Positions 1 through 64,000 of a DNA stretch of 64,000 bases are shown here, one piece after another; position 1 is the first letter of the stretch, and each line of letters begins with the position of its first letter. The translations under genes and the position numbers were made by a program. The stretch is from contig NZ_CAMFLA010000003.1 of the NCBI RefSeq assembly GCF_945957525.1, forward strand, positions 124,001 to 188,000. Reading direction: 5' to 3'. Under the pieces are notes generated by a model, which had not been told where the DNA came from, ran no database searches, and saw only the letters and a program-made list of their open reading frames with translations. Source of the stretch: an uncultured Aquitalea sp. Lineage in GTDB: Bacteria; Pseudomonadota; Gammaproteobacteria; Burkholderiales; Chromobacteriaceae.

Positions 1-118
1 AAAAGTTTTCGCTGTGCAGCTCTACCCAGCCCAGCGGGGGCAGGGTATCCAGCACCTGGCGATAGTGTGGGGCGCGCAGGCCGATGCCGGCCACGGCGGG
101 CAGGGTTGTCGAAGTCAT
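1..118 (-). CDS. bufB: DUF692/MNIO enzyme, N-terminal fragment (BufB-like)
   Basis: Only the first 39 codons are present; the gene runs off the left edge. The start [20 protein letters not shown] followed by [11 protein letters not shown] is the characteristic opening of DUF692 proteins, now called multinuclear non-heme iron oxidases (MNIO). In bufferin systems the MNIO (BufB) converts cysteines of the BufA peptide into a thiooxazole-type copper-binding group, usually with a DUF2063 partner (BufC) that should lie further left. It follows two BufA-like genes on the same strand, which supports the assignment. The family call rests on a short stretch but the motif is distinctive. Confidence 0.85.
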
Positions 119-244
119 GGTGCAATCATCCGGCGTGGATAAAAAACGGGAGGCTGCCCGAGAGGCGGTTCAAAGCAACCGGGGGGCGGCTTTGAACCGT
201 TTGCGCAGGGGACAGCGCCGGCGTGGCCGACGCCGCCTGTGGGC

Positions 245-505
245 TTACTTCTTGGGAGTGAGCATGCCGCCCATTTTGTCGCAGGTGCCTTTGGCCACGT
301 ACTTCCAGTCGCCCGGGTCCTTGTCCTTGGTGGCCTGGCCCGCGCAGGAGTGGCTGCCGGTGGCGGAGGCGCAGTCGTTCTTGCCGGCGCTGGCGATGCC
401 GTAACACTTTTCCTTTTCAGCGGCCATGGCGGGGGCGGCGCTGAGCGCGCCCAGAGTAACAACGGCGCCAAGGGCGGAAGCGAGCAGGACTTTGGAAGAT
501 TTCAT
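245..505 (-). CDS. bufA: BufA1-like bufferin precursor (DUF2282)
   Basis: An 86-residue exported peptide. A signal peptide ([16 protein letters not shown] to AMAA) is followed by a mature part with [27 protein letters not shown] and a later KGTC, giving four cysteines in the pattern of DUF2282/BufA1 proteins. These are ribosomally made, post-translationally modified metallophores induced by copper and other metals. The ATG at 503-505 is chosen because an AAGGAGAA ribosome site sits just upstream and the signal peptide starts there; a longer reading to 574 adds 23 residues with no signal character. It sits between a second bufA copy and the MNIO gene. Confidence 0.88.
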
Positions 506-598
506 GGTGTTCTCCTTGTGCAGGGGGATAACGTTTTCAGCATGCGGCGGGATGCCGTCCGATTCAAGGGTCAAGCGGTAACGGTTTGTCGGTGCGGA

Positions 599-862
599 TT
601 ATTTCATCGGCGCCATGGTGCTGCCGCCCATTTGCTGGCAGCTGCCCTTGGCGACGAATTTCCAGTCGCCCGGATCTTTGTCGGTGCTGGCCTGGCCTTT
701 GCAGCCGTGCGCGCCGGTGGCGGAGGCGCAGTCGTTCATGCCGGCAGTGGCTACGCCGAAACATTTTTCCTGTTCCGCGGCCATGGCCGGGGCGGCGGAC
801 AGGGCCGCCAGGGTGACCACGGCGCCAAGCGCGGAAGCCAGCAGGGTTTTGGATGCGTTCAT
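599..862 (-). CDS. bufA: BufA1-like bufferin precursor, second copy (DUF2282)
   Basis: An 87-residue paralog of the next gene in the operon. The signal peptide ([16 protein letters not shown]) is almost identical, and the same four-cysteine core is present ([27 protein letters not shown], then KGSC). Its tail differs ([12 protein letters not shown]). The start at 860-862 has an AAGGAGAA ribosome site like its sister gene, pointing to a recent tandem duplication that included the leader. It is first in the minus-strand order bufA-bufA-bufB. The promoter should lie in 863-1060, where I could not identify a clear consensus or a metal-regulator operator. Confidence 0.87.
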
Positions 863-1070
863 GTCTTTTCTCCTTGAGCGTGTTGCACCGGCGTGTCCGG
901 TGTTCAAGGATCAGTCGCACTGTGGCGGCGGTTCTTACATGGAGTACTGAAAATATTTTCAGTTCCCGTGTTTTCGCTGTATTTGACTGATCTTGAGTGA
1001 AGTTTGACGAAGGATTTCGTCTGCTTCTGACCGGTATGTCGCGCCGTCATGCGGCTTCTTACAGCAAGGA

Positions 1071-1107
1071 TGAAAAAAAATCGGACGCCGTTGAGAGCGT
1101 CCGATGA
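1071..1107 (-). terminator. Intrinsic terminator after queE
   Basis: A 9-bp stem (ATCGGACGC at 1080-1088 with GCGTCCGAT at 1097-1105) and an 8-nt loop are followed, read on the minus strand, by a run of eight T residues. It sits directly after the queE stop codon and ends the que operon. Confidence 0.9.
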
Positions 1108-1108
1108 G

Positions 1109-1738
1109 TCAGCGGATGTTGACGACCTTGTGCGTCTGTACTGACAGGCGCCAGCGCGGATGCGCCATGCAGTAGGCGATGGCGGCGCGGGTATTGTCCG
1201 CCAGCGCCGGCCCGTCCATCGGCTGCAGATAGAAGGTGTCGAAGTCGAGGCCGGCTACGGTTTCCGGCAACTGGGTCGCTTGCGGATAAACCAGCTTGAG
1301 TTCATTGCCGCGCGTCAGCGCCAGCGGCGCGCCGGCCTTGGGGCTGACGCAGATCCAGTCCAGCCCGGCTGGGGCCGGCAGGGTGCCATTGGTTTCCACC
1401 GCCACTTCAAAGCCGCGTGCATGCAGGGCGTCGACCAGCGGGGCGTCCAGTTGCAACAGCGGCTCGCCGCCGGTGCACACCACATAGGGCGTGCCGCCGG
1501 CATTGGCGGGCCACTCGGCGGCGATGCGCGCCGCCAGTGCTTCGGCTTCGGCAAACTTGCCGCCATCCGGGCCGGTGCCGACAAAGTCGGTATCGCAGAA
1601 CTGGCAGACCGACTTGGCGCGGTCTTCTTCGCGGCCGGACCACAGATTGCAGCCGGAGAAGCGGCAGAACACCGCTGCGCGGCCAGCCTGACGGCCTTCG
1701 CCCTGCAAGGTGTAGAAAATCTCTTTCACGGTGTACAT
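1109..1738 (-). CDS. queE: 7-carboxy-7-deazaguanine synthase QueE
   Basis: A 209-residue radical SAM enzyme that turns 6-carboxytetrahydropterin into 7-carboxy-7-deazaguanine, the third step to preQ0 and queuosine. The cluster cysteines are C30, C45 and C48, spaced C-x14-C-x2-C rather than the canonical C-x3-C-x2-C; this insertion is a known QueE variant. FYTLQGEG near the start, VCTGGEPLLQL and VETNG are typical family motifs. It is the last gene of the minus-strand queC-queD-queE operon, 9 nt after queD. Confidence 0.95.
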   Translation of the reverse strand: MYTVKEIFYTLQGEGRQAGRAAVFCRFSGCNLWSGREEDRAKSVCQFCDTDFVGTGPDGGKFAEAEALAARIAAEWPANAGGTPYVVCTGGEPLLQLDAPLVDALHARGFEVAVETNGTLPAPAGLDWICVSPKAGAPLALTRGNELKLVYPQATQLPETVAGLDFDTFYLQPMDGPALADNTRAAIAYCMAHPRWRLSVQTHKVVNIR

Positions 1739-1747
1739 GTCGGCTCC

Positions 1748-2767
1748 TTACAGCAGCGGCCAGCGCATGTCTTCGTGGAACATCAGCGAGACGCCGGACT
1801 CTTCGTTTTCCATCAGGTCGATGCGGGACAGTTCCGGCACCAGCGGCGACAGGTGGGCGTGCACCCATTCCGCCACCGATTGGCTATGGCCGTCGCGCAC
1901 GCCGGCCAGCTTGTCCAGCGGATTGTGGTCCAGCTGGCGGTAGAGTGGCTTGAAGCGGTCTTTCACATCGCCGAAGTCCAGCAGCCAGCCCATGGTCTTG
2001 TCCAGACCGCCGGTCAGCAAGAGGCGCACCAGATAGCTGTGGCCGGTGTAGTGGCCGCTGTCGTCGAAGGGCACGGCGCTTTCAAAGTGCTGCTCTTTCC
2101 AGATGCGGAAACGCTGGCCGTCGTACTGACTGCCGGCGGTATGGGTTTCGCGCACTTCCACCCAGCGCAGGCCGTCCAAGCCGGCATCGCGCAGTTGGCC
2201 GAACATCCACAACGCGATCACTTCGCTGGTGGGGTTGGCGAGGCCGGCGATGTCGTTCAGATAGGCGTGGTTGAGCCGCGCGAACAAGGGCGCCCAGGCA
2301 GCTTCCAGCCGGGCGTGGTCGCATTGGGCGGCATCGGCCACCAGGCGCACGCCGAAACCGTGGCCGTGCAGGCGGCCGCATTTGTGGCCGGCCGGCACAT
2401 GCGGCAGATGATGGGCGGCTTCAAAACGGGTAGCCAGCCAGGCCAGCGCGGTGCCGTTTTCCAGCATCACGCCGCGATCGGGCGCGCTTTGCAGTTGCAG
2501 GGCGGCCGGGCTTGGCAGCGCGTTGGCGATGTGGCGCGCCACGGAGAGATCGTCCGTAGCGGGCAGCAGGCGGTTTAGGTCGCTGTAGTCGAGCGGTGCG
2601 ACGATGTGTCGCAGCGCATCATGCAGATTCTTGCCGTCGATGTGGGTGACGTCGGCGCGGGCCAGTACGCGGAAGCTATGGCCGTGCACGGCGGCGCGCT
2701 TGCCCTGGCCGGGCAGGGCGCGGGCGGCTTCGAAACCGGCGGCGGAGAGCAAGCAGGAAGCGTGCAT
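1748..2767 (-). CDS. queD: QueD-like protein with three tandem 6-PTPS modules
   Basis: A 339-residue protein, about three times the usual QueD length of 120. Module 1 (about 1-100) has HGH at 28-30 but few other active-site residues. Module 2 (about 111-215) is closest to E. coli QueD: FEAAH with H119, catalytic-type C130, H134/H136, NPTSE at 178 and E207, but LNH at 165-167 where LDH is expected. Module 3 (about 222-332) keeps GH at 242-243, DF at 264-265 and LDH at 279-281, but has no zinc triad or catalytic Cys. QueD makes 6-carboxytetrahydropterin from dihydroneopterin triphosphate. The start at 2767 lies 2 nt after the queC stop. Confidence 0.88.
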   Translation of the reverse strand: MHASCLLSAAGFEAARALPGQGKRAAVHGHSFRVLARADVTHIDGKNLHDALRHIVAPLDYSDLNRLLPATDDLSVARHIANALPSPAALQLQSAPDRGVMLENGTALAWLATRFEAAHHLPHVPAGHKCGRLHGHGFGVRLVADAAQCDHARLEAAWAPLFARLNHAYLNDIAGLANPTSEVIALWMFGQLRDAGLDGLRWVEVRETHTAGSQYDGQRFRIWKEQHFESAVPFDDSGHYTGHSYLVRLLLTGGLDKTMGWLLDFGDVKDRFKPLYRQLDHNPLDKLAGVRDGHSQSVAEWVHAHLSPLVPELSRIDLMENEESGVSLMFHEDMRWPLL

Positions 2768-2769
2768 GA

Positions 2770-3459
2770 TCAGCCCGCCTTTCCGGTGCGGGCCACCAGC
2801 GGATCGACAACGCCGGCTTCGGCAAACCCGCGTGCGCGCAGGATGCAGGAGGCGCAATGGCCACAGGGCGGTACTTCACCGTTGTAGCAGGTATGGCTCC
2901 AGGCCAGCGCTTCCATGGCGCCTGTCTGCTGGGCCAGCGCCACGGTTTCCGCCTTGCTCATGAACATCAGCGGAGCGTGCAGCTCGACGCGGCTTTCCAT
3001 GCCAAGGCGAATGGCCAACTGCAGGGCTTGCAGTGTGTTTTCACGGCAGTCCGGATAGCCGGAGTAGTCGGTTTGCGCCACGCCGGTGACGATGTGGCGC
3101 GCGCCGCGGGTGTAGCCGAAGGCGGCGGCAAAGGTGAGAAACACCAGGTTGCGGCCGGGTACGAAGGTATTCGGCAGGGCGTCATCGTCGCGCGCGCCTT
3201 CTTCCGGTGCGATGCTGTCGTCGGTGAGCGCATTGCCGCCGATGGCGGCGAAGGTGTCGATGGGCAATACGGTCTGGCGCACGCCGGCCAGTCGGGCGAT
3301 CTTGCTGGCGCAATCCAGCTCTACGCGGTGACGCTGGCCGTAGTCGAAGGTAAGGGCTTCCACATTGTCTTTGCCGAAGCGCTGGATGGCCCAGAACAGG
3401 CAGGTAGTGGAGTCCTGGCCGCCAGAGAGGACGACGAGGGCTTTTTCAGGAGTAGTCAT
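2770..3459 (-). CDS. queC: 7-cyano-7-deazaguanine synthase QueC
   Basis: A 229-residue ATP-dependent enzyme that converts 7-carboxy-7-deazaguanine to preQ0. The PP-loop SGGQDSTT is at residues 12-19 and the zinc cysteines are C191, C199, C202 and C205 (CYNGEVPPCGHCASC). The motifs YSGYPDCR and FVPGRNLVFL are typical. The start MTTPEKALVVLSGG is taken at 3457-3459; 29 further in-frame residues upstream look non-coding. It is the first gene of the queC-queD-queE operon. I looked for a preQ1 riboswitch in the leader and saw no convincing match. Confidence 0.95.
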   Translation of the reverse strand: MTTPEKALVVLSGGQDSTTCLFWAIQRFGKDNVEALTFDYGQRHRVELDCASKIARLAGVRQTVLPIDTFAAIGGNALTDDSIAPEEGARDDDALPNTFVPGRNLVFLTFAAAFGYTRGARHIVTGVAQTDYSGYPDCRENTLQALQLAIRLGMESRVELHAPLMFMSKAETVALAQQTGAMEALAWSHTCYNGEVPPCGHCASCILRARGFAEAGVVDPLVARTGKAG

Positions 3460-3757
3460 GTCGGGTTCCGTCGATAAACAGTCGAGGCTTGTACGGCGCA
3501 TGGCGCAGGCGGGGCGATGGTTCAGGCCCAGTCGCAAAAGCCCCACACGGGATCGGTCTCACCCGGCGGAGATTGCGATGTTGCGTCTGCTGCGCAAAAC
3601 ACTGAAATATAACAGATTGCTGTTATTGAAGCGAGTTCCGGCCGGCGCCGCTGGCCGGTTGGGCTTGTCGGGCGGCAGGGTTTTGTGTCGATTTCGTTTC
3701 AAACACCCGTTTCCTGGCTGATAATCGCTGCAAATCATCCGTTTCCGTCATTTCTTT

Positions 3758-4666
3758 ATGAATCATCCCCGTCTGGCTTTCATCCTGCATGGACAGCGCT
3801 GCCCGCGCTCCTTGCCCAATCGTTTGCTGGAAACCTTTTCCCGCGAGTTCCGGGTGGATATCCACATCACCACCTCAGGCTCCAGCGCGGAGGAGCTGGC
3901 CTTGGCGGCGGTGACGCAAGGTTGCGACTTTCTGGTGGCGGTGGGCGGCGACGGCACCATTCATGAGGTGATCAACGGCGTGATGCGCGCGCCGGAGGCG
4001 TTGCGCGAACGGGTGGCGGTGGGGGCCTTGCCCTATGGCACCGGTAATGACTTTGTGCGTTCGCTGGGCGTCAGCGATTCGGTGTCCCAGCTTTACCGGC
4101 TGGTGACGGACCGGCAGGTGCGTCGCATTGATCTTGGCAAGCTCACTCGTGCCGACGGCACGGTGATGTGGTTCGGCAACATCGCATCGGTGGGCATCAG
4201 CTCGGCCATTGTCGAGCGGGTGAAGCGCTTGCCGCGCTGGCTGCCGGCGGCGGTGGCTTTCTATTTTTCCATCATCGCCACGCTGCTGAGCTACCGGGCC
4301 CGCAAGATGCGGTTGACGCTGGACGGGGTTGCGCAGCCGGAGGAGAGCTGCGTCAGCCTGTGCGTGGCCAACGGGCGTTACTTTGGCAGCGGACTGGGCA
4401 TCGCGCCCATGGCCCGGCTGGATGACGGCCTGCTGGAGGTGGTGATGATACGCAATGCCAATAGTTGGGATTTCATCCGCTTTTTGCCGACCTTGCGCAA
4501 GGCGCAGCCGGTGTTGCATCCCAAGGTGCGCTATCTGAGCGGCAAGGTGGTGGAGCTGGAGGCCGGCGCTAGCGCGGTGGAGGTGGACGGCGAGCTGGCT
4601 GGTCAGGCACCGGTGCGCATTGAAGTGGCGGCGAGCGCGCTGCGCTGTCTGTCGGCGCTGGTTTAG
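3758..4666 (+). CDS. Diacylglycerol kinase-family lipid kinase (YegS/BmrU-like)
   Basis: 302 residues with the DAGK catalytic fold. The signature VAVGGDGTIHEVINGV is at about 64-79 and PYGTGNDFVRSLG at about 105-117. The C-terminal beta domain (ANGRYFGSGLGIAPMARLDDGLLEVVMI, then a late VEVDGE) is complete for the YegS/BmrU group, which phosphorylates diacylglycerol or related lipids at the membrane. The substrate cannot be told from sequence. The next gene begins 2 nt after its stop, so the two are probably cotranscribed. It diverges from the que operon. Confidence 0.88.
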   Translation: MNHPRLAFILHGQRCPRSLPNRLLETFSREFRVDIHITTSGSSAEELALAAVTQGCDFLVAVGGDGTIHEVINGVMRAPEALRERVAVGALPYGTGNDFVRSLGVSDSVSQLYRLVTDRQVRRIDLGKLTRADGTVMWFGNIASVGISSAIVERVKRLPRWLPAAVAFYFSIIATLLSYRARKMRLTLDGVAQPEESCVSLCVANGRYFGSGLGIAPMARLDDGLLEVVMIRNANSWDFIRFLPTLRKAQPVLHPKVRYLSGKVVELEAGASAVEVDGELAGQAPVRIEVAASALRCLSALV

Positions 4667-4668
4667 TC

Positions 4669-5508
4669 ATGCGCCGCCGGTTGCTGCTGGTGTGCGCGTT
4701 GACAAGCAGTCTGGCTTGCCAGGCGGCGGTGATCGTGGCCCCGCAGGATGTTATCGACGACTACCGCGCCATGCTGGCCGGGCATGCGCCGGAACAGGCG
4801 CGCCAACTGACCGGCCCGCATGTGCGGCGCGATACGGTGGAGCTGCTGATAACGGTGCAAGCGCTGCGTCAGGGCGGCTATGCCGGGCCGATCCGCTTTA
4901 CCGCCGCCGACTCTTATGCCCGCACCTTGCTGGATGTGGAAACCGGCCGCGCCGATCTGACCGGCACTTCGGTGTGGGCGCAGGATCTACAAGGTCGCGA
5001 TCTGGACGCCAGCCTGCCGCTGATTCGCGATGGGCAGTTTTCCGCCGGCTTGTTTGCTGCTTCGGCCAACCTCAAGGCGCTGGGCTGCCGAACGCTGGCC
5101 GAGGTGCGGAGTTTGAAGGCGGTGTCCAATCGAGCCTGGACCGTGGACTGGCGCGTACTGAGTTCGATGCGGCTGGCCGGTTTGGAAAACGTGCCGGTGT
5201 GGTCGTCCATGGTGCGCATGGTGGCCAGTGGTCGGGTGGATTTCCTGCTGGCGCCGTTCCAGCCGGCGCCGGATGGCAGCCTGTCCACGCCGGACGGCGT
5301 TTTGTTGCCGATACAGGGAGTGCGAGTGGTCTTGCCCGGCAGTCGGCATCTGGCTTTGTCGCGGCATGGACCGGACTCGGCGGCGGTGCAAAAGGCGATG
5401 CGGCTGGGTTTGGCGGAGTTGGAGAAAGATGGACGAGTGCGCGATTTTTATCGGCAATCCGGTTTCATTACACCGCAGACGGTCAGTTACCGGCGCCTGA
5501 ATCCCTAG
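4669..5508 (+). CDS. Exported type 2 periplasmic-binding-protein-like protein
   Basis: 279 residues with a signal peptide (MRRRLLLVCALTSSLACQAA). The body resembles a small extracellular solute-binding protein: ITVQALRQGGYAGPIRFTAADSYARTLLDVETGRADLTGTSVW early, a middle segment SGRVDFLLAPF, and a C-terminal LAELEKDGRVRDFYRQSGF like the end of SBP_bac_3-type domains. No transporter permease or kinase domain is attached. It starts 2 nt after the lipid kinase gene. A role in sensing or envelope metabolism is possible but unsupported. Confidence 0.7.
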   Translation: MRRRLLLVCALTSSLACQAAVIVAPQDVIDDYRAMLAGHAPEQARQLTGPHVRRDTVELLITVQALRQGGYAGPIRFTAADSYARTLLDVETGRADLTGTSVWAQDLQGRDLDASLPLIRDGQFSAGLFAASANLKALGCRTLAEVRSLKAVSNRAWTVDWRVLSSMRLAGLENVPVWSSMVRMVASGRVDFLLAPFQPAPDGSLSTPDGVLLPIQGVRVVLPGSRHLALSRHGPDSAAVQKAMRLGLAELEKDGRVRDFYRQSGFITPQTVSYRRLNP

Positions 5509-5644
5509 CGCCCGCTACTCCTTGGCGCCGCTTTTTGGGTTCTCCGCGTAGGGTCTTTGCCGCTGTGCTTGGGCGCAGGTTCTCACGAGGTCTTAATTGG
5601 TTGCTCCTGGCTTGATGCTTCATGCCGGAGGGCGAAGTTCACAT

Positions 5645-5683
5645 GACAAGGCCGCCTGTCCCAGAGGGACGGCGGCCTTGTTC
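5645..5683. terminator. Bidirectional hairpin between convergent genes
   Basis: A long stem (ACAAGGCCGCC and GTCC on the left, GGAC and GGCGGCCTTGT on the right, with a one-base bulge) closes a short CAGAG-type loop. It sits between the plus-strand gene ending at 5508 and the minus-strand gene ending at 5714. T runs on either side are weak, so termination strength is uncertain. Confidence 0.6.
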
Positions 5684-5713
5684 ATGCGGGCTTTGAATGG
5701 CTGGAAAAGCCGT

Positions 5714-6397
5714 TTACGCGCCGAGGCGATGCAACAGTTTTTCTGCTACGGCTTCGGAAGAGGCCGGGTTCTGGCCGGTAATCAGCAACCCGTCTTCCAC
5801 CACAAACGGTGCCCAGTCCGCTCCCTTGCGGTAAAGGCCACCCTGGGCCTGCAGCGCGTCTTCAACCAGATGCGGCACGATTTGCGTCAGTTGCACGGCG
5901 TCTTCTTCGCTATTGGAAAAGCCGGTAACCGCCTTGCCCGCCACCAGCGGCGAGCCATCGGCCTTGCGGGCGTTGACCAGTGCGATGGAGGCGTGGCAAA
6001 CCGCAGCTACCGGTTTGTCGGCGGCGGCGAAGCGCTCGATCAGGCGCAGCGAGTCGGTGTTGTCCACCAGATCCCACAGCGGGCCGTGGCCGCCGGGGTA
6101 GAACACGGCGTCGAAGGCGTCGGCGTTGACATTGGCCAAGGGCAGGGTGTCCGCCAGTTTGGCCTGCAGCGTGGCATCCTGATTGAAGCGCTCGGTGGCG
6201 GGAGTGCTGAAAGCCGGATCGGCGCTCTTGGGATCGATCGGCGGCTGACCGCCCTTGGGCGAGGCCAGCGTCACGGCCACGCCCTTGTCTGTCAGCGCGT
6301 AGTAAGGCGCGGCGAATTCTTCGATCCAGAAACCGGTTTTATGGCCGGTGTTGCCCAGCTGATCGTGGCTGGTCAGTACAAACAAGACGTTTTTCAT
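5714..6397 (-). CDS. DJ-1/PfpI family protein (Hsp31/YajL-like)
   Basis: 227 residues. The nucleophile elbow is AAVCHASIALV with the catalytic-type cysteine near residue 133, and the upstream VFYPGGHGPLWDL is the conserved PGGHG loop. Proteins of this type include Hsp31-like glyoxalase III/deglycase enzymes and chaperones that deal with methylglyoxal and other carbonyls. The start MKNVLFVLTSHD at 6395-6397 is chosen over a longer in-frame extension because the family begins there. It is the last gene of the electrophile-response operon after the old yellow enzyme. Confidence 0.88.
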   Translation of the reverse strand: MKNVLFVLTSHDQLGNTGHKTGFWIEEFAAPYYALTDKGVAVTLASPKGGQPPIDPKSADPAFSTPATERFNQDATLQAKLADTLPLANVNADAFDAVFYPGGHGPLWDLVDNTDSLRLIERFAAADKPVAAVCHASIALVNARKADGSPLVAGKAVTGFSNSEEDAVQLTQIVPHLVEDALQAQGGLYRKGADWAPFVVEDGLLITGQNPASSEAVAEKLLHRLGA

Positions 6398-6417
6398 GGT
6401 GGTCCTCAGATGGGCAA

Positions 6418-6442
6418 GGTTGGCCGAAGGCTTCGGCCAACC
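6418..6442. repeat. Perfect inverted pair of the 11-mer GTTGGCCGAAG
   Basis: GTTGGCCGAAG at 6419-6429 and its exact complement CTTCGGCCAAC at 6431-6441 are separated by one base, with one extra matching pair outside. It lies between the old yellow enzyme stop and the DJ-1 gene start. The same 11-mer recurs through the host part of the window. Confidence 0.85.
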
Positions 6443-6458
6443 CCTGATGGCATGGGGC

Positions 6459-7556
6459 TTAGCCCAGCGTCGGATAGTCGGTGTAACCCTTGGCGTCGCC
6501 ACCGTAGAAGGTGCTGCCGTCCGGCGCGTTCAACGGGGCGTTCTGGCGGAAGCGCTCTACCAGATCCGGGTTGGCGATATAGCTGCGGCCAAAGGCGGCA
6601 GCATCGATATAGCCTTGCTGGATCAGCGTTTCCGCCTTTTCCGCGGTGTAGCCGCCGGCGCCGATGATGGCGTGCGGATAGCGTTCACGGATGGCGGCGC
6701 GGAAGGCGTCGGTGAGCTTGGGGCCGCCGGCCCAGTCCGGCTCGGAAATGTGCAGGAAGGCCAGTTTGCGTTTGGCCAGCTGCGCTACCACATAGAGCGC
6801 CAGTTCTTCCTGATCGGCATTGGACAGGCCGTTGAATACGCCCAGCGGCGAGATGCGGATGCCCACGTGGTCGGCATCCCATTCGGCCACCACCGCGTCC
6901 ACCACTTCCAGCATGAAGCGGGCGCGGTTTTCGATGCTGCCGCCGTAGGCGTCGGTGCGGACATTGGCTTCCGGCGAGAGGAATTGATCCAGCAGATAGC
7001 CGTGCGCACTGTGGATTTCCACCAGATCGAAACCGGCGCGGCGGGCGTTGTCCGTGGCGCGGCGGTAGTCTTCCAGAATGTCGGCCAATTCCGCGATTTC
7101 CAGTGCGCGCGGGGTGTCGCAGGGCACGCGGGCCAGGCTGCCGTCCGGCTGGCGCACATTGGTGTTGCTTTCGGCGCGGATGGCGGACGGCGCTACCGGG
7201 GCTTCGCCATCCGGCTGCAGCGAGCGGTGGGAAATACGGCCGGTATGCCACAGTTGCAGGGCGATTTTGCCGCCTTTTTCATGCACGGCGGCGTTGACCT
7301 TGCTCCAGGCCGCCACTTGCTCTTCGCTGTAGATGCCGGGCGCGCCGGCATAGCCTTTGGCGGTGGGCGAAATATGGGTGCCTTCGGCCACGATCAGGCC
7401 GGCGCTGGCGCGCTGGGCATAGTAGAGCGCCGACAAGTCGGTGGGCAGGTCGCCCGGTTCGGTGTTGCGCAAACGGGTGAGCGGGGCCATGGCGACGCGA
7501 TTGGCGAGGGTGACGGCGCCGAGTTGCAGCGGGGTAAACAGTTTGTCCAGATTCAT
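6459..7556 (-). CDS. nemA: Old yellow enzyme-type alkene reductase (NemA-like)
   Basis: A 365-residue FMN-dependent oxidoreductase of the OYE family. It has the flavin-site start [26 protein letters not shown], the substrate-binding pair in [17 protein letters not shown], and the conserved [23 protein letters not shown] segment. These enzymes reduce activated alkenes, N-ethylmaleimide and nitro compounds with NADPH. In E. coli nemA is controlled by the TetR-type NemR; the same logic applies here with the TetR gene at 8515-9129. It follows the nitroreductase by 24 nt. Confidence 0.93.
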
Positions 7557-7580
7557 GGGGCGATGCCTTTCAGTGACGGA

Positions 7581-8330
7581 TCAACGGTCAAAACCAAAGC
7601 CCTGTTCGCGGGCGACGGGGGCGACTTGCGGGAAATACACGGAGCGGTAGAACTGGGCCACATTGGCCGACCACGGCTGGCCTTCGGCGCGGCCGATGTC
7701 CTGCCAGTAAGCGGCCAGTTGCTGGTCGTATTGCTGGATGCGCTCTTCCAGTCCGGCGGTCTGGTAAGCCTCGGCGTGTACGAAGCTGTCGCGCGGCAGG
7801 CGAGGTTTGACGCTGCTGTCCTGGTCCACATAGCCCAGCGCGACGCCGGCGATGGGGAAGGTAAGAGGCGGCAAGGCCAGCAGATTGATCATGGCTTGCG
7901 GGTCGCGGCGGATGCCGCCGATGGGCACCACGCCCAGGCCTGCGGCGCGGGCGGCGGTCATCAGGTTGCCCAGTGCGATGCCAGCGTCCACCGCACCAAC
8001 GGCGAAGCCTTCCACGCTGTCGTGAATCACTTGTTCCTCACCGGCAAGGCGGGCGCCGACGGCGGTTTTGTGGAAGTCCACCACCACGGTGACGAAGACC
8101 GGGGCTTGTGCGATCCAGGGTTGGCCACCGGCGATGCGGGCGATTTCGGCGCGGCGGGTCGGGTCCTGTACCACCACCAGCGACACTTGCTGGCCGTTGA
8201 TGGAGGTGGGGCCGCGCCAGGCGGCGTCGAGCACGGCGTTGAGCACATCGGCCGGGACGGGTTTGTCCAGATAGCTGCGGCTGCTGCGATGCTGTTGCAT
8301 CAGGTCTAGCGTCGGGTTCATCGTTGTCAT
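7581..8330 (-). CDS. NfsA/FRP-type flavin nitroreductase
   Basis: 249 residues of the nitroreductase superfamily, NfsA/FRP subgroup. Motifs are HRSSRSYLDKPVP near residue 14, AAWRGPTSINGQQVSLVVVQD, and GLGVVPIGGIRRDPQAMINLLALP, the flavin and phosphate-binding segment. It would reduce nitroaromatics, quinones or flavins with NADPH. It is the first gene of a three-gene operon with an old yellow enzyme and a DJ-1-like protein. A palindrome just upstream matches one upstream of the adjacent tetR gene. Confidence 0.9.
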   Translation of the reverse strand: MTTMNPTLDLMQQHRSSRSYLDKPVPADVLNAVLDAAWRGPTSINGQQVSLVVVQDPTRRAEIARIAGGQPWIAQAPVFVTVVVDFHKTAVGARLAGEEQVIHDSVEGFAVGAVDAGIALGNLMTAARAAGLGVVPIGGIRRDPQAMINLLALPPLTFPIAGVALGYVDQDSSVKPRLPRDSFVHAEAYQTAGLEERIQQYDQQLAAYWQDIGRAEGQPWSANVAQFYRSVYFPQVAPVAREQGFGFDR

Positions 8331-8339
8331 CCTGTTGAA

Positions 8340-8355
8340 TAGACCGGTCGTCTAG
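8340..8355. promoter_or_regulatory. TetR/NemR-like operator upstream of the nitroreductase operon
   Basis: TAGACCGGTCGTCTAG contains the inverted repeat TAGAC-N5-GTCTA, 10 nt upstream of the nitroreductase start codon. The same arms occur upstream of the tetR gene. Confidence 0.8.
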
Positions 8356-8514
8356 TTGTTGATCCAAAATAACCCGCCGGTGATGAGGCGGGTAGTCTTG
8401 ATGGTATTGCCTGTAGCCCAAACTGCCTGATCAGACCTACGACAGGGATTTCAGTGCGTGATTTGAGCGACGTTGTTCTTTAGTTAACGGCAGATGGCGA
8501 CAAATGCCGGATTT

Positions 8515-9129
8515 TCAATGCTGACAAGCGCCATCGGGCTGTTTCAGCATCACATCGGTCAGCGCCAGTGCTTGCTGCATCGGCTCCTGACTGTGCTGCA
8601 CCTTGAACAGTACTGCGCTGCCAACCCACAAGCTGTAGAGGCTGGCGGCGGTGGCTTCGGCCGACAGTCGGGTGCAGAGGCTGCCTTCCTGCTGGCCGCG
8701 CAGGATACAGTCGGACAGGCGCTGGATTACCCGGCCCATGCCCTCGGCCAGTGCTTCGCGCATCGGTTCGGACAGATCGGATACTTCGGCCGCCAGCTTG
8801 ATGGCCAGGCAGCTTTGATTGTCGCCCGTGCACTGGTGGCGATTCAGCCACCCGGCGAAGTAACGCAGCAAACAGTCGCGGGCACTGCCCTGATCGGCCG
8901 CCAGCAGTTCCAGCAGGCGCTCGTCGTATTGCAAAAAGTAGCGTCGCAGCATTTCCACGCCGAAGCCTTCCTTCGAGCGGAAATAATGATAGAACGACCC
9001 CTTGGGCACGCCGGCGCTGCCGAGAATTTCGGCAAGGCCCACGGCGGAAAACCCCTTGCCGAGGATGATGGCTTCACCGGTGGCGAGGAGATGTTCGCGG
9101 GTATCGGAAAACTGGCTGGGACGTGACAT
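8515..9129 (-). CDS. TetR-family regulator (NemR/AcuR-like)
   Basis: 204 residues. The N-terminal HTH (about 10-57) reads REHLLATGEAIILGKGFSAVGLAEILGSAGVPKGSFYHYFRSKEGF, a typical TetR domain. The ligand domain resembles the NemR/AcuR group and contains C100 or so in RHQCTGDNQSCLAIK, a pair of cysteines that could sense electrophiles as NemR does. It is encoded upstream of, and on the same strand as, the nitroreductase-OYE-DJ-1 operon. A matching palindrome lies just before its own start, so it probably represses both itself and the operon. Confidence 0.9.
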   Translation of the reverse strand: MSRPSQFSDTREHLLATGEAIILGKGFSAVGLAEILGSAGVPKGSFYHYFRSKEGFGVEMLRRYFLQYDERLLELLAADQGSARDCLLRYFAGWLNRHQCTGDNQSCLAIKLAAEVSDLSEPMREALAEGMGRVIQRLSDCILRGQQEGSLCTRLSAEATAASLYSLWVGSAVLFKVQHSQEPMQQALALTDVMLKQPDGACQH

Positions 9130-9140
9130 GGGCTGAATAG

Positions 9141-9161
9141 TACTAGACCAGTCGTCTAGTA
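9141..9161. promoter_or_regulatory. Autoregulatory operator of the tetR gene
   Basis: An uninterrupted inverted repeat (CTAGAC-N5-GTCTAG core at 9143-9159, arms extending two bases further each side) lies 11 nt upstream of the TetR start codon. It shares TAGAC-N5-GTCTA with the site at 8340-8354. Confidence 0.85.
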
Positions 9162-9325
9162 GTCAAATACTGTGGCAGCGGATTTTCCCGGAGCGGGGGC
9201 CGGACAAGCCCGTTGGCTTTGGCAAACCTTGAGCTGGCGGGGCCGGGCTGGGCTGTATCCTCAGTGCAACGCAGCTGCGCCGGCTTGTTTGCCGCCAGCG
9301 GGAAACGGGTCCACCTTGCGCGGTT

Positions 9326-10579
9326 TTACCGCTTTTCGCCGGCCAGCGGCCAGTTCGCCGCCGCGGGTTTGGCTGCCGCTTTGCGGCGGCCCTGGCGTTT
9401 TTTCCACCAGATGGCGACCCCGGTGCCGCTGAGCGTGGCCACCGCCAGCCCCATCAGCATGATGAATGCCTTGTAAGGCGCGCCGCCGATGGCTGCCATG
9501 TGCAGGCTGGCAAGCCAGCTGCCCAGGGTGTCTCCCCTCGCGCCTTCGGTGGGCAACCAGACATGGCTAAGCGCACCGCTATCGCCATCGAAAGACACTT
9601 GCGTGCTGCCCCAGCGCCGGCTGACGTCGAGGCTGCTTCTGACGCTGTAGGTGTAGCGCGCGCTGATGGGATCGTAATAGAGCGCGTATTCGCTCAGCAC
9701 CTGGAAGCGCTTGTCGCGCGCAAGGGCAGCCATCAGCGCTCTTCCGCGCGCTTGCGCGGCCGGCCAGTCCAGCACCGGGCGATGGGCGGGGTTGGTGGCG
9801 ACAGTCGGCGCCGGCTGTTCCGCTTGCAAGCTGAACAAGGCATTCATTACTGGCCGGTAAACCTGCGGCAGATTGAAGGACACGCTGCTCCACGCCAGCA
9901 TGAACAACATGGCCCAGAGCCACAGCGACGACGCTCGATGTACATCGAAAGTGAGTTTGTACGCGCCCCCGCCATGGCGAATGAGCCAGGACACCGCCCA
10001 GCGGCGCAGCCAGGGCCTGGCTGGCGCGGCGGCGTTTTTGCGCGCAGGGGCGGGGAAGGTGAGGTAGGCGCCGGCAAAGCAGTCCAGCGACCACAGCAAG
10101 GCTGCGCCGCCCAAAATCCATACTCCCGCTTCGTCCAGCGCCAGCGAGTAATGCAGCCGGTAAATGAAGGGCATGAGGTTCTTCAGGCCCTGGCTGGGGT
10201 CGCCCCATTTGCGTGCGCCGACAATGGCGCCGGAGTAGGGGTCGACGAAGACCTGATCATCGGTCAAGGCTGGGCCATTGGGGCCGGGGGAGAGGCGGAA
10301 CAGCAATGTCCGGCCGGGCTGGGTGTCCAGCGGCAGCGCGTTGACGGCGGCTTGCGGATAAGCGGCCTGAACTGTTTTTTGCAGCTGGATCGGGTCGAGC
10401 GCCGCTTGGTGCGGTGTGGCGGGTCGGGCGAGGAACAGTTGCGGGCTGCTCAGGCGCTCCAGCTCGTCGTACCAGGCCAGCAGGCTGCCGGTGAGGCCGG
10501 CGATCAGCAGGAAAAACGCCATACTGAGCCCGGCCCAGCGGTGGATGAGGACGGCGGTTTGTCGGATGGGCTGTTTCAT
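9326..10579 (-). CDS. PepSY-associated inner-membrane protein, iron-linked
   Basis: 417 residues of the PepSY_TM family. An N-terminal membrane helix (HRWAGLSMAFFLLIAGLTGSLLAWYDEL) is followed by a periplasmic PepSY-like part (FVDPYSGAIVGAR), more helices near LHYSLALDEAGVWILGGAALLW, HRASSLWLWAMLFMLAWSSVSF, and a last one near AFIMLMGLAVATLSGTGVAIWW. Conserved histidines in HRW, LHYSL and LHMAAI suggest heme or redox function. Relatives reduce ferric siderophores at the inner membrane. It is divergent from a TonB receptor and has a Fur-box-like site upstream. Confidence 0.87.
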   Translation of the reverse strand: MKQPIRQTAVLIHRWAGLSMAFFLLIAGLTGSLLAWYDELERLSSPQLFLARPATPHQAALDPIQLQKTVQAAYPQAAVNALPLDTQPGRTLLFRLSPGPNGPALTDDQVFVDPYSGAIVGARKWGDPSQGLKNLMPFIYRLHYSLALDEAGVWILGGAALLWSLDCFAGAYLTFPAPARKNAAAPARPWLRRWAVSWLIRHGGGAYKLTFDVHRASSLWLWAMLFMLAWSSVSFNLPQVYRPVMNALFSLQAEQPAPTVATNPAHRPVLDWPAAQARGRALMAALARDKRFQVLSEYALYYDPISARYTYSVRSSLDVSRRWGSTQVSFDGDSGALSHVWLPTEGARGDTLGSWLASLHMAAIGGAPYKAFIMLMGLAVATLSGTGVAIWWKKRQGRRKAAAKPAAANWPLAGEKR

Positions 10580-10645
10580 GCCGGGGCTCTGTCTGTCGGT
10601 CTTGATAAGTGTTTGGCGTGGTCAAGCAGGGGCGGAGTTTATTAT

Positions 10646-10664
10646 GAAATGAGAATCATTACTA
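10646..10664. promoter_or_regulatory. Fur-box-like site upstream of the PepSY gene
   Basis: GAAATGAGAATCATTACTA matches the Fur pattern GATAATGATAATCATTATC at most positions. It lies about 70 nt upstream of the PepSY gene start, on the side facing the divergent TonB receptor. Confidence 0.8.
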
Positions 10665-10840
10665 TTTAAATTTGTATGAGCTGCCCGTGCAGTTTCATGG
10701 GTTTGCAAGGGTAGTGAGCTTGGTTGCCGGTATGAGCAATGCCCGCCGCCTTGATGGCAGGGCGTTGCCAGGCTTGCCGCGGTGGCTTGCGGCAAGGCAC
10801 ATGCCGGTGGGCCCGAGACAAGGCAAGGAAGGTTGAGTGG

Positions 10841-10883
10841 TTGACAAACTTTGTTAACAATAATGAGAATGAGTATCATTACT
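10841..10883. promoter_or_regulatory. Promoter element and Fur box of the TonB receptor gene
   Basis: AATGAGAATGAGTATCATT at 10862-10880 is a strong Fur-box-like sequence, about 50 nt before the receptor start. A TTGACA at 10841-10846 could be the -35 element, with the Fur site covering the -10 region. The rest of the 353-nt divergent intergenic space (10580-10932) holds the other Fur box and nothing else I recognise. Confidence 0.82.
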
Positions 10884-10932
10884 AAAATGAGGCAAAGAAA
10901 CCTCGCGTTCTTTTTCCAACCACCAGCCTGTG

Positions 10933-13119
10933 ATGTCAGCCATGCCGAGCAAACCAGATCATTCTTTACCCACGATATTCCCGTTTTCCATGCGTCCACT
11001 TTGCACCGCCTTACTGATGGCCAGCGCCGGCCTTGCCGCAACGTCTGCCGTTGCAGAGACGCTGGCCGTAGCGCCTCCCGCCAGAACCGAAGTCCCGGTG
11101 GAATTGCCGGCGGTGACGGTGTCCGCCGACAGCGGCGGACAAGCGCCAACGGAAATGCTGGACACTTACACCATCAAAAAAAGCGGTTCCGCCAGCCGCT
11201 TGAGCCTGTCGCCGCGAGAAACGCCGCAGGCGATGTCCGTGGCCACGCATGCCCGCATGGCCGATTTCAAGCAGGACTCGATCAACGACGTGCTGGCCGG
11301 CATTAACGGCGTAACGGTGGAAAAGGTGGAAACCAATCGTACGTACTACACAGCGCGGGGTTTCGACATTACCAACTTCCAGTTTGACGGCGTGGGCGTG
11401 CCGATGACCTACGGCCTGCAGTATGGGGATATCGACTCCGCGATGTTCGATCGGGTGGAGGTGGTGAGAGGCGCCAACGGGCTGACCTCGTCCACGGGCA
11501 ATCCTTCCGCCACGGTCAACTTCATCCGGAAGCGCCCGACCGAGGATTTTCAGGCTTCGGCGGGCGTCACGCTGGGCTCATGGGACACCAAGCGGCTGGA
11601 TGTGGATGTTTCCGGGCCGCTCAACGAGGCCGGCACGGTGTCCGGCCGCATGGTGGCGGCGCATGAGGACGGCCATTCCTATCTGGATCGCTATCAGCCG
11701 TCCAAGAATGTTTTTTACGGCGTCGTAGATGCCAGGCTGAGCGACGTCTCACTGTTGACCCTGGGTTTCAGCCAGCAGAAAACCCACGGCAAAGGGGCGA
11801 TGTGGGGCGCTTTGCCCCTGTCCTATGGCGATGGCGCCGCCACGCATTACGACGTCGGCGCCAGCACCTCGGCGGACTGGTCCTACCTGGATACCACCGA
11901 ACAGCGCGCCTTTGCTGAGTTCAGTCGCCAGCTGGGCGGGGGCTGGCAGTGGAAGAGCACACTGGGCTACAACCGCTTTACCAGCGACAGCGCCTTGTTC
12001 TACGTCTACGGCAAGCCGGACAAGACCACAGGCGGCGGTTTGTACGCCTACCCTTCGCTGTACGACAGCGTCAACAGCGAAGCTTTCTTCGATAGCAACC
12101 TGACCGGGCGGTACCGCTTGGGCGGGCGCGAGCATGAGCTCAATGCCGGCGTGGCGCTATCCCGCTCCAGCCTCGACGATGTCAGTCATTATGGGCAAGG
12201 CATCGGCACGGAGCTGTTCGGTTCGCAAGCCTTCGACGGCTCTTTCGCCCGCCCGGCTTTTGATGCCCGCGTGGACGGCAGCAGCTACACGGACAAGCGC
12301 AAAACCGTTTACGCCGCCAGCCGGCTGAATCTGAGCGACGGCGTCAAGTTGCTGGTGGGCGCCAACTACACTCAGGCGGAGTCCACCGGTTACAGCTACG
12401 GCGCAAGCCATCGGCTTGATCAGTCCGCTGCCTCGCCTTATGCCGGCTTGGTGGTGGATATCAGCGACAATCTTTCGGTTTATGCCAGTCATGCCGGTAT
12501 TTTTAATCCGCAAACCAAAACCGACGCCAGTGGCGCGACGCTGGCCGCCGCGCGCGGCAAGAGTGATGAGCTGGGTGTGAAGGGAGAGTTTTTCCAGCGC
12601 AAGCTGAATGCATCGCTGTCGGTATTTCGGGTGGAGCAGAACAACATAGCCGAGCAGGCGGGTTATGTAGGCGCCCAAGCCTACTATCGCGGCATTGATG
12701 CCAAGTCGCAGGGGGTGGAGTTTGAACTTGCCGGCGAGCTGGCGCGAAACTGGCAAGCCAGCTTCGGCATTGTCTCGCAGCGCATCAACGGCGATGGCGG
12801 CGAAGCGGTGCGCCTTTATGTGCCGCGCACGCAGTTGCGCGCGTCGACAACTTACCGTTTGCCGCAACTAGAGCGGCTGAAGCTGGGCGCTAGTCTGAAT
12901 TACCAGAGCAGCACCCGTTACAAAGACGCCGCCATGGCGAGTCAGGGCGGCTATGCGGTATTGAACCTGATGGCAAGCTATGACGTGGACAAGCATCTGA
13001 CGCTTTCGGCCAACCTGAACAACGTCACCAACCGGAAATATCTGTCCAGCGTGTATTGGGAGCAGGCCTATTACGCCGCGCCAGCCAATGGCAGCGTGTC
13101 GGTCAAGTGGAAGTATTGA
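10933..13119 (+). CDS. TonB-dependent ferric-siderophore receptor (FhuE/FpvA-like)
   Basis: About 728 residues: a long signal region ending TSAVAE, a plug domain (SPRETPQAMSVATHARMADFKQDSINDVLAGINGVTVEK, then AMFDRVEVVRGANGLTSSTGNPSATVNFIRKRP), and a 22-strand-type barrel ending in the aromatic residue of SVKWKY. TYTIKKSGSASRLSLSPRETPQAMSV is typical of hydroxamate-type receptors such as FhuE and FoxA. It would import a ferric siderophore across the outer membrane. The start is uncertain: ATG at 10933, a GTG at 10930, or MRPLCTALLMASAG at 10990; none has a good ribosome site. It is Fur-linked and divergent from a PepSY reductase-like gene. Confidence 0.92.
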   Translation: MSAMPSKPDHSLPTIFPFSMRPLCTALLMASAGLAATSAVAETLAVAPPARTEVPVELPAVTVSADSGGQAPTEMLDTYTIKKSGSASRLSLSPRETPQAMSVATHARMADFKQDSINDVLAGINGVTVEKVETNRTYYTARGFDITNFQFDGVGVPMTYGLQYGDIDSAMFDRVEVVRGANGLTSSTGNPSATVNFIRKRPTEDFQASAGVTLGSWDTKRLDVDVSGPLNEAGTVSGRMVAAHEDGHSYLDRYQPSKNVFYGVVDARLSDVSLLTLGFSQQKTHGKGAMWGALPLSYGDGAATHYDVGASTSADWSYLDTTEQRAFAEFSRQLGGGWQWKSTLGYNRFTSDSALFYVYGKPDKTTGGGLYAYPSLYDSVNSEAFFDSNLTGRYRLGGREHELNAGVALSRSSLDDVSHYGQGIGTELFGSQAFDGSFARPAFDARVDGSSYTDKRKTVYAASRLNLSDGVKLLVGANYTQAESTGYSYGASHRLDQSAASPYAGLVVDISDNLSVYASHAGIFNPQTKTDASGATLAAARGKSDELGVKGEFFQRKLNASLSVFRVEQNNIAEQAGYVGAQAYYRGIDAKSQGVEFELAGELARNWQASFGIVSQRINGDGGEAVRLYVPRTQLRASTTYRLPQLERLKLGASLNYQSSTRYKDAAMASQGGYAVLNLMASYDVDKHLTLSANLNNVTNRKYLSSVYWEQAYYAAPANGSVSVKWKY

Positions 13120-13135
13120 GCGCACGGCAAGATGG

Positions 13136-13166
13136 GAAAAAGGCAGGCTTTGGCCTGCCTTTTTCA
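13136..13166 (+). terminator. Intrinsic terminator after the TonB receptor
   Basis: AAAAAGGCAGGC pairs with GCCTGCCTTTTT around a 3-4 nt loop and ends in a T run, 17 nt after the receptor stop. Confidence 0.92.
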
Positions 13167-13428
13167 TTGTGCCGCTTCCCGTGGACCGGCCGCTGTGCCG
13201 CGCCGCTCATCTGCGCCATGCTTGGCAGTGCAGAACGGGGTGAGGAGGGCGCGAGTTCAAGAAGACTGCAGGAGTGATGATGGCTTGATGCAAGACAAGG
13301 GTAGGGGATGCGCTTGTTCATGCATTAGTAGTAGAATGCGACGGTTGTACCCAAAATGCATTTTTGAACGGCCCGGCGATTCGCTATCGTTGTGCCCGGC
13401 TCGCATAACCATAAAATCAAGGTATCTC
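13167..13428. other. Intergenic space before the beta-barrel gene
   Basis: I see no gene here. It should hold the promoter of the barrel gene, but no good sigma-70 pair stands out; a weak AAGG at 13419-13422 may be its ribosome site. Confidence 0.5.
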
Positions 13429-14271
13429 ATGAACACTGTACGTGCTATCGCTTCCGCGTCGGCCCTGCTGGCGCTTTCCTTGCCGCTGGTCGCCCAGGCC
13501 GAGACTTCCGCTCAGGTCAATCCGTCCATCCTGTCCACCAATAATCAGCTGACCCTGTTCAGCCAGATCCAGAAAGTGGATTACACCGAAAACGGCGGCA
13601 CCTACGGTTCAGCTCCGGGCCCACTGGACACCGAAAACGGCAGCATCAGCGGCGGCGGCGTTAGCCTGTCCTTCATGGAAGACGCTTTCCTCGGCAACGA
13701 TTACCTGTACCTGAGCTACAAGCAAGCCAGCGGCAACATCGACTATGTCGGCGCCTATCTGGGCTCCGGCCTGCCTTATGGCTCCTTGCACAGCAGCAGC
13801 GGCGCCTCCATCAAGGACTTCTCCATCCGTTACGGCAAGGGCTTTGTCACCGGCGCCAATTCGCTGATCACGCCGTATCTGGAATTCGGCCATCATCGCT
13901 GGGATCGTACCCTGACTGCCTTCCAGGAAGAGAACTACAAGCACCGCTACTACGGTCTGGGCGCCAACTATCAGTACGCCGCGACGGACAAGCTGATTCT
14001 TTCGGCCAACGTGATGGTGGGCCACACCATGTCGGCGGAGATGGATACCAACTCGGCCGAGTTGCAGTCCACCTCCCTGGGCAACGCTGCCATCGTGCGC
14101 GCCGGTCTGGGCGTGGATTACGCGGTGAGCAAGAAGCTGCACCTGAGCGCTACCTACAACTACGAAACCTTCAAGTACGGTCACAGCCAGCTGAACGGCA
14201 ACGGTTATTACGAGCCGGACAGCACCACCAAATACAACCAGTACACGCTGGGCGTAGGCTACGCTTTCTGA
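13429..14271 (+). CDS. Outer-membrane beta-barrel protein, unknown function
   Basis: 280 residues with a clear signal peptide (MNTVRAIASASALLALSLPLVAQA). The mature part alternates polar and hydrophobic residues with many Tyr and Gly, for example YLYLSYKQASGNIDYVGAYLG, YYGLGANYQYAATDKLILSANVMVG and LHLSATYNYETFKYG. It ends YTLGVGYAF, with the terminal Phe expected of an outer-membrane barrel. I estimate 10-12 strands. No specific family was recognised. A longer in-frame reading from 13132 runs through the upstream terminator and is rejected. Confidence 0.82.
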   Translation: MNTVRAIASASALLALSLPLVAQAETSAQVNPSILSTNNQLTLFSQIQKVDYTENGGTYGSAPGPLDTENGSISGGGVSLSFMEDAFLGNDYLYLSYKQASGNIDYVGAYLGSGLPYGSLHSSSGASIKDFSIRYGKGFVTGANSLITPYLEFGHHRWDRTLTAFQEENYKHRYYGLGANYQYAATDKLILSANVMVGHTMSAEMDTNSAELQSTSLGNAAIVRAGLGVDYAVSKKLHLSATYNYETFKYGHSQLNGNGYYEPDSTTKYNQYTLGVGYAF

Positions 14272-14311
14272 TGATGTCGCGGCAGGCGCCTTGCCTGCCC
14301 GTGGACAAGAC

Positions 14312-14341
14312 AACGCCCTGCCTTCACGGCGGGGCGTTTTG
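14312..14341 (+). terminator. Intrinsic terminator after the barrel gene
   Basis: AACGCCCTGCC pairs with GGCGGGGCGTT (one mismatch) around TTCA-type loop bases and runs into TTTT, 40 nt after the stop. Confidence 0.88.
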
Positions 14342-14554
14342 CATCCGGACGACGGCCAGCCGGCAGGGCAGCGGCTTGGCGTGAAGCCCGCCTTCGGCAA
14401 ACGCGATCGGCGTACCGGAAGGTTGGCTGGCGATCTGCGCCGGTCAAACCTCGCGGCGATCTTCGCGAAAAGCCTTGGGCAAGTGCATGGCTGCGCCGGG
14501 AAAACCACGTCAACGCCGCAAAGCGCGGGGCATTTAGCAGGCTGGTCTGGGCGC

Positions 14555-15262
14555 TTATCGCGCCTCCCGAGTAGCGGAAAGACTGATCAGCTCGCTATGC
14601 ACGACCGCGCCCGGCATCATGGCCTGCAGCCCTTCGGCCAACATGGCGCCGGCCTCCTGCAGCGCCGGCAGCGGCATGGCCGGCAGGCTTTCCAGGATGA
14701 ACCACATGCGTTCGGCACGGGCGTCCAGCCGCGTACGCACGCCTTGCCGCCAGTTCCAGCGACGGCAGGTAACACCGATGTCGTCGCGCCACACCACTTC
14801 GCCGACATCGGGCGATTCATTCGCCGGCACGCCTTCCTTCATGGTGTCGAACAGTTCGCTGCCATCCGCTACGGTTAGTCTTGGCGTGCCGACATAAGCG
14901 GCCGCGTTTTCGCCGCCCACCGGTATGGCGTAGCGCAGACTGACGGCGTTGTAGAGGTCCACTACCGGATCAATGGCGGGCAGTGCGCCGTCGCGCAGCA
15001 CCCGTTTGCGCAGCGCCTCGGCCGAGCAGGGAGTGCGCTGCGGCTTGGCGCCGAAGCCGCGGAACACCTCAGCCCAGGCTTGCAGATGCGCTTCCGCCCA
15101 CGGCGCGCCGCCGGCTTCTACATGGCGGCAGGCCTCGCGCAGCGCCTCGGCGGCCAGCCCGGGATGCTGCAAGGGGGCGGCCTCCACGTAGATGCTCAAG
15201 GCACGGAAGCCCGGCGCTATGGCGGCGACGGCGGGATCGATTGACGGATGAAGGGGCGGCAT
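14555..15262 (-). CDS. B3/4 (tRNA-editing-like) domain protein
   Basis: 235 residues resembling the free-standing B3/4 domain of phenylalanyl-tRNA synthetase beta subunit: FRALSIYVEA near the start, VDLYNAVSLRYAIPVGGENAAAYVG in the middle and EVVWRDDIGVTCRRWNWRQGVRTRLD after it. Stand-alone B3/4 proteins are suspected to hydrolyse mischarged tRNA or act on amino-acid-like substrates. The ATG at 15260-15262 has an AGAGGA ribosome site 6 nt upstream, so the GTG start at 15292 is rejected. It diverges from an XRE-cupin regulator, a pairing that suggests regulation by it. Confidence 0.85.
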   Translation of the reverse strand: MPPLHPSIDPAVAAIAPGFRALSIYVEAAPLQHPGLAAEALREACRHVEAGGAPWAEAHLQAWAEVFRGFGAKPQRTPCSAEALRKRVLRDGALPAIDPVVDLYNAVSLRYAIPVGGENAAAYVGTPRLTVADGSELFDTMKEGVPANESPDVGEVVWRDDIGVTCRRWNWRQGVRTRLDARAERMWFILESLPAMPLPALQEAGAMLAEGLQAMMPGAVVHSELISLSATREAR

Positions 15263-15305
15263 CGGAGAATCCTCTGGTGACTGATTTATCACATGCTAGT
15301 GACCA

Positions 15306-15914
15306 ATGACTAAAAAAGTCAATATAACGACCGACTCCGGCGCGGATGCGCGCAGTATCAGCGCCGCCCTGGCCGCGCGGCTGAAGGCGCATCGCAAATC
15401 GCGCAAGCTGTCGCTGGACGAGCTATCCCGTCTTGCGGGCGTCAGCAAAGGCATGCTGGTGGAAATCGAAAAGGGCGAGGCCAATCCCAGCATCGCCATC
15501 CTGTGCAAGATCGCCGCCGCCCTGGGCGTGTCGGTGGCCGACATCGTCAATGTGGCCAGCGCACCGGCGGTGCATGTGATCGACAGCAAGGACATTCCCA
15601 CTTTGTGGAGCGGTCCGGCGGGCGGCGCCGCGCGTTTGCTCGCGGGCACCAGCGGGCCGGACATGATAGAGCTGTGGCGCTGGGAGATGCAGCCGGGCGA
15701 GGTGTTTGAATCGCCCGGTCACCCGCAAGGCACCTTCGAACTCTTTCACGTGGAGCGGGGCGAATTGAGTTTGCGCGTGGGGGAGAGGCAACTGAGCGTG
15801 ACGGCAGGCTGCTCGGCGGTGGCCCGCACCGATGCCCCGCATTGCTACGCCAATCAGGGCGAGGAGACGCTGGTGTTTGCCATGACCGTGGCGGAGCTCA
15901 GCCAACCCAGATGA
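15306..15914 (+). CDS. XRE-family regulator with C-terminal cupin
   Basis: 202 residues. The HTH_3 domain (about 18-75) reads LAARLKAHRKSRKLSLDELSRLAGVSKGMLVEIEKGEANPSIAILCKIAAALGVSVADIV. A cupin sensor domain (about 110-198) contains PGHPQGTFELFHVERGELSLRVGERQ. Such proteins usually repress a neighbouring catabolic or transport gene and sense a small metabolite through the cupin. It is divergent from the B3/4 gene with only 43 nt between starts, in which TGGTGACT and AGTGACCA form an imperfect inverted repeat that could be the operator. Confidence 0.9.
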   Translation: MTKKVNITTDSGADARSISAALAARLKAHRKSRKLSLDELSRLAGVSKGMLVEIEKGEANPSIAILCKIAAALGVSVADIVNVASAPAVHVIDSKDIPTLWSGPAGGAARLLAGTSGPDMIELWRWEMQPGEVFESPGHPQGTFELFHVERGELSLRVGERQLSVTAGCSAVARTDAPHCYANQGEETLVFAMTVAELSQPR

Positions 15915-15929
15915 TGAACGGCAGCGTGT

Positions 15930-16694
15930 TTAGCCGCTGACGCCATACTTCAGGCGCAATTTGGCCAGCGTGCCATCGCGTTGCAGTCGCTTCAGGGCAA
16001 TTCGCACTCGCTCCAGGGTGCCGGCCTGTGCATTTTTTGACACCATCACGCACACCTCTTCCGCGCTCAGCAGCGTGGGCAGCAGGCGCACCCGGTCGTT
16101 CAGTCCTTCTTCGCGCAGGTACTTTTCCAGCACCACGCCACTGTAATAGATGAAGCGCACTCGGCCCAGCAGCAGCTTTTTCAGACTGGCGCTGATGGAA
16201 ATGGCGCCGTCGTCGATCCGCAGGCCGCCGCGCGCGCGCAGGAATTCGGCATAGGCCGAACCTTGGGGTACGGCGATCACGCCTTTGTCGCCCAGACGGC
16301 GCACATCGTCAAAACCAAGCACCTCAATCGGGTCTTCTTTGCGAACCGCCAGCTGGGTGTACTGGATATACAGCGGCGGCTCTTGAATGACCGCGAAGCG
16401 CGACAGCCGCGCAGGGGATTTCACCAGACCGATAAAAACGTCCAGCTTGCCGTTTTCCAGATCGGCCTCAATGCGGCGCAAAGGACGCAATTGATCCTGT
16501 CCCTGAAAACCCAGTTCCGGATCGGCCCGGCGCATGGCCTGCATCAACTCTACGCTAAAGCCGGGCAATCGCTTGTTGGCGGGGTCGAATTTGACCGGAT
16601 TGGCTTCCTGCCCGCTGGTGCGAAGGGTGAGCGGCTCGCCGTTGGCGATGGCGGCGAGTGCGTACAAACAGGCAAATAAAAATGCTGTTCTCAT
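15930..16694 (-). CDS. Exported amino-acid-type solute-binding protein (SBP_bac_3)
   Basis: 254 residues with a signal peptide (MRTAFLFACLYALAAIANG). The body has the bacterial family 3 layout: LPGFSVELMQAMRRADPELGFQGQ, ADLENGKLDVFIGLVKSPAR, VIAVPQGSAYAEFLRA and a final LKRLQRDGTLAKLRLKYGVSG. No ABC permease or ATPase lies nearby, so it may be an orphan sensor or use a distant transporter. The start at 16692-16694 is set by the signal peptide; the upstream in-frame 43 residues look non-coding. Confidence 0.85.
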   Translation of the reverse strand: MRTAFLFACLYALAAIANGEPLTLRTSGQEANPVKFDPANKRLPGFSVELMQAMRRADPELGFQGQDQLRPLRRIEADLENGKLDVFIGLVKSPARLSRFAVIQEPPLYIQYTQLAVRKEDPIEVLGFDDVRRLGDKGVIAVPQGSAYAEFLRARGGLRIDDGAISISASLKKLLLGRVRFIYYSGVVLEKYLREEGLNDRVRLLPTLLSAEEVCVMVSKNAQAGTLERVRIALKRLQRDGTLAKLRLKYGVSG

Positions 16695-16979
16695 GGCTTT
16701 TCCAGCATGTCGGCCAATGCCCGTTTTGAGAGATAGGGGCAAGTTTACCGATGGCGGCATGAAAATGCTCATCATTTGCTCAGAGTTGAGAGAATGCGCC
16801 AAACACGGCAGTTTGGCTGCCAATCAGTCTGTTGCTGGTTTGAATGACAAATGACTTAAATTGCTGATTTGAAGTATGTGGTGTTTGTTTTTGTAAAGTT
16901 GATGGACAGCGCGGATGCCATGGGTATGCTGGGGGACGACAACCGTCGCCCCGAACGGTTTGATTTCCGTCGTGACATC

Positions 16980-17495
16980 ATGAAAGCAAAAACGATTCTG
17001 GCCGGGCTCTTGAGCATCATGGCCCTACACGCGGTCGCTGCGGCTGACGGCGGCGCGCTCTCCATCCGCAAAGGCGTCAGCACCACGCGCTGCCTCCATG
17101 ACGCCGATGTTCGCGACGATGCCGCCGCGGGCTCCTGCAGCAAGCGCCGCAAAGAGGCCGCCAGGGCAAGGGCCGCCCTGGAGGATACCGGCGTCTCTTT
17201 CCTGTACAGCGGCAAATGCGCTTACCGGTTTGCCGAAGGGCAGGCCCCGCATGTTTCCTTGAACGTGAGGAGCGGCCAGCTGACTGATATCTGCTTGCCC
17301 GCGGGCTGGCGCTTCCAGGCCACCGCCACCACCAACAACATGAACTGGCAGTTTTCCAGCCTGCCCACCATCGACAACATGATGCTGATGCGGCCGGTTG
17401 GCCCCGACGGCGCGGCGGCCACGGTGTGGATTTTCGCCGCTAGGCCGGACGGCAAGGTGCAAAAGCTTACCGTGGATGTCCGCATGACGCGCTGA
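16980..17495 (+). CDS. Exported protein, unknown (weak VirB9/TrbG-like pattern)
   Basis: 171 residues with a signal peptide (MKAKTILAGLLSIMALHAVAAA). After a basic, cysteine-containing stretch comes VSFLYSGKCAYRFAEGQAPHVSLNVRSGQLTDICLPAGWRF and MMLMRPVGPDGAAATVWIFAARPDGKVQKLTVDVRM. The order 'aromatic beta strand, lpaGw, then mRP, then t.wif..rpdg' recalls the N-domain of VirB9/TrbG secretion proteins, but no other secretion genes are near and I regard this as a hint only. Its start has no clear ribosome site. It stands alone. Confidence 0.6.
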   Translation: MKAKTILAGLLSIMALHAVAAADGGALSIRKGVSTTRCLHDADVRDDAAAGSCSKRRKEAARARAALEDTGVSFLYSGKCAYRFAEGQAPHVSLNVRSGQLTDICLPAGWRFQATATTNNMNWQFSSLPTIDNMMLMRPVGPDGAAATVWIFAARPDGKVQKLTVDVRMTR

Positions 17496-17540
17496 GTGGC
17501 TTCGGCCAACCGCGTTCCCTGCGGACAACGGGCCCATTGC

Positions 17541-17582
17541 AAAAAACCGGGCTGACACCGGAAGGCGTCAGTCCGGATTTTG
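17541..17582. terminator. Bidirectional terminator between convergent genes
   Basis: CCGGGCTGAC (17547-17556) pairs with GTCAGTCCGG (17567-17576); A-rich sequence lies on the left and T-rich on the right, so it can serve the exported-protein gene and the efflux operon. Confidence 0.85.
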
Positions 17583-17598
17583 TGTCTGCCCTTAGTGC

Positions 17599-19011
17599 TT
17601 ACTCTTTCTGCCAGCCACCGCCCAAGGCTAGGAACAGCTTGATTTGATCCTGCGCGATGCGCGCATCGGCGGCGGCCAGGGCTGCCTCCTCCTGCGCCAG
17701 ATTGCGGTCGGCGTCCAGGCTTTGTTGTACCGGTGCGCGACCGGCCTGGTGTATGCGTCGCGCGTCGTCCGCCAACTGACGGCTGTGCTGGTAGGCGGTT
17801 TGCAAGGCCTCGCGCTGACGCCAGTCTTGGCCGTAGGTGTTGAGCGCGGTTTCCGTTTCACGCAGCGCGTTCAGCACCACGCCGTCGAATCTGGCCAGCG
17901 CCAGGGCGCTGTCCGCTTCAGCGGAGGCGACGCGGGCGCGCGCGCCGCTGTCGGGAATTCGCCAGCTGATCAGCGGCCCCAGCCCGAAGTGCGCAGTGCG
18001 ACCGGAGCCGAGGTCTTCCAGCACACCGGTATAACTGGCGGACAGACCGAAGCTGATTTCAGGGTAAAGCTCGGCAGTACGCACACCGATAACGGCCACG
18101 GCGCCGGCCAGTTGGCGTTCTGCCTGGCGCACGTCTGGGCGGCGTTGCAGCAGCGAGCGGCCATCGCCCACCGGAATGGGGCGGGAAAGCGCGGGTTCCG
18201 TGTCGCAAGCGGGCAGCGTTTCGGCGGCTGCCGGCGGCTGGCCTTGCAGGGCGGCCAGTTGCAGGCGGCTGGTCTGGCGTTCTGCCTCCAGCGGCGGCAG
18301 TTGCGCCGCCTGCTGGGCCACTTGTTCCTGCGCGCGTTGCAGGTCGCTGTCCGTCAGTCGACCGGCGGTGCGCTGGCGTTGCGCCAGCGCCAGCGAGCGG
18401 CGGCTCAGGGCCAGTTGACGCTGGTGGATGGCGAGGGCATGCCCGGCCGAGCATTGGCGCAGGTAGGCGCGGGCGGTTTCCGCCGCCACGGTGACGCGGG
18501 CGGCGTCCACTGCGGCGGCCACGGCTTCGCTGTTGGCCTGCGCCGCTTCTTCGGCGCGGCGGAATTTTCCGAACAGGTCAAACTGGTAGGCGGCGCTGAA
18601 GCCCTCGTCGCCCACGTTGATCACCGGCATTTTTTCGTTGATGAGGTAGCTTTCGCCCGAGAAACGGCTGCGCTGCATGGCGGCGGAAATTTCCGCATGC
18701 GGGCCTTGCTCGGCCTTGACGCCGGTTTCCTGCGCCAGCGCCTTGCGCAGATTGGCCTCGGCTGCGCGCAGGTCGGTATTGGCCTTGAGCGCCCGTTCTA
18801 CCTGCGCGTTGAGTTTTTCATCCTGATACAAACGCCACCATTGGCCGGCCGGCGCATCGGGCGAGGTGAGTCCGCCGGCAGGCGGGGTCAGCGCCCGCTG
18901 GGCGTACGGAGAGGACAGCGCCGCTTCTGCGGGCAGGTGGTAGTCGGGGCCGACGCTGGCACAACCGGCCAGCGCGGCCAGCGGCGGAATCAGCCAGAGC
19001 GTGCGTTTCAC
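17599..19011 (-). CDS. NodT-family outer-membrane efflux lipoprotein
   Basis: 470 residues of the TolC-like RND/MFP outer-membrane channel family. The lipobox is LAALAGCASVGPDYH with the lipidated Cys near residue 17. Two repeats of the outer-membrane efflux domain follow, with long heptad-like helices such as VAAETARAYLRQCSAGHALAIHQRQLALSRRSLALAQRQRTAGRLTDSDLQRAQEQ and RETETALNTYGQDWRQREALQ. It is the last gene of marR-aaeB-aaeX-aaeA-nodT and overlaps the membrane-fusion gene by 4 nt, so it supplies the outer-membrane exit for this pump. Confidence 0.93.
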   Translation of the reverse strand: MKRTLWLIPPLAALAGCASVGPDYHLPAEAALSSPYAQRALTPPAGGLTSPDAPAGQWWRLYQDEKLNAQVERALKANTDLRAAEANLRKALAQETGVKAEQGPHAEISAAMQRSRFSGESYLINEKMPVINVGDEGFSAAYQFDLFGKFRRAEEAAQANSEAVAAAVDAARVTVAAETARAYLRQCSAGHALAIHQRQLALSRRSLALAQRQRTAGRLTDSDLQRAQEQVAQQAAQLPPLEAERQTSRLQLAALQGQPPAAAETLPACDTEPALSRPIPVGDGRSLLQRRPDVRQAERQLAGAVAVIGVRTAELYPEISFGLSASYTGVLEDLGSGRTAHFGLGPLISWRIPDSGARARVASAEADSALALARFDGVVLNALRETETALNTYGQDWRQREALQTAYQHSRQLADDARRIHQAGRAPVQQSLDADRNLAQEEAALAAADARIAQDQIKLFLALGGGWQKE

Positions 19012-19886
19012 TGACGGCCTCCGTTTTTCTCGTCCAGCACCACGGTGACCGTGCGGCCGGCGATCAGGCGGACATCGCCGGGCACGGCGTCCAGGCTTAC
19101 CCGTACCGGAATGCGCTGTGCCAGCCGTACCCAGTTGAAGGTGGGGTTGACGTTGGGTAGCAGTGAGCTGCCTTCATTGCGGTCGCGGTCTTCAATGCCG
19201 GCGGCGATGCTGCTGACGTGCCCGCGCAGCACGCCACCGCCCATGATGCGCAGCTCGGCCGGCTGGCCAAGGCGGATGCGGTTGAGCTTGGTTTCTTCAA
19301 AGTAGCCGTCCACGTGGAAGGAGGCCGCGTCCACCAGCGATAGCGCCGGCTTGCCGGTGAGGACGTAGTCGCCGGCGCGCGGCAGGCGGTCGTTGACATA
19401 GCCGTCCACCGGGCTGGTGATGACGGTACGCTGCAGGTTGAGTTCGGCCAGTTCCACCGCGCTGCGGGCGGCGGCCAGCGAGGCGGACTCTTCGGCTAGC
19501 CGGGTGTTGCCTTGTTCCACGGTTTCGGCGGCCAACAGATCGGACAGGGATTTGTTGCGCGAGGCTTCGCGCTGGGCTTGGCTCAGGCTGGCTTCGGTCT
19601 TGCGCAGGGCGGCCTGTGCCTGGGTCAGCGCCAGCCGGTAACGGGCCTGATCCACCACAAACAGCACCTGGCCGCGCTTCACCAGCTGGTTGTCGCGCAC
19701 CTTCACCTCGCTGATCAGGCCGGCCACATCCGGCGCCACCGTCACCACATTGGCGCGGATGCGGCCGTCTCGCGTCCACGGTGCGGCGGTGTAGTAGTCC
19801 CACAGGTGTTGTCCTACCACGATAGCCACCGCCACCGTGGCCAGCGTCAGGGCCACCGGGCCCGCTTTTTTCTTCCAGTTGTTCAT
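19008..19886 (-). CDS. aaeA: HlyD-type membrane-fusion protein of an AaeA-like pump
   Basis: 292 residues with one N-terminal membrane helix (VALTLATVAVAIVVGQHLW), a lipoyl-like half motif TRDGRIRANVVTVAPDVAGLISEVKVRDNQLVKRGQVLFVVD, an alpha-hairpin (about 90-160) and the second half VITSPVDGYVNDRLPRAGDYV. AaeA with AaeB exports aromatic carboxylic acids such as p-hydroxybenzoate. The start at 19884-19886 overlaps the aaeX stop by one base (TAATG), fixing it over a longer reading. Confidence 0.92.
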   Translation of the reverse strand: MNNWKKKAGPVALTLATVAVAIVVGQHLWDYYTAAPWTRDGRIRANVVTVAPDVAGLISEVKVRDNQLVKRGQVLFVVDQARYRLALTQAQAALRKTEASLSQAQREASRNKSLSDLLAAETVEQGNTRLAEESASLAAARSAVELAELNLQRTVITSPVDGYVNDRLPRAGDYVLTGKPALSLVDAASFHVDGYFEETKLNRIRLGQPAELRIMGGGVLRGHVSSIAAGIEDRDRNEGSSLLPNVNPTFNWVRLAQRIPVRVSLDAVPGDVRLIAGRTVTVVLDEKNGGRQ

Positions 19887-20092
19887 TATCGCCATCCGTG
19901 CGTCAGTGCGGTCAGTGCGCCCAGTACGATCACGTACAGGGCAAAGTTCATAAGGGAGCGGTGCCATACCAGCCGGTAAAAACCGATGTGGGCCAGCAGA
20001 ACGCGCAGCAGCGCGGTAATGCCGAAGGCCAGCGTCATCATCAGGAGCAGGCTGGGGAAATACACCCCGTAAATTTCGAATTCGCCAATCAC
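19886..20092 (-). CDS. aaeX: DUF1656 small membrane protein AaeX
   Basis: 68 residues, with two predicted membrane helices (YFPSLLLMMTLAFGITALLRVLLA and LMNFALYVIVLGALTALT) and the family motif GVYFPSLL. AaeX is always found between or beside AaeA and AaeB genes; its exact role is unknown. It overlaps aaeB by 4 nt and aaeA by 1 nt. Confidence 0.93.
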   Translation of the reverse strand: MIGEFEIYGVYFPSLLLMMTLAFGITALLRVLLAHIGFYRLVWHRSLMNFALYVIVLGALTALTHGWR

Positions 20093-22140
20093 GCGGCGTC
20101 TCCTTGTGTTGTTGGCTCGCCGGGTCGGGCCGGGTCGGGCGCGCCCTGGAACAGGGTCAGCCTCAGTTCCACCAGCGCATGCAGTACGATGGGCAATTGC
20201 GCTTGTCTGCCGCCGGCGCCGTTAGTCAGCGCCAGCGCGCTGTCCAGACTATGCAGCAGGCTTGTCGGAGCGGGCCGGGTGCGGCCCTGCTCGGCCTGAT
20301 GCTGAAAGTGTCGGCCCAGTTGATCCAGCACCTGCCGGGTGGCGACGTCGATGTTGTCGGAAAGATGTCCGAGCGCGCGCTGCAGATGCAGGGCGGCAAA
20401 GCCCACGCGCAGTTCGCCGAAGGCCGTGTGGATGTGGTTGGGCTCGCCGGACGCTAGCCGGGGAATAAGCTGGCCCAGCCGGTCAAGAAGGCGGGAGGTG
20501 AGCCGGGCGTGGGCGGCGTCCGGCAGCGGCGACGCGCATTCGGCCAGATCCCGCCAGTTGGCTTTCTGCAGCCGTTTGATGGCCATTTCCACGCCAAAGG
20601 GTCGTACCAGCTTGTTGAAGAAAAGTGCGAACAGCACGCCCGCCACCGTGGCGACGTTGCCGTTGAAGAAAGCGGTGAAGTCGGTGTCGTACGCGCCTTG
20701 CAGGCTGAGGAAGGTGGCGGTGTTCACCGTCAGCATCATGGCGATGGTGGTGAATTGCGGCCGGGTAAACAGCGTGCCCGCCAGCAGGAAGGGCAGCGCC
20801 AGCATCATCACCAGCATTTCAAAGGTGTAGGCCGAAGGAATCACCAGAAACAGCAGGATGGTGGTGAAAGCTATGCTGACCACCGCGCCCCAGAGGAAGG
20901 TACGCATCATCGGCACCGGTTCGTCCAGCGAGGCGAAGAAGCAAGACACGATAGCCACCATGATGACTGCGCCGGCGCCGTCCACCCAACCGATGTTGAT
21001 CCACAGCAGGCAGGCCAGAAAGATGGCGGCGGCGGCAATCAGCGAGGAGAACGCGATCATGCCGTAATCCACGTGCCGCGCCTTGCCGTTGATGGGCCAG
21101 TGGCGGTAAGCCGGCTTCCAGCCCAGATTGTCGTGCGGGTGGGCGATGTTCCATTGCAGTTGCCGGCAGTCCAGCCACAGGTTAACCAGCGCTTGCAGCC
21201 GCGCCACCGCGTGGGCGCGCACCAGCTCGCTCCAGCCCAGCGGCTTGCCGCCGGCGCGCGTCTGCATGCCAAGCCGGCGCTGGATCAGCGCGGCCTTGCG
21301 TCGGGAAAGCTGCGCGTCCTGTTCGCCCATCCATTCGCTGATGTCGCCCAGGTCGGCCAGCATGGCGTCGCTGATGCCGTCGCTGCGTTTTTGCAGCGCC
21401 TGCCGGGTAGTGGTGAGTGAGGACAGCACCGGCAGCAGCATGCTCATGCGGCCGCGCAGGGCGCGCGCTTGCGACACGGTGCGAAAACTTGGGGCGTCGT
21501 AGGACAGGTGCGAGATGAAGTGCTCCAGCGACTGGATGTCCGCCGCCAGTCGGGGGCGAACGGCGGCGCTGTCTGCCGGCGCGGGCGACAGCAGGCCGGC
21601 CGCCCAGTGGCGGGCGTCTTCCAGCCAGCTGTGAATGCGGGCGGAGAAAATCTTGTCCACTTTGCCGGGCAGCACCAGGGCCGACACCACACTGGCGCAG
21701 ACGATGCCCAGCACGATTTCCTCGCTGCGGGCCACGGCGGTATTGAACACTTCCTGCGGCTGATTGAGGCCCGGCAGGGCGATCATCGGCAAACTGTAGG
21801 CGGACAGCATGAACAGATAGCTGCGCGGCGTGCGGTCCAGCAGCGATACGGTCAGTAGGGTGCCGGTCCACAGCGCCACCGCCAGGCTCAGCAGGACGGG
21901 CGCGTCCACCAGCAAGGGCACCAGCAGTACGGCGGCGGATGCGCCCAGCAGCGTGCCGCCCACCCGGTAGGCCGCCTTGGAACGAGTGGCCCCGCTCAGC
22001 GGGTTGGCCACCACGTACACCGTGGCCATGGCCCAGTACGGGCGCGGCAGGGACAGCGCCATCGCCAGATACAGGGCCAGCATGGAGGCGGCGAAGGCTT
22101 TCAGTGAAAACAGCCAGTCGCGCCAGGAAGGCAGGGTCAC
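20089..22140 (-). CDS. aaeB: FUSC-family efflux permease AaeB
   Basis: 683 residues of the aromatic acid exporter (FUSC/AaeB) family. There are two bundles of membrane helices (about 15-165 and 370-520), each followed by a cytoplasmic helical part, for example MALSLPRPYWAMATVYVVANPLSGATRSKAAYRVGGTLLGA. The motif PYWAMATVYVV near the start is characteristic. It is the energy-coupled inner-membrane part of the AaeXAB-NodT pump. The marR gene lies 3 nt upstream, so the regulator and pump are cotranscribed. Confidence 0.93.
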   Translation of the reverse strand: MTLPSWRDWLFSLKAFAASMLALYLAMALSLPRPYWAMATVYVVANPLSGATRSKAAYRVGGTLLGASAAVLLVPLLVDAPVLLSLAVALWTGTLLTVSLLDRTPRSYLFMLSAYSLPMIALPGLNQPQEVFNTAVARSEEIVLGIVCASVVSALVLPGKVDKIFSARIHSWLEDARHWAAGLLSPAPADSAAVRPRLAADIQSLEHFISHLSYDAPSFRTVSQARALRGRMSMLLPVLSSLTTTRQALQKRSDGISDAMLADLGDISEWMGEQDAQLSRRKAALIQRRLGMQTRAGGKPLGWSELVRAHAVARLQALVNLWLDCRQLQWNIAHPHDNLGWKPAYRHWPINGKARHVDYGMIAFSSLIAAAAIFLACLLWINIGWVDGAGAVIMVAIVSCFFASLDEPVPMMRTFLWGAVVSIAFTTILLFLVIPSAYTFEMLVMMLALPFLLAGTLFTRPQFTTIAMMLTVNTATFLSLQGAYDTDFTAFFNGNVATVAGVLFALFFNKLVRPFGVEMAIKRLQKANWRDLAECASPLPDAAHARLTSRLLDRLGQLIPRLASGEPNHIHTAFGELRVGFAALHLQRALGHLSDNIDVATRQVLDQLGRHFQHQAEQGRTRPAPTSLLHSLDSALALTNGAGGRQAQLPIVLHALVELRLTLFQGAPDPARPGEPTTQGDAA

Positions 22141-22143
22141 GCG

Positions 22144-22593
22144 TCAGTCCTCCGCCGGCGTCTTGAACGCCTTTTCTACAGCGTCGAACACTTTCAGCGT
22201 GGCTTCAAGCTCGTGTTTGCCGATATCGGCAAACACTTGCGCGCGCAGGGCGATCAGCCTGGCTTCGACGTCGGCGCGCAGCGCGCTGCCGGCTTCGGTA
22301 TACCACAGGGTGTTGGAGCGGCGGTCGCTGGGGGATTTCTCGCGGCGGATCAGCCCGGCGTTGGCCAGTTGATCCAGCAAACGCACCAGCGAAGAGCCTT
22401 CGATGCCGATTTCCTCGGCCAGCGCGATCTGGTTGCAGCCTTCGCCCAGGCGGCCGATGAAGTAGAGCGCCGACATTTCCGGTTCGGTGAGGCCGGCGCC
22501 GGACAAGGATTGCTGCACAACGTGACGCCACTTGAGCCCGACATGAAAGATGGCGCGGGAGACATTCTGGCGAATGAGATCGATTTCCTGCAT
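22144..22593 (-). CDS. MarR-family regulator of the aae-type efflux operon
   Basis: 149 residues of the MarR winged-helix fold: LSGAGLTEPEMSALYFIGRLGEGCNQIALAEEIGIEGSSLVRLLDQLANAGLIRREKSPSDRRSNTLWYTEAG. It heads the efflux operon and probably represses it until an aromatic acid or related ligand binds. The ATG at 22591-22593 has a GGAAAT ribosome site; a TTG start at 22623 would put the operator palindrome inside the gene and is less likely. Confidence 0.9.
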   Translation of the reverse strand: MQEIDLIRQNVSRAIFHVGLKWRHVVQQSLSGAGLTEPEMSALYFIGRLGEGCNQIALAEEIGIEGSSLVRLLDQLANAGLIRREKSPSDRRSNTLWYTEAGSALRADVEARLIALRAQVFADIGKHELEATLKVFDAVEKAFKTPAED

Positions 22594-22602
22594 TTTATTT
22601 CC

Positions 22603-22627
22603 ATTCAAATGATTTGAATTCAAATCA
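22603..22627. promoter_or_regulatory. MarR operator: overlapping palindromes
   Basis: TGATTTGAATTCAAATCA (22610-22627) is a perfect 18-bp palindrome. It overlaps a second inverted repeat, ATTCAAAT-G-ATTTGAAT (22603-22619). Both sit within 35 nt upstream of the marR start codon. Confidence 0.85.
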
Positions 22628-22720
22628 ATTATTGATCAGGCAAATCGCTTTGGCAAGCGCGTTGTGGCGGAGTAGGGGCGGATGCGGGAAATCCGCCGCC
22701 ACGCGCTGTGCCTGTCGCTC

Positions 22721-23895
<1,175 letters not shown>

Positions 23896-23913
23896 ACCCC
23901 TCACAGCGCACAA

Positions 23914-23943
23914 CAAAAAGCCCGGCCATGCCGGGCTTTTTGC
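23914..23943 (+). terminator. Intrinsic terminator after the deaminase gene
   Basis: AAAAAGCCCGG pairs with CCGGGCTTTTT around a CCATG-type loop, about 20 nt after the stop. Confidence 0.92.
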
Positions 23944-24192
23944 TTGCAGGCTGCGCACACCGCTTGCAGCGGGCGGCGCAGCGAAGCAGGGCAATTTCAA
24001 CGGGGGCCTCAATACGCGAATTGGGGCGCAGTGATGCAAATTTCCTACATCGGCCCTGCTGTCTTGCCCGGAAACTTTGCGCTAGCTCCAAGAAAACGAC
24101 AAAAAAAATGACTTGTTCATATTCAGGCGGGATAATCGCTTGGAATTGTTTCTACACTCAGTCATCAATCGCTTCCGTTCTTGGGGATGTGC

Positions 24193-24714
24193 ATGAAAAC
24201 CAGACTTTCCATTTATGGCGGCCTGCTGGCGCTGGCTTTGCTGGCCGGTTGTGCCGCGCCGCAACAGCAGCAGGGCGTCAGCATCAGTCAGACTTCTCGC
24301 GGCGTGGAGATCAGCTCCAGCGATTCCATCCTGTTTGATTCCGGCAAGTACGAGATCAACAGCGGCGGCGGCGTGTTTCTCGACCGCGTGGCCGACCTGT
24401 TGAAAAACAAGACCCGCAACAGCGTCATCATCGAAGGCCATACCGACAACGTCGGCCGCGCTGATTACAACCAGGAACTGTCCGAGCTGCGCGCCTTGTC
24501 GGTGGCCAAGGCGCTGGTGGATCGAGGCGTGTCCAAAACCCGCATGAAAGCGCAGGGCTACGGCGCCAGCCGCCCGGTGGCGGACAATGGCAGCGAAGCC
24601 GGGCGCCGCCGCAACCGCCGCACCGACATCATCATCTTGGGCGAGAAAAAAGAAAATCTGGGCAACGACCCCTTCGCCGATCTGGTAGGCAAGATCAAGA
24701 ACCTGTTCCAGTAA
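24193..24714 (+). CDS. OmpA-family peptidoglycan-binding lipoprotein
   Basis: 173 residues. The lipobox is LALLAGCAAPQ with the Cys near residue 20. The OmpA C-terminal domain (about 45-150) contains ILFDSGKYEINSGGGVFLDRVADLL, IIEGHTDNVGRADYNQELSELRALSVAKALVDRGV and GYGASRPVADNGSEAGRRRNRRTDI, the peptidoglycan-binding signature. Start ATG at 24193 is preceded by GGGGA at a proper distance; upstream TTG and ATG are alternatives. It leads a four-gene run with zinc-ribbon proteins. Confidence 0.9.
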   Translation: MKTRLSIYGGLLALALLAGCAAPQQQQGVSISQTSRGVEISSSDSILFDSGKYEINSGGGVFLDRVADLLKNKTRNSVIIEGHTDNVGRADYNQELSELRALSVAKALVDRGVSKTRMKAQGYGASRPVADNGSEAGRRRNRRTDIIILGEKKENLGNDPFADLVGKIKNLFQ

Positions 24715-24772
24715 TCCCCCCGTCAGCGGATCGCATGAGCCGATCCGCCGCCAAAACAAGAAAGATGCTGCC

Positions 24773-26125
24773 ATGGCCGACTGTTCAGCCTGCCACAAAC
24801 CCAATCCCGAGCACGCCAAGTTCTGCCAGTACTGCGGCGCGACGCAAGCCGCTCCAGCAGGCGATCCCGCCTGCGCGAGCTGCGGCAAGCCCAATCCGCC
24901 GGGGCGCAAATTTTGCGCCGGCTGCGGCACACGCTTGCAAGCCGCAGCCAGCCCGACGCCCGAGCCGGTGCTTGCCGCGTCGCCCGCCATCAATTGTCCG
25001 CATTGTTCTGCGGTGAATGACGCCAAGCGCAAATTCTGCGCCCAGTGCGGCGGCGGCTTGCAAGCGACTGCGGCAGCGGTTGAACCTGCACCGGTGACCC
25101 GCGTCGAGCCGGAAATCACCGAACCCGCCGCGCCGGCAACGTTGGCCGAAGCGCCGCAGCAGTCGGCAGCGGAAGCCGTGCCGGTTGTCGAGCCTGCTCC
25201 GGTGACCCACGTCGAACCGGAAATCACCGAACCCGCCGCGCCGGCAACGTTGGCCGAAGCGCCGCAGCAGCCTGTGGCGGTGGCCGAGCCGGTCGTCGAG
25301 CCTGCTCCGATGACCCACGTCGAGCCGGAAATCACCGAACCCGTAGCACCAGCAACGTTGGCCGAAGCGCCGCAGCAGCCTGTGGCGGAGGCCGAGCCGG
25401 TTATCGAGCCTGCACCGGTGACCCACGTCGAGCCGGAAATCACCAAACCCGTAGCGCCGGCAATGTTGGCCGAAGCGCCGCAGCAGCCTGTGGCGGAAGT
25501 CGCCGAGCCGGTAGCGATTGCCGTGAAAACAGCACCCGCCCCGACCTTGTCGGTGTTCACGCAAGAAAAAGCCTCCGACCCGCAGCCGGAGCCCGCCCAA
25601 ACCAAGGGAGACAAGCCGTCCTCGCGCAAATGGATCTACCTTGCCGCGGCCGGAGCGGCCGGGGTGCTCGTGGCGGTGGCCGGGGTCATGCTGAGCAGCC
25701 GCATGCCGACGATGACACCAACAACGAAAGGCGTGAACGCCAGCGCGCCCGCAGCGCAAGCGCCGCAGACGCTGGCGCCGGGCACGCACATTGTGGACAG
25801 CAAGGACGCTTCCGAGCCTGCGCCGCTGCCGCCGCTCAAGCAGGCAGCCAGCGCGCCCGCAGCCAGCGCGCCGGCCAGCGACGCCGCTCCGCTTGTTCCC
25901 GCCGCGCCGGCAGCGCCAGAGAAGCCGGTCAGACAGGCCGCGCCCAATCCCGAGCCGCCCATGCCGCCGGAAACCGATGCCGCGCCGGTGAAGAAGGCCG
26001 ACAGCAAGGTGCATGAAGCCAAGAGCGCGGAGGCAAAGAAGCCTGCGACCAAGGCCGACAATTCGGTGGAAGCGCTGCGAAAGAAGAAAGAAGAGCTGCT
26101 CAAGCAGCTTCGTCAAAGCAACTGA
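24773..26125 (+). CDS. Zinc-ribbon membrane protein with tandem coding repeats
   Basis: 450 residues, unknown function. Three CxxC...CxxC zinc ribbons lie at about 4-21, 34-51 and 75-92 (for example CSACHKPNPEHAKFCQYCG). Then four tandem 36-residue repeats rich in Pro, Ala and Glu (about 103-246), one membrane helix (WIYLAAAGAAGVLVAVAGVML, about 287-307), a long Ala/Pro-rich segment and a charged C-terminal coiled stretch ending LRKKKEELLKQLRQSN. This suggests a cytoplasmic zinc domain tethered to a periplasmic arm. It is followed by two more zinc-ribbon genes. Confidence 0.8.
   Translation: MADCSACHKPNPEHAKFCQYCGATQAAPAGDPACASCGKPNPPGRKFCAGCGTRLQAAASPTPEPVLAASPAINCPHCSAVNDAKRKFCAQCGGGLQATAAAVEPAPVTRVEPEITEPAAPATLAEAPQQSAAEAVPVVEPAPVTHVEPEITEPAAPATLAEAPQQPVAVAEPVVEPAPMTHVEPEITEPVAPATLAEAPQQPVAEAEPVIEPAPVTHVEPEITKPVAPAMLAEAPQQPVAEVAEPVAIAVKTAPAPTLSVFTQEKASDPQPEPAQTKGDKPSSRKWIYLAAAGAAGVLVAVAGVMLSSRMPTMTPTTKGVNASAPAAQAPQTLAPGTHIVDSKDASEPAPLPPLKQAASAPAASAPASDAAPLVPAAPAAPEKPVRQAAPNPEPPMPPETDAAPVKKADSKVHEAKSAEAKKPATKADNSVEALRKKKEELLKQLRQSN
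25079..25510 (+). repeat. Four in-frame tandem repeats of 108 bp
   Basis: Each unit encodes 36 residues of the form VEPAPVTHVEPEITEPxAP followed by ATLAEAPQQPVAxAEPV. The DNA copies are highly similar, with a 3-nt addition at the end of the last unit. Copy number is likely to vary by slippage or recombination. Each unit contains one GTTGGCCGAAG. Confidence 0.9.
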
Positions 26126-26188
26126 GGCCGCCGCGTCTTGGACGATTCCGCCGGCAGGCGCGGCTTGGCCCGCCGGCTTTAATTTTGG

Positions 26189-27331
26189 ATGAATGACATG
26201 AAACTCTCAGAGCAACTTCGCAATGCCGGCAGTTTGCTGGACGCCAGCAACGCCATTACCAACTGGCGCGCTTTGGCGCTGCTGGGCCTGACCTTTGTCG
26301 TGGCCACGCTGTTCCTGTCCATCAGCCTGGCCGGGCACAGCGGTTTTCTCGCTTTTGTCGGCGGCCTGCTGTTTTTGCTGACGCTGTTTTATGGCGCCAA
26401 CGCCGTGGGCATCACCCTGATGGACGCCGCCGCCAATGAGGGGCGCGTGCGCCCGATGCTGGATGCCGTGCTGGCGTCGCTGTTCAGCAGCCATCGTCTC
26501 ATCGGCCTGGCCCTGCTGGCCGCGCTGGGCATGATTGCGTTGTTCATTGTCATCGCCATTGCGCTGTTTCTTTGCAAGATTCCCGTGTTGGGCACTTTGC
26601 TGACCGTGGTGGTGTTGCCCCTGGGCGCGCTGGCGGTGGGCATGAGCTTCTTTATCATCAACTTTGTGTTTTACCCGATGGCCGCCGCCGCAGTGTGGAG
26701 CGGAGCAGGCGTGCGCGAAGCGGTGAGCCATCTGATCGCCATCGCCCGTCAAAAGCTGGCTTCGGTGTTGATACAGGAAGTGTTGCTGATGGTGCTGGTC
26801 GGACTGATTTCGCTGTTTATCGGCGTGGTGGTGTTCTACGGCCTGTTTACCGTGGGCGGCATGGCTGCCGGCATCCTGTCGCCGGGCGGCATGAGCAAGC
26901 TGATGTTCTTCATGCACCCCTCCGCCATGATGGGCATGGATGGCATGGACGGAATGGATGGCGGCGGCGCCGGCCAGATGATGGCGATGGGCGTGGGCGC
27001 TGGTTTGTTGATCGCCATCGGCATGATCATTCCCGGTCTGATCACCCTGCAAGGCTACTGCCAGATTTACCTCAGCTCGCTGGAAGGGCTGGATGTGACG
27101 CAGGCGCGGAAGATGCTCGATGAAGGCGGTGCGGCCATGCGTCGCAAGCAGGAAGAAATGCGTCAGCGCATGGAAGAAATGCAACGCAAACATGCGCCGA
27201 CGGCCAGCGGCAGCGTCGAGCCGGCTGCGCCTGTTGCGCCCGCCGCAGCGCCGGCATGCCCAGCCTGCCATGCGGTGCTTGAGGAGCCGGATGGCAAGTT
27301 CTGCGGTGAATGCGGTCATCAATTGAGGTAA
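26189..27331 (+). CDS. Polytopic membrane protein with C-terminal zinc ribbon
   Basis: 380 residues. About six membrane helices span residues 30-305, for example ALALLGLTFVVATLFLSISLAG, LIGLALLAALGMIALFIVIAIALFL and GAGLLIAIGMIIPGLITLQGY, with a Met/Gly/Asp-rich loop (MMGMDGMDGMDGGGAGQMMAMG). A charged helix (MRRKQEEMRQRMEEMQRK) leads to a zinc ribbon at the C-terminus (CPACHAVLEEPDGKFCGECG). The alternative start at 26198 is better placed relative to a GGA, so the first three residues are uncertain. It belongs with the zinc-ribbon genes on both sides; function unknown. Confidence 0.8.
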   Translation: MNDMKLSEQLRNAGSLLDASNAITNWRALALLGLTFVVATLFLSISLAGHSGFLAFVGGLLFLLTLFYGANAVGITLMDAAANEGRVRPMLDAVLASLFSSHRLIGLALLAALGMIALFIVIAIALFLCKIPVLGTLLTVVVLPLGALAVGMSFFIINFVFYPMAAAAVWSGAGVREAVSHLIAIARQKLASVLIQEVLLMVLVGLISLFIGVVVFYGLFTVGGMAAGILSPGGMSKLMFFMHPSAMMGMDGMDGMDGGGAGQMMAMGVGAGLLIAIGMIIPGLITLQGYCQIYLSSLEGLDVTQARKMLDEGGAAMRRKQEEMRQRMEEMQRKHAPTASGSVEPAAPVAPAAAPACPACHAVLEEPDGKFCGECGHQLR

Positions 27332-27336
27332 GCGCC

Positions 27337-28389
27337 ATGGCCCGATTCTGCAGTGAGTGCGGTCAACCCAAAGAAGACGCGGAAGCGCTGTTTTGTACCA
27401 ATTGCGGCCATCGCTTCGGCGCTGCGGCCACCCCGCAGATCGTAGCCGCGCCTGAGCCCGCTGTGGTCCCCGCCAGCCCGGCAGCGCCGGCAAAACCCCT
27501 GCCGCGCATCAGCAAACGCGCACTGGCCCTGACGGGCGGAGCGCTGGCGCTGGTGACGGCCATTGGCAGCGGCGCTGCCTGGTATCTGCGCCCGCCGGCG
27601 GCGACGCCGGAGGCCTATACCGCCGCCATCAACAGCTATCTGGCCAGCCATCGGGAGCAAACGCAGGACAAGGTGTGCCTGGCCAATTTTCCCTATGGCA
27701 CCAATCCGGTAGTGACCAATGCCGCCGACGGTCAAACCAACCATTGGTTGGGGCTGTTGGTGAAAGCCGGTTTGTATGGTCAGCCGGAGTCGTTGCTGGA
27801 TGGTTTCTGGCCCAAGTTGCGGTATCAACAAACCGCCAAGGGCCAGGCTGCGGTGAAAAATGGCCGTCTGTGCCTGGCGCAGGGTTTGAAAGTGGCCGGC
27901 ATCGACGACATCGAGCCGCCGGAAACACGGGATGATCTGGTGGTGGGGCGCGCGGTGTTTCATACCGAGCTGGACGGCAAGGCCGACTGGGTCAGCGACG
28001 AGATTCGCCAGCAATTGCCCGGCGAGGGGCAGGCTGGCGGCCAGACGCTGTATCTGGTGGTGAAGGACCGTCAGTGGCAGGTGCTGGACGCGAGCCAGCA
28101 ACAGCAATTGGGTCGCCGGCTGCAAGACATGGCGCAGTCGCAAGGCGGGGGTGGACTGCTGGATTGGGTCAAACATCTGACCGGCTCGGCCGAGCCTGAC
28201 GAGGATGAGATCTGGGCAGCGCTGGACAAGCGCATGCCGGGGCTGAGCCGGGAGGCGCTGCACTTCGCCAAGCACAAGTGCTGGAGCAGCGGCGGCGACG
28301 ACTTTCAGTGCACCATCCAGTTGGGCCCGCGCGAGGAGCGCGTGGCCATGCTCAAGCGCGGCGAGGGTTGGCAGTTGCGGCCCGAGTAG
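27337..28389 (+). CDS. Zinc-ribbon, single-pass membrane protein, unknown
   Basis: 350 residues. An N-terminal zinc ribbon (MARFCSECGQPKEDAEALFCTNCG) is followed by a proline-rich linker, one membrane helix (ALALTGGALALVTAIGSGAAWYL, about 62-84) and a folded extracytoplasmic domain of about 260 residues. ISKRALALTGG before the helix suits an N-in orientation. The end region has cysteines in HKCWSSGGDDFQCTIQLGP that may form a disulfide. GAGG 9 nt before the ATG supports the start. It is the last gene of the run; the trio probably forms one envelope complex. Confidence 0.8.
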   Translation: MARFCSECGQPKEDAEALFCTNCGHRFGAAATPQIVAAPEPAVVPASPAAPAKPLPRISKRALALTGGALALVTAIGSGAAWYLRPPAATPEAYTAAINSYLASHREQTQDKVCLANFPYGTNPVVTNAADGQTNHWLGLLVKAGLYGQPESLLDGFWPKLRYQQTAKGQAAVKNGRLCLAQGLKVAGIDDIEPPETRDDLVVGRAVFHTELDGKADWVSDEIRQQLPGEGQAGGQTLYLVVKDRQWQVLDASQQQQLGRRLQDMAQSQGGGGLLDWVKHLTGSAEPDEDEIWAALDKRMPGLSREALHFAKHKCWSSGGDDFQCTIQLGPREERVAMLKRGEGWQLRPE

Positions 28390-28398
28390 ATGCTTCTG

Positions 28399-28424
28399 AT
28401 CCCCGGCGCGTCGGGGATTTTTGT
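28399..28424. terminator. Intrinsic terminator after the zinc-ribbon operon
   Basis: ATCCCCG pairs with CGGGGAT and is followed by TTTTTG. It lies between convergent genes. Confidence 0.9.
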
Positions 28425-28475
28425 TTCAACGCGCCAAGTGTTGTCGTTGGCGCGCATTCGGCGATGCCTTGCCGG

Positions 28476-29627
28476 TCAGCAGACGGCTGCCGCTTGCTGG
28501 CTTTCCCTTACCGCATTGCGTCCATGGCGTTTGGCGGCGTACAGCGCCTGATCGGCGGCGGCCAGCAAGTCTTGCGGTGATAGCCCGGCGCGCCAGGGCG
28601 CCAGGCCAATGCTGGTGGTGATGACGATGCTGACGGCCTCATGCTGCCAAGGAGAGTTTTCTATGGTTTGCCGAAGCCGCTCGCAACGCTGCAAAGCCTC
28701 AGACCGGCTTGCTCCGCTTAACAGCAAGGCAAACTCTTCCCCGCCCATGCGCGCCGCCGAGTCGTCCGGGCCGCAGCTTTCTTGCAGCAAGGCGGCGATA
28801 TGCCGCAGAACCGCGTCGCCCGTGTCATGACCGTGGGTGTCGTTGATGCGTTTGAAAAAATCGATGTCCAGCATGGCCAGGCAGAAGGGGCGTCCTTCCT
28901 CAGCATGGCGCGCCTGCTGTCTGGCCAGTGCTGCATAGAAGGCGCGGCGGTTGGGCAGGCCGGTGAGACTGTCGGTGCTGGCCAGTTGCTGGATGCGATG
29001 CTCCAGCAATTCGGAAAAATACTCGCCGGCCACCAGGGCAATGAACAGAATGATGGAGCCGGACAGCAGCACGCCGATGTTCAGCACATTGATCACGGCG
29101 CGCGGCAGTTCGCTGACCGCCGGAGCGGCCGGCCATTGCAAGGTGTGCAGCAAGGTGAACCAGCCAAGGCAGACCGCGCAGACAATGGCCATACCGCGTT
29201 TGTCGCTGATGGGCACTACCAGCGGCGCGGTGAGAAAAAACAGCAAAAAGTAAAAGTGCGTGCCAAACAGCGTGCCCTGTCCGGCGAAGATGCCGGTCAG
29301 CACCGTGGTTTGGCAAATGAAGCAGGCTTTCCAGTAATGGGGCGGCTGGCCGGCGCGCTGGCGCAGGTGGAACCAGATCATACCGGCCAGCGGGATCGGC
29401 ATTTCCAGCAGGCACGATCTGGCCAGCGGCCAGTTGCCCAGCCAGAGAAACAGCAGGAAATAAAAGAACACCATCAACAGCACCAGCCCCGGCACGGCGT
29501 TGGTGATGTATTGGCGGCGGCGCACTGCGCCGCTGAGTTCGGGGTTTACGCCCAGTTCCACCCACTGACGCACCACGGCGATGTGCAGCGGGGAGGAGAG
29601 ATTGGCGGTAGTCGGGGTGTGTCCCAT
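28476..29627 (-). CDS. Membrane diguanylate cyclase (GGDEF)
   Basis: 383 residues. Six or so membrane helices (about 45-205) form the sensor part, similar to a MASE-like region but not one I can name. The GGDEF domain (about 215-375) opens with LASTDSLTGLPNRRAFYAALAR and carries an intact active site RMGGEEFALLL; FFKRINDTHGHDTGDAVLRHIA is the substrate-binding part. It should make cyclic di-GMP. No RxxD inhibitory site is obvious before the active site. It stands alone on the minus strand. Confidence 0.9.
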   Translation of the reverse strand: MGHTPTTANLSSPLHIAVVRQWVELGVNPELSGAVRRRQYITNAVPGLVLLMVFFYFLLFLWLGNWPLARSCLLEMPIPLAGMIWFHLRQRAGQPPHYWKACFICQTTVLTGIFAGQGTLFGTHFYFLLFFLTAPLVVPISDKRGMAIVCAVCLGWFTLLHTLQWPAAPAVSELPRAVINVLNIGVLLSGSIILFIALVAGEYFSELLEHRIQQLASTDSLTGLPNRRAFYAALARQQARHAEEGRPFCLAMLDIDFFKRINDTHGHDTGDAVLRHIAALLQESCGPDDSAARMGGEEFALLLSGASRSEALQRCERLRQTIENSPWQHEAVSIVITTSIGLAPWRAGLSPQDLLAAADQALYAAKRHGRNAVRESQQAAAVC

Positions 29628-29779
29628 GCGGTGGCGTCGTTAACGATTGATCATGGCCTCTGTTTTCAGCATAGCGGGATGATGGAAAAACCGCAGCAAG
29701 GACACGGCTTTCCACCCTGTCGCCCAACAGTCGGCGATGCGGCGGGCGAGCGGGCGTCGCCCGCGCTGCCGCATAGCTG

Positions 29780-30574
29780 CTACTGGTTGCGGCCGGCCAT
29801 CACGCCGCCGTCCACGTCCCAGATGGCGCCGGTCACCCAGGATGCCTTGTCGGACAGCAGGAAGACCACGGCCTCGGCCACATCGTCGGGGGTGCCCACG
29901 CGGCCGATGGGGTGGAAACCGTTAAAGCCCTGCAAGGCGTCGTGTACCTCCTCCTTGGGAATGAAACCTTCGTAAATCGGCGTGGCCACCACGGCCGGCG
30001 ACACGGCATTGACGCGAATGCCCTTGCCCGCCAGTTCCATTGCCAGATGTTGCGTCAGCGAGTGCAAGCCCGCCTTGGCCATGGAGTAGGCGGAGGAGGG
30101 CGTGGCGGCGATGGCCTGACGCGCCCACATGGAGCCGATATTGACGATGGCCCCGGGTTTGCCTTGTCGCGCGAGGGCTGCGGCCACGTGCTGCGTGATG
30201 AAGAAGAAGGCGCGGTTCAGGGACATGTAGCGGTCGTAGTCGGCGTGTTCGTGTTCAAGGAAGGGTTTGGGGAAGAACACACCGGCGGCGTTCACCAGCA
30301 GATCGATGTCGCCGTGCTCGGCCTCCAGTCGGGCGATCAGTGCATCCACCGCCGCGGCGTCGCTCAAGTCGGCGTTGAGGGTGTGTATCTTGGCCTCACC
30401 GGCGATGGCGGCCAGTTCCAGTCGCGCCGCTTCGGTCTTGTCGGGGCGATGACCGACGATAACCACGGCGCCGCCTTGCCGCGCCACCAGCCTGGCGCTG
30501 GCCAGCCCCATGCCGCTGCTGCCGCCCACCACCAGAAGTTTGCGGCCGGAGAACTGCTTGAGTTGTTGCATCAT
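29780..30574 (-). CDS. Short-chain dehydrogenase/reductase
   Basis: 264 residues of the classical SDR family. The cofactor motif is [13 protein letters not shown] (TGxxxGxG-like), NAAG follows at about 93, and the active site is S of NIGSM with YSMAK (Tyr and Lys spaced YxxxK). The C-terminal [16 protein letters not shown] is typical. The substrate is unknown. AAGGAA precedes the ATG. An ACCTAC-N6-GTAGGT palindrome upstream matches one before the adjacent TetR gene, so the SDR gene is its likely target. Confidence 0.92.
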
Positions 30575-30596
30575 GATGATTCCTTTTGCTAAAACT

Positions 30597-30614
30597 ACCT
30601 ACTAAATGGTAGGT
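30597..30614. promoter_or_regulatory. TetR operator upstream of the SDR gene
   Basis: ACCTAC-TAAATG-GTAGGT is a perfect 6-bp-arm inverted repeat 22 nt upstream of the SDR start codon. Confidence 0.85.
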
Positions 30615-30632
30615 GTTGTGAAGAAGATTAAG

Positions 30633-30651
30633 CCGGCAACATGGTTGCCGG
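30633..30651 (-). terminator. Hairpin after the tetR gene
   Basis: CCGGCAAC-ATG-GTTGCCGG is a perfect 8-bp stem, 14 nt past the tetR stop on the minus strand. The sequence beyond it is only moderately T-rich. Confidence 0.55.
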
Positions 30652-30664
30652 TTGGGGGGGAGTA

Positions 30665-31276
30665 TCAGTGGGCGGCTGGCGGCGTTGGCTGCGGACGGTT
30701 CAGGGTGCTGAACAGGGCGTCGGCCACGGCGGCCGGGCCTTGCGGCGATTGCCGTCCGCGTCCCAGCAGCATGCTGCCTTCCAGCGCGGACAGATACAGC
30801 GCCGCCAGCGCCGAGGCGGGGGCGGTCAATGCCAGTTCTTGCTTGGCCGCACCACTTTCCAGCACCATTTGCAGCCAGTGCAGGTTTTGTTCGAAGAAGC
30901 GCTGCACTTCCTGATTGATCTCCGCCGGCAGGCTGTCTGATTCCGCCCCCAGCATGCCGCATATGCATAGCCGTCTGTCGGTGGCGTAGGTGTCGGCAAA
31001 CAGGCCGCCGTAGGCGCGCAACCGGCTTCCCGCATCACTGAAGGTGGATTCGATATCCGTCAGTCGCGCCAAAAAGCGATGCGTGTAGCGCTGCGCCACC
31101 ATCGCGCCCAGGTCGGCCTTGCCGGGGAAGTGGTGATGGATGCTGGGCTTGCGGATGCCGACGATCTGGGCCACATCCTCGTAGGAGAATCCGTTGTATC
31201 CCACTGCCTGGATCAGGCCTTCGGCCGCGTCCACGATGCGTTCTGCCGCTGGCGTCAGTTCTGAGAAATGTTTCAT
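30665..31276 (-). CDS. TetR-family regulator
   Basis: 203 residues. The HTH (about 10-56) reads ERIVDAAEGLIQAVGYNGFSYEDVAQIVGIRKPSIHHHFPGKADL. A C-terminal TetR_C-type ligand domain follows with two cysteines in RRLCICGMLGAE. It is upstream of and codirectional with the SDR gene, and both have the same operator palindrome upstream, so it probably controls itself and the SDR gene. Confidence 0.9.
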   Translation of the reverse strand: MKHFSELTPAAERIVDAAEGLIQAVGYNGFSYEDVAQIVGIRKPSIHHHFPGKADLGAMVAQRYTHRFLARLTDIESTFSDAGSRLRAYGGLFADTYATDRRLCICGMLGAESDSLPAEINQEVQRFFEQNLHWLQMVLESGAAKQELALTAPASALAALYLSALEGSMLLGRGRQSPQGPAAVADALFSTLNRPQPTPPAAH

Positions 31277-31287
31277 GATGTCATATT

Positions 31288-31305
31288 ACCTACTAGTTGG
31301 TAGGC
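31288..31305. promoter_or_regulatory. TetR operator upstream of the tetR gene
   Basis: ACCTAC-TAGTTG-GTAGGC shares the ACCTAC-N6-GTAGG arms of the site at 30597-30614 and lies about 12 nt upstream of the tetR start codon. Confidence 0.85.
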
Positions 31306-31308
31306 ATT

Positions 31309-31505
31309 TTGCCCGCGGCCTTGCTCAGGGTCAAGCGCGGCGCGTTCTTGTTCGTCTCTCTTGTACGCAGAGGGCCGCCGGGGTGTTGACGGAGCGGGTT
31401 GGCCGAAGGGCGCATGGCTGGTCCGGCAAGGCTTTGCCGCTGGCGCGGAGGTGTTGCGTCCGCGTCAGCTGACGCTGTCGCAGAAGGGGGCAGCGCGCTT
31501 AAAGC
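31309..31505. other. Intergenic space, no gene supported
   Basis: Several short overlapping open frames exist but none has a ribosome site or protein-like character. One GTTGGCCGAAG lies at 31398-31408. Confidence 0.5.
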
Positions 31506-31608
31506 GGCTAACAAAAATCCGTATCGAGGCAGAGGCAAGGCGCGCCGACGCAGGCTCTACTTGAGTACGGCAAGGAGGCGCAACGCAGCCTCAGGAATTT
31601 TGTCAGCC
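31506..31608. repeat. Imperfect palindromic intergenic repeat
   Basis: The ends GGCTAACAAAAATCC (31506-31520) and GGAATTTTGTCAGCC (31594-31608) are inverted copies with two mismatches; inside them GAGGC and GCCTC continue the pairing. The interior is G/C rich. It begins 5 nt past the macB stop codon, so it may act as the macB terminator; its build is that of a dispersed extragenic palindromic repeat. Confidence 0.65.
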
Positions 31609-31612
31609 ACGC

Positions 31613-33550
31613 TTATTCACGCGACAGCGCGGCCACCGGGTCCAGCCGGGCGGCATTGCGGGCCGGCAGGTAGCCGAACAGAACGCCGATGAGCGTCGCG
31701 CAGCCGAAGGCCGCGGCGATGGACCACCAGGAAAACACCATGCTGAAGCTGCCTGCTTGCACCGCCAGGAGGCCGAACAGCAGGGACAGGCCCACGCCCA
31801 TTACGCCGCCGATCAGGCACACCATCACCGCTTCGATCAGAAACTGCTGCAGGATGTCGCGCTGGCGCGCGCCCACGGCCATGCACACGCCGATTTCCCG
31901 TGTGCGCTCGCTCACCGACACCAGCATGATGTTCATCACGCCGATGCCGCCCACCACCAGCGAGATCACCGCAATCATCGACACCAGCAGCGTCATGGTG
32001 GCGGTGGCGCTCTGGATGGTCTGGCGGATGCTGTCGGTGTTCATCACAAAGAAATCCTGCGTACCGTGGCGGCGCGTCATCAGCGCCACCAGACTGGCCT
32101 CCGCCGCGTCGGTGGCCGTATTGTCGGCAATGCGCACGGTGACTGCTTTCAGGTAGTCCTGGCCCAGCAGGCGGTACATCACCGTGGTATAGGGCAGCCA
32201 CAAATTGAGGTTTTCGTCGTTGCCGAAAGCGGTTTTCTGCGTTTGCGCCACGCCGATAACGCGGCAGGGCAGGCGGCCCAGCAGGATGATCTTGCCGATG
32301 GGGTCCTGATCGGGAAACAGCGACTTGCGCGTGTTCTCGTCTATCACCACCCGTTGCGCCTGCCGGCTCACCGCGTCGGCGTCGAACGCCGCGCCGCTGG
32401 CCATGGACACGCCGCGCACGCGGAAGTACTGCTCGCCCACGCCTTTTACCTGCGCTGTTACCGCCGTGCTGTGGTAACGCAGCGTCACGCTGTCGCTCAC
32501 CTCCGGCGTCACGCTGTCTACAAAGCCTTGCTCCGCCAGCACCGCGGCGTCGCGCGGGGTGAGCGTGTGGATGGCGTCCGCCTTGCGGTCGCCGAAATGC
32601 TTGCCGGGATAGATGTTGATGGTGTTGGTGCCCAGCGCGCTGATGTCTTGCAGGATGCGCTGGCTGGAGCCGTTGCCCAGTGCCACCACCGACACCACCG
32701 AAGCGATGCCGATGATGATGCCCAGCATGGTCAGCGCCGAACGCAGGCGGTGCGCCATCAGCGCTTGCCAGGCCATGCGGAAGGCTTCGACACAGCCTTC
32801 GCGCCAGGAGCGGCTCTCGGCGCGGGCAAGGTTGGCCGAAGGCGCGGCGGCGGCCAGGGCTGTCTCGCGACGACGGTCGGCAATGATCTTGCCGTCGCCA
32901 ATTTCGATGATGCGCTCGGCGTGCTCGGCCACTTTGCTGTCGTGCGTCACCAGAATGATGGTGTGGCCTTCGGCGTGCAGCTCGCGCAGGATGGCCATCA
33001 CTTGCTGGCCGCTGACGCTGTCCAGCGCGCCGGTAGGCTCGTCGGCCAGGATCACCTTGCCGCCGTTCATCAGCGCCCGGGCGATGCTGACCCGCTGCTG
33101 CTGGCCGCCGGACAGTTGCGAGGGCTTGTGCTCTGCCTTGCCGGCCAGGCCCAGCCGTGCCAGCAGGCGCAGGGCACGCTCCCTTCGTTGAGGCGAGGCT
33201 ACGCCGGCGTATACGGCCGGCAGCTCTGCGTTTTCGCGTGCGCTCAGTTCGCCCAGCAGGTGGTAGCGCTGAAAGATGAAGCCGAAGTGTTCGCGGCGCA
33301 GCCGGGCCAACTGGTCCGGCGTCATGGCCGATACATCGGCCCCGGCCACGCGGTAGCTGCCCCGGCTGGCGGTGTCTAGACAACCCAGCAGGTTCATCAG
33401 CGTGGATTTGCCCGAACCGGACGCGCCCATGATGGCCACCATCTCGCCGGCCATGATGTCCAGCCGGATGTCGCTCAATACGGCGACAGTCTCTTCGCCC
33501 GCAGCGAAGTCACGCCCCACCCCGTTCAGGGACAGCAAAGGTTCGGCCAT
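31613..33550 (-). CDS. macB: Macrolide/peptide export ABC protein MacB
   Basis: 645 residues: an N-terminal ABC ATPase (1-225) with Walker [10 protein letters not shown], signature LSGGQQQR and Walker [13 protein letters not shown], then a first membrane helix near [26 protein letters not shown], a large periplasmic MacB domain, and three C-terminal helices ([43 protein letters not shown]). With MacA and an outer-membrane TolC-like channel it exports macrolides, siderophores or peptides. It follows macA by 2 nt. Confidence 0.95.
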
Positions 33551-33552
33551 GC

Positions 33553-34779
33553 TTACATCCCTATCGGCGGTGGGCCGTTGTGACCGCTGTCGCTGCTGGT
33601 TTTGGCGGCGCTGGCCTGGCCGATCACCACCGTCTCGCCGGCGCTAAGCCCGGAGAGGATTTGCGCACTGACGCCGTTGTTGAGGCCCACGCGCACTTCG
33701 CGCGGCAGCGCGCGGCCGTTCTTGTCCAGCACTTGTACGCTGTAGCGGCCTTCGGCCAACTTGCGTCCCAGCGCGCTGGCGGGCACCGTCAGCGCCTGCC
33801 GCACCCGTTGCAGGGCGATGCTGACTTGCGCCGTCATGTTGATGCGCAACTTGTGCGCGGGGTTGGGTACGTCAAACAGCCCGTAGTAATAGATGGCGGT
33901 GCTGGTGGAAGAAGAGCTGCTGCCGGTACTGGTGCTGGAGGTGCTGTCATCCGCATCGCTATAGGATTGCGGGCCGGGGTCCACGGCCCGCAATACCGCG
34001 TCGTAGCGCTTGTCCGGTTCGCCCAGAATGGTGAAGGACACCGGCAAGCCCGGTTTCACGCGCACCACATCGCCTTCTGAGATTTCCGCTTTGATCGTCA
34101 TGGTGTCCAGCTGCGCCAGTTTGACGATGGTGGGCGCGGATTGGGTTGCGTTGACGGTCTGGCCTTCCTCCACTGGCAGCGCCACCACCACGCCGTCAAT
34201 TGGCGCTTCGATGCGGGTGTAGCCCAGGTTGAGGCTGGCGGTTTGCAGGCTGACGCGGGCCTGCCGCAATTGAGCCTGCAATTGCCGCACTTCGGCCACG
34301 GCTTGATCCTGCGCCGCACGTGCGCTGTCGAAGCTTTCTTTCGAGGTGGCCTGAATGCCAAGCAAGGCGTGCTGGCGGACTAAGTCCTGCCGCGCTTTGG
34401 TCAGCGCGGCGTTTTTCGCATCCAGTTGGGCCTGATAGCTGTTGACCGAGGCTTGCGCGTCTTCCAGCGTATTTTGCTGGGTACGCGGGTCGATCTCGGC
34501 CAGCACGTCGCCCTTGCGCACGCTTTGGCCCAAGCTCACTTTCAACGACTTGATCTGGCCGGACACCTGCGCGCCCACGCTCACCTGGCGGAAGGCTTTC
34601 ACCGTGCCGGTAGCCAGCACGCTGTCTTCCAGATCCCCCAGCCCGGCAGTGGCTGCCAGGTAGTGGTTCTCCTGACGGGTGGGCATGAAGTGGTAAACCG
34701 AGGCCGCGCCCAGCAGCAAAATGGTGAGGAGGACGGCCCGGACGCGCAGGGATGCGAGGAATAAACGAAGATTAAGCAT
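33553..34779 (-). CDS. macA: Membrane-fusion protein MacA
   Basis: 408 residues of the HlyD/MacA group. An N-terminal helix ([19 protein letters not shown]) anchors it; [50 protein letters not shown] is the lipoyl half, with a long coiled hairpin (about 100-190) and [23 protein letters not shown] Ser/Thr-rich stretch (about 274-293) interrupts the beta-barrel domain before [11 protein letters not shown]; similar Ser-rich inserts occur in other MacA proteins. It is first in macA-macB; no outer-membrane partner is adjacent. Confidence 0.95.
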
Positions 34780-34856
34780 CTGCTGAATATGCGGCCGTCG
34801 CGTGTTAACTCCTGTCGGCGGCAGGCAAATATTTGTAAATGCCGACTCTATGCCTT

Positions 34857-35477
34857 CTACACCGGCGCCAGGGTCGCGGCCAGCAAGCCCGCGCCCAGCA
34901 GGCCAAGGATGGTGCCGATCAGCCGGTTCAGCGCGCGCTGGCTATTGAGCAAGCGCTGGCGCAACGAGGGGCTGGACAGTAGCAACGCTACCAGCGAAAA
35001 CCACAGCCAGTGAGAGCCGGACATGAACAAGCCGTAGCCGATGCGCGCCGCTGGCGACGTCTTTGCGCTGACCACCTGCGTGTAAGTGCTGAGCACGAAC
35101 AGCGTGGTTTTGGGATTGAGCAGATTGGTAAACAGGCCGGCCTTCAGCGCCGACAGCGGCGGCAGGCTCGCCGTCCCGCCGATGGTCTGCCCGGTTACCG
35201 GTTTGGCGGTGAAAGTCTGAAAACCCACCCATACCAGATAGGCTGCGCCCAGCAAGCGGATGGCGGAGAACAACCAGGGCGTATGGGCAATCAGCAGGCC
35301 CACGCCTAGCATCACATAGAGCACGTGAACCTGAACGCCCAGCGCAATGCCGGTAGCGCCAAGCAGGCCGGCTCCACGCCCATGCAACAGACTGTTGCGC
35401 GTCACCATGGCGAAATCAGCGCCGGGGCTGATGACGGCCAGCCAGGTAATGGCGGCCACGGCCAGTAATTCATTCAT
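34857..35477 (-). CDS. LysE/RhtB-family amino acid exporter
   Basis: 206 residues with six membrane helices. The family signature VISPGADFAMVTRNSLLHGRGAGLLGATGIALGV is near residues 14-47 and GLFTNLLNPKTTLFVLSTYTQ at about 115. Members export amino acids, homoserine lactones or related compounds. The ATG at 35475-35477 is chosen; 33 further residues upstream are not protein-like. It is divergent from a LysR regulator, which probably controls it. Confidence 0.9.
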   Translation of the reverse strand: MNELLAVAAITWLAVISPGADFAMVTRNSLLHGRGAGLLGATGIALGVQVHVLYVMLGVGLLIAHTPWLFSAIRLLGAAYLVWVGFQTFTAKPVTGQTIGGTASLPPLSALKAGLFTNLLNPKTTLFVLSTYTQVVSAKTSPAARIGYGLFMSGSHWLWFSLVALLLSSPSLRQRLLNSQRALNRLIGTILGLLGAGLLAATLAPV

Positions 35478-35627
35478 GTCAGATTTCCTCTCTGTGGTTA
35501 AATGACGGCAAGCGCGATGAATGACGGCATCGTTTTGCTTTTTGCCGGTATTACAGTCATTTTCGACGCCAATCACCGAGAGGAAAAACGATATGTTTTG
35601 GCTTGGATATGTGAGAGAAAGTCACTG

Positions 35628-36515
35628 ATGAGCTTTCGTCTGCCTTCACTGAACGCCATTCGCGTGTTTGAAGCCGCCGCCCGATTGGGCAGCTTCGTTC
35701 AGGCCGCCGACGCGCTGTGCGTGACGCATGGCGCGATCAGCCGTCAGATCCGCCAACTGGAGGAGGCGCTGGGGTTTTCGCTGTTCGAGCGGCGCAATCG
35801 GGCGGTATTCCTGACGCCGCAAGGTCGCCGTCTTTTCGAAGCCAGCCGCGAGGCGCTGGAAAAGCTCGACGACTGCGTGCGCCGTTTGCAAAGGGAAGAG
35901 GCGGCCTTGCCGCTGGTGGTATCTTGCGAGCCTACGCTGGCCATGCGCTGGCTGATTCCTCGATTGGCGGATTTTCAGGCGCGGCACCCGGATTGCCCCC
36001 TGCTGATTTCCGCTGCCGGCGGCCCGGTTGATCTGCTGCGAGGCGAGGCTGATGTGGCCATCCGTCGCAACGATTTTCATTGGGGCGACGATTGTCAGGC
36101 CGAACCGTTGGCTGCCGAACACATGGGCCCGGTATGTCGACCGGAGCTGGCCCTGGCGGAGGCCTGGAGCCGGGCCTGCCGCCTGCACAGCGACACCCGT
36201 CCGCAGGCCTGGGAGCGCTGGGCGCGGCAGGCCGGTCGGGAAGATACGCCGCTGGCTTCGGTCAGTTACCAGCATTTCTATCTCAGTTTGCAGGCCGCCG
36301 CAGCAGGGTTGGGGGTGGCCATGGCGTCGCGTTATATGGTGGAGGATGACCTGGCCTCCGGCCGCTTGCTCGCGCCTTGTGGTTTCAGCCGCGATGGTTC
36401 GTCCTATGTACTACTGCGGCGGCGCGACGAAGGCGACGAGCCGCGCGTACAGCGTTTTCTGTGCTGGCTGCAGCGCGAATTCGCTGCTTCGGAACGATTG
36501 GCGGAGCCCGGTTGA
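35628..36515 (+). CDS. LysR-family regulator (GcvA-like)
   Basis: 295 residues. The N-terminal HTH is LPSLNAIRVFEAAARLGSFVQAADALCVTHGAISRQIRQLEEALGFSLFERRNRAVFLTPQGRRLFEASREAL, close to the GcvA/AmpR subgroup. The substrate-binding part follows from about 95. In the 150-nt divergent space before the LysE-type exporter there are two direct copies of ATGACGGCA (about 35502 and 35520), which may be part of its binding region. The start MSFRLPSLNA is set by the family. Confidence 0.9.
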   Translation: MSFRLPSLNAIRVFEAAARLGSFVQAADALCVTHGAISRQIRQLEEALGFSLFERRNRAVFLTPQGRRLFEASREALEKLDDCVRRLQREEAALPLVVSCEPTLAMRWLIPRLADFQARHPDCPLLISAAGGPVDLLRGEADVAIRRNDFHWGDDCQAEPLAAEHMGPVCRPELALAEAWSRACRLHSDTRPQAWERWARQAGREDTPLASVSYQHFYLSLQAAAAGLGVAMASRYMVEDDLASGRLLAPCGFSRDGSSYVLLRRRDEGDEPRVQRFLCWLQREFAASERLAEPG

Positions 36516-36698
36516 GCGTGGTCGGCAGCAATGCTTGTCAGTCTGTCTGACAGGCAGGAGGTAGGCGATGCCGCGGCATCCCTTGGCGGGGCGGGCTTCT
36601 CGGGCGGTTTTCCTGCAGGTTTGAGGCATGTCAGTGTCGTGGTGGCGGAAAGATGGTTCATAATGGAAAAGCCATTACAAACCTGAGGGAGGGTATTC

Positions 36699-37202
36699 AT
36701 GCTGAAAACAGCTCGCCATGTGCTGCTTGCATCCATGCTGGCCGCTGCCGCCATTCCGTCGCATGCGCTGGACAAGGCCGCCGGCCACCCGATTGTCACC
36801 ATCACCGGCCTGATCAGTGAGAAGAACGCCGGCAGCGACGCGCAGTTCGACGCGGCCATGTTGGACAAGCTGCCCCAGGTGAAAATGACCGTGGAAACAC
36901 CGTGGTACAAAGGGCCGCAAACGTTTGAGGGCCCGCTGTTCCGCGATGTGATCAAGGCTGCCGGGGCCAAGGGCACCAAGCTCTATGTGGTGGCGCTCAA
37001 TGATTATGCGGCGGAGATCCCGCTGGCGGATCTGGACAAGTACGATGTGATTCTGGCGCGCAAGGTGAACGGCCAGGTGCTGAACGTGCGCGACAAGGGA
37101 CCCTTGTTCGTGATGTATCCCTTCGACAAGAAGCCGGAACTGCGCACCAAGGAAATCCTGTCCCGTTGCGTATGGCAGGTTAACCGTATCCGCGTCGAGT
37201 AA
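36699..37202 (+). CDS. Small exported protein with sulfite-oxidase-like (molybdopterin) fold
   Basis: 167 residues with a signal peptide ([23 protein letters not shown]). [105 protein letters not shown] match the oxidoreductase molybdopterin-binding domain in shortened form. The cofactor cysteine and most of the real enzyme's pocket are missing, so it is probably a ligand-binding derivative. GAGGGAGGG is a strong ribosome site. It lies 23 nt before a hybrid histidine kinase gene and probably feeds a signal to it. Confidence 0.82.
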
Positions 37203-37225
37203 GCCGCAGTGGAGTTCTTCATCTC

Positions 37226-39829
37226 GTGTTACGCCATCTGAGCCGTCGCGCCGGCAACCAGCTGTGGCTGCTCGCCATTCTCATGGCGGCCGCCCTGCTG
37301 GTGGTGGCCATGCTGTACCAGCGGCAACAATCCGAAATGCAGCGGCTTGCCCAGCAAGGCGAGGACAATGTCGTCTGGGTGTATTCCCAGCTGGGCATCG
37401 ACTACTACCGCACCCAGGGCGCGGCCCGGGTGGCGGTGGCCACCGGTCGGACGGCCGATCTGGACGAGCTCAAACTGCGCTACGACATTCTGGTGTCGCG
37501 GGTGAACCTGCTGCAGCAATACCGCTACAGCCTGCTGTTCAAGGATCTCGACTGGTACAACAAGCAGATCCTGCCGCTGGCGGCGCTGATCCGCCGCACT
37601 GACGACGCGCTGGCAGGCAAGGACGGTTACTTTGACAGGCCTGCCGCCGAAGCGCTGCAACGAAATCTGGACGGCGTGGTGGAGAGTGTGCGCGAGCTGA
37701 CTGTGGGCGCCAACACCCGCCTGACCGAACAGGCCAACCTCAGCAATCGCAGCATCCGCAACATCAACGCCACCGTGGCGGCCACCGCGGCCGGCCTGAT
37801 GGTGATCGCCGTGCTGATTGCCGCGCTGGCGTATCGCAACCTGTCCATCAGCGAACGGCGGCGCGAAGAAGCCGAGGCCCTCAGCCGGCAGCTGGACAAG
37901 GCGCTGGCGCAGGCTGAAGCGGCCAGCGAGGCCAAGGGCGCCTTTCTGGCCAATATGAGCCATGAAATCCGCACGCCGATGAACGGCATCATCGGCATGA
38001 CAGAGCTGGTGCTGGATACGGATCTCAATGACGAGCAGCGTGAATACGTCGAACTGGTGAAGTCTTCGGCCGACGCCTTGCTCATCATCATCAACGACAT
38101 CCTGGACTTCTCCAAGATCGAGGCCGGCAAGATGGAGGTGGAAAACGTCGCCTTTTCCTTGCGCAGCCTGATCAGTCAGACGCTTTATCCCTTCACGCTC
38201 AAGGCGGGCGACCAGCTCGAAGTGATCTGCCGAGTGTGTCCCCAATTGCCGGACCGGCTGATGGCCGACCCCTCGCGCCTGCGGCAGGTGCTGAACAATC
38301 TGCTGGGCAACGCGCTGAAATTCACCAAGCAAGGCGAAGTGGTGCTGAGCGTGGACGGCGAAGAAACCCCGCAGGGGCTGAAGCTGAGCTTCTCTGTGCG
38401 CGACACCGGCATCGGCATCGATCCAGAAAAACAGAAGCTGATCTTTGATGCCTTTTCCCAAGCGGATTCCAGCACGACGCGTCGTTACGGCGGCACGGGC
38501 CTTGGCCTGACCATTACGCAAAAACTGGTGCGCCTGATGGGCGGCGACATTGGCGTGGACAGCGAGCCGGGCAAGGGGGCGGATTTCCGGTTCACTTTGC
38601 CCGTAGCGCTGGCCGACCCGCAGCCTGCGCTGCCGGACGCGGCTGATCTGGTCGGCGTCGAAGTGCTGGTGGCCGACGACAATCCCACCAATCGCAGTTG
38701 GCTGGCCTCCTTGCTGGGCAACTGGCGGATGCGGCCAACGCTGGCGGCCGACGGTTTCGAGGCGCTGGCCTTGCTGCGCGAGCGGGAGTTTCCCTTGATC
38801 CTGCTGGATGGCCACATGCCGGGCATGTCCGGCTTCGATGTGGCGCAGCAGATTCAGGAGGCCCATCGGCGCGCCGCCGTGATCATGCTGACTTCCTCCG
38901 GCGAGCGCGGCGACGCCGCGCGTTGCCAGGCGCTGGGCATTCGCGGTTATCTCACCAAGCCGGTGTCGCAGGATGAACTGCTCACCACCCTGCGTTTACT
39001 GCTGTCGGGCGAACAGAACGCGGCGGAGCAGCCGCTGGTCACGCGTCATACTGTGCGCGAACTGGACGGCAAGCTCCATATCCTGTTGGCCGAAGACAAT
39101 CTGGTGAACCAGAAGCTGGCGATGGCGATTCTGACCCGTCGAGGTTTTCAGGTCACCGTGGCGGAAAACGGTCAGAAGGCGCTGGACGCACTGGCGGCAG
39201 GCAATTTCGATCTGGTGCTGATGGATATGCAGATGCCGGTGATGGACGGGCTGGAGGCCACCCGCGCCCTGCGCGAGCGCGAGGCGGCAGGCGGCCTGCC
39301 TCACATGCCGGTGATCGCGTTGACCGCCAACGCCATGAACGGCGACCGTGAACGCTGCCTGGAAGCCGGCATGGACGGTTACGTCAGCAAGCCTATCGAT
39401 GCCGCGCGCACCTTTGATGAGATCGGCCGGGTACTGGGCATGGACAGCCTACTGGTGCCCCAGCCGATCACGGCCATGCCCCGGCAGGAAGAGCTGCTGT
39501 TTGATCGTGATCAGGCGGTGCGCAACTGTGACGGGGACGAGAGTTTCCTGCCCATCCTGTTGCAGGCTTTTGTCGGCGACAGCGGCAAGCGGCTGACGGA
39601 ATTGCGCAATCACTTGCAGGACGAGGATGTGGAGATTGCCGCCCGCGCCGCGCACTCATTGAAGGGCGCAGCTCTGTCCGCCGCCTCTCTGCCGCTGGCG
39701 GCAGAATGCAAGGAGCTGGAACTGGCCATCCGCGACCGCCGGCTGGACGACAGTCGCGCCATTCTCGCGCGGGTGGAGGAGCGGCATCAGGCACTGCTGG
39801 CGGTGCTGGAGCCGTATCTGGCGCAGTAA
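37226..39829 (+). CDS. Hybrid sensor histidine kinase with two receivers and HPt
   Basis: 867 residues, GTG start. Two membrane helices (about 13-30 and 184-203) bracket a helical periplasmic sensor. Then come HisKA with H246 in [16 protein letters not shown], HATPase with [15 protein letters not shown] and [18 protein letters not shown], a first receiver with D528 (LLDGHMPG), a second receiver with D667 ([11 protein letters not shown]) and a C-terminal HPt with H810 (AAHSLKGAA). All phosphorelay residues are present. No output regulator is encoded next to it. It is cotranscribed with the small molybdopterin-fold protein. Confidence 0.93.
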
Positions 39830-39879
39830 GCGCCCTTTGGCCAGGCTGGTGGGGTTCAGACCGTACGCGAGAGGCGATT

Positions 39880-40091
39880 AGGCCTGCGACAGCGGGCCTT
39901 CAGGCCGAAGGCAAAGTCATTGGGTGAGATTCAGCAGGGCCCCGCAAAGGCGGGTCTCCCGGCTTCACTGATTGATTCCGCAGCCTTCCCATAGGCTGCC
40001 AATCCCCCACCCTTACCCTGCCAGGGAACCTCGTTTTCTGACCCCAAAGCGAGCGGGGGCGATAATCCGCAGGCCCGCGACAGCTGGCCTT
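39880..40091. repeat. Structured dispersed element, copy 1, with 21-nt flanking direct repeats
   Basis: The left flank at 39880-39900 and the right flank at 40071-40091 are 21-nt direct repeats with two mismatches (AGGCC, GCGACAGC and GGCCTT shared). The 170-nt interior aligns with copy 2 at 49081-49254 from its first bases (CAGGC) onward. The best conserved part is 39917-40053, exactly as long (137 nt) as in copy 2. It contains hairpins CCCGC-AAAG-GCGGG and CTCGTTTT with AAAGCGAG. It lies between the convergent histidine kinase and modE genes. Confidence 0.85.
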
Positions 40092-40123
40092 GCTCATGGG
40101 GCGATGCGGGTGTGTGCGGACGA

Positions 40124-40945
40124 TCAGGCCGGCACGCCCAGAATCACGCTGGACGCCTTGAACAAGGCGATGACCCGAGCGCCAAGGCCAAGACCCAGCG
40201 CGGCGCAGCTTTCATTGGTGACGATGGCCGCCACGGCGCCGCCGTCGTCCAGATCCAGCACCACCTCGGTATTCACTGCGCCGGGCACGATGCGGCTGAC
40301 CGCGCCGGCCAGCTGATTGCGCGCGGAAAAGCGCGTGCCGCCTTCCGGCAGGGCCAGAATGATGGAGGAGGACTTGATCAGCGCAAACACCTCCGCCCCC
40401 GGTGTCAATCCCAGGCTTTCCGCGCTGTCGTGGGTGACGATGGCCGTCAGTCGCAAACCGCTGGCGGTTTCCAGCGTGATTTCATCGTTCACCGCGCCGG
40501 CCGTTACTGCCGCCACCTTGCCCAGAAACTGGTTTCTCGCGCTGGTTTTCATCCCCATTCTCCTGATCAGGACATAGTCGTCGGCCATGCTTTCCGCTTG
40601 CAGGGCTAGTTGTTCGATGAAGCGCTGGTGCGCCGCGTGCAGGCGGCGATAGTTGTCCACCAGTTGCGCGCCGCGCGCGGTCAGGCGGGTGCCGCCGCCG
40701 CCCTTGCCGCCGGTCAGGCGCTCTACCAGCGGCTCGCCGGCCAGATTGTTCATGGCGTCGATGCCGTCCCAGGCGGCCTTGTAGCTGATGCCCACCGCCT
40801 TGGCAGCCTGAGTGATGGAGCCTCGCTCGCCGATGCTGGCCAGCAGCGCCATGCGGCCGTGGCCGCCAAAGGCGGCGCCGCCCAGCGTCATGGACAGCGA
40901 GCCGCTGAGCCCGAACGCCGGTTTGTTCTGTTTGTTGTCAGGCAT
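40124..40945 (-). CDS. modE: Molybdate-responsive regulator ModE
   Basis: 273 residues. The N-terminal winged helix (about 28-90) reads MALLASIGERGSITQAAKAVGISYKAAWDGIDAMNNLAGEPLVERLTGGKGGGGTRLTARGAQLV, the ModE DNA-binding signature. Two Mop/TOBE domains follow, each with a SARNQ core (TSARNQFLGKVAAVTAGAVNDEI and FSARNQLAGAVSRIVPGAVNTEV), which bind molybdate. It overlaps modC by 8 nt as the last gene of modA-modB-modC-modE and should repress the operon at the box upstream of modA. Confidence 0.94.
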   Translation of the reverse strand: MPDNKQNKPAFGLSGSLSMTLGGAAFGGHGRMALLASIGERGSITQAAKAVGISYKAAWDGIDAMNNLAGEPLVERLTGGKGGGGTRLTARGAQLVDNYRRLHAAHQRFIEQLALQAESMADDYVLIRRMGMKTSARNQFLGKVAAVTAGAVNDEITLETASGLRLTAIVTHDSAESLGLTPGAEVFALIKSSSIILALPEGGTRFSARNQLAGAVSRIVPGAVNTEVVLDLDDGGAVAAIVTNESCAALGLGLGARVIALFKASSVILGVPA

Positions 40946-41654
40946 GGGATGACGCTCCTTGTGGGCTGGCGGCCAGTGCCTGCGCGGCGGGGGTGTCCAC
41001 ACGGCCGTCGCGCAGCAATACCACCTGTTGGCCGAAGACGGCGGCGTCTTCCGGGTCATGCGTGATCAACACCATCGGCACCCGCAGTTCGCGCTGCAGC
41101 CGGTCCAGTTCTGCGCGCATGGTGTCGCGCAGCGCCTGATCCAGCGCAGCGAAGGGCTCGTCCAGCAGGATTGCTTGAGGGCGCGCCACCAGCGCGCGCG
41201 CCAGCGCCGCTCGCTGGCGTTGCCCGCCAGACAGTTGCTCAGGGTAGAGGTCGCCCGTGCGGGCGATGTCCAGCGCCGTCAGCCAGTGCTCCACTGCCGG
41301 ATCCCGACTGCCTTTGGCGGCGTTGAACAGGCCGCGCCGCAAGGGGAAGGCGATGTTCTGCCGCACGGTAAGATGGGGAAACAGCGCGTAATCCTGAAAC
41401 AGATAGGCGAGCCCGCGTTGTTGCGGAGGCAGATTGACGCCGCTGGCTGAGTCGAACAGCGTGCGGCCATCCAGGCGGATGTGGCCGGCGTCCGGCGTCA
41501 TCAATCCGGCCATGGCTTTGAGGGTCAGGCTTTTGCCGGCGCCGGAAGGGCCGAGAATGACGACCCGTTGGCAATCGGTGCGCAAGGCGACGTCCAGCTG
41601 GAAGCCTTGCCCGTCCTTGCCCAGCGCCCGCCGAATGTGGAGGTCCAGCTTCAT
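40938..41654 (-). CDS. modC: Molybdate ABC transporter ATPase ModC
   Basis: 238 residues, shorter than the usual 350, because the C-terminal molybdate-binding TOBE domain is absent. Walker A is GPSGAGKS, the Q-loop FQDYALFPHLTVRQNI, the signature LSGGQRQR and Walker B AILLDEPFAALD. It energises molybdate uptake with ModA and ModB. The sensing role of the missing domain may be covered by the two Mop domains of ModE next to it. Confidence 0.93.
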   Translation of the reverse strand: MKLDLHIRRALGKDGQGFQLDVALRTDCQRVVILGPSGAGKSLTLKAMAGLMTPDAGHIRLDGRTLFDSASGVNLPPQQRGLAYLFQDYALFPHLTVRQNIAFPLRRGLFNAAKGSRDPAVEHWLTALDIARTGDLYPEQLSGGQRQRAALARALVARPQAILLDEPFAALDQALRDTMRAELDRLQRELRVPMVLITHDPEDAAVFGQQVVLLRDGRVDTPAAQALAASPQGASSHA

Positions 41655-42334
41655 CGGGCATTCTCCTCGCGAGCCAGTCTGCCCGGCGCCAGTCGACCGG
41701 CCAGCAACAGCGCCGCCACGCAAACGGCGGAGGTGATCAGCACCAGCTGGTTGGCGGCGTCGTCCTGCCCGGCCTGCACCGCCTCATAAATGGCGATGGA
41801 CAGGGTTTGGGTTTTGCCCGGAATGCTGCCCGCCACCATCAGCGTGGCGCCGAATTCGCCCATGGCGCGAGCGAAGGCCAGCAGCAGGCCGGCCAGAATA
41901 CCGCGCCAGGCCAACGGCAGGGTCACGCGGAAGAACAGCGCCAGTTCGCTGACGCCCAGCACGCGGGCGGCTTGTTCCAGCTGGCTGTCCACCGATTCAA
42001 AAGCGGCGCGGGCCGGTTTGAACACCAGCGGAAAGGCCACGATAGCGGCGGCCAGCACCGCGCCCTGCCAGCTGAATATCAGATTGACGCCCAGCGTGTC
42101 GTGCAGCCAGCCGCCCAGCCAGCTTCTTCGGCCAACCAGCACCAGCAGGTAATAGCCCAGCACGGTAGGGGGCATCACCATGGGCAGGGTCAGCAGGGTG
42201 TCCAGCACGTCGCGGCCGGGAAAGCGCGCGCGGGCCAGCAGATAGCCGGTGCCCACGCCCAGTACGAGATTGATGATCGTCGCCCAGCACGCCACTTTAA
42301 GCGACAGGAAGAGGGCGGGCCACAGCGCATCCAT
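41651..42334 (-). CDS. modB: Molybdate ABC transporter permease ModB
   Basis: 227 residues with five to six membrane helices. The EAA loop EQAARVLGVSELALFFRVTLPLAWRGILAGLLLAFARAMGEFGATLMVAGSIPGKTQTLS is typical of ModB, as is LLTLPMVMPPTVLGYYLLV. The ATG at 42332-42334 matches the family start. It overlaps modC by 4 nt and follows modA by 1 nt. Confidence 0.94.
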   Translation of the reverse strand: MDALWPALFLSLKVACWATIINLVLGVGTGYLLARARFPGRDVLDTLLTLPMVMPPTVLGYYLLVLVGRRSWLGGWLHDTLGVNLIFSWQGAVLAAAIVAFPLVFKPARAAFESVDSQLEQAARVLGVSELALFFRVTLPLAWRGILAGLLLAFARAMGEFGATLMVAGSIPGKTQTLSIAIYEAVQAGQDDAANQLVLITSAVCVAALLLAGRLAPGRLAREENAR

Positions 42335-42335
42335 G

Positions 42336-43094
42336 TCAGGGTTTCTGGAAGCCGTAGCGCGCCAGTACCGTCTGGCCGGCCGGCGAGAGCACGTAGGCAA
42401 TGAAACGACGGGCTTCTTCGCCATTGGCGCTGTTGGCGGTACGGGCGATGGGATAGCTGATGACGGTGTCCAGCGGCACTTCAAAGGCCACGCGTACCTT
42501 GTCTTTCATGATGGCGGCGTCGGTGCCGTACACAAAACCGGCATCCACTTCGCCGCGAGCAACATAATCCAGCGACTGGCGCACGTTTTGCGTGTTGATG
42601 GCCTTGGGCGAGATGTTGGCCCACAGTTTGGCGGTTTCCAGCGCGTGCTGGGTGTAGCGGCCCACCGGGACGCTGGCCGGGTTGCCGATGGCCACTTTCT
42701 GAATCGCCGGGCGGTTCAGGTCCGCGAGGCGCGCCAGCGCCAGTTTGCTGTCGGCGGGCACGATCAGCACCAGGTTGTTGCGGACGAAATTCTTGCGGTC
42801 TGCGGCTTTCACCAGGCCATCTTTCACCGCGCTGTCCATGGTTTCCTGATCGGCGGAGGCGAACACATCCACCGGCGCGCCCTTGCTCATCTGTTGCAGC
42901 AGGGCACCAGAGGCACCGAAATTGAGTAGTACCTTGCTGCCGGGGTACTGCGCCTCGAAGCCTTGGGCAATGTCCTTGAAGGCGTTGGTCAGGCTGGCAG
43001 CAGCGGAAACCGTCAATTCGCCGGCGGCGGCGAGATGGCTCGCCAGCAGGGCGGCAAGGGCAGTCATCGTGAGCAAAGGCTGGGTGGGGCGCAT
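42336..43094 (-). CDS. modA: Molybdate-binding periplasmic protein ModA
   Basis: 252 residues with a signal peptide (MRPTQPLLTMTALAALLASHLAAA). The mature start ELTVSAAASLTNAFKDIAQGFEAQYPGSKVLLNFGASGALLQQMSKGAPVDVFASADQETMD carries the oxyanion-binding AAASL and GASG segments of ModA; VDAGFVYGTDA is also conserved. It is the first gene of the mod operon, 30 nt or so from a ModE box. Confidence 0.95.
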   Translation of the reverse strand: MRPTQPLLTMTALAALLASHLAAAGELTVSAAASLTNAFKDIAQGFEAQYPGSKVLLNFGASGALLQQMSKGAPVDVFASADQETMDSAVKDGLVKAADRKNFVRNNLVLIVPADSKLALARLADLNRPAIQKVAIGNPASVPVGRYTQHALETAKLWANISPKAINTQNVRQSLDYVARGEVDAGFVYGTDAAIMKDKVRVAFEVPLDTVISYPIARTANSANGEEARRFIAYVLSPAGQTVLARYGFQKP

Positions 43095-43126
43095 GGCAGG
43101 GCATCCGTGGCAATGGAACTGGAATT

Positions 43127-43150
43127 CGCAATATACCGCAATATATAACG
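43127..43150. promoter_or_regulatory. ModE box upstream of modA
   Basis: CGCAATATA-CCGCAA-TATATAACG fits the ModE consensus of inverted CG(T/C)TATATA-type arms around a 6-bp spacer. It lies 33 nt upstream of the modA start codon. Confidence 0.88.
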
Positions 43151-43335
43151 CTAACGACATCCGACTGATGAACTAGTCGGCAAGCCCTTGGCTAGTCATT
43201 GCAGCGGCTCCGCAACATGGCGGTGTGCATGGGATTCACCTTGCTGATGTCATGAGCAGACAGTAGAGTTCAGGGCTGGGAGTCTCAAATAACAATGTAG
43301 TTGTAGTGGTTTATGCCAATCTGGCGGGGGCCGGC

Positions 43336-44187
43336 ATGAAGCTCGTGCATATCAGCGATACCCATGTGGGCAAGGGAGAGTGCCAGTCGCGGCTGGCTCG
43401 TCTGGTGGATCATCTCTTGTCTTCGGTGCTGGGCGCGCCGGAAGACTTCGTCGTCCTGCACACCGGCGATGTGATAGACAGTGCGGAGCCGGCTTACCGC
43501 GCCGCCGGCGCGGCGCAACTGGCGCGGCTGAGCGATGCCGGTTACCGGGTTTTTCTCTGCCCCGGCAATCACGACTATGGCGATGCCATGTCCATCGCGC
43601 CCGACGCCGCTGCCGACTTTCAACGCGATTTCGCCCCTTGGCTGTTTCATGGACAAGCGGCGGAATTCCCCGTCCGCCACCAGCTGGATGCCGAGACGCA
43701 GCTGCTCGTGCTGGATTCCAACGCCGCCGAACTGTCCTGGCGCGAACGCTGGTTTGCCGAAGGCCATCTGGGCGAGGAACAACTGGCCGTTCTGGATGGC
43801 TGGCTGCCGGACGCGCGGCTGCCGGATCAAGGCAAGACAGTCATCGTGGCCCTGCACCATCACCCTTTCTATTACGGTTACCGGGTAGCGCCTGATGTGG
43901 ATGACCGCCGGCTGCTGTTCCACTTGCTGGCGAGAGCGACACGACCGTTCCGTCGCCTGAAGGATGCTTGGTCGCTGTGTCGCGTGCTGCAGGATCGCGC
44001 CGACATCCTTTTGTACGGCCACATGCATTACGGGCTGGATTGCAGCGGCGATAGCCGCCGCTACGGCATTCCGCTGGCGCTGGACGGCGGCTCTTCCACC
44101 GATGTCGACGATGAAAGCGGCTGCCTGCGCTATCGCGTCGTCGATACGCGCACCCTGACGGTCGTCGTCGGGCGCGTTCGTCTTTGA
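43336..44187 (+). CDS. Calcineurin-like metallophosphoesterase
   Basis: 283 residues with all metal-binding motifs of the family: ISDTHVGKG near the start, HTGDVIDSAEPAYR, LCPGNHDYGD, VALHHHPFYYG and LLYGHMHYGLD. The class III nucleotide cyclase-phosphodiesterase-like and phospholipase-like members share this layout; the substrate is unknown. The ATG at 43336 with a GGGGG upstream is preferred over 43306. It is 15 nt upstream of a membrane papain-like gene and begins a three-gene run ending in a cyclic di-GMP protein. Confidence 0.88.
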   Translation: MKLVHISDTHVGKGECQSRLARLVDHLLSSVLGAPEDFVVLHTGDVIDSAEPAYRAAGAAQLARLSDAGYRVFLCPGNHDYGDAMSIAPDAAADFQRDFAPWLFHGQAAEFPVRHQLDAETQLLVLDSNAAELSWRERWFAEGHLGEEQLAVLDGWLPDARLPDQGKTVIVALHHHPFYYGYRVAPDVDDRRLLFHLLARATRPFRRLKDAWSLCRVLQDRADILLYGHMHYGLDCSGDSRRYGIPLALDGGSSTDVDDESGCLRYRVVDTRTLTVVVGRVRL

Positions 44188-44202
44188 ATCCGGAGCGGGA
44201 TC

Positions 44203-45399
44203 ATGGTGTGGCTGGATAAAACCTTGCTGGTGTTGACGGCCTTGCTGGCCAAGCCTTTTTACTTGCTGGTGCGTTATCTGGTGCTGCTGGCCCAGTGGTC
44301 GCCCTTGCTATTGCCCTGGTGCTGGGCTTGCCTGCATTTCGAGAACTTGCGCAGTCACCAGGCTTGGCAGTGGACGCTGGGCGCGCTGTTTGCGCTGAAC
44401 GCCTTTGGCGTGGCGGCGCAGCCTGGCAGCCCCGGTTATCGGGGCAATCCGGCTTACCCCGGCATGAGCGGCTTTTTCAACTTTCTCATCGACCGCTTCA
44501 TCAATTGGATAGGCGTGCTCAAGTATTTCAGTTTTGATGTGGCCGGCGGGCGCTTGTCCCTGCCGTACTCGGTGGTGGAAGATCCGGGCGGCTACCGGCT
44601 CAACGCCAAGGTCATCCGCCTCCTGACCGAGGGCGGAGCGGAGGCGGCGGACTTGCCGCTGCAAGCCGGCGATATCCTGCTGCGCGGTTACGATCATTTT
44701 GTTGACGGCAAATTCATCAATCTGGCCGGCAGCGATGGCAGCGGCGCGGATTTTTTCTCCCACGCGGCCTTGTATGTGGGTGAGCTGAACGAGGCTGACC
44801 GGGCGCAAGCGGCCAGCGGCTTGAAGGTGGCGGACGGGCAGGGCGGCTGGCGCGCCGCAAGCCCGGACGAGCAGCAGGCCGTGCGTTGCGACGAGCATTA
44901 TTTCCAGACCGGCAAGCAGATGGTGGTTCACTCCATGTCGCGCGGCGTCTTCGTTGAGGATATCCTTACGTTCACCCGATGTGATTATCTCGCCGTCATT
45001 CGCCTTGACGAGATGGTGAAGCTGCCCGCCGGCAGCCACGGCGCCGCTCGCCTGAAAGGCGAGGGCGGGCTGACAACGGAAGAGGAAGACATCGACCGGC
45101 GGCTGAACGCGGGGGAAGCGGTCAGTCGCGCGGACATTATCCGGGCGGCGCGCGCCGTCGCCATCAGCCGCATCGGCAGCGGTTACGATTTCCAGTTTGA
45201 CGATGTGCGGAGTTTTCACCGTTTCAGTTGCTCCGAGTTCGTCTATTTTTGCTATAAGAGCGTCCACCGGGCGGTGGGCCTGCAACTGCAGCGCCACGCC
45301 ATCCTGAAGTGGTTCTTTGCCAGAGAGTCCATTACGCCGCCGGATATCTACACAGCGGCGCGCGATGGCCGGTCCATCAGGATCATCTGGCGCGGCTGA
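44203..45399 (+). CDS. Membrane-anchored permuted papain-like protein (YiiX/NlpC-P60 superfamily)
   Basis: 398 residues. Two N-terminal hydrophobic stretches (about 5-45 and 55-75) anchor it. The catalytic-type histidine is in FFSHAALYVGE (about 186) and the cysteine in FSCSEFVYFCYKS (about 347), the H-then-C order of the circularly permuted NlpC/P60 or YiiX-type proteins. Such proteins act on amide or lipid bonds at the envelope. LPLQAGDILLRGYDHF before the histidine is typical. It is codirectional with the metallophosphoesterase and GGDEF-EAL genes. Confidence 0.82.
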   Translation: MVWLDKTLLVLTALLAKPFYLLVRYLVLLAQWSPLLLPWCWACLHFENLRSHQAWQWTLGALFALNAFGVAAQPGSPGYRGNPAYPGMSGFFNFLIDRFINWIGVLKYFSFDVAGGRLSLPYSVVEDPGGYRLNAKVIRLLTEGGAEAADLPLQAGDILLRGYDHFVDGKFINLAGSDGSGADFFSHAALYVGELNEADRAQAASGLKVADGQGGWRAASPDEQQAVRCDEHYFQTGKQMVVHSMSRGVFVEDILTFTRCDYLAVIRLDEMVKLPAGSHGAARLKGEGGLTTEEEDIDRRLNAGEAVSRADIIRAARAVAISRIGSGYDFQFDDVRSFHRFSCSEFVYFCYKSVHRAVGLQLQRHAILKWFFARESITPPDIYTAARDGRSIRIIWRG

Positions 45400-45424
45400 G
45401 CGATCGGCCGATCCGGGATCGAAC

Positions 45425-47365
45425 ATGAGCTTCATCAATACGATGACTTCGTTGAAAAACGTGCTGGGCAACGCGCTCATCACCTTGCTGGGCTTCAACC
45501 AGACTTACGTTTCTTCGCAGCCGGAGCGCCGCAAGCACGCGCTGACCGCCATCGCGCTGGCGCTGCCGGTGACGCTGGCGTTCTCGCTGGTCAATTATTT
45601 TGTCTTTGATTTTGCCGCGCTGGCGGCGGTGGAGGCCGCGGTCAGCCTGTTCCTGCTGCTGCCGGCGCTGGCGCTGTTGCGCGATGAGCGTTATCTGCTG
45701 ACCGCCGAGTTTCTCATCCTCGCCTACGGCACGCTGGTGTCCACCGCGCTGATCATCTATGGCGGGGTGGAGGGCACCGGGGTGATCTGGGTGTTCACCT
45801 ACGCCTTCCTGGCTTTTTTCATCAAGGGCCAACGCGCTGGCTGGCTGTACTGTCTGGGCTGGGTGGCTTTTGTCTGGGTGATGGTGAAGCTGTCCTTCGC
45901 CATACCGGATTCGCGCCGTTACAGCGATGTCTACCTGCAGCAGCTGGTGTCGGCGCTGCTGTTCTATTCGGCGATGGCGGCGGCCTTCAACCTGGTGCGT
46001 TCGCGTTTCGAGGCTGATTTGCACGACAGGGTGGAGGCCAATACCGCCCGTGCGCGCGCCTATCTGGACCAACTGCAGTATCTGGCGCTGCATGACGAAA
46101 CCACCGGTCTGCCCAACCGCACCCATCTGATCAGCCTGCTGGACGAGGCCATCGGCGAGTGCCAGGGCGAGAACGAGGCCATTGTACTGATCGACTTGCG
46201 GCTGGAGCGTCTGTTCGAGATCTCCAATATTCTGGGCGATCGCGGCGGCGACCAGCTGATGCAGTCCATCTCTTTCTCCCTGCTGGAACGCTACGGCGAG
46301 AAGGGTAGGCTGGCGCGCTTGCGGCGCGATGAGTTCGGTTTCTTCTACAAGACCGATCTGCAGCACGTGTCGCCTCGCCACATCATGGAAATGGTGGGCG
46401 GCATCCAGCTGACCTATCACGTGGACAGCTACCCCATCCATATCGAACACACCATGGGCATCGCCATCTATCCACGGCATTCCACGCGCGGTTCCGACCT
46501 GTTGCGCATGGCGGAACAGGCCATGCTGCAGGCGCGCGCCGACAAGGAGGATGTGTCCATCTACAACGAGGAGCTGAACGCGTCCTTCGTGCGGCGCAAC
46601 TTGCTGTTCGGCCAACTGCGTCAGGCGCTCAGCAACAAGGAACTCAGCCTCGTTTACCAGCCGCAGATCGACCTGCGCTCAGGCAAGATTGTCGGTGCGG
46701 AAGCGCTGGCGCGTTGGCGCAAGCCCAATGGCGAATACGTCCCGCCGGGCGACTTCATCCCGGTGGCCGAGAACTCCGGCTTGATCCGGCCGTTCACCAA
46801 GTGGCTGATCATCGAGTTTTTCCAGCAGTTGGCCGAATGGCAGCGCGATGGCCTGGATATCCATTGCTCGGTCAATTTGTCCGCTCGCAACCTGGCCGAC
46901 CCCGAGCTGATCAGCGACCTGCGCAACGCCATGTCGCGTTACGCGGTGCCTGCCAACAAGGTAGTGCTGGAAATTACCGAGTGCTCGTTTTCCGACTCGC
47001 CCGACCAGTTCATGCAAACCGTGGACAAGCTGCACCGCATGGGTTTCCAGCAATCCATCGACGACTTTGGAACCGGCTATTCCTCGTTGTCCTATCTGAA
47101 AGACCTGCGCGTGAACGAACTCAAGATCGACCAGAGCTTCGTCACCAATCTGCTGGAAGAGCCAAGCTGCTCCGCCATCGTCAAGACCACTATCCAGCTG
47201 GCGCACAATCTGGGCCTGAAAGTGGTGGCGGAGGGCATCGAGTCTGAGGATGTGGCGCGCTTGCTGGCGCGTTACGGTTGCGATGTGGGTCAGGGCTATG
47301 TGTTCAGCAAGCCCCTGTCGCCCGAGCAGTTTCGGGCTTTCGCCGCCACCCGCGTCAATCTCTGA
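45425..47365 (+). CDS. Membrane GGDEF-EAL protein, degenerate GGDEF
   Basis: 646 residues. About five or six membrane helices (about 35-185), then a GGDEF domain (about 215-375) with LHDETTGLPNRTHL but RLRRDEFGFF in place of GGDEF, so probably not a cyclase. The EAL domain (about 390-640) has EALARW, NLSARN, LEITECSFS, IDDFGTGYSSLSYL, LKIDQSF and VVAEGIES, all needed for cyclic di-GMP hydrolysis. It should be a phosphodiesterase with GTP- or ligand-responsive control. The ATG at 45425 is chosen over the 45317 reading, which overlaps the previous gene. Confidence 0.92.
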   Translation: MSFINTMTSLKNVLGNALITLLGFNQTYVSSQPERRKHALTAIALALPVTLAFSLVNYFVFDFAALAAVEAAVSLFLLLPALALLRDERYLLTAEFLILAYGTLVSTALIIYGGVEGTGVIWVFTYAFLAFFIKGQRAGWLYCLGWVAFVWVMVKLSFAIPDSRRYSDVYLQQLVSALLFYSAMAAAFNLVRSRFEADLHDRVEANTARARAYLDQLQYLALHDETTGLPNRTHLISLLDEAIGECQGENEAIVLIDLRLERLFEISNILGDRGGDQLMQSISFSLLERYGEKGRLARLRRDEFGFFYKTDLQHVSPRHIMEMVGGIQLTYHVDSYPIHIEHTMGIAIYPRHSTRGSDLLRMAEQAMLQARADKEDVSIYNEELNASFVRRNLLFGQLRQALSNKELSLVYQPQIDLRSGKIVGAEALARWRKPNGEYVPPGDFIPVAENSGLIRPFTKWLIIEFFQQLAEWQRDGLDIHCSVNLSARNLADPELISDLRNAMSRYAVPANKVVLEITECSFSDSPDQFMQTVDKLHRMGFQQSIDDFGTGYSSLSYLKDLRVNELKIDQSFVTNLLEEPSCSAIVKTTIQLAHNLGLKVVAEGIESEDVARLLARYGCDVGQGYVFSKPLSPEQFRAFAATRVNL

Positions 47366-47384
47366 GTCGGGCTCAGGCGCATGC

Positions 47385-47412
47385 AAAACCGGCCTCGGGC
47401 GGCCGGTTTTTG
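47385..47412 (+). terminator. Intrinsic terminator after the GGDEF-EAL gene
   Basis: AAAACCGGCC pairs with GGCCGGTTTT and is followed by TG(T)3. It lies 20 nt after the stop. Confidence 0.92.
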
Positions 47413-47509
47413 TTTGTCGGCGGCGGGCGTGGCGATGGCGCAATGCAGCGCAAGCGCCTAAAATGGCCGGACAATTCCTAAAGCCCCCCTACAGCTGGAG
47501 AAACCGCTC

Positions 47510-49036
47510 ATGGCCGTTATCCGTCAGGATGATTTCATTCAAAGCATCGCCGATGCTTTCCAGTACATCAGTTGCTACCACCCCAAGGACTACATCGACG
47601 CGCTTTACCAGGCGTATCTCAAAGAAGAGAGCGTTGCCGCCAAGGACGCCATGGCGCAGATTCTGGTGAACAGCCGCATGTGCGCCGAAGGCCGTCGTCC
47701 CATCTGCCAGGATACCGGCATCGCCGTGGTGTTCCTGAAAGTGGGCATGAACGTGCAGTGGGACGCCGCGCTGTCCGTGCAGGAAATGGTGAACGAAGGC
47801 GTGCGTCGCGCCTACAACAATCCTGACAACAAGCTGCGCGCCTCCGTGCTGCTGGACCCGGCCGGCAAGCGCCAGAACAGCAAGGACAACACGCCGGCCG
47901 TGGTGCATTTTGAAATCGTCGAGGGCGACGGCGTGGAAGTGATCTGCGCGGCCAAGGGTGGCGGTTCGGAAAACAAATCCAAGTTCTATGCGCTCAACCC
48001 GTCCGACAGCATCGTCGACTGGGTGCTGAAAACCGTGCCCACCATGGGCGCGGGCTGGTGTCCGCCGGGCATTCTGGGCATCGGCATCGGCGGCACGCCG
48101 GAAAAGGCCATGTTGCTGGCCAAGGAAAGCCTGATGGATCACGTGGACATCCACGAACTGAAGGCCAAGGCCGACAGCGGCGCCGAACTCAGCCGTGTGG
48201 AGCAGTTGCGTCTGGAAATCTACGAGAAGGTGAACGCGCTGGGCATTGGCGCACAGGGCCTGGGCGGCCTCACCACCGTGCTGGACGTGAAGATCATGGA
48301 CTATCCGACGCACGCAGCCAGCCTGCCGGTCGCCATGATCCCCAACTGCGCCGCCACGCGTCACATTCACTTCCATCTGGACGGCAGCGGCCCGGCCAAG
48401 CTGGAAGCCCCGCGCCTGGAAGACTGGCCGGACATCACCTACGACGCCTCCTCCGGTCGCCGCGTGGATCTGGACAAGATCACCAAGGAAGAAGTGGCCA
48501 GCTGGAAGCCGGGCGAAGTACTGCTGCTCAACGGCAAGATCCTCACCGGTCGCGACGCTGCGCACAAGCGCATGGTGGACATGCTGAACAAGGGCGAGAA
48601 GCTGCCGGTGGACTTCACCAACCGCTTCATCTACTACGTCGGCCCGGTGGATCCGGTGCGCGACGAAGTGGTCGGCCCGGCCGGCCCCACCACCGCTACC
48701 CGCATGGACAAGTTCACCCGTCAGATGCTGGAACAGACCGGTCTGTTGGGCATGATCGGCAAGGCCGAGCGCGGCCCGGCAGCCATTGAAGCCATCAAGG
48801 ACAACAAGGCGGTGTACCTGATGGCCGTGGGCGGTTCCGCCTATCTGGTGTCCAAGGCCATCAAGGCCTCCACCGTAGTGGGTTTTGCCGACCTGGGCAT
48901 GGAAGCCATCTACGAGTTCGAGGTGAAAGACATGCCGGTTACCGTGGCGGTGGATGCCTGTGGCACCGCCGTGCACACCACCGGCCCGGCCGAGTGGCGC
49001 GTCAAGATCGGCAAGATTCCGGTCAACGCCGGCTGA
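47510..49036 (+). CDS. fumA: Class I (iron-sulfur) fumarate hydratase
   Basis: 508 residues with both Fumerase and Fumerase_C parts in one chain, as in FumA/FumB. The [4Fe-4S] cysteines are in RPICQDTGIAVVFLK, in MIPNCAATRHIHFHLDG, and in the AGWCPPGILGIGIGGTPEKAMLLAKE segment. GLGGLTTVLDVKI and VGPAGPTTATRMDKFTRQMLEQTGLLGMIGKAERG are conserved. It interconverts fumarate and malate in the TCA cycle. It is preceded by a terminator and followed by a structured repeat element. Confidence 0.95.
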   Translation: MAVIRQDDFIQSIADAFQYISCYHPKDYIDALYQAYLKEESVAAKDAMAQILVNSRMCAEGRRPICQDTGIAVVFLKVGMNVQWDAALSVQEMVNEGVRRAYNNPDNKLRASVLLDPAGKRQNSKDNTPAVVHFEIVEGDGVEVICAAKGGGSENKSKFYALNPSDSIVDWVLKTVPTMGAGWCPPGILGIGIGGTPEKAMLLAKESLMDHVDIHELKAKADSGAELSRVEQLRLEIYEKVNALGIGAQGLGGLTTVLDVKIMDYPTHAASLPVAMIPNCAATRHIHFHLDGSGPAKLEAPRLEDWPDITYDASSGRRVDLDKITKEEVASWKPGEVLLLNGKILTGRDAAHKRMVDMLNKGEKLPVDFTNRFIYYVGPVDPVRDEVVGPAGPTTATRMDKFTRQMLEQTGLLGMIGKAERGPAAIEAIKDNKAVYLMAVGGSAYLVSKAIKASTVVGFADLGMEAIYEFEVKDMPVTVAVDACGTAVHTTGPAEWRVKIGKIPVNAG

Positions 49037-49059
49037 TGCTTCGGCCAACATGACACGAC

Positions 49060-49275
49060 AAACGCCCGGCATGCCGGGCGCAGGCTGCTGACAACATCAT
49101 TGGGCGAGTTTCTGCAGGACCCGGCAAAACCGGGCCTTCCAACTTGCGTATTGATTCGGCAGCCTTCCCGTTGATTTCCAATCCCCCCGCCCTTGCTCTG
49201 CAAGGGAGCCTCGCTTTCCGATCAGAAAGCGAGAGGATGGTGTCAATAAGCTGAAAACGCCCGGCATGCCGGGCG
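49060..49275. repeat. Structured dispersed element, copy 2, with identical 21-nt flanking direct repeats
   Basis: The 21-nt hairpin sequence at 49060-49080 (AAACGCCCGG...CCGGGCG) recurs exactly at 49255-49275. Only the right copy is followed by TTTTC and acts as a terminator. The 174-nt interior aligns with copy 1 from its first bases (CAGGC); the core is 49097-49233. Hairpins are CCCGG-CAAAA-CCGGG, CCCTTG-CTCTG-CAAGGG and CTCGCTTT with AAAGCGAG. It lies between the convergent fumarase and isochorismatase-like genes. Confidence 0.88.
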
Positions 49276-49280
49276 TTTTC
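49253..49280. terminator. Bidirectional terminator between fumarase and hydrolase genes
   Basis: GAAAACGCCCGG pairs with CCGGGCGTTTTC around CATG. A-rich on one side and T-rich on the other, it can stop transcription from both convergent genes. Confidence 0.9.
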
Positions 49281-49324
49281 TTTTGGCGACGGATGGCTGG
49301 CCGGAGAGCGAGCCGGGGCCGGTC

Positions 49325-49843
49325 TCAGAGCGCGTCGGCGCTTTGAACGATGGGCAGGCGCGGCGCCACGGCGTTGAGGGCGATGAGGTGGATCATCTGG
49401 CTGACCGTAGTGCAGCAGTCGGCGAGAATGCTCACCTTGTAGCCGGCGGCGGCGGGGGAAATGGCGGTGTGAGTGACGCAGTTCTGCGTCATCATGCCGC
49501 ACACCAGCAGCTCGTCCACGCCCAATTGGCGCAGGGTGGCTTCCAGCGCGGTGTCCAGGAAACTGTCGGCGAAATGCTTTACCACCACCGGGGCGTCGGG
49601 CGCAGCGGCCAGCACCTCGGCATGAATGGCTACGCCCTCGGTGCCGGCATTGAAGAAGGGAGAGATGCCGCGCGCCGGGTCGGCCACGTGTTGCACATGA
49701 ATCACCGGCACGCCCTTGGCGCGGGCTCGGCTGATGGCGGACAGTGTGTTGGCCAAGGCCTCTTCGGTGTTCCACAGCGGAAACGCGCCGCCGGGGAAGT
49801 AGTCGTTTTGCAGGTCGATGACGATCAGTGCCGGTTGGCTCAT
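49325..49843 (-). CDS. Isochorismatase-like cysteine hydrolase
   Basis: 172 residues. ALIVIDLQNDYFPGGAFPL with the catalytic Asp near residue 10, VVKHFADSFLDT with Lys near 90, and LLVCGMMTQNCVTHTAISPAAAGYKVSILADCCTT with the nucleophilic Cys in QNCV form the complete triad. Substrates in this family include nicotinamide, N-carbamoyl compounds and isochorismate. The start at 49841-49843 is set by the family. It is divergent from an AraC/GlxA-type regulator. Confidence 0.9.
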   Translation of the reverse strand: MSQPALIVIDLQNDYFPGGAFPLWNTEEALANTLSAISRARAKGVPVIHVQHVADPARGISPFFNAGTEGVAIHAEVLAAAPDAPVVVKHFADSFLDTALEATLRQLGVDELLVCGMMTQNCVTHTAISPAAAGYKVSILADCCTTVSQMIHLIALNAVAPRLPIVQSADAL

Positions 49844-49962
49844 GCTGCGCTCCTTGGGGGGTGAGGGTATGAGCGCATTGTGCCGCCCCTGTTGTTCGGC
49901 AACGAGTGGCCCGATTGCCAATTTGCGATAATATCGGGCCATTGTGTCGGAGGCTTGTCTGC

Positions 49963-50916
49963 ATGACTGTTCCCATCGTTGCCGTGCTGGCGTTTGATCG
50001 CATCAGCCCGTTTCACCTGTCCGTGCCCTGCGTGGTGTTTGGCGATCGCCACCCCGGTGTGCCGGCCTTCGATCTGCGCGTGTGTGCGATGGAGCCCGGG
50101 CTGCTGACCACCACTGCGGGGTTCGCCGTGAGCGCCCTTCACGGGCTGGAGGCGCTGGAGCTTGCCGACATCGTCATCGTACCCAGTTGGCGCGACCCTG
50201 CGGAACGCCCGCCGGAGACCGCGCTGGCAGCCCTGCGCGCGGCGGCGGCGCGCGGCGCGACGCTGGTGGGACTGTGCCTAGGCGCTTATATGTTGGCCGA
50301 AGCCGGTTTGCTGGACGGTCGCGCCGCCACCACGCACTGGGCTTATGCGGAGGATTTTTCGCGCCGCTACCCGGCGGTGAGGTTGGACGCCGATGTGCTG
50401 TACCTGCAAGACGGCAACATCATGACCTCGGCCGGCACCGCGGCCGGGCTGGATTGCTGCCTTTACATGCTGCGACAGCGTTATGGCGCGGAAGCGGCCA
50501 ACCATGCCGCGCGGCGCCTGGTGGTGCCGCCGCATCGTCAAGGCGGGCAGGCGCAGTTCATCGAGCAGCCGCTGCCGGACACCGCCAGAGACAGCCGGTT
50601 ATCGGGCTTGATCGACTGGGCGCGAGGTTGTCTGGACCAGCCGCATACGCTGGACACGCTGGCGGCGCGCGTGTTGATGAGCCGGCGTACCTTCACCCGC
50701 CACTTTCGCCAGCTGACCGGCACCACGGTGGCGCACTGGTTGTTGAACGAGAGGCTGGCGCTGACCCAGCGTTTGCTGGAAGGGACGGACCTGGCGGTGG
50801 AGCAGATTGCCGCGCAAGCGGGTTTTGGTTCGCCGGTGTCCTTGCGGCATCACTTTCGGCAAACCTTTGGCGTGTCGCCCAGCGACTGGCGGCGCACGTT
50901 CAGGGGGAATAACTGA
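49963..50916 (+). CDS. AraC-family regulator with DJ-1/PfpI-like sensor (GlxA/FtrA-like)
   Basis: 317 residues. The N-terminal amidotransferase-like domain (1-185) has VAVLAFDRISPFHLSVPCVVFGDR and LVGLCLGAYMLAEAGLLDGRAATTHW with a cysteine in the elbow. The C-terminal AraC HTH (about 215-310) reads LDTLAARVLMSRRTFTRHFRQLTGTTVAHWLLNERLALTQRLLEGTDLAVEQIAAQAGFGSPVSLRHHFRQTFGVSPSDWRRTF. It probably activates the divergent cysteine hydrolase gene. GGAGG lies 9 nt before the ATG. Confidence 0.92.
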   Translation: MTVPIVAVLAFDRISPFHLSVPCVVFGDRHPGVPAFDLRVCAMEPGLLTTTAGFAVSALHGLEALELADIVIVPSWRDPAERPPETALAALRAAAARGATLVGLCLGAYMLAEAGLLDGRAATTHWAYAEDFSRRYPAVRLDADVLYLQDGNIMTSAGTAAGLDCCLYMLRQRYGAEAANHAARRLVVPPHRQGGQAQFIEQPLPDTARDSRLSGLIDWARGCLDQPHTLDTLAARVLMSRRTFTRHFRQLTGTTVAHWLLNERLALTQRLLEGTDLAVEQIAAQAGFGSPVSLRHHFRQTFGVSPSDWRRTFRGNN

Positions 50917-51007
50917 GGGTAGGGGCAGGGGGGCCGCCTTGGGCGGTGCCGCTCCCGGCCGCATGCGCAATAAGGCAATGCGGCGCGCGGGAGCGATGGA
51001 GAAGCGC

Positions 51008-51292
51008 TTACTCTTGCGATGCGGCCACGGCGTCTTTCAGTGCCTTGGCCGGGGTGAAGCTCACTTTGCGGCGGGCCGGGATTTCCACGCTCTCACCGGT
51101 GGCCGGATTGCGACCGGTGCGCGCGGCGGTGGTCTTGACCTTGAATTTGCCCGTACTGGCCAGCGGCACTTCGCCGCCCTGTACCAGTTCTTCCTGGATC
51201 ACCGCTTCCAGCGCAGCGACAAAGCGCAGGGTGTCGGCTTTGTTCTGACCGGTTTTTTCGGACAGGGCGAGGATGAGTTCGGTTTTGGTCAT
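51008..51292 (-). CDS. HU-family DNA-binding protein (host)
   Basis: 94 residues: MTKTELILALSEKTGQNKADTLRFVAALEAVIQEELVQGGEVPLASTGKFKVKTTAARTGRNPATGESVEIPARRKVSFTPAKALKDAV. The arm GRNPATGESVEIPARR is the minor-groove binding beta ribbon with the intercalating proline. HU bends DNA and is a cofactor for Mu transposition. AGGAAAAAAC lies before the ATG. It is the last host gene before the prophage. Confidence 0.94.
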   Translation of the reverse strand: MTKTELILALSEKTGQNKADTLRFVAALEAVIQEELVQGGEVPLASTGKFKVKTTAARTGRNPATGESVEIPARRKVSFTPAKALKDAVAASQE

Positions 51293-51379
51293 GTTTTTTC
51301 CTGTGTTGTTATGCGTCTGTCGGTGACAACCTGCTGACGCGATATTATCCCGTTTTTTGCCCCTGCTTGTCTGCGGACT

Positions 51380-51583
51380 GTGGGGTGGTAGTTAGTTTGT
51401 CACCAGGGAGAAGAGAAGAGCGGCAGGCGGAAAGCCTTATTCTGTCGGGCTTCCAGCCAAGCTGGCGGCCAAAACGGCTTGCAAATTTTTTGGCAGCGAT
51501 TGCGCGTAAATGGCAAAAAATTAGCAGCGTTTTGGCACCGAAGTGGCAGTAAATGCAGTGAGCTTAGTAAGAATTAACATCCA
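51380..51583. other. Probable left-end region of the Mu-like prophage
   Basis: No gene is seen. The sequence changes from host-like to A/T-rich. TTGGCAGCG (51490) and TTAGCAGCG (51521), and TGGCA (51511) and TGGCA (51544), repeat at spacings of about 31-33 nt; they may be transposase-binding sites. I could not fix the terminal TG of the element. Confidence 0.45.
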
Positions 51584-52333
51584 TCAGAGCTGACGGCCAA
51601 ACCAGACCACACGACCGATGACTGCGAAGTCCCCATTGGGATGCCCTGGATCTACCTCAAAGGACTTATAAGCATCATTGGCACTAATGATCTCCAATCG
51701 ACCACCAAGCATCTTCTGAACCCTCTTTACAATCAAGTCACCATCAATCCTCAGTACGTATAAACCGCTCGTAGGAGACGTATCCGCACGGTTGACGAGA
51801 ATGACGTCGCCGCTATTCAGAACGCCCTCCATGGAATCTCCTTTTACTGACAGTACTGCCAGATTTTTGGCGTCAATCCGTAGGTAGTCTTTCACCCAAG
51901 GTCTACGGAATGACATGCAAAATGCAGGTTTCTGGTCTGATATTGCTGCGCCATGCCCTGCGGAGGCTTTCTCCTTGTACCAAGGAATGAAGACGAAATC
52001 GTCCAGATTGACTGGATTTCCAAGCGTGTCCATGCAAACAGCAGGCTGCGCGACAGATGTTGGCGTCGCCTCACTGCTGGGTTCGCCCATGCTCATAGGC
52101 CCTTCACCTGTCGCAATCCACTCTAGTGAAACTCCTTGAGGGATCGCAAGTCGTGCCAATACTTGGAATGAAGGGGCCTGTTCCTCTGCAATGTACCTCC
52201 GCAGAGAAATAACACTTACCCCCGCCGCCGCCGCCGCCTCGGTACGAGACCTGTACTTATCTGCCACCAAACCAATGCGACTTCCGATTCCAGTCAAAGG
52301 AATCGGAAGCGACGTGTTGTCAATTTGCGTCAT
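51584..52333 (-). CDS. Prophage repressor, S24/LexA-type
   Basis: 249 residues. An N-terminal HTH (RIGLVADKYRSRTEAAAAAGVSVISLRRYIAEEQAPSFQVLARLAIPQGVSLEWIATGEGPM) is joined to a peptidase S24 domain with the catalytic Ser in VKGDSMEGVLNSGDVILVNR and Lys in GLYVLRIDGDLIVKRVQKML. It should keep the prophage silent and may be inactivated by RecA-stimulated self-cleavage, unlike the Mu Clp-dependent repressor. The start MTQIDNTSLP at 52331-52333 is preferred; a longer reading to 52444 exists. It faces away from the early operon. Confidence 0.9.
   Translation of the reverse strand: MTQIDNTSLPIPLTGIGSRIGLVADKYRSRTEAAAAAGVSVISLRRYIAEEQAPSFQVLARLAIPQGVSLEWIATGEGPMSMGEPSSEATPTSVAQPAVCMDTLGNPVNLDDFVFIPWYKEKASAGHGAAISDQKPAFCMSFRRPWVKDYLRIDAKNLAVLSVKGDSMEGVLNSGDVILVNRADTSPTSGLYVLRIDGDLIVKRVQKMLGGRLEIISANDAYKSFEVDPGHPNGDFAVIGRVVWFGRQL
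52281..52309. promoter_or_regulatory. Inverted repeat near the repressor start, possible operator
   Basis: CTTCCGATTCC (52281-52291) and GGAATCGGAAG (52299-52309) form a perfect 11-bp inverted repeat with a 7-nt spacer, inside the first codons of the repressor gene. TTCCGATT-type half sites recur nearby at 52333-52341 and 52433-52440. Confidence 0.6.
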
Positions 52334-52407
52334 TTCCGATTTGCTCGCATGTCTTTGATAATCAATATAAAGATTCAAATTTGATGCATCCCGAAGCCGA
52401 GAAAGAA

Positions 52408-52458
52408 TCGGATGCGAAACGGAACGAATCAATTCCGATTGCAAAAAGTCGGATGCGA
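52408..52458. promoter_or_regulatory. Early control region with direct repeats TCGGATGCGA
   Basis: TCGGATGCGA occurs at 52408-52417 and 52449-52458, upstream of ner and of the repressor. They are likely Ner or repressor sites in the divergent control region. Confidence 0.6.
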
Positions 52459-52499
52459 CAGTAGTATGTGATCACCCAATCAATGCAAAGGATTACGGG

Positions 52500-52817
52500 A
52501 TGAACACATATGAACTACAAAAAAATTCCGCCGATTGGCACCGGGCGGATATCGTCGCGGCCGTTCGTAAAGCTGGGTGGTCTCTTCGTCGACTGTCGTT
52601 GGAGGCAGGTTTGTGTGCTGGAGCACTGAACAACGCGCTTGACCGTCCTTGGCCGAAGGCTGAGCGCATCATTGCTGCCGCCATCGGCGTTGCCCCTGAA
52701 ACCATTTGGCCGGACCGCTATGCAAAGCGTCATTTTAAGCCAGATTTCCCGTCCATTCCCCCTTCTTCAATAAATAACCCCGCAGCATCGCAGCGGGCTG
52801 TTGCAACTGTTGAGTAA
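52500..52817 (+). CDS. ner: Ner/Nlp-family early regulator
   Basis: 105 residues. DWHRADIVAAVRKAGWSLRRLSLEAGLCAGALNNALDRPWPKAERIIAAAIGVAPETIWPDRY is the Ner/SfsB HTH with the conserved PWPKAE. In Mu, Ner turns down both the repressor and early promoters during lytic growth. The start has GGATTACGGG upstream. It is the first rightward gene after the divergent repressor. Confidence 0.92.
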   Translation: MNTYELQKNSADWHRADIVAAVRKAGWSLRRLSLEAGLCAGALNNALDRPWPKAERIIAAAIGVAPETIWPDRYAKRHFKPDFPSIPPSSINNPAASQRAVATVE

Positions 52818-52876
52818 ATCGTAGCGGCGACCGTAGTAAATCGCCAGCACAACGATTCTCGCGCAGGAGTAAATCG
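52813..52876. repeat. Three copies of AGTAAATCG between ner and the next gene
   Basis: AGTAAATCG occurs at 52813-52821, 52835-52843 and 52868-52876, the last just before a start codon. Purpose unknown. Confidence 0.6.
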
Positions 52877-52878
52877 CC

Positions 52879-53355
52879 ATGAGAAAACGCAGCGGACAAC
52901 CCATCCCGTCCAGCCTGGACGATGCGACACAGTGCCAGCTCGCCGCCGCTGAAAAAATCGGCCTCGTTCCCAAGCGGATGTCCGACCTGATGGGAGTGGA
53001 CATCAAAACCTACTATCGCTGGATGGCAGAAAACAGTATGCCGCTTAACCGTATACGCCAATGGGAAGCCTTCAGCAAAGCTTCCTTCGTTAGCGACTAC
53101 CTGTGTATGTCGCATGGCAATCGAGTGGTTATCACCATCCCTACTGGCAAAAAAGCCAAGGTCGTCGATTTGGGCGAGATGCAAGCCAACTTTGGCCGGG
53201 TGGTAATGCTACTGGAGCAGTTCTACAGGGACAAAACTGACCTGCCAGACACCTTGGGCGCGCTGAATGAGGTGCTCTCCCAGGTCGCGTATCACCGCGA
53301 AAACGTGATGAAGGCTGGCCAGCCCGAGCTGGAATTGTTTGGAGGCGGGGTATGA
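52879..53355 (+). CDS. Prophage early protein with HTH-like N-terminus
   Basis: 158 residues. ATQCQLAAAEKIGLVPKRMSDLMGVDIKTYYRWMAENSMPLNRIRQWEAFSKASFVSDYL looks like a DNA-binding helical unit, followed by a beta-rich segment (RVVITIPTGKKAKVVDLGEMQANFGRVVMLLEQFYRD). AGGAG precedes the ATG. It overlaps the transposase start by 4 nt, so the two are translationally coupled. No named family was recognised. Confidence 0.75.
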   Translation: MRKRSGQPIPSSLDDATQCQLAAAEKIGLVPKRMSDLMGVDIKTYYRWMAENSMPLNRIRQWEAFSKASFVSDYLCMSHGNRVVITIPTGKKAKVVDLGEMQANFGRVVMLLEQFYRDKTDLPDTLGALNEVLSQVAYHRENVMKAGQPELELFGGGV

Positions 53356-55523
53356 GTCAAGTTGAGATAAAAACTTATTACAGTGCTGCCGAACTAGCCG
53401 CGAGGCAGCTTCCAGGGCTGCCAACTACTGAGCGTGGTATCCGGCTCGCAGCAGATAGAGAGGGGTGGGCTGCTCGGAGAAAATCTAAGGGAAAAGGAAA
53501 TGAATACGCTCTTAGCAGCCTGCCCTTGCCAGCCCAAAACGAACTCAAACAGCACCAAGCCAAGTCCCTACTCGCCGGAGCAACAAGTACTCCGGTAGCA
53601 ACAACACGCGAAAAACGCATTGCTCGCCGCGAAGAGCAACTGAACCTGACGCTGCATACCGTTGATCAGCTAACCGACGGTCAACGCGTTGTCGCCGAAG
53701 CGCGCTGCGCCCTGGTGTCGGAAGTGTTGAAGGTGGCCATGGTACTGGGCAAGAAAAAAGCCACGCTTCATGTCGCGGATGCCGCCAAGAACCGAGCCTT
53801 ACCGGAGCTGTTGCAGCAACTGGTGGACCGGGCCAATGCCAAGAGCAATGAAGACCGTGCCGTCAGCAGCCGCACGCTGTTCCGCTGGTGCAGCCTGTTC
53901 GAGTCCACCAGCAGTCCGATTGAGCGCCTGCGCCGCTTGGCTCCCCAGCAGCGCCAACCCGATATGACCCTTCCCTGGTGGATGGGTGAGTTTCTTGCCG
54001 CCTATCGCCGGCCGGGTAAGCCGCCGCTGGCTGAGGCATACCGGGATTTCCTGAAAAACCTGCCCGTTAATGAGGACATTCCCAGCGAGCACACGGTACG
54101 CCGCTCCCTTAAAAAGCTGCCGCCGGTAATGCTCTATCAAGGTCGCCATACAGGTGCGGCCTTGAAAGCAAAACTGCCTTTCATTCGGCGCGATTGGAGC
54201 CAGTTGCAGCCTGGGGATGTTTGGGTTGGCGATGGCCACGGCATGAAATGCACCGTGATCAATCCGGAGACCGGCAAGCCCCAGCAAATGGAGGTCTCGC
54301 TGGGTCTGGATGGCGCAAGCCGTCTGGCCGTGGGTTGGAGTATTTCCCTGTCCGAGAACGTCATTGCGGTATCCGACATGTTGCGTCACGGGATGACACG
54401 CTTTCCGCCACCGCTCATCTATTACAGCGACAACGGCGCTGGCGAGACCGGCAAGGTATTGGATGCACCGCTGACCGGGATTCTGCCGCGTATCGGCATT
54501 CACCACGAAACCGGTATCCCCGGCAATGCCCAGGGACGCGGCCTGATTGAACGGGCCTGGCAGACGATCACCATCCCGCTGGCCCGTAATTATCCGACAT
54601 TCCGAGGAAATGGCGCTGATCGCGACACGCTGCGTCTTGTGAATCGCGACGTCACACGCGCATTGAACGCTGCCAAGAATGCCCCAGAGGGGATCACAGT
54701 AGCCATCCCTCATGTGCCTAGTTTCGCCCAGTTCGTAGCAGATCTGGAGGCAGCGATTGCCGAGTACAACGACCGGCCACATAGCGAGCTGCCTAAGCGC
54801 GGTGGTGTGCATATGACACCGAGCGAGTACTACGCCGAGAAATGCCGCAAGGAAGACACCGTACTGTCGCCCTTGGAGCTGCAAGACCTGTTCCGCCCCA
54901 CCTTCATTCGTACCGCGCGCCGTGGCGAGGTGCAACTGTGGAACAACGTGTATTTCAGCCGGGAGCTAATGCTGGTGGATGGGCAGGAAGTGCAAGTGGG
55001 CGTGGATATCCATGATCCGGCAAACGTGGTGATCCGCACATTGGAAGGTCGATTTGTTTGCCTGGCCGAGGTGGACGGCAATAAGCGCGCAGCTTTCCCG
55101 GTGTCCATGCGCGACAAGCTGTTGCAAGAGCGCGTGAAGGGCCAAGTGAAACGGGCGCAAAACAAGATCGATCTAGCCGAGGCCACGCTTCGTCCCGCAC
55201 TGGCGCTGGCTGAGGGCGAAGTCCTGCCGGGCATCACCGGCAGAGATATCGCCGGGGCTTTCGAACGGATGCCGGTTGTACAGGAAGTTGCCGAAGCCGC
55301 GTTAACGGCCCCCACTGCAGTACGAACCGTTAACGGTGATGACTTTCAGGTGCCAACAGAACCTCAACAGCGCATTGAGCTGCACCGGGCATTGAGAGCA
55401 CAGGCAGAAGCTGGCGTGACACTCAGCGAGCGAGAGGGGAAATGGCTTACCAGCTATGCCAAGAGCCATGAGTACAAGGTCATGACAAAGAAATTCGCCG
55501 ATGCGGTCGAGGCATCGGCGTAA
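53352..55523 (+). CDS. MuA-like DDE transposase
   Basis: 723 residues. The N-terminal Mu-type DNA-binding domain (about 5-70) has YYSAAELAARQLPGLPTTERGIRLAADREGWAARRKSKGKGNEYALSSLP. The catalytic core has D294 (WVGDGHGMK), D360 (YYSDNGAGE) and E400 (GRGLIERAW). A C-terminal Mu_transpos_C barrel (about 500-560, ELMLVDGQEVQVGVDIHDPANVVIRTLEGRF) and tail follow. It cuts and joins the phage ends during replicative transposition. Start overlaps the preceding gene by 4 nt. Confidence 0.95.
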   Translation: MSQVEIKTYYSAAELAARQLPGLPTTERGIRLAADREGWAARRKSKGKGNEYALSSLPLPAQNELKQHQAKSLLAGATSTPVATTREKRIARREEQLNLTLHTVDQLTDGQRVVAEARCALVSEVLKVAMVLGKKKATLHVADAAKNRALPELLQQLVDRANAKSNEDRAVSSRTLFRWCSLFESTSSPIERLRRLAPQQRQPDMTLPWWMGEFLAAYRRPGKPPLAEAYRDFLKNLPVNEDIPSEHTVRRSLKKLPPVMLYQGRHTGAALKAKLPFIRRDWSQLQPGDVWVGDGHGMKCTVINPETGKPQQMEVSLGLDGASRLAVGWSISLSENVIAVSDMLRHGMTRFPPPLIYYSDNGAGETGKVLDAPLTGILPRIGIHHETGIPGNAQGRGLIERAWQTITIPLARNYPTFRGNGADRDTLRLVNRDVTRALNAAKNAPEGITVAIPHVPSFAQFVADLEAAIAEYNDRPHSELPKRGGVHMTPSEYYAEKCRKEDTVLSPLELQDLFRPTFIRTARRGEVQLWNNVYFSRELMLVDGQEVQVGVDIHDPANVVIRTLEGRFVCLAEVDGNKRAAFPVSMRDKLLQERVKGQVKRAQNKIDLAEATLRPALALAEGEVLPGITGRDIAGAFERMPVVQEVAEAALTAPTAVRTVNGDDFQVPTEPQQRIELHRALRAQAEAGVTLSEREGKWLTSYAKSHEYKVMTKKFADAVEASA

Positions 55524-55555
55524 CTAAAACACTTATCTGAAAGGGATTCTCAGAC

Positions 55556-56293
55556 ATGAGCGAACAATTCGTCAATCGCATTGCACCGATTGCCAATCTT
55601 GATCTGGTCGCAGTGGTCATGGAAAAGCTGGTTAACCGCCAGGACGGGTTGCCCGGCTTTGCGGTGTACTACGGTCCGTCCGGCTGGGGCAAAACGACCG
55701 CGACGGTAGCCGTGGCCAATCGCAGCCGCGCCTACTACGTCCAGATGCGCAGTGCCTGGAACCGCAAGACGCTGCTGGAAAAAATCCTGTTCGAGATGGG
55801 TATCAAGCCGACCGGGACTATCCCTGATTTGCTGGACCAGATATCCGAACAACTGGCGGCCAGCCGTCGCCCGCTGATTCTGGATGAGTTCGATTATGCC
55901 GCCTCCAAAGACGGGATGATTGAGCTGGTGCGCGACATCTATGAAGGCAGTCAGTCCAGCCTGTTGCTGGTGGGTGAGGAAATGCTGCCGAACAAGCTGA
56001 AACGCCACGAACGCTTCCATGGTCGAGTGCTGTCCTGGCTGCCTGCTGCCCCTGTCTGCCTGGATGATGCGCGCAAATTGGCTGCGATCTACTGCCCGGA
56101 TATCACTTTGGCCGACGATCTGTTGTCGCACCTGGTCACGCTGAGCCATGGCTCGGTGCGTCGGGTATCGGTCAACCTGGTCAACGTCTACGACGCAGCC
56201 CTGATTGAAGGCTGGGATCAGGTGGACCGCTCAGCTTGGGGCGATCGCCCGCTGTATACCGGTGATGCACCGAAGCGCCGGGGGACGATCTGA
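55556..56293 (+). CDS. MuB-like transposition ATPase
   Basis: 245 residues of the AAA_22-type ATPases found in transposable phages. Walker A is YYGPSGWGKTTATVAVA (about 39) and Walker B RRPLILDEFDYAA (about 102). It is shorter than Mu MuB and lacks its N-terminal HTH. MuB binds target DNA and activates MuA. A GAAAGG site precedes the ATG, and the next gene starts in its stop codon (TGATG). Confidence 0.92.
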   Translation: MSEQFVNRIAPIANLDLVAVVMEKLVNRQDGLPGFAVYYGPSGWGKTTATVAVANRSRAYYVQMRSAWNRKTLLEKILFEMGIKPTGTIPDLLDQISEQLAASRRPLILDEFDYAASKDGMIELVRDIYEGSQSSLLLVGEEMLPNKLKRHERFHGRVLSWLPAAPVCLDDARKLAAIYCPDITLADDLLSHLVTLSHGSVRRVSVNLVNVYDAALIEGWDQVDRSAWGDRPLYTGDAPKRRGTI

Positions 56294-56913
56294 TGACTCG
56301 CACCGCACGTCGTACCAAACCGATGGAGAGCGCTGGTGGGCGCGGAACATTCCAGCGCATCTGGGAAGCCATTCGTACTCGTCGTGAAGATTTCACTGCT
56401 TTCCTGATCCATAGCGATTCGATGGCTACGCTGGGGGCCATTCAGCACTACGTCAATGCACTGGTAAAGGGAGGCTATGTCGAGCGCATCAATACCCGCA
56501 CCAAGTGCAACGACCAGCAGCATTTCCGTCTGATCCGTGACTGCGGCATCGAATACCCGCGCCTTAACTCCAAAGGCGAGCCCATTCAGCGAGATCTGTG
56601 TACCGAAGCGCTATGGAGAACGATGCGCATCGTCGGTGGTGAGTTCTCTACACGTGAGCTGGCAGAACAGGCCAGCACGCCAGAACGTGTCATCGCCCAT
56701 ACCACTGCGAGCGTGTACATCGGGCAACTGGTCAAGGCGGGATACGTGGTCAAGGTCAAAGCCGCCGGAAAGAAAGCCCCCCCGCGCTATCGCTTCGAGT
56801 CTCAGCGTTATTCCGGTCCGCGTCCGCCGGTCGTCGGCCGCAACACCTACGTGTACGACCCGAACCTGGACAAGGTGGTGTGGCAAGAGGAGATGAACCA
56901 TGACGACCTTTGA
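56293..56913 (+). CDS. Prophage early protein with two winged-helix-like parts
   Basis: 206 residues. TFQRIWEAIRTRREDFTAFLIHSDSMATLGAIQHYVNALVKGGYVERI and ALWRTMRIVGGEFSTRELAEQASTPERVIAHTTASVYIGQLVKAGYVVKV look like paired winged-helix units. It overlaps the ATPase gene by one base and the next gene by 14 nt. Function unknown; a DNA-binding role in early development is likely. Confidence 0.75.
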   Translation: MTRTARRTKPMESAGGRGTFQRIWEAIRTRREDFTAFLIHSDSMATLGAIQHYVNALVKGGYVERINTRTKCNDQQHFRLIRDCGIEYPRLNSKGEPIQRDLCTEALWRTMRIVGGEFSTRELAEQASTPERVIAHTTASVYIGQLVKAGYVVKVKAAGKKAPPRYRFESQRYSGPRPPVVGRNTYVYDPNLDKVVWQEEMNHDDL

Positions 56914-57223
56914 ACCGCACTGGCTCTCCCTGCTGCGTACCGAAGCCGAGCGGACCAGCATGCGCGCCGTAGCCAGTCGCTTGGGATACAGCGCCACCAC
57001 CATCAGCCTTGTATTGGCTGGAAAGTATCCGGGCAAGACGGACCGTATTGCCAAGGCTTCGCTGGCGCTGCTGGATTTAGTTGTGTGCCCACATGCCCGC
57101 AAAACCATGACACAGGCTGAGTGCCGATCCCTTGCTTGTGGTGCAGCACCTACCCACCACCCGATGAAACTGAGCCACTGGCGTGCCTGCCAGCGCTGTC
57201 CGAACCGCCCGAAAGGAGACTGA
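56900..57223 (+). CDS. Small prophage HTH/cysteine-rich protein
   Basis: 107 residues. An HTH-like start (TSMRAVASRLGYSATTISLVLAGKYPGKTDRIAKASLALL) is followed by cysteines in VVCPHARKTMTQAECRSLACGA and WRACQRCPNRP that may bind zinc. It is common in early regions of transposable phages; no name assigned. Confidence 0.75.
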   Translation: MTTFEPHWLSLLRTEAERTSMRAVASRLGYSATTISLVLAGKYPGKTDRIAKASLALLDLVVCPHARKTMTQAECRSLACGAAPTHHPMKLSHWRACQRCPNRPKGD

Positions 57224-57224
57224 G

Positions 57225-57533
57225 ATGCTTGCTGTTCAGATCCACTCCACAGCCCAACGCCAAGCTGTTAACGAGGTCATGCTGGCAAGCGCGTTGCGCT
57301 TGACTAGCGCTATCGAGCAGCTGGTTGAACGGGGATTTACCGTCATCAAGGTTGATTTCACCCCGGCTCGACCAACCATCACGGTGCGCAATGATGCCCA
57401 CTGCCACGCCATGGTCGAGTCTGGTGATGCTGTCTATTACTCGTTCGGCAAGCGCGACTACTTTGGTCCGTACAAGGTTGGCCAGTTCCAGTGCGGCGGA
57501 TGCCGTGTGATCTGGGTTGAGTTCGGGTGCTGA
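57225..57533 (+). CDS. Prophage protein, unknown
   Basis: 102 residues, start ATG 57225 with AAGGAG upstream. A helical N-terminal half (LASALRLTSAIEQLVERGFTVIKVDFTPARPTITV) and a beta-rich end with two close cysteines (GQFQCGGCRVIWVEFGC). No family recognised. Confidence 0.7.
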   Translation: MLAVQIHSTAQRQAVNEVMLASALRLTSAIEQLVERGFTVIKVDFTPARPTITVRNDAHCHAMVESGDAVYYSFGKRDYFGPYKVGQFQCGGCRVIWVEFGC

Positions 57534-57539
57534 GGCTGC

Positions 57540-57902
57540 ATGGCACAAGACATGGAGCTGGATGCCACGACCAAGAAAAAGCTGGCCGATGAGGTGGTAT
57601 TGCTGATGTTGATGGGGATGAACCGGTTGGAAGCCCGGCGCATCGTGTGGAACGACTACCTGGACGAACTGGCTACCTACGCCACCTCAGCATCACCGGC
57701 CGAGCCGGAACCGGCACAGCCAGCGCCGGTCCCGCTGGATACGCCAAAGCCGGAGCCGCCTACGGTGACAAAACCGGCGCAAATGCTATCGCGACAGCGC
57801 TTCTGGCGCGCAGCTGACGAGGTAGTCATGACACCAGAGCAGCTGCAGAGAAACCGGGCCGAACTGGCCAAAGTGAAACAACTAGTAGGACTGAGGAAAT
57901 GA
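57540..57902 (+). CDS. Prophage protein with proline-rich linker
   Basis: 120 residues. An N-terminal helical unit (TKKKLADEVVLLMLMGMNRLEARRIVWNDYLDELATYA), a Pro/Glu-rich middle and a charged helical end (FWRAADEVVMTPEQLQRNRAELAKVKQLVGLRK). Unknown function. Confidence 0.7.
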   Translation: MAQDMELDATTKKKLADEVVLLMLMGMNRLEARRIVWNDYLDELATYATSASPAEPEPAQPAPVPLDTPKPEPPTVTKPAQMLSRQRFWRAADEVVMTPEQLQRNRAELAKVKQLVGLRK

Positions 57903-57904
57903 CC

Positions 57905-58516
57905 ATGAACGCCATACCGCAAGGATACAAGCAGGACGCCAAGGGCCGTCTGATTCCCGTCGAAACCATCAAGCCTATCGACATGGCGCGTGACCAGTTG
58001 GTCGGCGAGATAGTGAAGAAGGCCCAAGCCGTCAACAAGGTGCTAGCCGACTTCAAGACGGCCGTATTTGCCGACATTGGTGCCTTCATCGAACTGTCGG
58101 CAGAGCGTTACGACGCCAAGCTTGGCGGGGCCAAGGGCAACGTCACCCTGGTGAGCTTCGACGGCAGTTACAAGGTACAGCGCGCCATTCAGGACACGCT
58201 GACCTTCGACGAGGGGTTGCAGGCGGCAAAGGCTCTGATCGACGAGTGCGTACATGAATGGACAGAAGGCGCACGTAGCGAGATTCGCGCACTGATTAAT
58301 GACGCATTCGACGTCGACAAGTCCGGCAACATCAGCACCGGCCGCATCCTGTCCCTGCGCCGCCTTGATATCCAGGACGAGAAGTGGCAACGCGCGATGG
58401 CTGCACTGAGCGACTCGGTTCGTGTGCAGTGCTCCAAGAGCTACATCCGCGTGTACGAGCGTGTCGGTGATACCGACCAGTACATCGCAATTCCTCTTGA
58501 TATCGCTGGAGTGTGA
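57905..58516 (+). CDS. DUF3164 family prophage protein
   Basis: 203 residues. IPQGYKQDAKGRLIPVETIKPIDMARDQLVGEIVKKA and FDGSYKVQRAIQDTLTFDEGLQAAKALIDECVHEW match DUF3164, a family found in the early region of Mu-like phages. The ATG at 57905 has a better spaced GAGG than the one at 57899. Role unknown. Confidence 0.85.
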   Translation: MNAIPQGYKQDAKGRLIPVETIKPIDMARDQLVGEIVKKAQAVNKVLADFKTAVFADIGAFIELSAERYDAKLGGAKGNVTLVSFDGSYKVQRAIQDTLTFDEGLQAAKALIDECVHEWTEGARSEIRALINDAFDVDKSGNISTGRILSLRRLDIQDEKWQRAMAALSDSVRVQCSKSYIRVYERVGDTDQYIAIPLDIAGV

Positions 58517-58517
58517 G

Positions 58518-58964
58518 ATGGCCGACCGTAACGACATTCTCGTGCAGTGCACCCGGTGCCGGAACAAGCACCAAGAATCAGAGCGCATTGCACTGCCGTC
58601 AGAGCTTGGCCACAAGTTGGTTTGTCCGCGTTGTGGCTGCAGAAACTACTACGACATGACGCCGCAAGTCGCCTGGTGCTGGGCCTCTGGGCTGATTGAG
58701 ATGGGCACCGAGGAGCAGGTGCCCGAGGGTGGGATCATCATCGTGCGCGGCCCCAAGGCCTTCCTGAAGGGCGAGTTGTTAGTTGCTGCCCGGCATGGCT
58801 GGGAGCGCGACCAGTTGCTGGTGCCAGGTGTACCCGAGGCGGCAAATCAGCGTGAGGCCGCTGAAGCGCTGGACAAGTTTCTGGCATGGCGTGGCAAGAG
58901 CAATGGCCGGCGCGGGAGCAATGGCGTGATTTATAGCCAGCCAGGCAAGCCGATGGATTGCTGA
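58518..58964 (+). CDS. Prophage zinc-ribbon protein, unknown
   Basis: 148 residues. Two CxxC pairs (CTRCRNKHQESER and CPRCGCRNYYDMTPQ) form a zinc ribbon at the N-terminus, followed by a mixed region and a basic tail (WRGKSNGRRGSNG). The start MADRND at 58518 immediately follows the DUF3164 stop. Confidence 0.75.
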   Translation: MADRNDILVQCTRCRNKHQESERIALPSELGHKLVCPRCGCRNYYDMTPQVAWCWASGLIEMGTEEQVPEGGIIIVRGPKAFLKGELLVAARHGWERDQLLVPGVPEAANQREAAEALDKFLAWRGKSNGRRGSNGVIYSQPGKPMDC

Positions 58965-59067
58965 CATGGGTCAGCCAATCGTTGGCAACTGGAAACTTCT
59001 AATCCGCAACCTCAGAACCAGAAACATTCCAAAGCATTCGATTTTTTACCTGCTCAAGGAGCAAAGC

Positions 59068-59358
59068 ATGACCAAGCAAGAACTGATCGACAGCATCACT
59101 GAAGCCATGAAAATCCGCTACGACCGCGCAGTAAGCAAGGCAGACGTCTCTGCATTCCTAGACTCTTTGAGCGATGTAGCCACCGTGAGCCTAAAGGCCG
59201 GAGAGGACGTAATGCTACCAGGTCTCGGCAAATTGGTAGTGAAGGAAAAGGCAGCGCGTGCTGGCCGTAACCCGCAGACCGGCGAAACGATCCAGATCGC
59301 AGCTAAACGGGTGGCTGCATTCAGCCCTACCAAGGCGCTGAAAGACGCGCTGGAGTAA
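59068..59358 (+). CDS. Phage-encoded HU-family protein
   Basis: 96 residues: MTKQELIDSITEAMKIRYDRAVSKADVSAFLDSLSDVATVSLKAGEDVMLPGLGKLVVKEKAARAGRNPQTGETIQIAAKRVAAFSPTKALKDALE. It has the HU fold with the GRNPQTGE arm and is only moderately similar to the host HU at 51008-51292. AAGGAG precedes the ATG. Mu needs host HU or IHF for transposition, so carrying its own copy may free this phage from the host. Confidence 0.92.
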   Translation: MTKQELIDSITEAMKIRYDRAVSKADVSAFLDSLSDVATVSLKAGEDVMLPGLGKLVVKEKAARAGRNPQTGETIQIAAKRVAAFSPTKALKDALE

Positions 59359-59434
59359 CCAGTGCGAAACCGCCGAGAGGCGGTCTGCCAGGCGTGGTTG
59401 CCTGGTACTGATGAGCAGCCAAAGGACACAACAC

Positions 59435-59683
59435 ATGCAAACCTTCGATCCCGAAGTCATTGAATTTACCGCGCAGCTTCAGCGCTGGCACGAGTCACGC
59501 GTTGCCAACTTGAAGCTGCTCCTGGACAACCCGACTGCGGAACTGAAGATCGGCAGCGTGACCGTTGAAAGTGATAGTGATCTCGCAAAAGGCCTCCGTA
59601 TCGGCGTAAGCCTGGCGCTGGACCAACTGGGGAAGCTCCCTTTCAGCGTTACGCCCTGCACCGAGGAAGAGGAAGACGAGTGA
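59435..59683 (+). CDS. Small acidic prophage protein
   Basis: 82 residues with start ATG 59435 and AAAGGA upstream. The mature part has a helical start (VIEFTAQLQRWHESRVANLKLLLD) and an acidic end (EEEEDE). It overlaps the next gene by one base (TGATG). Unknown function. Confidence 0.7.
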   Translation: MQTFDPEVIEFTAQLQRWHESRVANLKLLLDNPTAELKIGSVTVESDSDLAKGLRIGVSLALDQLGKLPFSVTPCTEEEEDE

Positions 59684-60129
59684 TGGATCAGAAAACCACG
59701 ATGAAGCTGACAAAAGAGCAAAAGCAGGAACTGATCAACAAGCTGTCTATACCGTGGGGTCGGGTAAGCCTCCTGTGTGATGGCCACAAAGTGGACCTGG
59801 TCGTGAAGCTTTGCAAAGGCATGCGCTATCGCGTGGCCACGTATGTGGATGGTCGCTGGGAGGGTAAGTGGATGCTGGGTAGTGAGGCATATCCCGAACA
59901 GAAATTCTTGAACAAGCAAGTACGCCCAGCTTGCAAAAAGAAAGATAAGGAGGCCATGGAGAAGGCGGTCGGCAAGCGCTACTTCAAAAAAATGTGTGCT
60001 GAAGAGCCTTACTGGACCAAGACCATCACGGTTTACGACATCTCGTGGGCAAGCGGCCGATCCGCCATCAACCACCTGTGCAAGGTCTGCGACTCCATCC
60101 AGATCAAACCCGAAGAAGCCACCGCCTAG
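59683..60129 (+). CDS. Prophage protein, unknown
   Basis: 148 residues. A basic N-terminal helix, then a beta-rich middle (GRVSLLCDGHKVDLVVKLCKGMRYRVATYVDGRWEGKWML) and cysteines near 85, 106 and in LCKVCDS. It resembles a family of proteins found before gemA in transposable phages but I cannot name it. Confidence 0.72.
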   Translation: MDQKTTMKLTKEQKQELINKLSIPWGRVSLLCDGHKVDLVVKLCKGMRYRVATYVDGRWEGKWMLGSEAYPEQKFLNKQVRPACKKKDKEAMEKAVGKRYFKKMCAEEPYWTKTITVYDISWASGRSAINHLCKVCDSIQIKPEEATA

Positions 60130-60196
60130 AACCCGGTGTCAAACCGGCCACTGTTTAAAGCAGCCGGTTCCGCAACGCGTTTTAACGGAGTGACAA

Positions 60197-60607
60197 ATGA
60201 GCCGCAATCCTGCCCTAGCCAAGATTCACATCGCAAAGAAAGAGCTGGCAATGGACGACGATACCTATCGCGCCATGCTGCAGAGCATTGCCGGTGTGTC
60301 GACGAGCAAAGACTTGACCGATGCCGGTGTGGCCAAGCTGCTAGCACACCTGCAGCGTTGCGGATGGAAGCCGAAAATCACCACTAAGGCCGGAAAGAAA
60401 CCCAGTGTAGGCAGAGGCCGCAAGGCACTGGTCGGCAAGGTTGAGGCACTGCTCGCCGAGGCCAAGCGCCCATGGAACTACGCCGATGCGATGGCCAAGC
60501 GCATGTTCGGTGTGGACAAGACGGATTGGCTGGAGGCTGAGCAACTGGTGAAGCTGGTGGCGGCACTGACCTATGACGCAAAACGACACGGGAGGGACCT
60601 GGGATGA
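60197..60607 (+). CDS. gemA: GemA-like protein (Mu gp16)
   Basis: 136 residues. MSRNPALAKIHIAKKELAMDDDTYRAMLQSIAGVSTSKDLTDAGVAKLLAHLQRCGWKPK and YADAMAKRMFGVDKTDWLEAEQLVKLVAALTYDAKRHGR are the GemA/gp16 (DUF1018) signature. In Mu it changes host gene expression and DNA topology. It overlaps mor by 4 nt. Confidence 0.9.
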   Translation: MSRNPALAKIHIAKKELAMDDDTYRAMLQSIAGVSTSKDLTDAGVAKLLAHLQRCGWKPKITTKAGKKPSVGRGRKALVGKVEALLAEAKRPWNYADAMAKRMFGVDKTDWLEAEQLVKLVAALTYDAKRHGRDLG

Positions 60608-61035
60608 AACTGGAAGACGTGCAGCACCTGTTGCCGGAGATGGCGCAACTGATTGCTGACCTGATCGGCCTCCCCAAAGCACTGAAACTGATTGAGGCTT
60701 GGGGCGGCACGACGTTCCCGATTTCAAAAAACAAGCGCCGCGACGGGCAGATCCGCTATGAGGCGCTAGCGGAGGTGGTAGGCGTTGATGCGGCAAATGT
60801 CCTGACCCGTCACTTCGGCGGGGAGGTTTTGTCGATTCCCCGCTGTGCGGTGGCGATGCGAGAGGTGCGTGACCGCATGATGCGCTCAGAGTTTGACAAG
60901 GAAACTCGTGAACACCCTGCTAGCCACGCTGTCAATCTGCTGGCCAGACGGTATCAGATGACAGAGCGAAATGTGTGGATGGTACTGAAGAAGGCTGACC
61001 AAGTTAGCGAGACACGCCAAGAGGTCCTGTTTTAA
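60604..61035 (+). CDS. mor: Mor-family middle transcription activator
   Basis: 143 residues of the Mor/C family. IADLIGLPKALKLIEAWGGTTFPISKN, the alpha helices of the dimer unit, and NLLARRYQMTERNVWMVLKKAD, the HTH, are typical. It activates middle or late phage transcription. Confidence 0.92.
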   Translation: MKLEDVQHLLPEMAQLIADLIGLPKALKLIEAWGGTTFPISKNKRRDGQIRYEALAEVVGVDAANVLTRHFGGEVLSIPRCAVAMREVRDRMMRSEFDKETREHPASHAVNLLARRYQMTERNVWMVLKKADQVSETRQEVLF

Positions 61036-61068
61036 CATCCGGCATTGAATAAATTGCGAGGAATGAAA

Positions 61069-61428
61069 ATGAGGAAATTTATGCAGATTGCGGCCTTTAC
61101 ACTTATCGCGGTAGTTTCAACTACGGCTAGCGCTGCAACTGAAGCTGTAATGAAACAAGAAGCAATGCGAGGCGACTACCAATCACAACGAAATTTAGCC
61201 TATAGCTATGCAACAGGCTGGGGGACTCCTCAGTCGCCAAATTATGTTCCTAAAAAGCCCGTGGATGCCTGTGCGTGGTATCGCGTTATTGCGACTTCGA
61301 CTAACCCCAAGGTGCAGTCCGCAGATTATTCGAATGAGTGGACGTACTGCAGCAAACTTAGCCCCGATCAAAGTGAATCAGCTTGGATCTTGGCAAAACG
61401 TCTTATTAAACAAATTCCGGCAAAGTAG
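61069..61428 (+). CDS. Exported Sel1-like-repeat protein, probable cargo gene
   Basis: 119 residues with a signal peptide (MRKFMQIAAFTLIAVVSTTASAA). QSQRNLAYSYATGWGTPQS and ACAWYRVIAT resemble a single Sel1-type repeat. Its DNA is clearly richer in A and T than the genes around it, and it has its own terminator. This suggests a moron gene acquired by the phage. GAGG precedes ATG 61069 at 7 nt; an upstream ATG at 61063 is too close to it. Confidence 0.78.
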   Translation: MRKFMQIAAFTLIAVVSTTASAATEAVMKQEAMRGDYQSQRNLAYSYATGWGTPQSPNYVPKKPVDACAWYRVIATSTNPKVQSADYSNEWTYCSKLSPDQSESAWILAKRLIKQIPAK

Positions 61429-61450
61429 TAACTAACTGAAGCCCATCACA

Positions 61451-61472
61451 GCGCCCCGCAAGGGGCGTTTTC
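61451..61472 (+). terminator. Intrinsic terminator after the cargo-like gene
   Basis: CGCCCC-GCAA-GGGGCG followed by TTTTCTT, 20 nt after the stop. Confidence 0.9.
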
Positions 61473-61508
61473 TTATTCTGGCGGTGTTCCAATCAACAGG
61501 ATGCCGCC

Positions 61509-61916
61509 ATGGCCAGTCGCCGAATCGAAGACCTTCACCCCGACCTGCAACCGCTGGCCACCGCCTTCATGCGGCGATGCCAGGATGCCGGGGTTGACCC
61601 GCTTATCACCTGCACATATCGCTCCGGACAGGAGCAAGACGAACTGTACGCGCAAGGGCGCACCAAGCCCGGCCCCCGTGTGACCAATGCCCGTGCTGGG
61701 CTGTCGGCACACAACGTCACCATTCAGGGCAAACCGGCCGCCCGTGCCTTCGATGTGGTACCGATGGTGGGTGGTAAGCCGCAGTGGGATGTCAGCCACC
61801 CTCATTGGCAAACCATGGGCAAGATCGGCATGGAGCTGGGGTTGAACTGGTATGGCCGCCCCAATGCACCATTCCGTGAGTTCCCGCACTTCGAACTGGC
61901 CAAGGGGTATCAGTAA
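61509..61916 (+). CDS. M15-family peptidase, phage endolysin
   Basis: 135 residues of the peptidase M15C (L-Ala-D-Glu or D-Ala-D-Ala peptidase) type. DPLITCTYRSGQEQDELYAQGRT, SAHN with metal-binding His, ARAFDVVP with Asp, and FPHFEL with His make up the zinc site. No signal peptide, so it depends on a holin-like neighbour. Start of the lysis block. Confidence 0.88.
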   Translation: MASRRIEDLHPDLQPLATAFMRRCQDAGVDPLITCTYRSGQEQDELYAQGRTKPGPRVTNARAGLSAHNVTIQGKPAARAFDVVPMVGGKPQWDVSHPHWQTMGKIGMELGLNWYGRPNAPFREFPHFELAKGYQ

Positions 61917-62143
61917 TGCGCCTGGCCGATCTGATCTCCAACCCTGACACCGGGCGCATGAGCCACACCAAGCTGTGGGCCAATGTGGCCTGCGCCACGG
62001 CGACCGGCATGTTTGTGTATCAGGGCGTGAAAAACACTCTCACAACCGACACTTGGCTGATCTACCTCGGCCTGGTCGGTGGCTACGCCGCCGCCCTGCG
62101 CCTGATCGCCGCCTGGCGTGGCAAGGGGGCGGGCAATGCTTAA
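61916..62143 (+). CDS. Small membrane protein of the lysis block (holin-like)
   Basis: 75 residues. WANVACATATGMFVYQGV and WLIYLGLVGGYAAALRLIAAW give two membrane helices. LADLISNPDTGRMSHTKLWAN is the start of the DUF2644-like family of transposable phages. Position between endolysin and spanin genes suggests a holin role. Overlaps the endolysin stop (TAATG). Confidence 0.82.
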   Translation: MRLADLISNPDTGRMSHTKLWANVACATATGMFVYQGVKNTLTTDTWLIYLGLVGGYAAALRLIAAWRGKGAGNA

Positions 62144-62351
62144 CCGTCTCAAACGTCTGCTTGGCTGGCTGCGTGCGCTGTTTGTTCTGTCGCCGCCTAC
62201 AGTGTCCAAGCGTCATATCAAACCTCTCGCTGTACAGCCCAGGGTTTCATGCCACCAGAGCTGGCCAGCCCCGCATCACCGTCACTCTGGTGTAGCCGCT
62301 AGCAAGCGTGCAGCCCGCAAGCGCCGTAACCGCCAAAGGAGCAGCCGATGA
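62136..62351 (+). CDS. Small basic lysis-region protein
   Basis: 71 residues, starting inside the previous gene. An amphipathic N-terminus (MLNRLKRLLGWLRALFVLS) and a very basic end (SKRAARKRRNRQRSSR). The ribosome site GGGGG lies upstream. It may be translated, but no family is recognised. Confidence 0.5.
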   Translation: MLNRLKRLLGWLRALFVLSPPTVSKRHIKPLAVQPRVSCHQSWPAPHHRHSGVAASKRAARKRRNRQRSSR

Positions 62352-62941
62352 ACGTCTTGCCGTGGTGGGTAAAGCCCCTTCTTATCACCGCGCTGGCCGG
62401 CGCGACGCTGTATGGCGCAGAACACTTTGGATATCAGCGTGCTGCCAGCCTGTACGCCGGCAAGCTGGTGACGGCAGACACCGAGCACACGCGCCAGTTG
62501 CTGCACCTTACCGAGCAGCGTCTGACTGAGCAGGCTGCCGCCCAGGAAGCCTATCAACGCCTGAATGAACAGGCGCACCAGGTGGGCTGGGAGCTGCTGC
62601 AAACCAAGCAGCAACTGGAAGCAACACAACGCCAACTCAAGCAAAGGATTACCGATGCGACTCACACTGATGGCCCCAGCTTTACTGGCCTTGGCCCTGA
62701 CAGCCTGCGCCTATACCGGCAGTTCCTCGGCTACTCCGCCAGCGGTGAAGCTGGTTTGTCCGAAGCCGACCCCGGACATGCTGGTGAAGCCGCCACGGCC
62801 GCCGGCACCGAAGCCGGGTTATCGCCAACAGACCTTCTCGAACACGCCGCCGACTACGGCCAGTGGTGCCAGCAGCTCGACGCCCAGGTGAGCGCCTACA
62901 TCCGGCTGCATAGCGAGGTCACGCCGGGGGTAAAGCCGTGA
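62348..62941 (+). CDS. Rz-like i-spanin
   Basis: 197 residues. One N-terminal membrane helix (VKPLLITALAGATLYGAEHFGYQ) and a periplasmic coiled coil (HTRQLLHLTEQRLTEQAAAQEAYQRLNEQAHQVGWELLQTKQQLEATQRQLKQRI) as in Rz. It overlaps the upstream gene by 4 nt. Its second half also encodes Rz1 in another frame. Confidence 0.88.
   Translation: MNVLPWWVKPLLITALAGATLYGAEHFGYQRAASLYAGKLVTADTEHTRQLLHLTEQRLTEQAAAQEAYQRLNEQAHQVGWELLQTKQQLEATQRQLKQRITDATHTDGPSFTGLGPDSLRLYRQFLGYSASGEAGLSEADPGHAGEAATAAGTEAGLSPTDLLEHAADYGQWCQQLDAQVSAYIRLHSEVTPGVKP
62655..62891 (+). CDS. Rz1-like o-spanin lipoprotein, fully nested in Rz
   Basis: 78 residues in the +1 frame within the Rz gene. MRLTLMAPALLALALTACAYTGSS is a lipoprotein signal with lipobox LTAC. 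The mature part is rich in proline (PKPTPDMLVKPPRPPAPKPGY), as in Rz1. AAAGGA lies 7 nt before ATG 62655. With Rz it fuses the membranes at lysis. Confidence 0.9.
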   Translation: MRLTLMAPALLALALTACAYTGSSSATPPAVKLVCPKPTPDMLVKPPRPPAPKPGYRQQTFSNTPPTTASGASSSTPR

Positions 62942-63150
62942 CCGATGTATTTGACCGGGCTCAGGAGCTGGAGCTGCGCCAGCGAGAAGAGGCTCTGGCG
63001 CGACAGGGCGCCAGACAAAAGTCCGGCAGTGGTTTGAGCCATTGCGAAGACTGCGGGGAGCCGATTCCCTCCAAGCGCCGCCAAGCTGTACCGAGCTGTA
63101 CCCGCTGCTTCAACTGCCAAAACGAACACGAAGAAAGGAACGCCCGATGA
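62938..63150 (+). CDS. TraR/DksA-type zinc-finger protein
   Basis: 70 residues with a GTG start that overlaps the Rz stop. CEDCGEPIPSKRRQAVPSCTRCFNCQNEHE is the DksA/TraR zinc finger. Such phage proteins bind RNA polymerase and modulate host transcription. Confidence 0.9.
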   Translation: MTDVFDRAQELELRQREEALARQGARQKSGSGLSHCEDCGEPIPSKRRQAVPSCTRCFNCQNEHEERNAR

Positions 63151-63371
63151 GCGGCGACAACACCGAGCTGACCCGCGCCCTGGGGCGCATCGAAGGCAAG
63201 CTGGACATGATCGTGGACAGCCAGGCCAAGCAGAACGTGCGGCTGGATGCGATGGACGCGCGACTGCGCCATGTCGAGCAGCAGGCGGCCAAAGCGGGGG
63301 CCATCAGCGGTGGCATTGTCGCCGTCGGTACCGCATTGGCGGTTGAGATGGTCAAGCGGGCGTTGCTGTAA
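63147..63371 (+). CDS. Coiled-coil protein with C-terminal membrane helix (DUF2730-like)
   Basis: 74 residues. A helical region (RALGRIEGKLDMIVDSQAKQNVRLDAMDARLRHVEQQA) and a hydrophobic end (AGAISGGIVAVGTALAVEMVKRALL). It occupies the same place as DUF2730 genes of Mu-like phages. Overlaps both neighbours. Confidence 0.75.
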   Translation: MSGDNTELTRALGRIEGKLDMIVDSQAKQNVRLDAMDARLRHVEQQAAKAGAISGGIVAVGTALAVEMVKRALL

Positions 63372-63871
63372 TGGCTCACGCCCCAGAGACCCGCGACAAG
63401 ATCCGCCGTTTGTACGTGTTCGATCGCATCGGCCTGGAAATGGCGGCACTACAGTGTGGCGTGTCCATGTCCACCGCCAGTCGCTGGAAGCGAGAAGCGA
63501 TGGATGATGGGGACGACTGGGACAAGTTGCGTGCCGCAGCCATCTTGGCCGGCGATGGGATAGAAAGCGTGGCACGAGCAGCGCTAGCCGGCTTTTTGAC
63601 TCAGTACCAGGCAACCATGGACTCGCTCAACGCAAACCCGGATATACCGGCGGAGAAGAAGGTACAGATGCTGGCCAGCCTGGCCGACTCGTTCAACAAA
63701 ACCGTTGCCGCCAGCCGCAAGGTGTTGCCGGAAACCAGCCAGCTTGCCACTGCGATGGAGGTAGTGCAGAAGATGGCCACCTTCATCCGCGAGAAGTATC
63801 CGAAGCATGCGCAGGCGTTCGTCGAGGTGCTGGAGCCTTTCGGCGAAGAGCTGGCCAAAACCTATGGTTGA
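63371..63871 (+). CDS. DUF1804 family phage protein
   Basis: 166 residues. ETRDKIRRLYVFDRIGLEMAALQCGVSMSTASRWKREAMDDGDDWDKLRAAAILAGDGIESVARAALAGFLTQYQATMDSL is the DUF1804 opening, an HTH unit followed by helices. In B3-like transposable phages it precedes the terminase genes and may be the small terminase subunit. Confidence 0.88.
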   Translation: MAHAPETRDKIRRLYVFDRIGLEMAALQCGVSMSTASRWKREAMDDGDDWDKLRAAAILAGDGIESVARAALAGFLTQYQATMDSLNANPDIPAEKKVQMLASLADSFNKTVAASRKVLPETSQLATAMEVVQKMATFIREKYPKHAQAFVEVLEPFGEELAKTYG

Positions 63872-63877
63872 GACGCG

Positions 63878-64000
63878 ATGACACAAGACGAACTCACTTT
63901 ACTGCTGATCAAGGGAGCTATCGCGGATCTCCCAGATGAGGATAAGCAGCAAGTCTACTTGGCCATCGAGCAGATACGAGAAGCAATGGCGGCCTATCCA
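63878..64000 (+). CDS. Prophage gene, cut by the window edge
   Basis: Only the first 41 codons are present: MTQDELTLLLIKGAIADLP then DEDKQQVYLAIEQIREAMAAYP. It starts 6 nt after DUF1804. Too short to assign. Confidence 0.7.
   Translation, partial: MTQDELTLLLIKGAIADLPDEDKQQVYLAIEQIREAMAAYP

Follow-up and report, generated by a model that had tools for sequence, protein, structure and literature searches.

The stretch of DNA that was analysed, 64,000 nt in length (the window), carries two copies of a short non-coding element, each of which lies between two alike hairpins. The explanation that best accounted for the findings as a whole, and that we regard as very probable, is that this element is a MITE with the ends of a clade of IS1182-family transposons, that its insertion duplicates a whole target hairpin, and that it would be moved in trans by a transposase of that clade. 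The element is a MITE in that it is short and without a transposase gene, has inverted ends, and occurs in many dispersed copies with target duplications.

At copy 2, the 21-nt hairpin AAACGCCCGGCATGCCGGGCG was found on both sides of the element and was identical at 21/21 positions, as an earlier note on this DNA had claimed; the T run TTTTCTTTT follows the right hairpin and there is none after the left. That note had also described interiors of 170 and 174 nt, both starting with CAGGC and both lying in convergent intergenic spaces, and each of these statements was confirmed. The left hairpin of copy 2 passes directly into CAGGC, and copy 1 lies between a sensor-kinase-like ORF that ends at 39829 and a convergent minus-strand ORF at 40124-41059 (names from a reading of the translations). 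Duplication of the hairpin at both copies, also claimed, was exact for copy 2 and inexact for copy 1. The coordinates of all features are given in Table 1.

Table 1. Features of the two MITE copies and of the genes that flank copy 2, in window coordinates
Feature	Coordinates	Strand	Basis
Left terminator hairpin copy (putative target duplication)	49060..49080		exact 21-nt repeat of 49255-49275; no T run after
MITE copy 2, 174 nt, ends CAGGCTGCTGACAA ... TGTCAATAAGCTG(A)	49081..49254	+	profile match, model positions 1-171, 161.9 bits
Copy 2 left terminal inverted repeat CAGGCTGCTGACAAC (consensus CAGGCTGCTGACAAA)	49081..49095	+	alignment of 50 copies
Copy 2 right terminal inverted repeat, reverse complement CAGCTTATTGACACC (consensus CAGATTATTGACAAA)	49239..49253	-	alignment of 50 copies
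Right terminator hairpin copy, then TTTTCTTTT	49255..49275		exact 21-nt repeat of 49060-49080
Copy 1 left hairpin AGGCCTGCGACAGCGGGCCTT	39880..39900		19/21 positions same as 40071-40091
MITE copy 1, 170 nt, farther from consensus	39901..40070	+	profile match, 117.3 bits
Copy 1 right hairpin AGGCCCGCGACAGCTGGCCTT	40071..40091		19/21 positions same as 39880-39900
Class I fumarate hydratase-like gene, its terminator the putative target of copy 2	47510..49036	+	translation reading; 94-95% identical relative in each of 9 sister species
Isochorismatase-like gene, convergent, other side of copy 2	49325..49942	-	translation reading

The proposal that the element encodes no protein was upheld, in that it has no ORF of its own of at least 120 aa; the sole ORF of this length that overlaps copy 2 is a minus-strand frame entering from neighbouring sequence. 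A scan of positions 48900-49450 with a simple consensus terminator pattern found no site, so the label of terminator at copy 2 rests on the hairpin, the T run and the position. Rfam, applied at gathering scores, gave no match at the element and no group IIC intron match. Elsewhere in the window, at 59362-59424 on the plus strand, a type II hammerhead ribozyme was recorded at 71.1 bits (gathering score of 37).

A search of the genome of origin returned 18 match rows, one of which was the opposite strand of a hairpin. Dispersed matches, 9 to 37 per genome, were present in 10/10 genomes of the genus that were searched, and at E ≤0.001 matches were present in at least 32 of 61 genomes of the bacterial family and in 5/10 genera; these family-wide counts are lower bounds, few candidates having been scored per genome. 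The plasmids and phages searched gave no match. From at least about 150 places in the genus with MITE matches, 60 further stretches were taken, and a profile search over 104 loci (six loci that were not separate element copies were left out) produced 105 hits. After L008 (two partial hits) and L052 (the same place as L039) were dropped, 102 copies were retained, 97 of them near full length.

For these 97 copies, the 45 nt to the left and the 45 nt to the right of the element were compared by local alignment score. The mean score of own pairs was 14.5 compared to 6.81 after re-pairing (sd 0.20, maximum 7.65 in 10,000 random re-pairings), and scores of at least 15 were reached by 52/97 own pairs as against 0.84% of the 9312 mismatched pairs. 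In the high-scoring copies the common stretch abuts the element within a few bases on both sides and is a hairpin, different at each site. These site-specific hairpins are in agreement with the earlier proposal that the element inserts at terminator hairpins and makes an unusually long target duplication. The expectation that every copy would be flanked by such repeats was borne out in part: the score was at least 12 in 61/97 copies and below 12, with no clear repeat, in 36/97, and in the genome of origin just 4 of 13 near-full copies reached 12. The 36 copies are read as decayed, deletion or another mode of insertion being possible. Because sister species share inherited insertions, the 97 copies represent fewer independent events. 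Repeats of 16-29 nt that carry no more than one mismatch were still readable in 41/97 copies. At least five outermost bases were paired, under a strict test, in only 11 of these 41, a low proportion because many repeats, including that of the window copy, overrun through A/T or the longest-match rule.

Among the 61 copies with a flank score of at least 12, four or more T within 8 nt were found after the right hairpin in 51 and after the left hairpin in none (0/61); a left hairpin without T run and a right hairpin with one are therefore general among the copies. An A run before the left hairpin was less clear (34/61, versus 22/61 before the right hairpin).

Sites that lack the element and have a single hairpin, anticipated in the earlier note for related strains, were found at two loci. 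The region downstream of the fumarate hydratase gene was compared in all 10 species of the genus, and one hairpin without an element was present in 7/9 sister species (scan for stems of at least 7). One species (G009) has two such fumarate hydratase loci; both have a single hairpin, and at one of them the downstream neighbour is different. In two others, G005 and G008 (L228 and L231), the fumarate hydratase terminator holds an element, as it does in the window. Identity between the elements at this terminator was 0.69-0.74 for the window copy versus those of G005 and G008, and 0.83 between the latter two; from these values the window insertion is taken, although this is not proven, to be separate from theirs. 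At the G005 and G008 site the two hairpins differ in sequence and both still fold, as if each had been kept.

At the second locus, beside LysR-type and aminotransferase genes, G002 carries the element between two hairpins of identical sequence, and in 9/9 other species the element is absent and a single hairpin is present; in the genome of origin a second, unrelated inverted repeat, with a loop beyond the reach of the scan, was noticed by eye about 40 nt further on. G002 and G006 are closely alike around the hairpin, and the insertion joint is therefore directly readable. The alternative that a hairpin had been captured once and then carried along, which had also been put forward, does not fit, because the hairpins vary by site and match the lone hairpin of the empty second locus. 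In the copies with a readable duplication the hairpin is the target, and it is duplicated over its length, with a sequence that differs from site to site.

Hairpin duplications were also found around autonomous IS. A search for the PF13751 transposase domain was carried out over 300 genomes drawn from the order, and 30 loci were fetched (L141-L170). The locus L141, from genome G234, has element-like ends on both sides, CAGGTTGATGACGAA and CAGATTGATGACAAA, with a duplicated hairpin outside them; the remaining 29/30 loci of the order had no matching ends on both sides. At five loci (L143, L148, L153, L156 and L157) other elements of the IS1182 type have GCTGTAGAAAAACCC-like ends and apparently lie beside GTTAG/CTAAC cores, which we take to resemble integron attC sites. 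In G234, of the same order, all 13 IS copies among the matches listed were examined (13/28 candidates scored). An exact hairpin duplication of 19-28 nt was present in 12 of these 13 listed copies, each hairpin having its own sequence, and the outermost bases were paired in 11/12 duplications. There was no duplication at L176 (G234:C1), where the two flanking hairpins differ and a second IS-like right end lies on the right. The IS transposases scored 494.4 and 434.9 bits, above the cut-off of 270 for the NCBIfam IS1182 model (NF033551).

The genome collection yielded 13 IS loci, 9 of which had both ends. Hairpin duplications of 22-24 nt, one with a mismatch, were present at L214-L218 and L224 (Burkholderia, Collimonas and Lentisphaera); L219 and L223 had just 14-15 nt repeats around short hairpins, and L225 had both ends and no duplication. 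Overall, 23 IS were assessed: 18 with a hairpin duplication of 19-28 nt, two with repeats of 14-15 nt and three without. In most of the IS copies that have a duplication, the two ends of the duplicated stretch pair with one another. A relative was present in 1026 plasmid records, and eight plasmid IS were taken from the 25 matches listed; in 8/8 the ends were 0-3 substitutions from the pattern and a hairpin repeat of 18-26 nt with at most one mismatch was present, the mismatch falling at the last base in 7/8. Their hosts were Rhizobium, Sphingobium, Aminobacter, Salinivibrio, Alkalihalophilus and Bacillus. A quick tree of 38 transposases placed those with such ends on a single branch with a support of 99; it used 38 of 43 transposases, L142, L151, L214, L247 and L249 having been lost at the ORF or similarity filter. 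L225, whose CAGAGTGTTGACAAA-type ends had missed the label pattern, fell on the same branch, and a long-branch warning was given for L170 and L225.

A model for IS1272 published by Wan et al. in 2017 offers two outcomes. Its pathway a, the one taken by IS1272, deletes the hairpin and its pathway b duplicates the whole hairpin (PMC5678879, Fig. 13), with no example of pathway b in the parts of that paper covered. As drawn in pathway b, two symmetric strand transfers on a hairpin target would leave a hairpin duplication; the T run downstream would stay with the right hairpin copy and be lost from the left one. It is conceivable, and we consider it unlikely without dismissing it, that the same family and partner have as their target a hairpin in single-stranded DNA, such as the lagging strand, instead of a duplex cruciform. 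Against this, a cruciform is the simplest substrate for two symmetric transfers that leave a duplication, as in the part of the model that depicts pathway b. The duplex cruciform is the target that we prefer. The findings suggest that in transposons of the IS1182 clade the choice of target may depend on the shape into which it folds and not on its sequence.

The MITE consensus is 173 nt in length (50 copies, 47 of the genus and 3 of other genera); it starts with CAGGCTGCTGACAAA on the left and reads CAGATTATTGACAAACCCC inwards from the right. The inverted ends are imperfect, CAGGCTGCTGACAAA and CAGATTATTGACAAA being alike at 11/15 positions, and all four differences are transitions. The interior contains hairpins, and the fold of the window copy had a z of -6.06. 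This strong predicted fold, together with one stem pair that was changed on both sides in 20/50 sequences, is what a small or regulatory RNA gene between two terminators, spread by duplication, might also present. We judge such a gene very improbable, given the 9 to 37 dispersed matches per genome, the inverted ends, the target duplications, the lack of an Rfam match at gathering scores and the small covariation support (term -0.48; 3/20 pairs changed on both sides). No RNA function is claimed for the MITE because the interior covariation is weak, although it may have a role as RNA in addition to its mobility.

It is scarcely credible that the hairpins are instead part of a REP/BIME- or ERIC-like element and stay alike through gene conversion, with no target duplication: hairpins do flank many copies and the element does fold strongly (z -6.06), but the hairpin varies per site, at the G002 locus it equals the lone hairpin of element-free relatives, and autonomous IS with the same end type show the same duplications.

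The ends of the IS1182 clade agreed with those of the MITE at 12-14 of 15 positions on the left and 11-13 of 15 on the right, and the end of a B. dolosa IS1182 element agreed with the MITE left consensus at 14/15. As a control, ten other IS at their best register reached 9-11 on the left and 7-10 on the right (of 15). A CTAG-flanked decayed IS of the genome of origin reached 12/15 on the left, which equals the G234 IS, and 10/15 on the right, so end similarity alone does not decide the partner; the putative match between the MITE and the IS1182 clade is decided by the ends plus the hairpin duplication together. Movement by another type of IS such as the CTAG-flanked L046-L047, with hairpin duplications of some other origin, has in its favour the 12/15 left end and a place in the same genome, but is highly implausible, since L046 has CTAG on both sides, agrees at just 10/15 on the right and is without the TGACAAA motif, and since duplicated hairpins are common around IS of the IS1182 clade.

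With movement in trans by an IS1182-type transposase as the favoured reading, the statement in the earlier note that no named family has these features needs amendment: the target and the duplication had been described correctly, the need for machinery in trans had been proposed, and the ends and the duplication match an IS1182-family clade. When two MITE copies were compared with three IS of the clade, 14 DNA matches of 11-20 nt were found (E ≥0.008), 11 of them at the ends; the match with the highest score lay in the interior and appears to be due to chance.

The 10 genomes of the genus, some of which are drafts, yielded no IS1182 transposase whose ends match. An IS1182 transposase above the cut-off was present in 6/61 genomes of the family, and when their ends were inspected (those of G051 by pattern) only the G042:C78 copy fitted. 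As this is the sole fitting IS of the family, the MITE may be at rest in the genus, or may be waiting for an incoming transposase. At L184:1080-3070 (G042:C78, same bacterial family), a hairpin, a MITE, the same hairpin, an autonomous IS1182 element and another hairpin follow one another; the two hairpins that flank this IS differ, and the stretch adjoins a LysR-type gene that by eye is like the one beside the G002 insertion.

Hits to PF05598 in the genus were tested as partners and rejected: the CAGGCTGTTGAAA-type ends of L046-L048 adjoin CTAG and not a hairpin, one such end having been seen in each of L047 and L048. L046 and L047 (G000:C15), both decayed IS copies, are separated by about 1.5 kb, and their ends agree with the MITE left end at 12/15. 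Presumably, IS of the L046-L048 type are IS5-like. L049, an IS1182 element with other ends, was also rejected.

On balance we lean, by a little, towards a broader reading. An entire clade of IS1182 transposases, in Pseudomonadota, Bacillota and Lentisphaerota, would read the foot of a cruciform, join to both 5' feet and duplicate hairpins of any sequence over a length set by the stem; its MITEs would in this way colonise terminators cheaply, each insertion making two terminators, separated by a spacer, out of one. If a DDE transposase reads shape, this would account for the finding of safe sites at gene ends without a sequence preference. The duplicating outcome, observed in natural genomes whose sister species have no element at the site, would pair with the deletion made by IS1272, as alternative pathways of one 2017 model (PMC5678879). 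Recognition of cruciforms becomes directly testable, and hairpins that extrude in living cells could be marked. Insertion of the MITE would also explain some doubled terminators between convergent genes.

REP and BIME sequences are intergenic palindromes next to gene ends, whose palindrome belongs to the element and is conserved from copy to copy. The hairpins that flank the MITE differ from these in that they vary per site, the palindrome apparently being the target and not the element. Group IIC introns comprise intron RNA domains and a reverse transcriptase; this identity was rejected, Rfam at gathering scores having given no intron match and the element being only 174 nt. Like MITEs in general (BOX, RUP, ERIC and MITEAba12), the window element is short and non-coding, with inverted ends and many copies; unlike them, it appears to have a hairpin as its target and to duplicate it over the whole length. 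Tables of IS give long repeats for some IS1182 members, and the duplication could therefore already be on record there.

The staphylococcal IS1272 and TnSha1, of the IS1182 family, are described in the covered parts of two papers as targeting hairpins with no sequence preference (PMC4923244, PMC5678879). Their target hairpins include five confirmed terminators, and the hairpin is deleted (Furi et al. 2016, PMC4923244, in part). In these same parts IS1272 removes the hairpin with no duplication (PMC4923244, PMC5678879), whereas at MITE sites the hairpin is duplicated. Palindromic targets are noted for other IS1182 members (Siguier 2015, as cited in the covered part of PMC4923244), and ISCaa15 (IS1182) is listed with 4-bp repeats in the portion of PMC3196728 covered. 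The passages covered of a 2024 review of MITEs mention no hairpin-duplicating case (PMC10969869), and in the literature searched, covered in part and including few subscription papers, no report of this MITE or of whole-hairpin duplication by IS1182 elements was recognised.

The closest likeness is to the IS1182 clade (NF033551) with CAG-YTG-TGACAAA-like ends, which shares with the MITE its ends, the duplication of the whole hairpin and intergenic hairpin sites; the window element differs in that it has no transposase, and its likeness at the DNA level is confined to stretches of 11-20 nt. Set beside these systems, the findings suggest that what is new is a MITE that selects its target, and duplicates it, according to the shape of a hairpin, and the duplicating outcome as seen in natural genomes.
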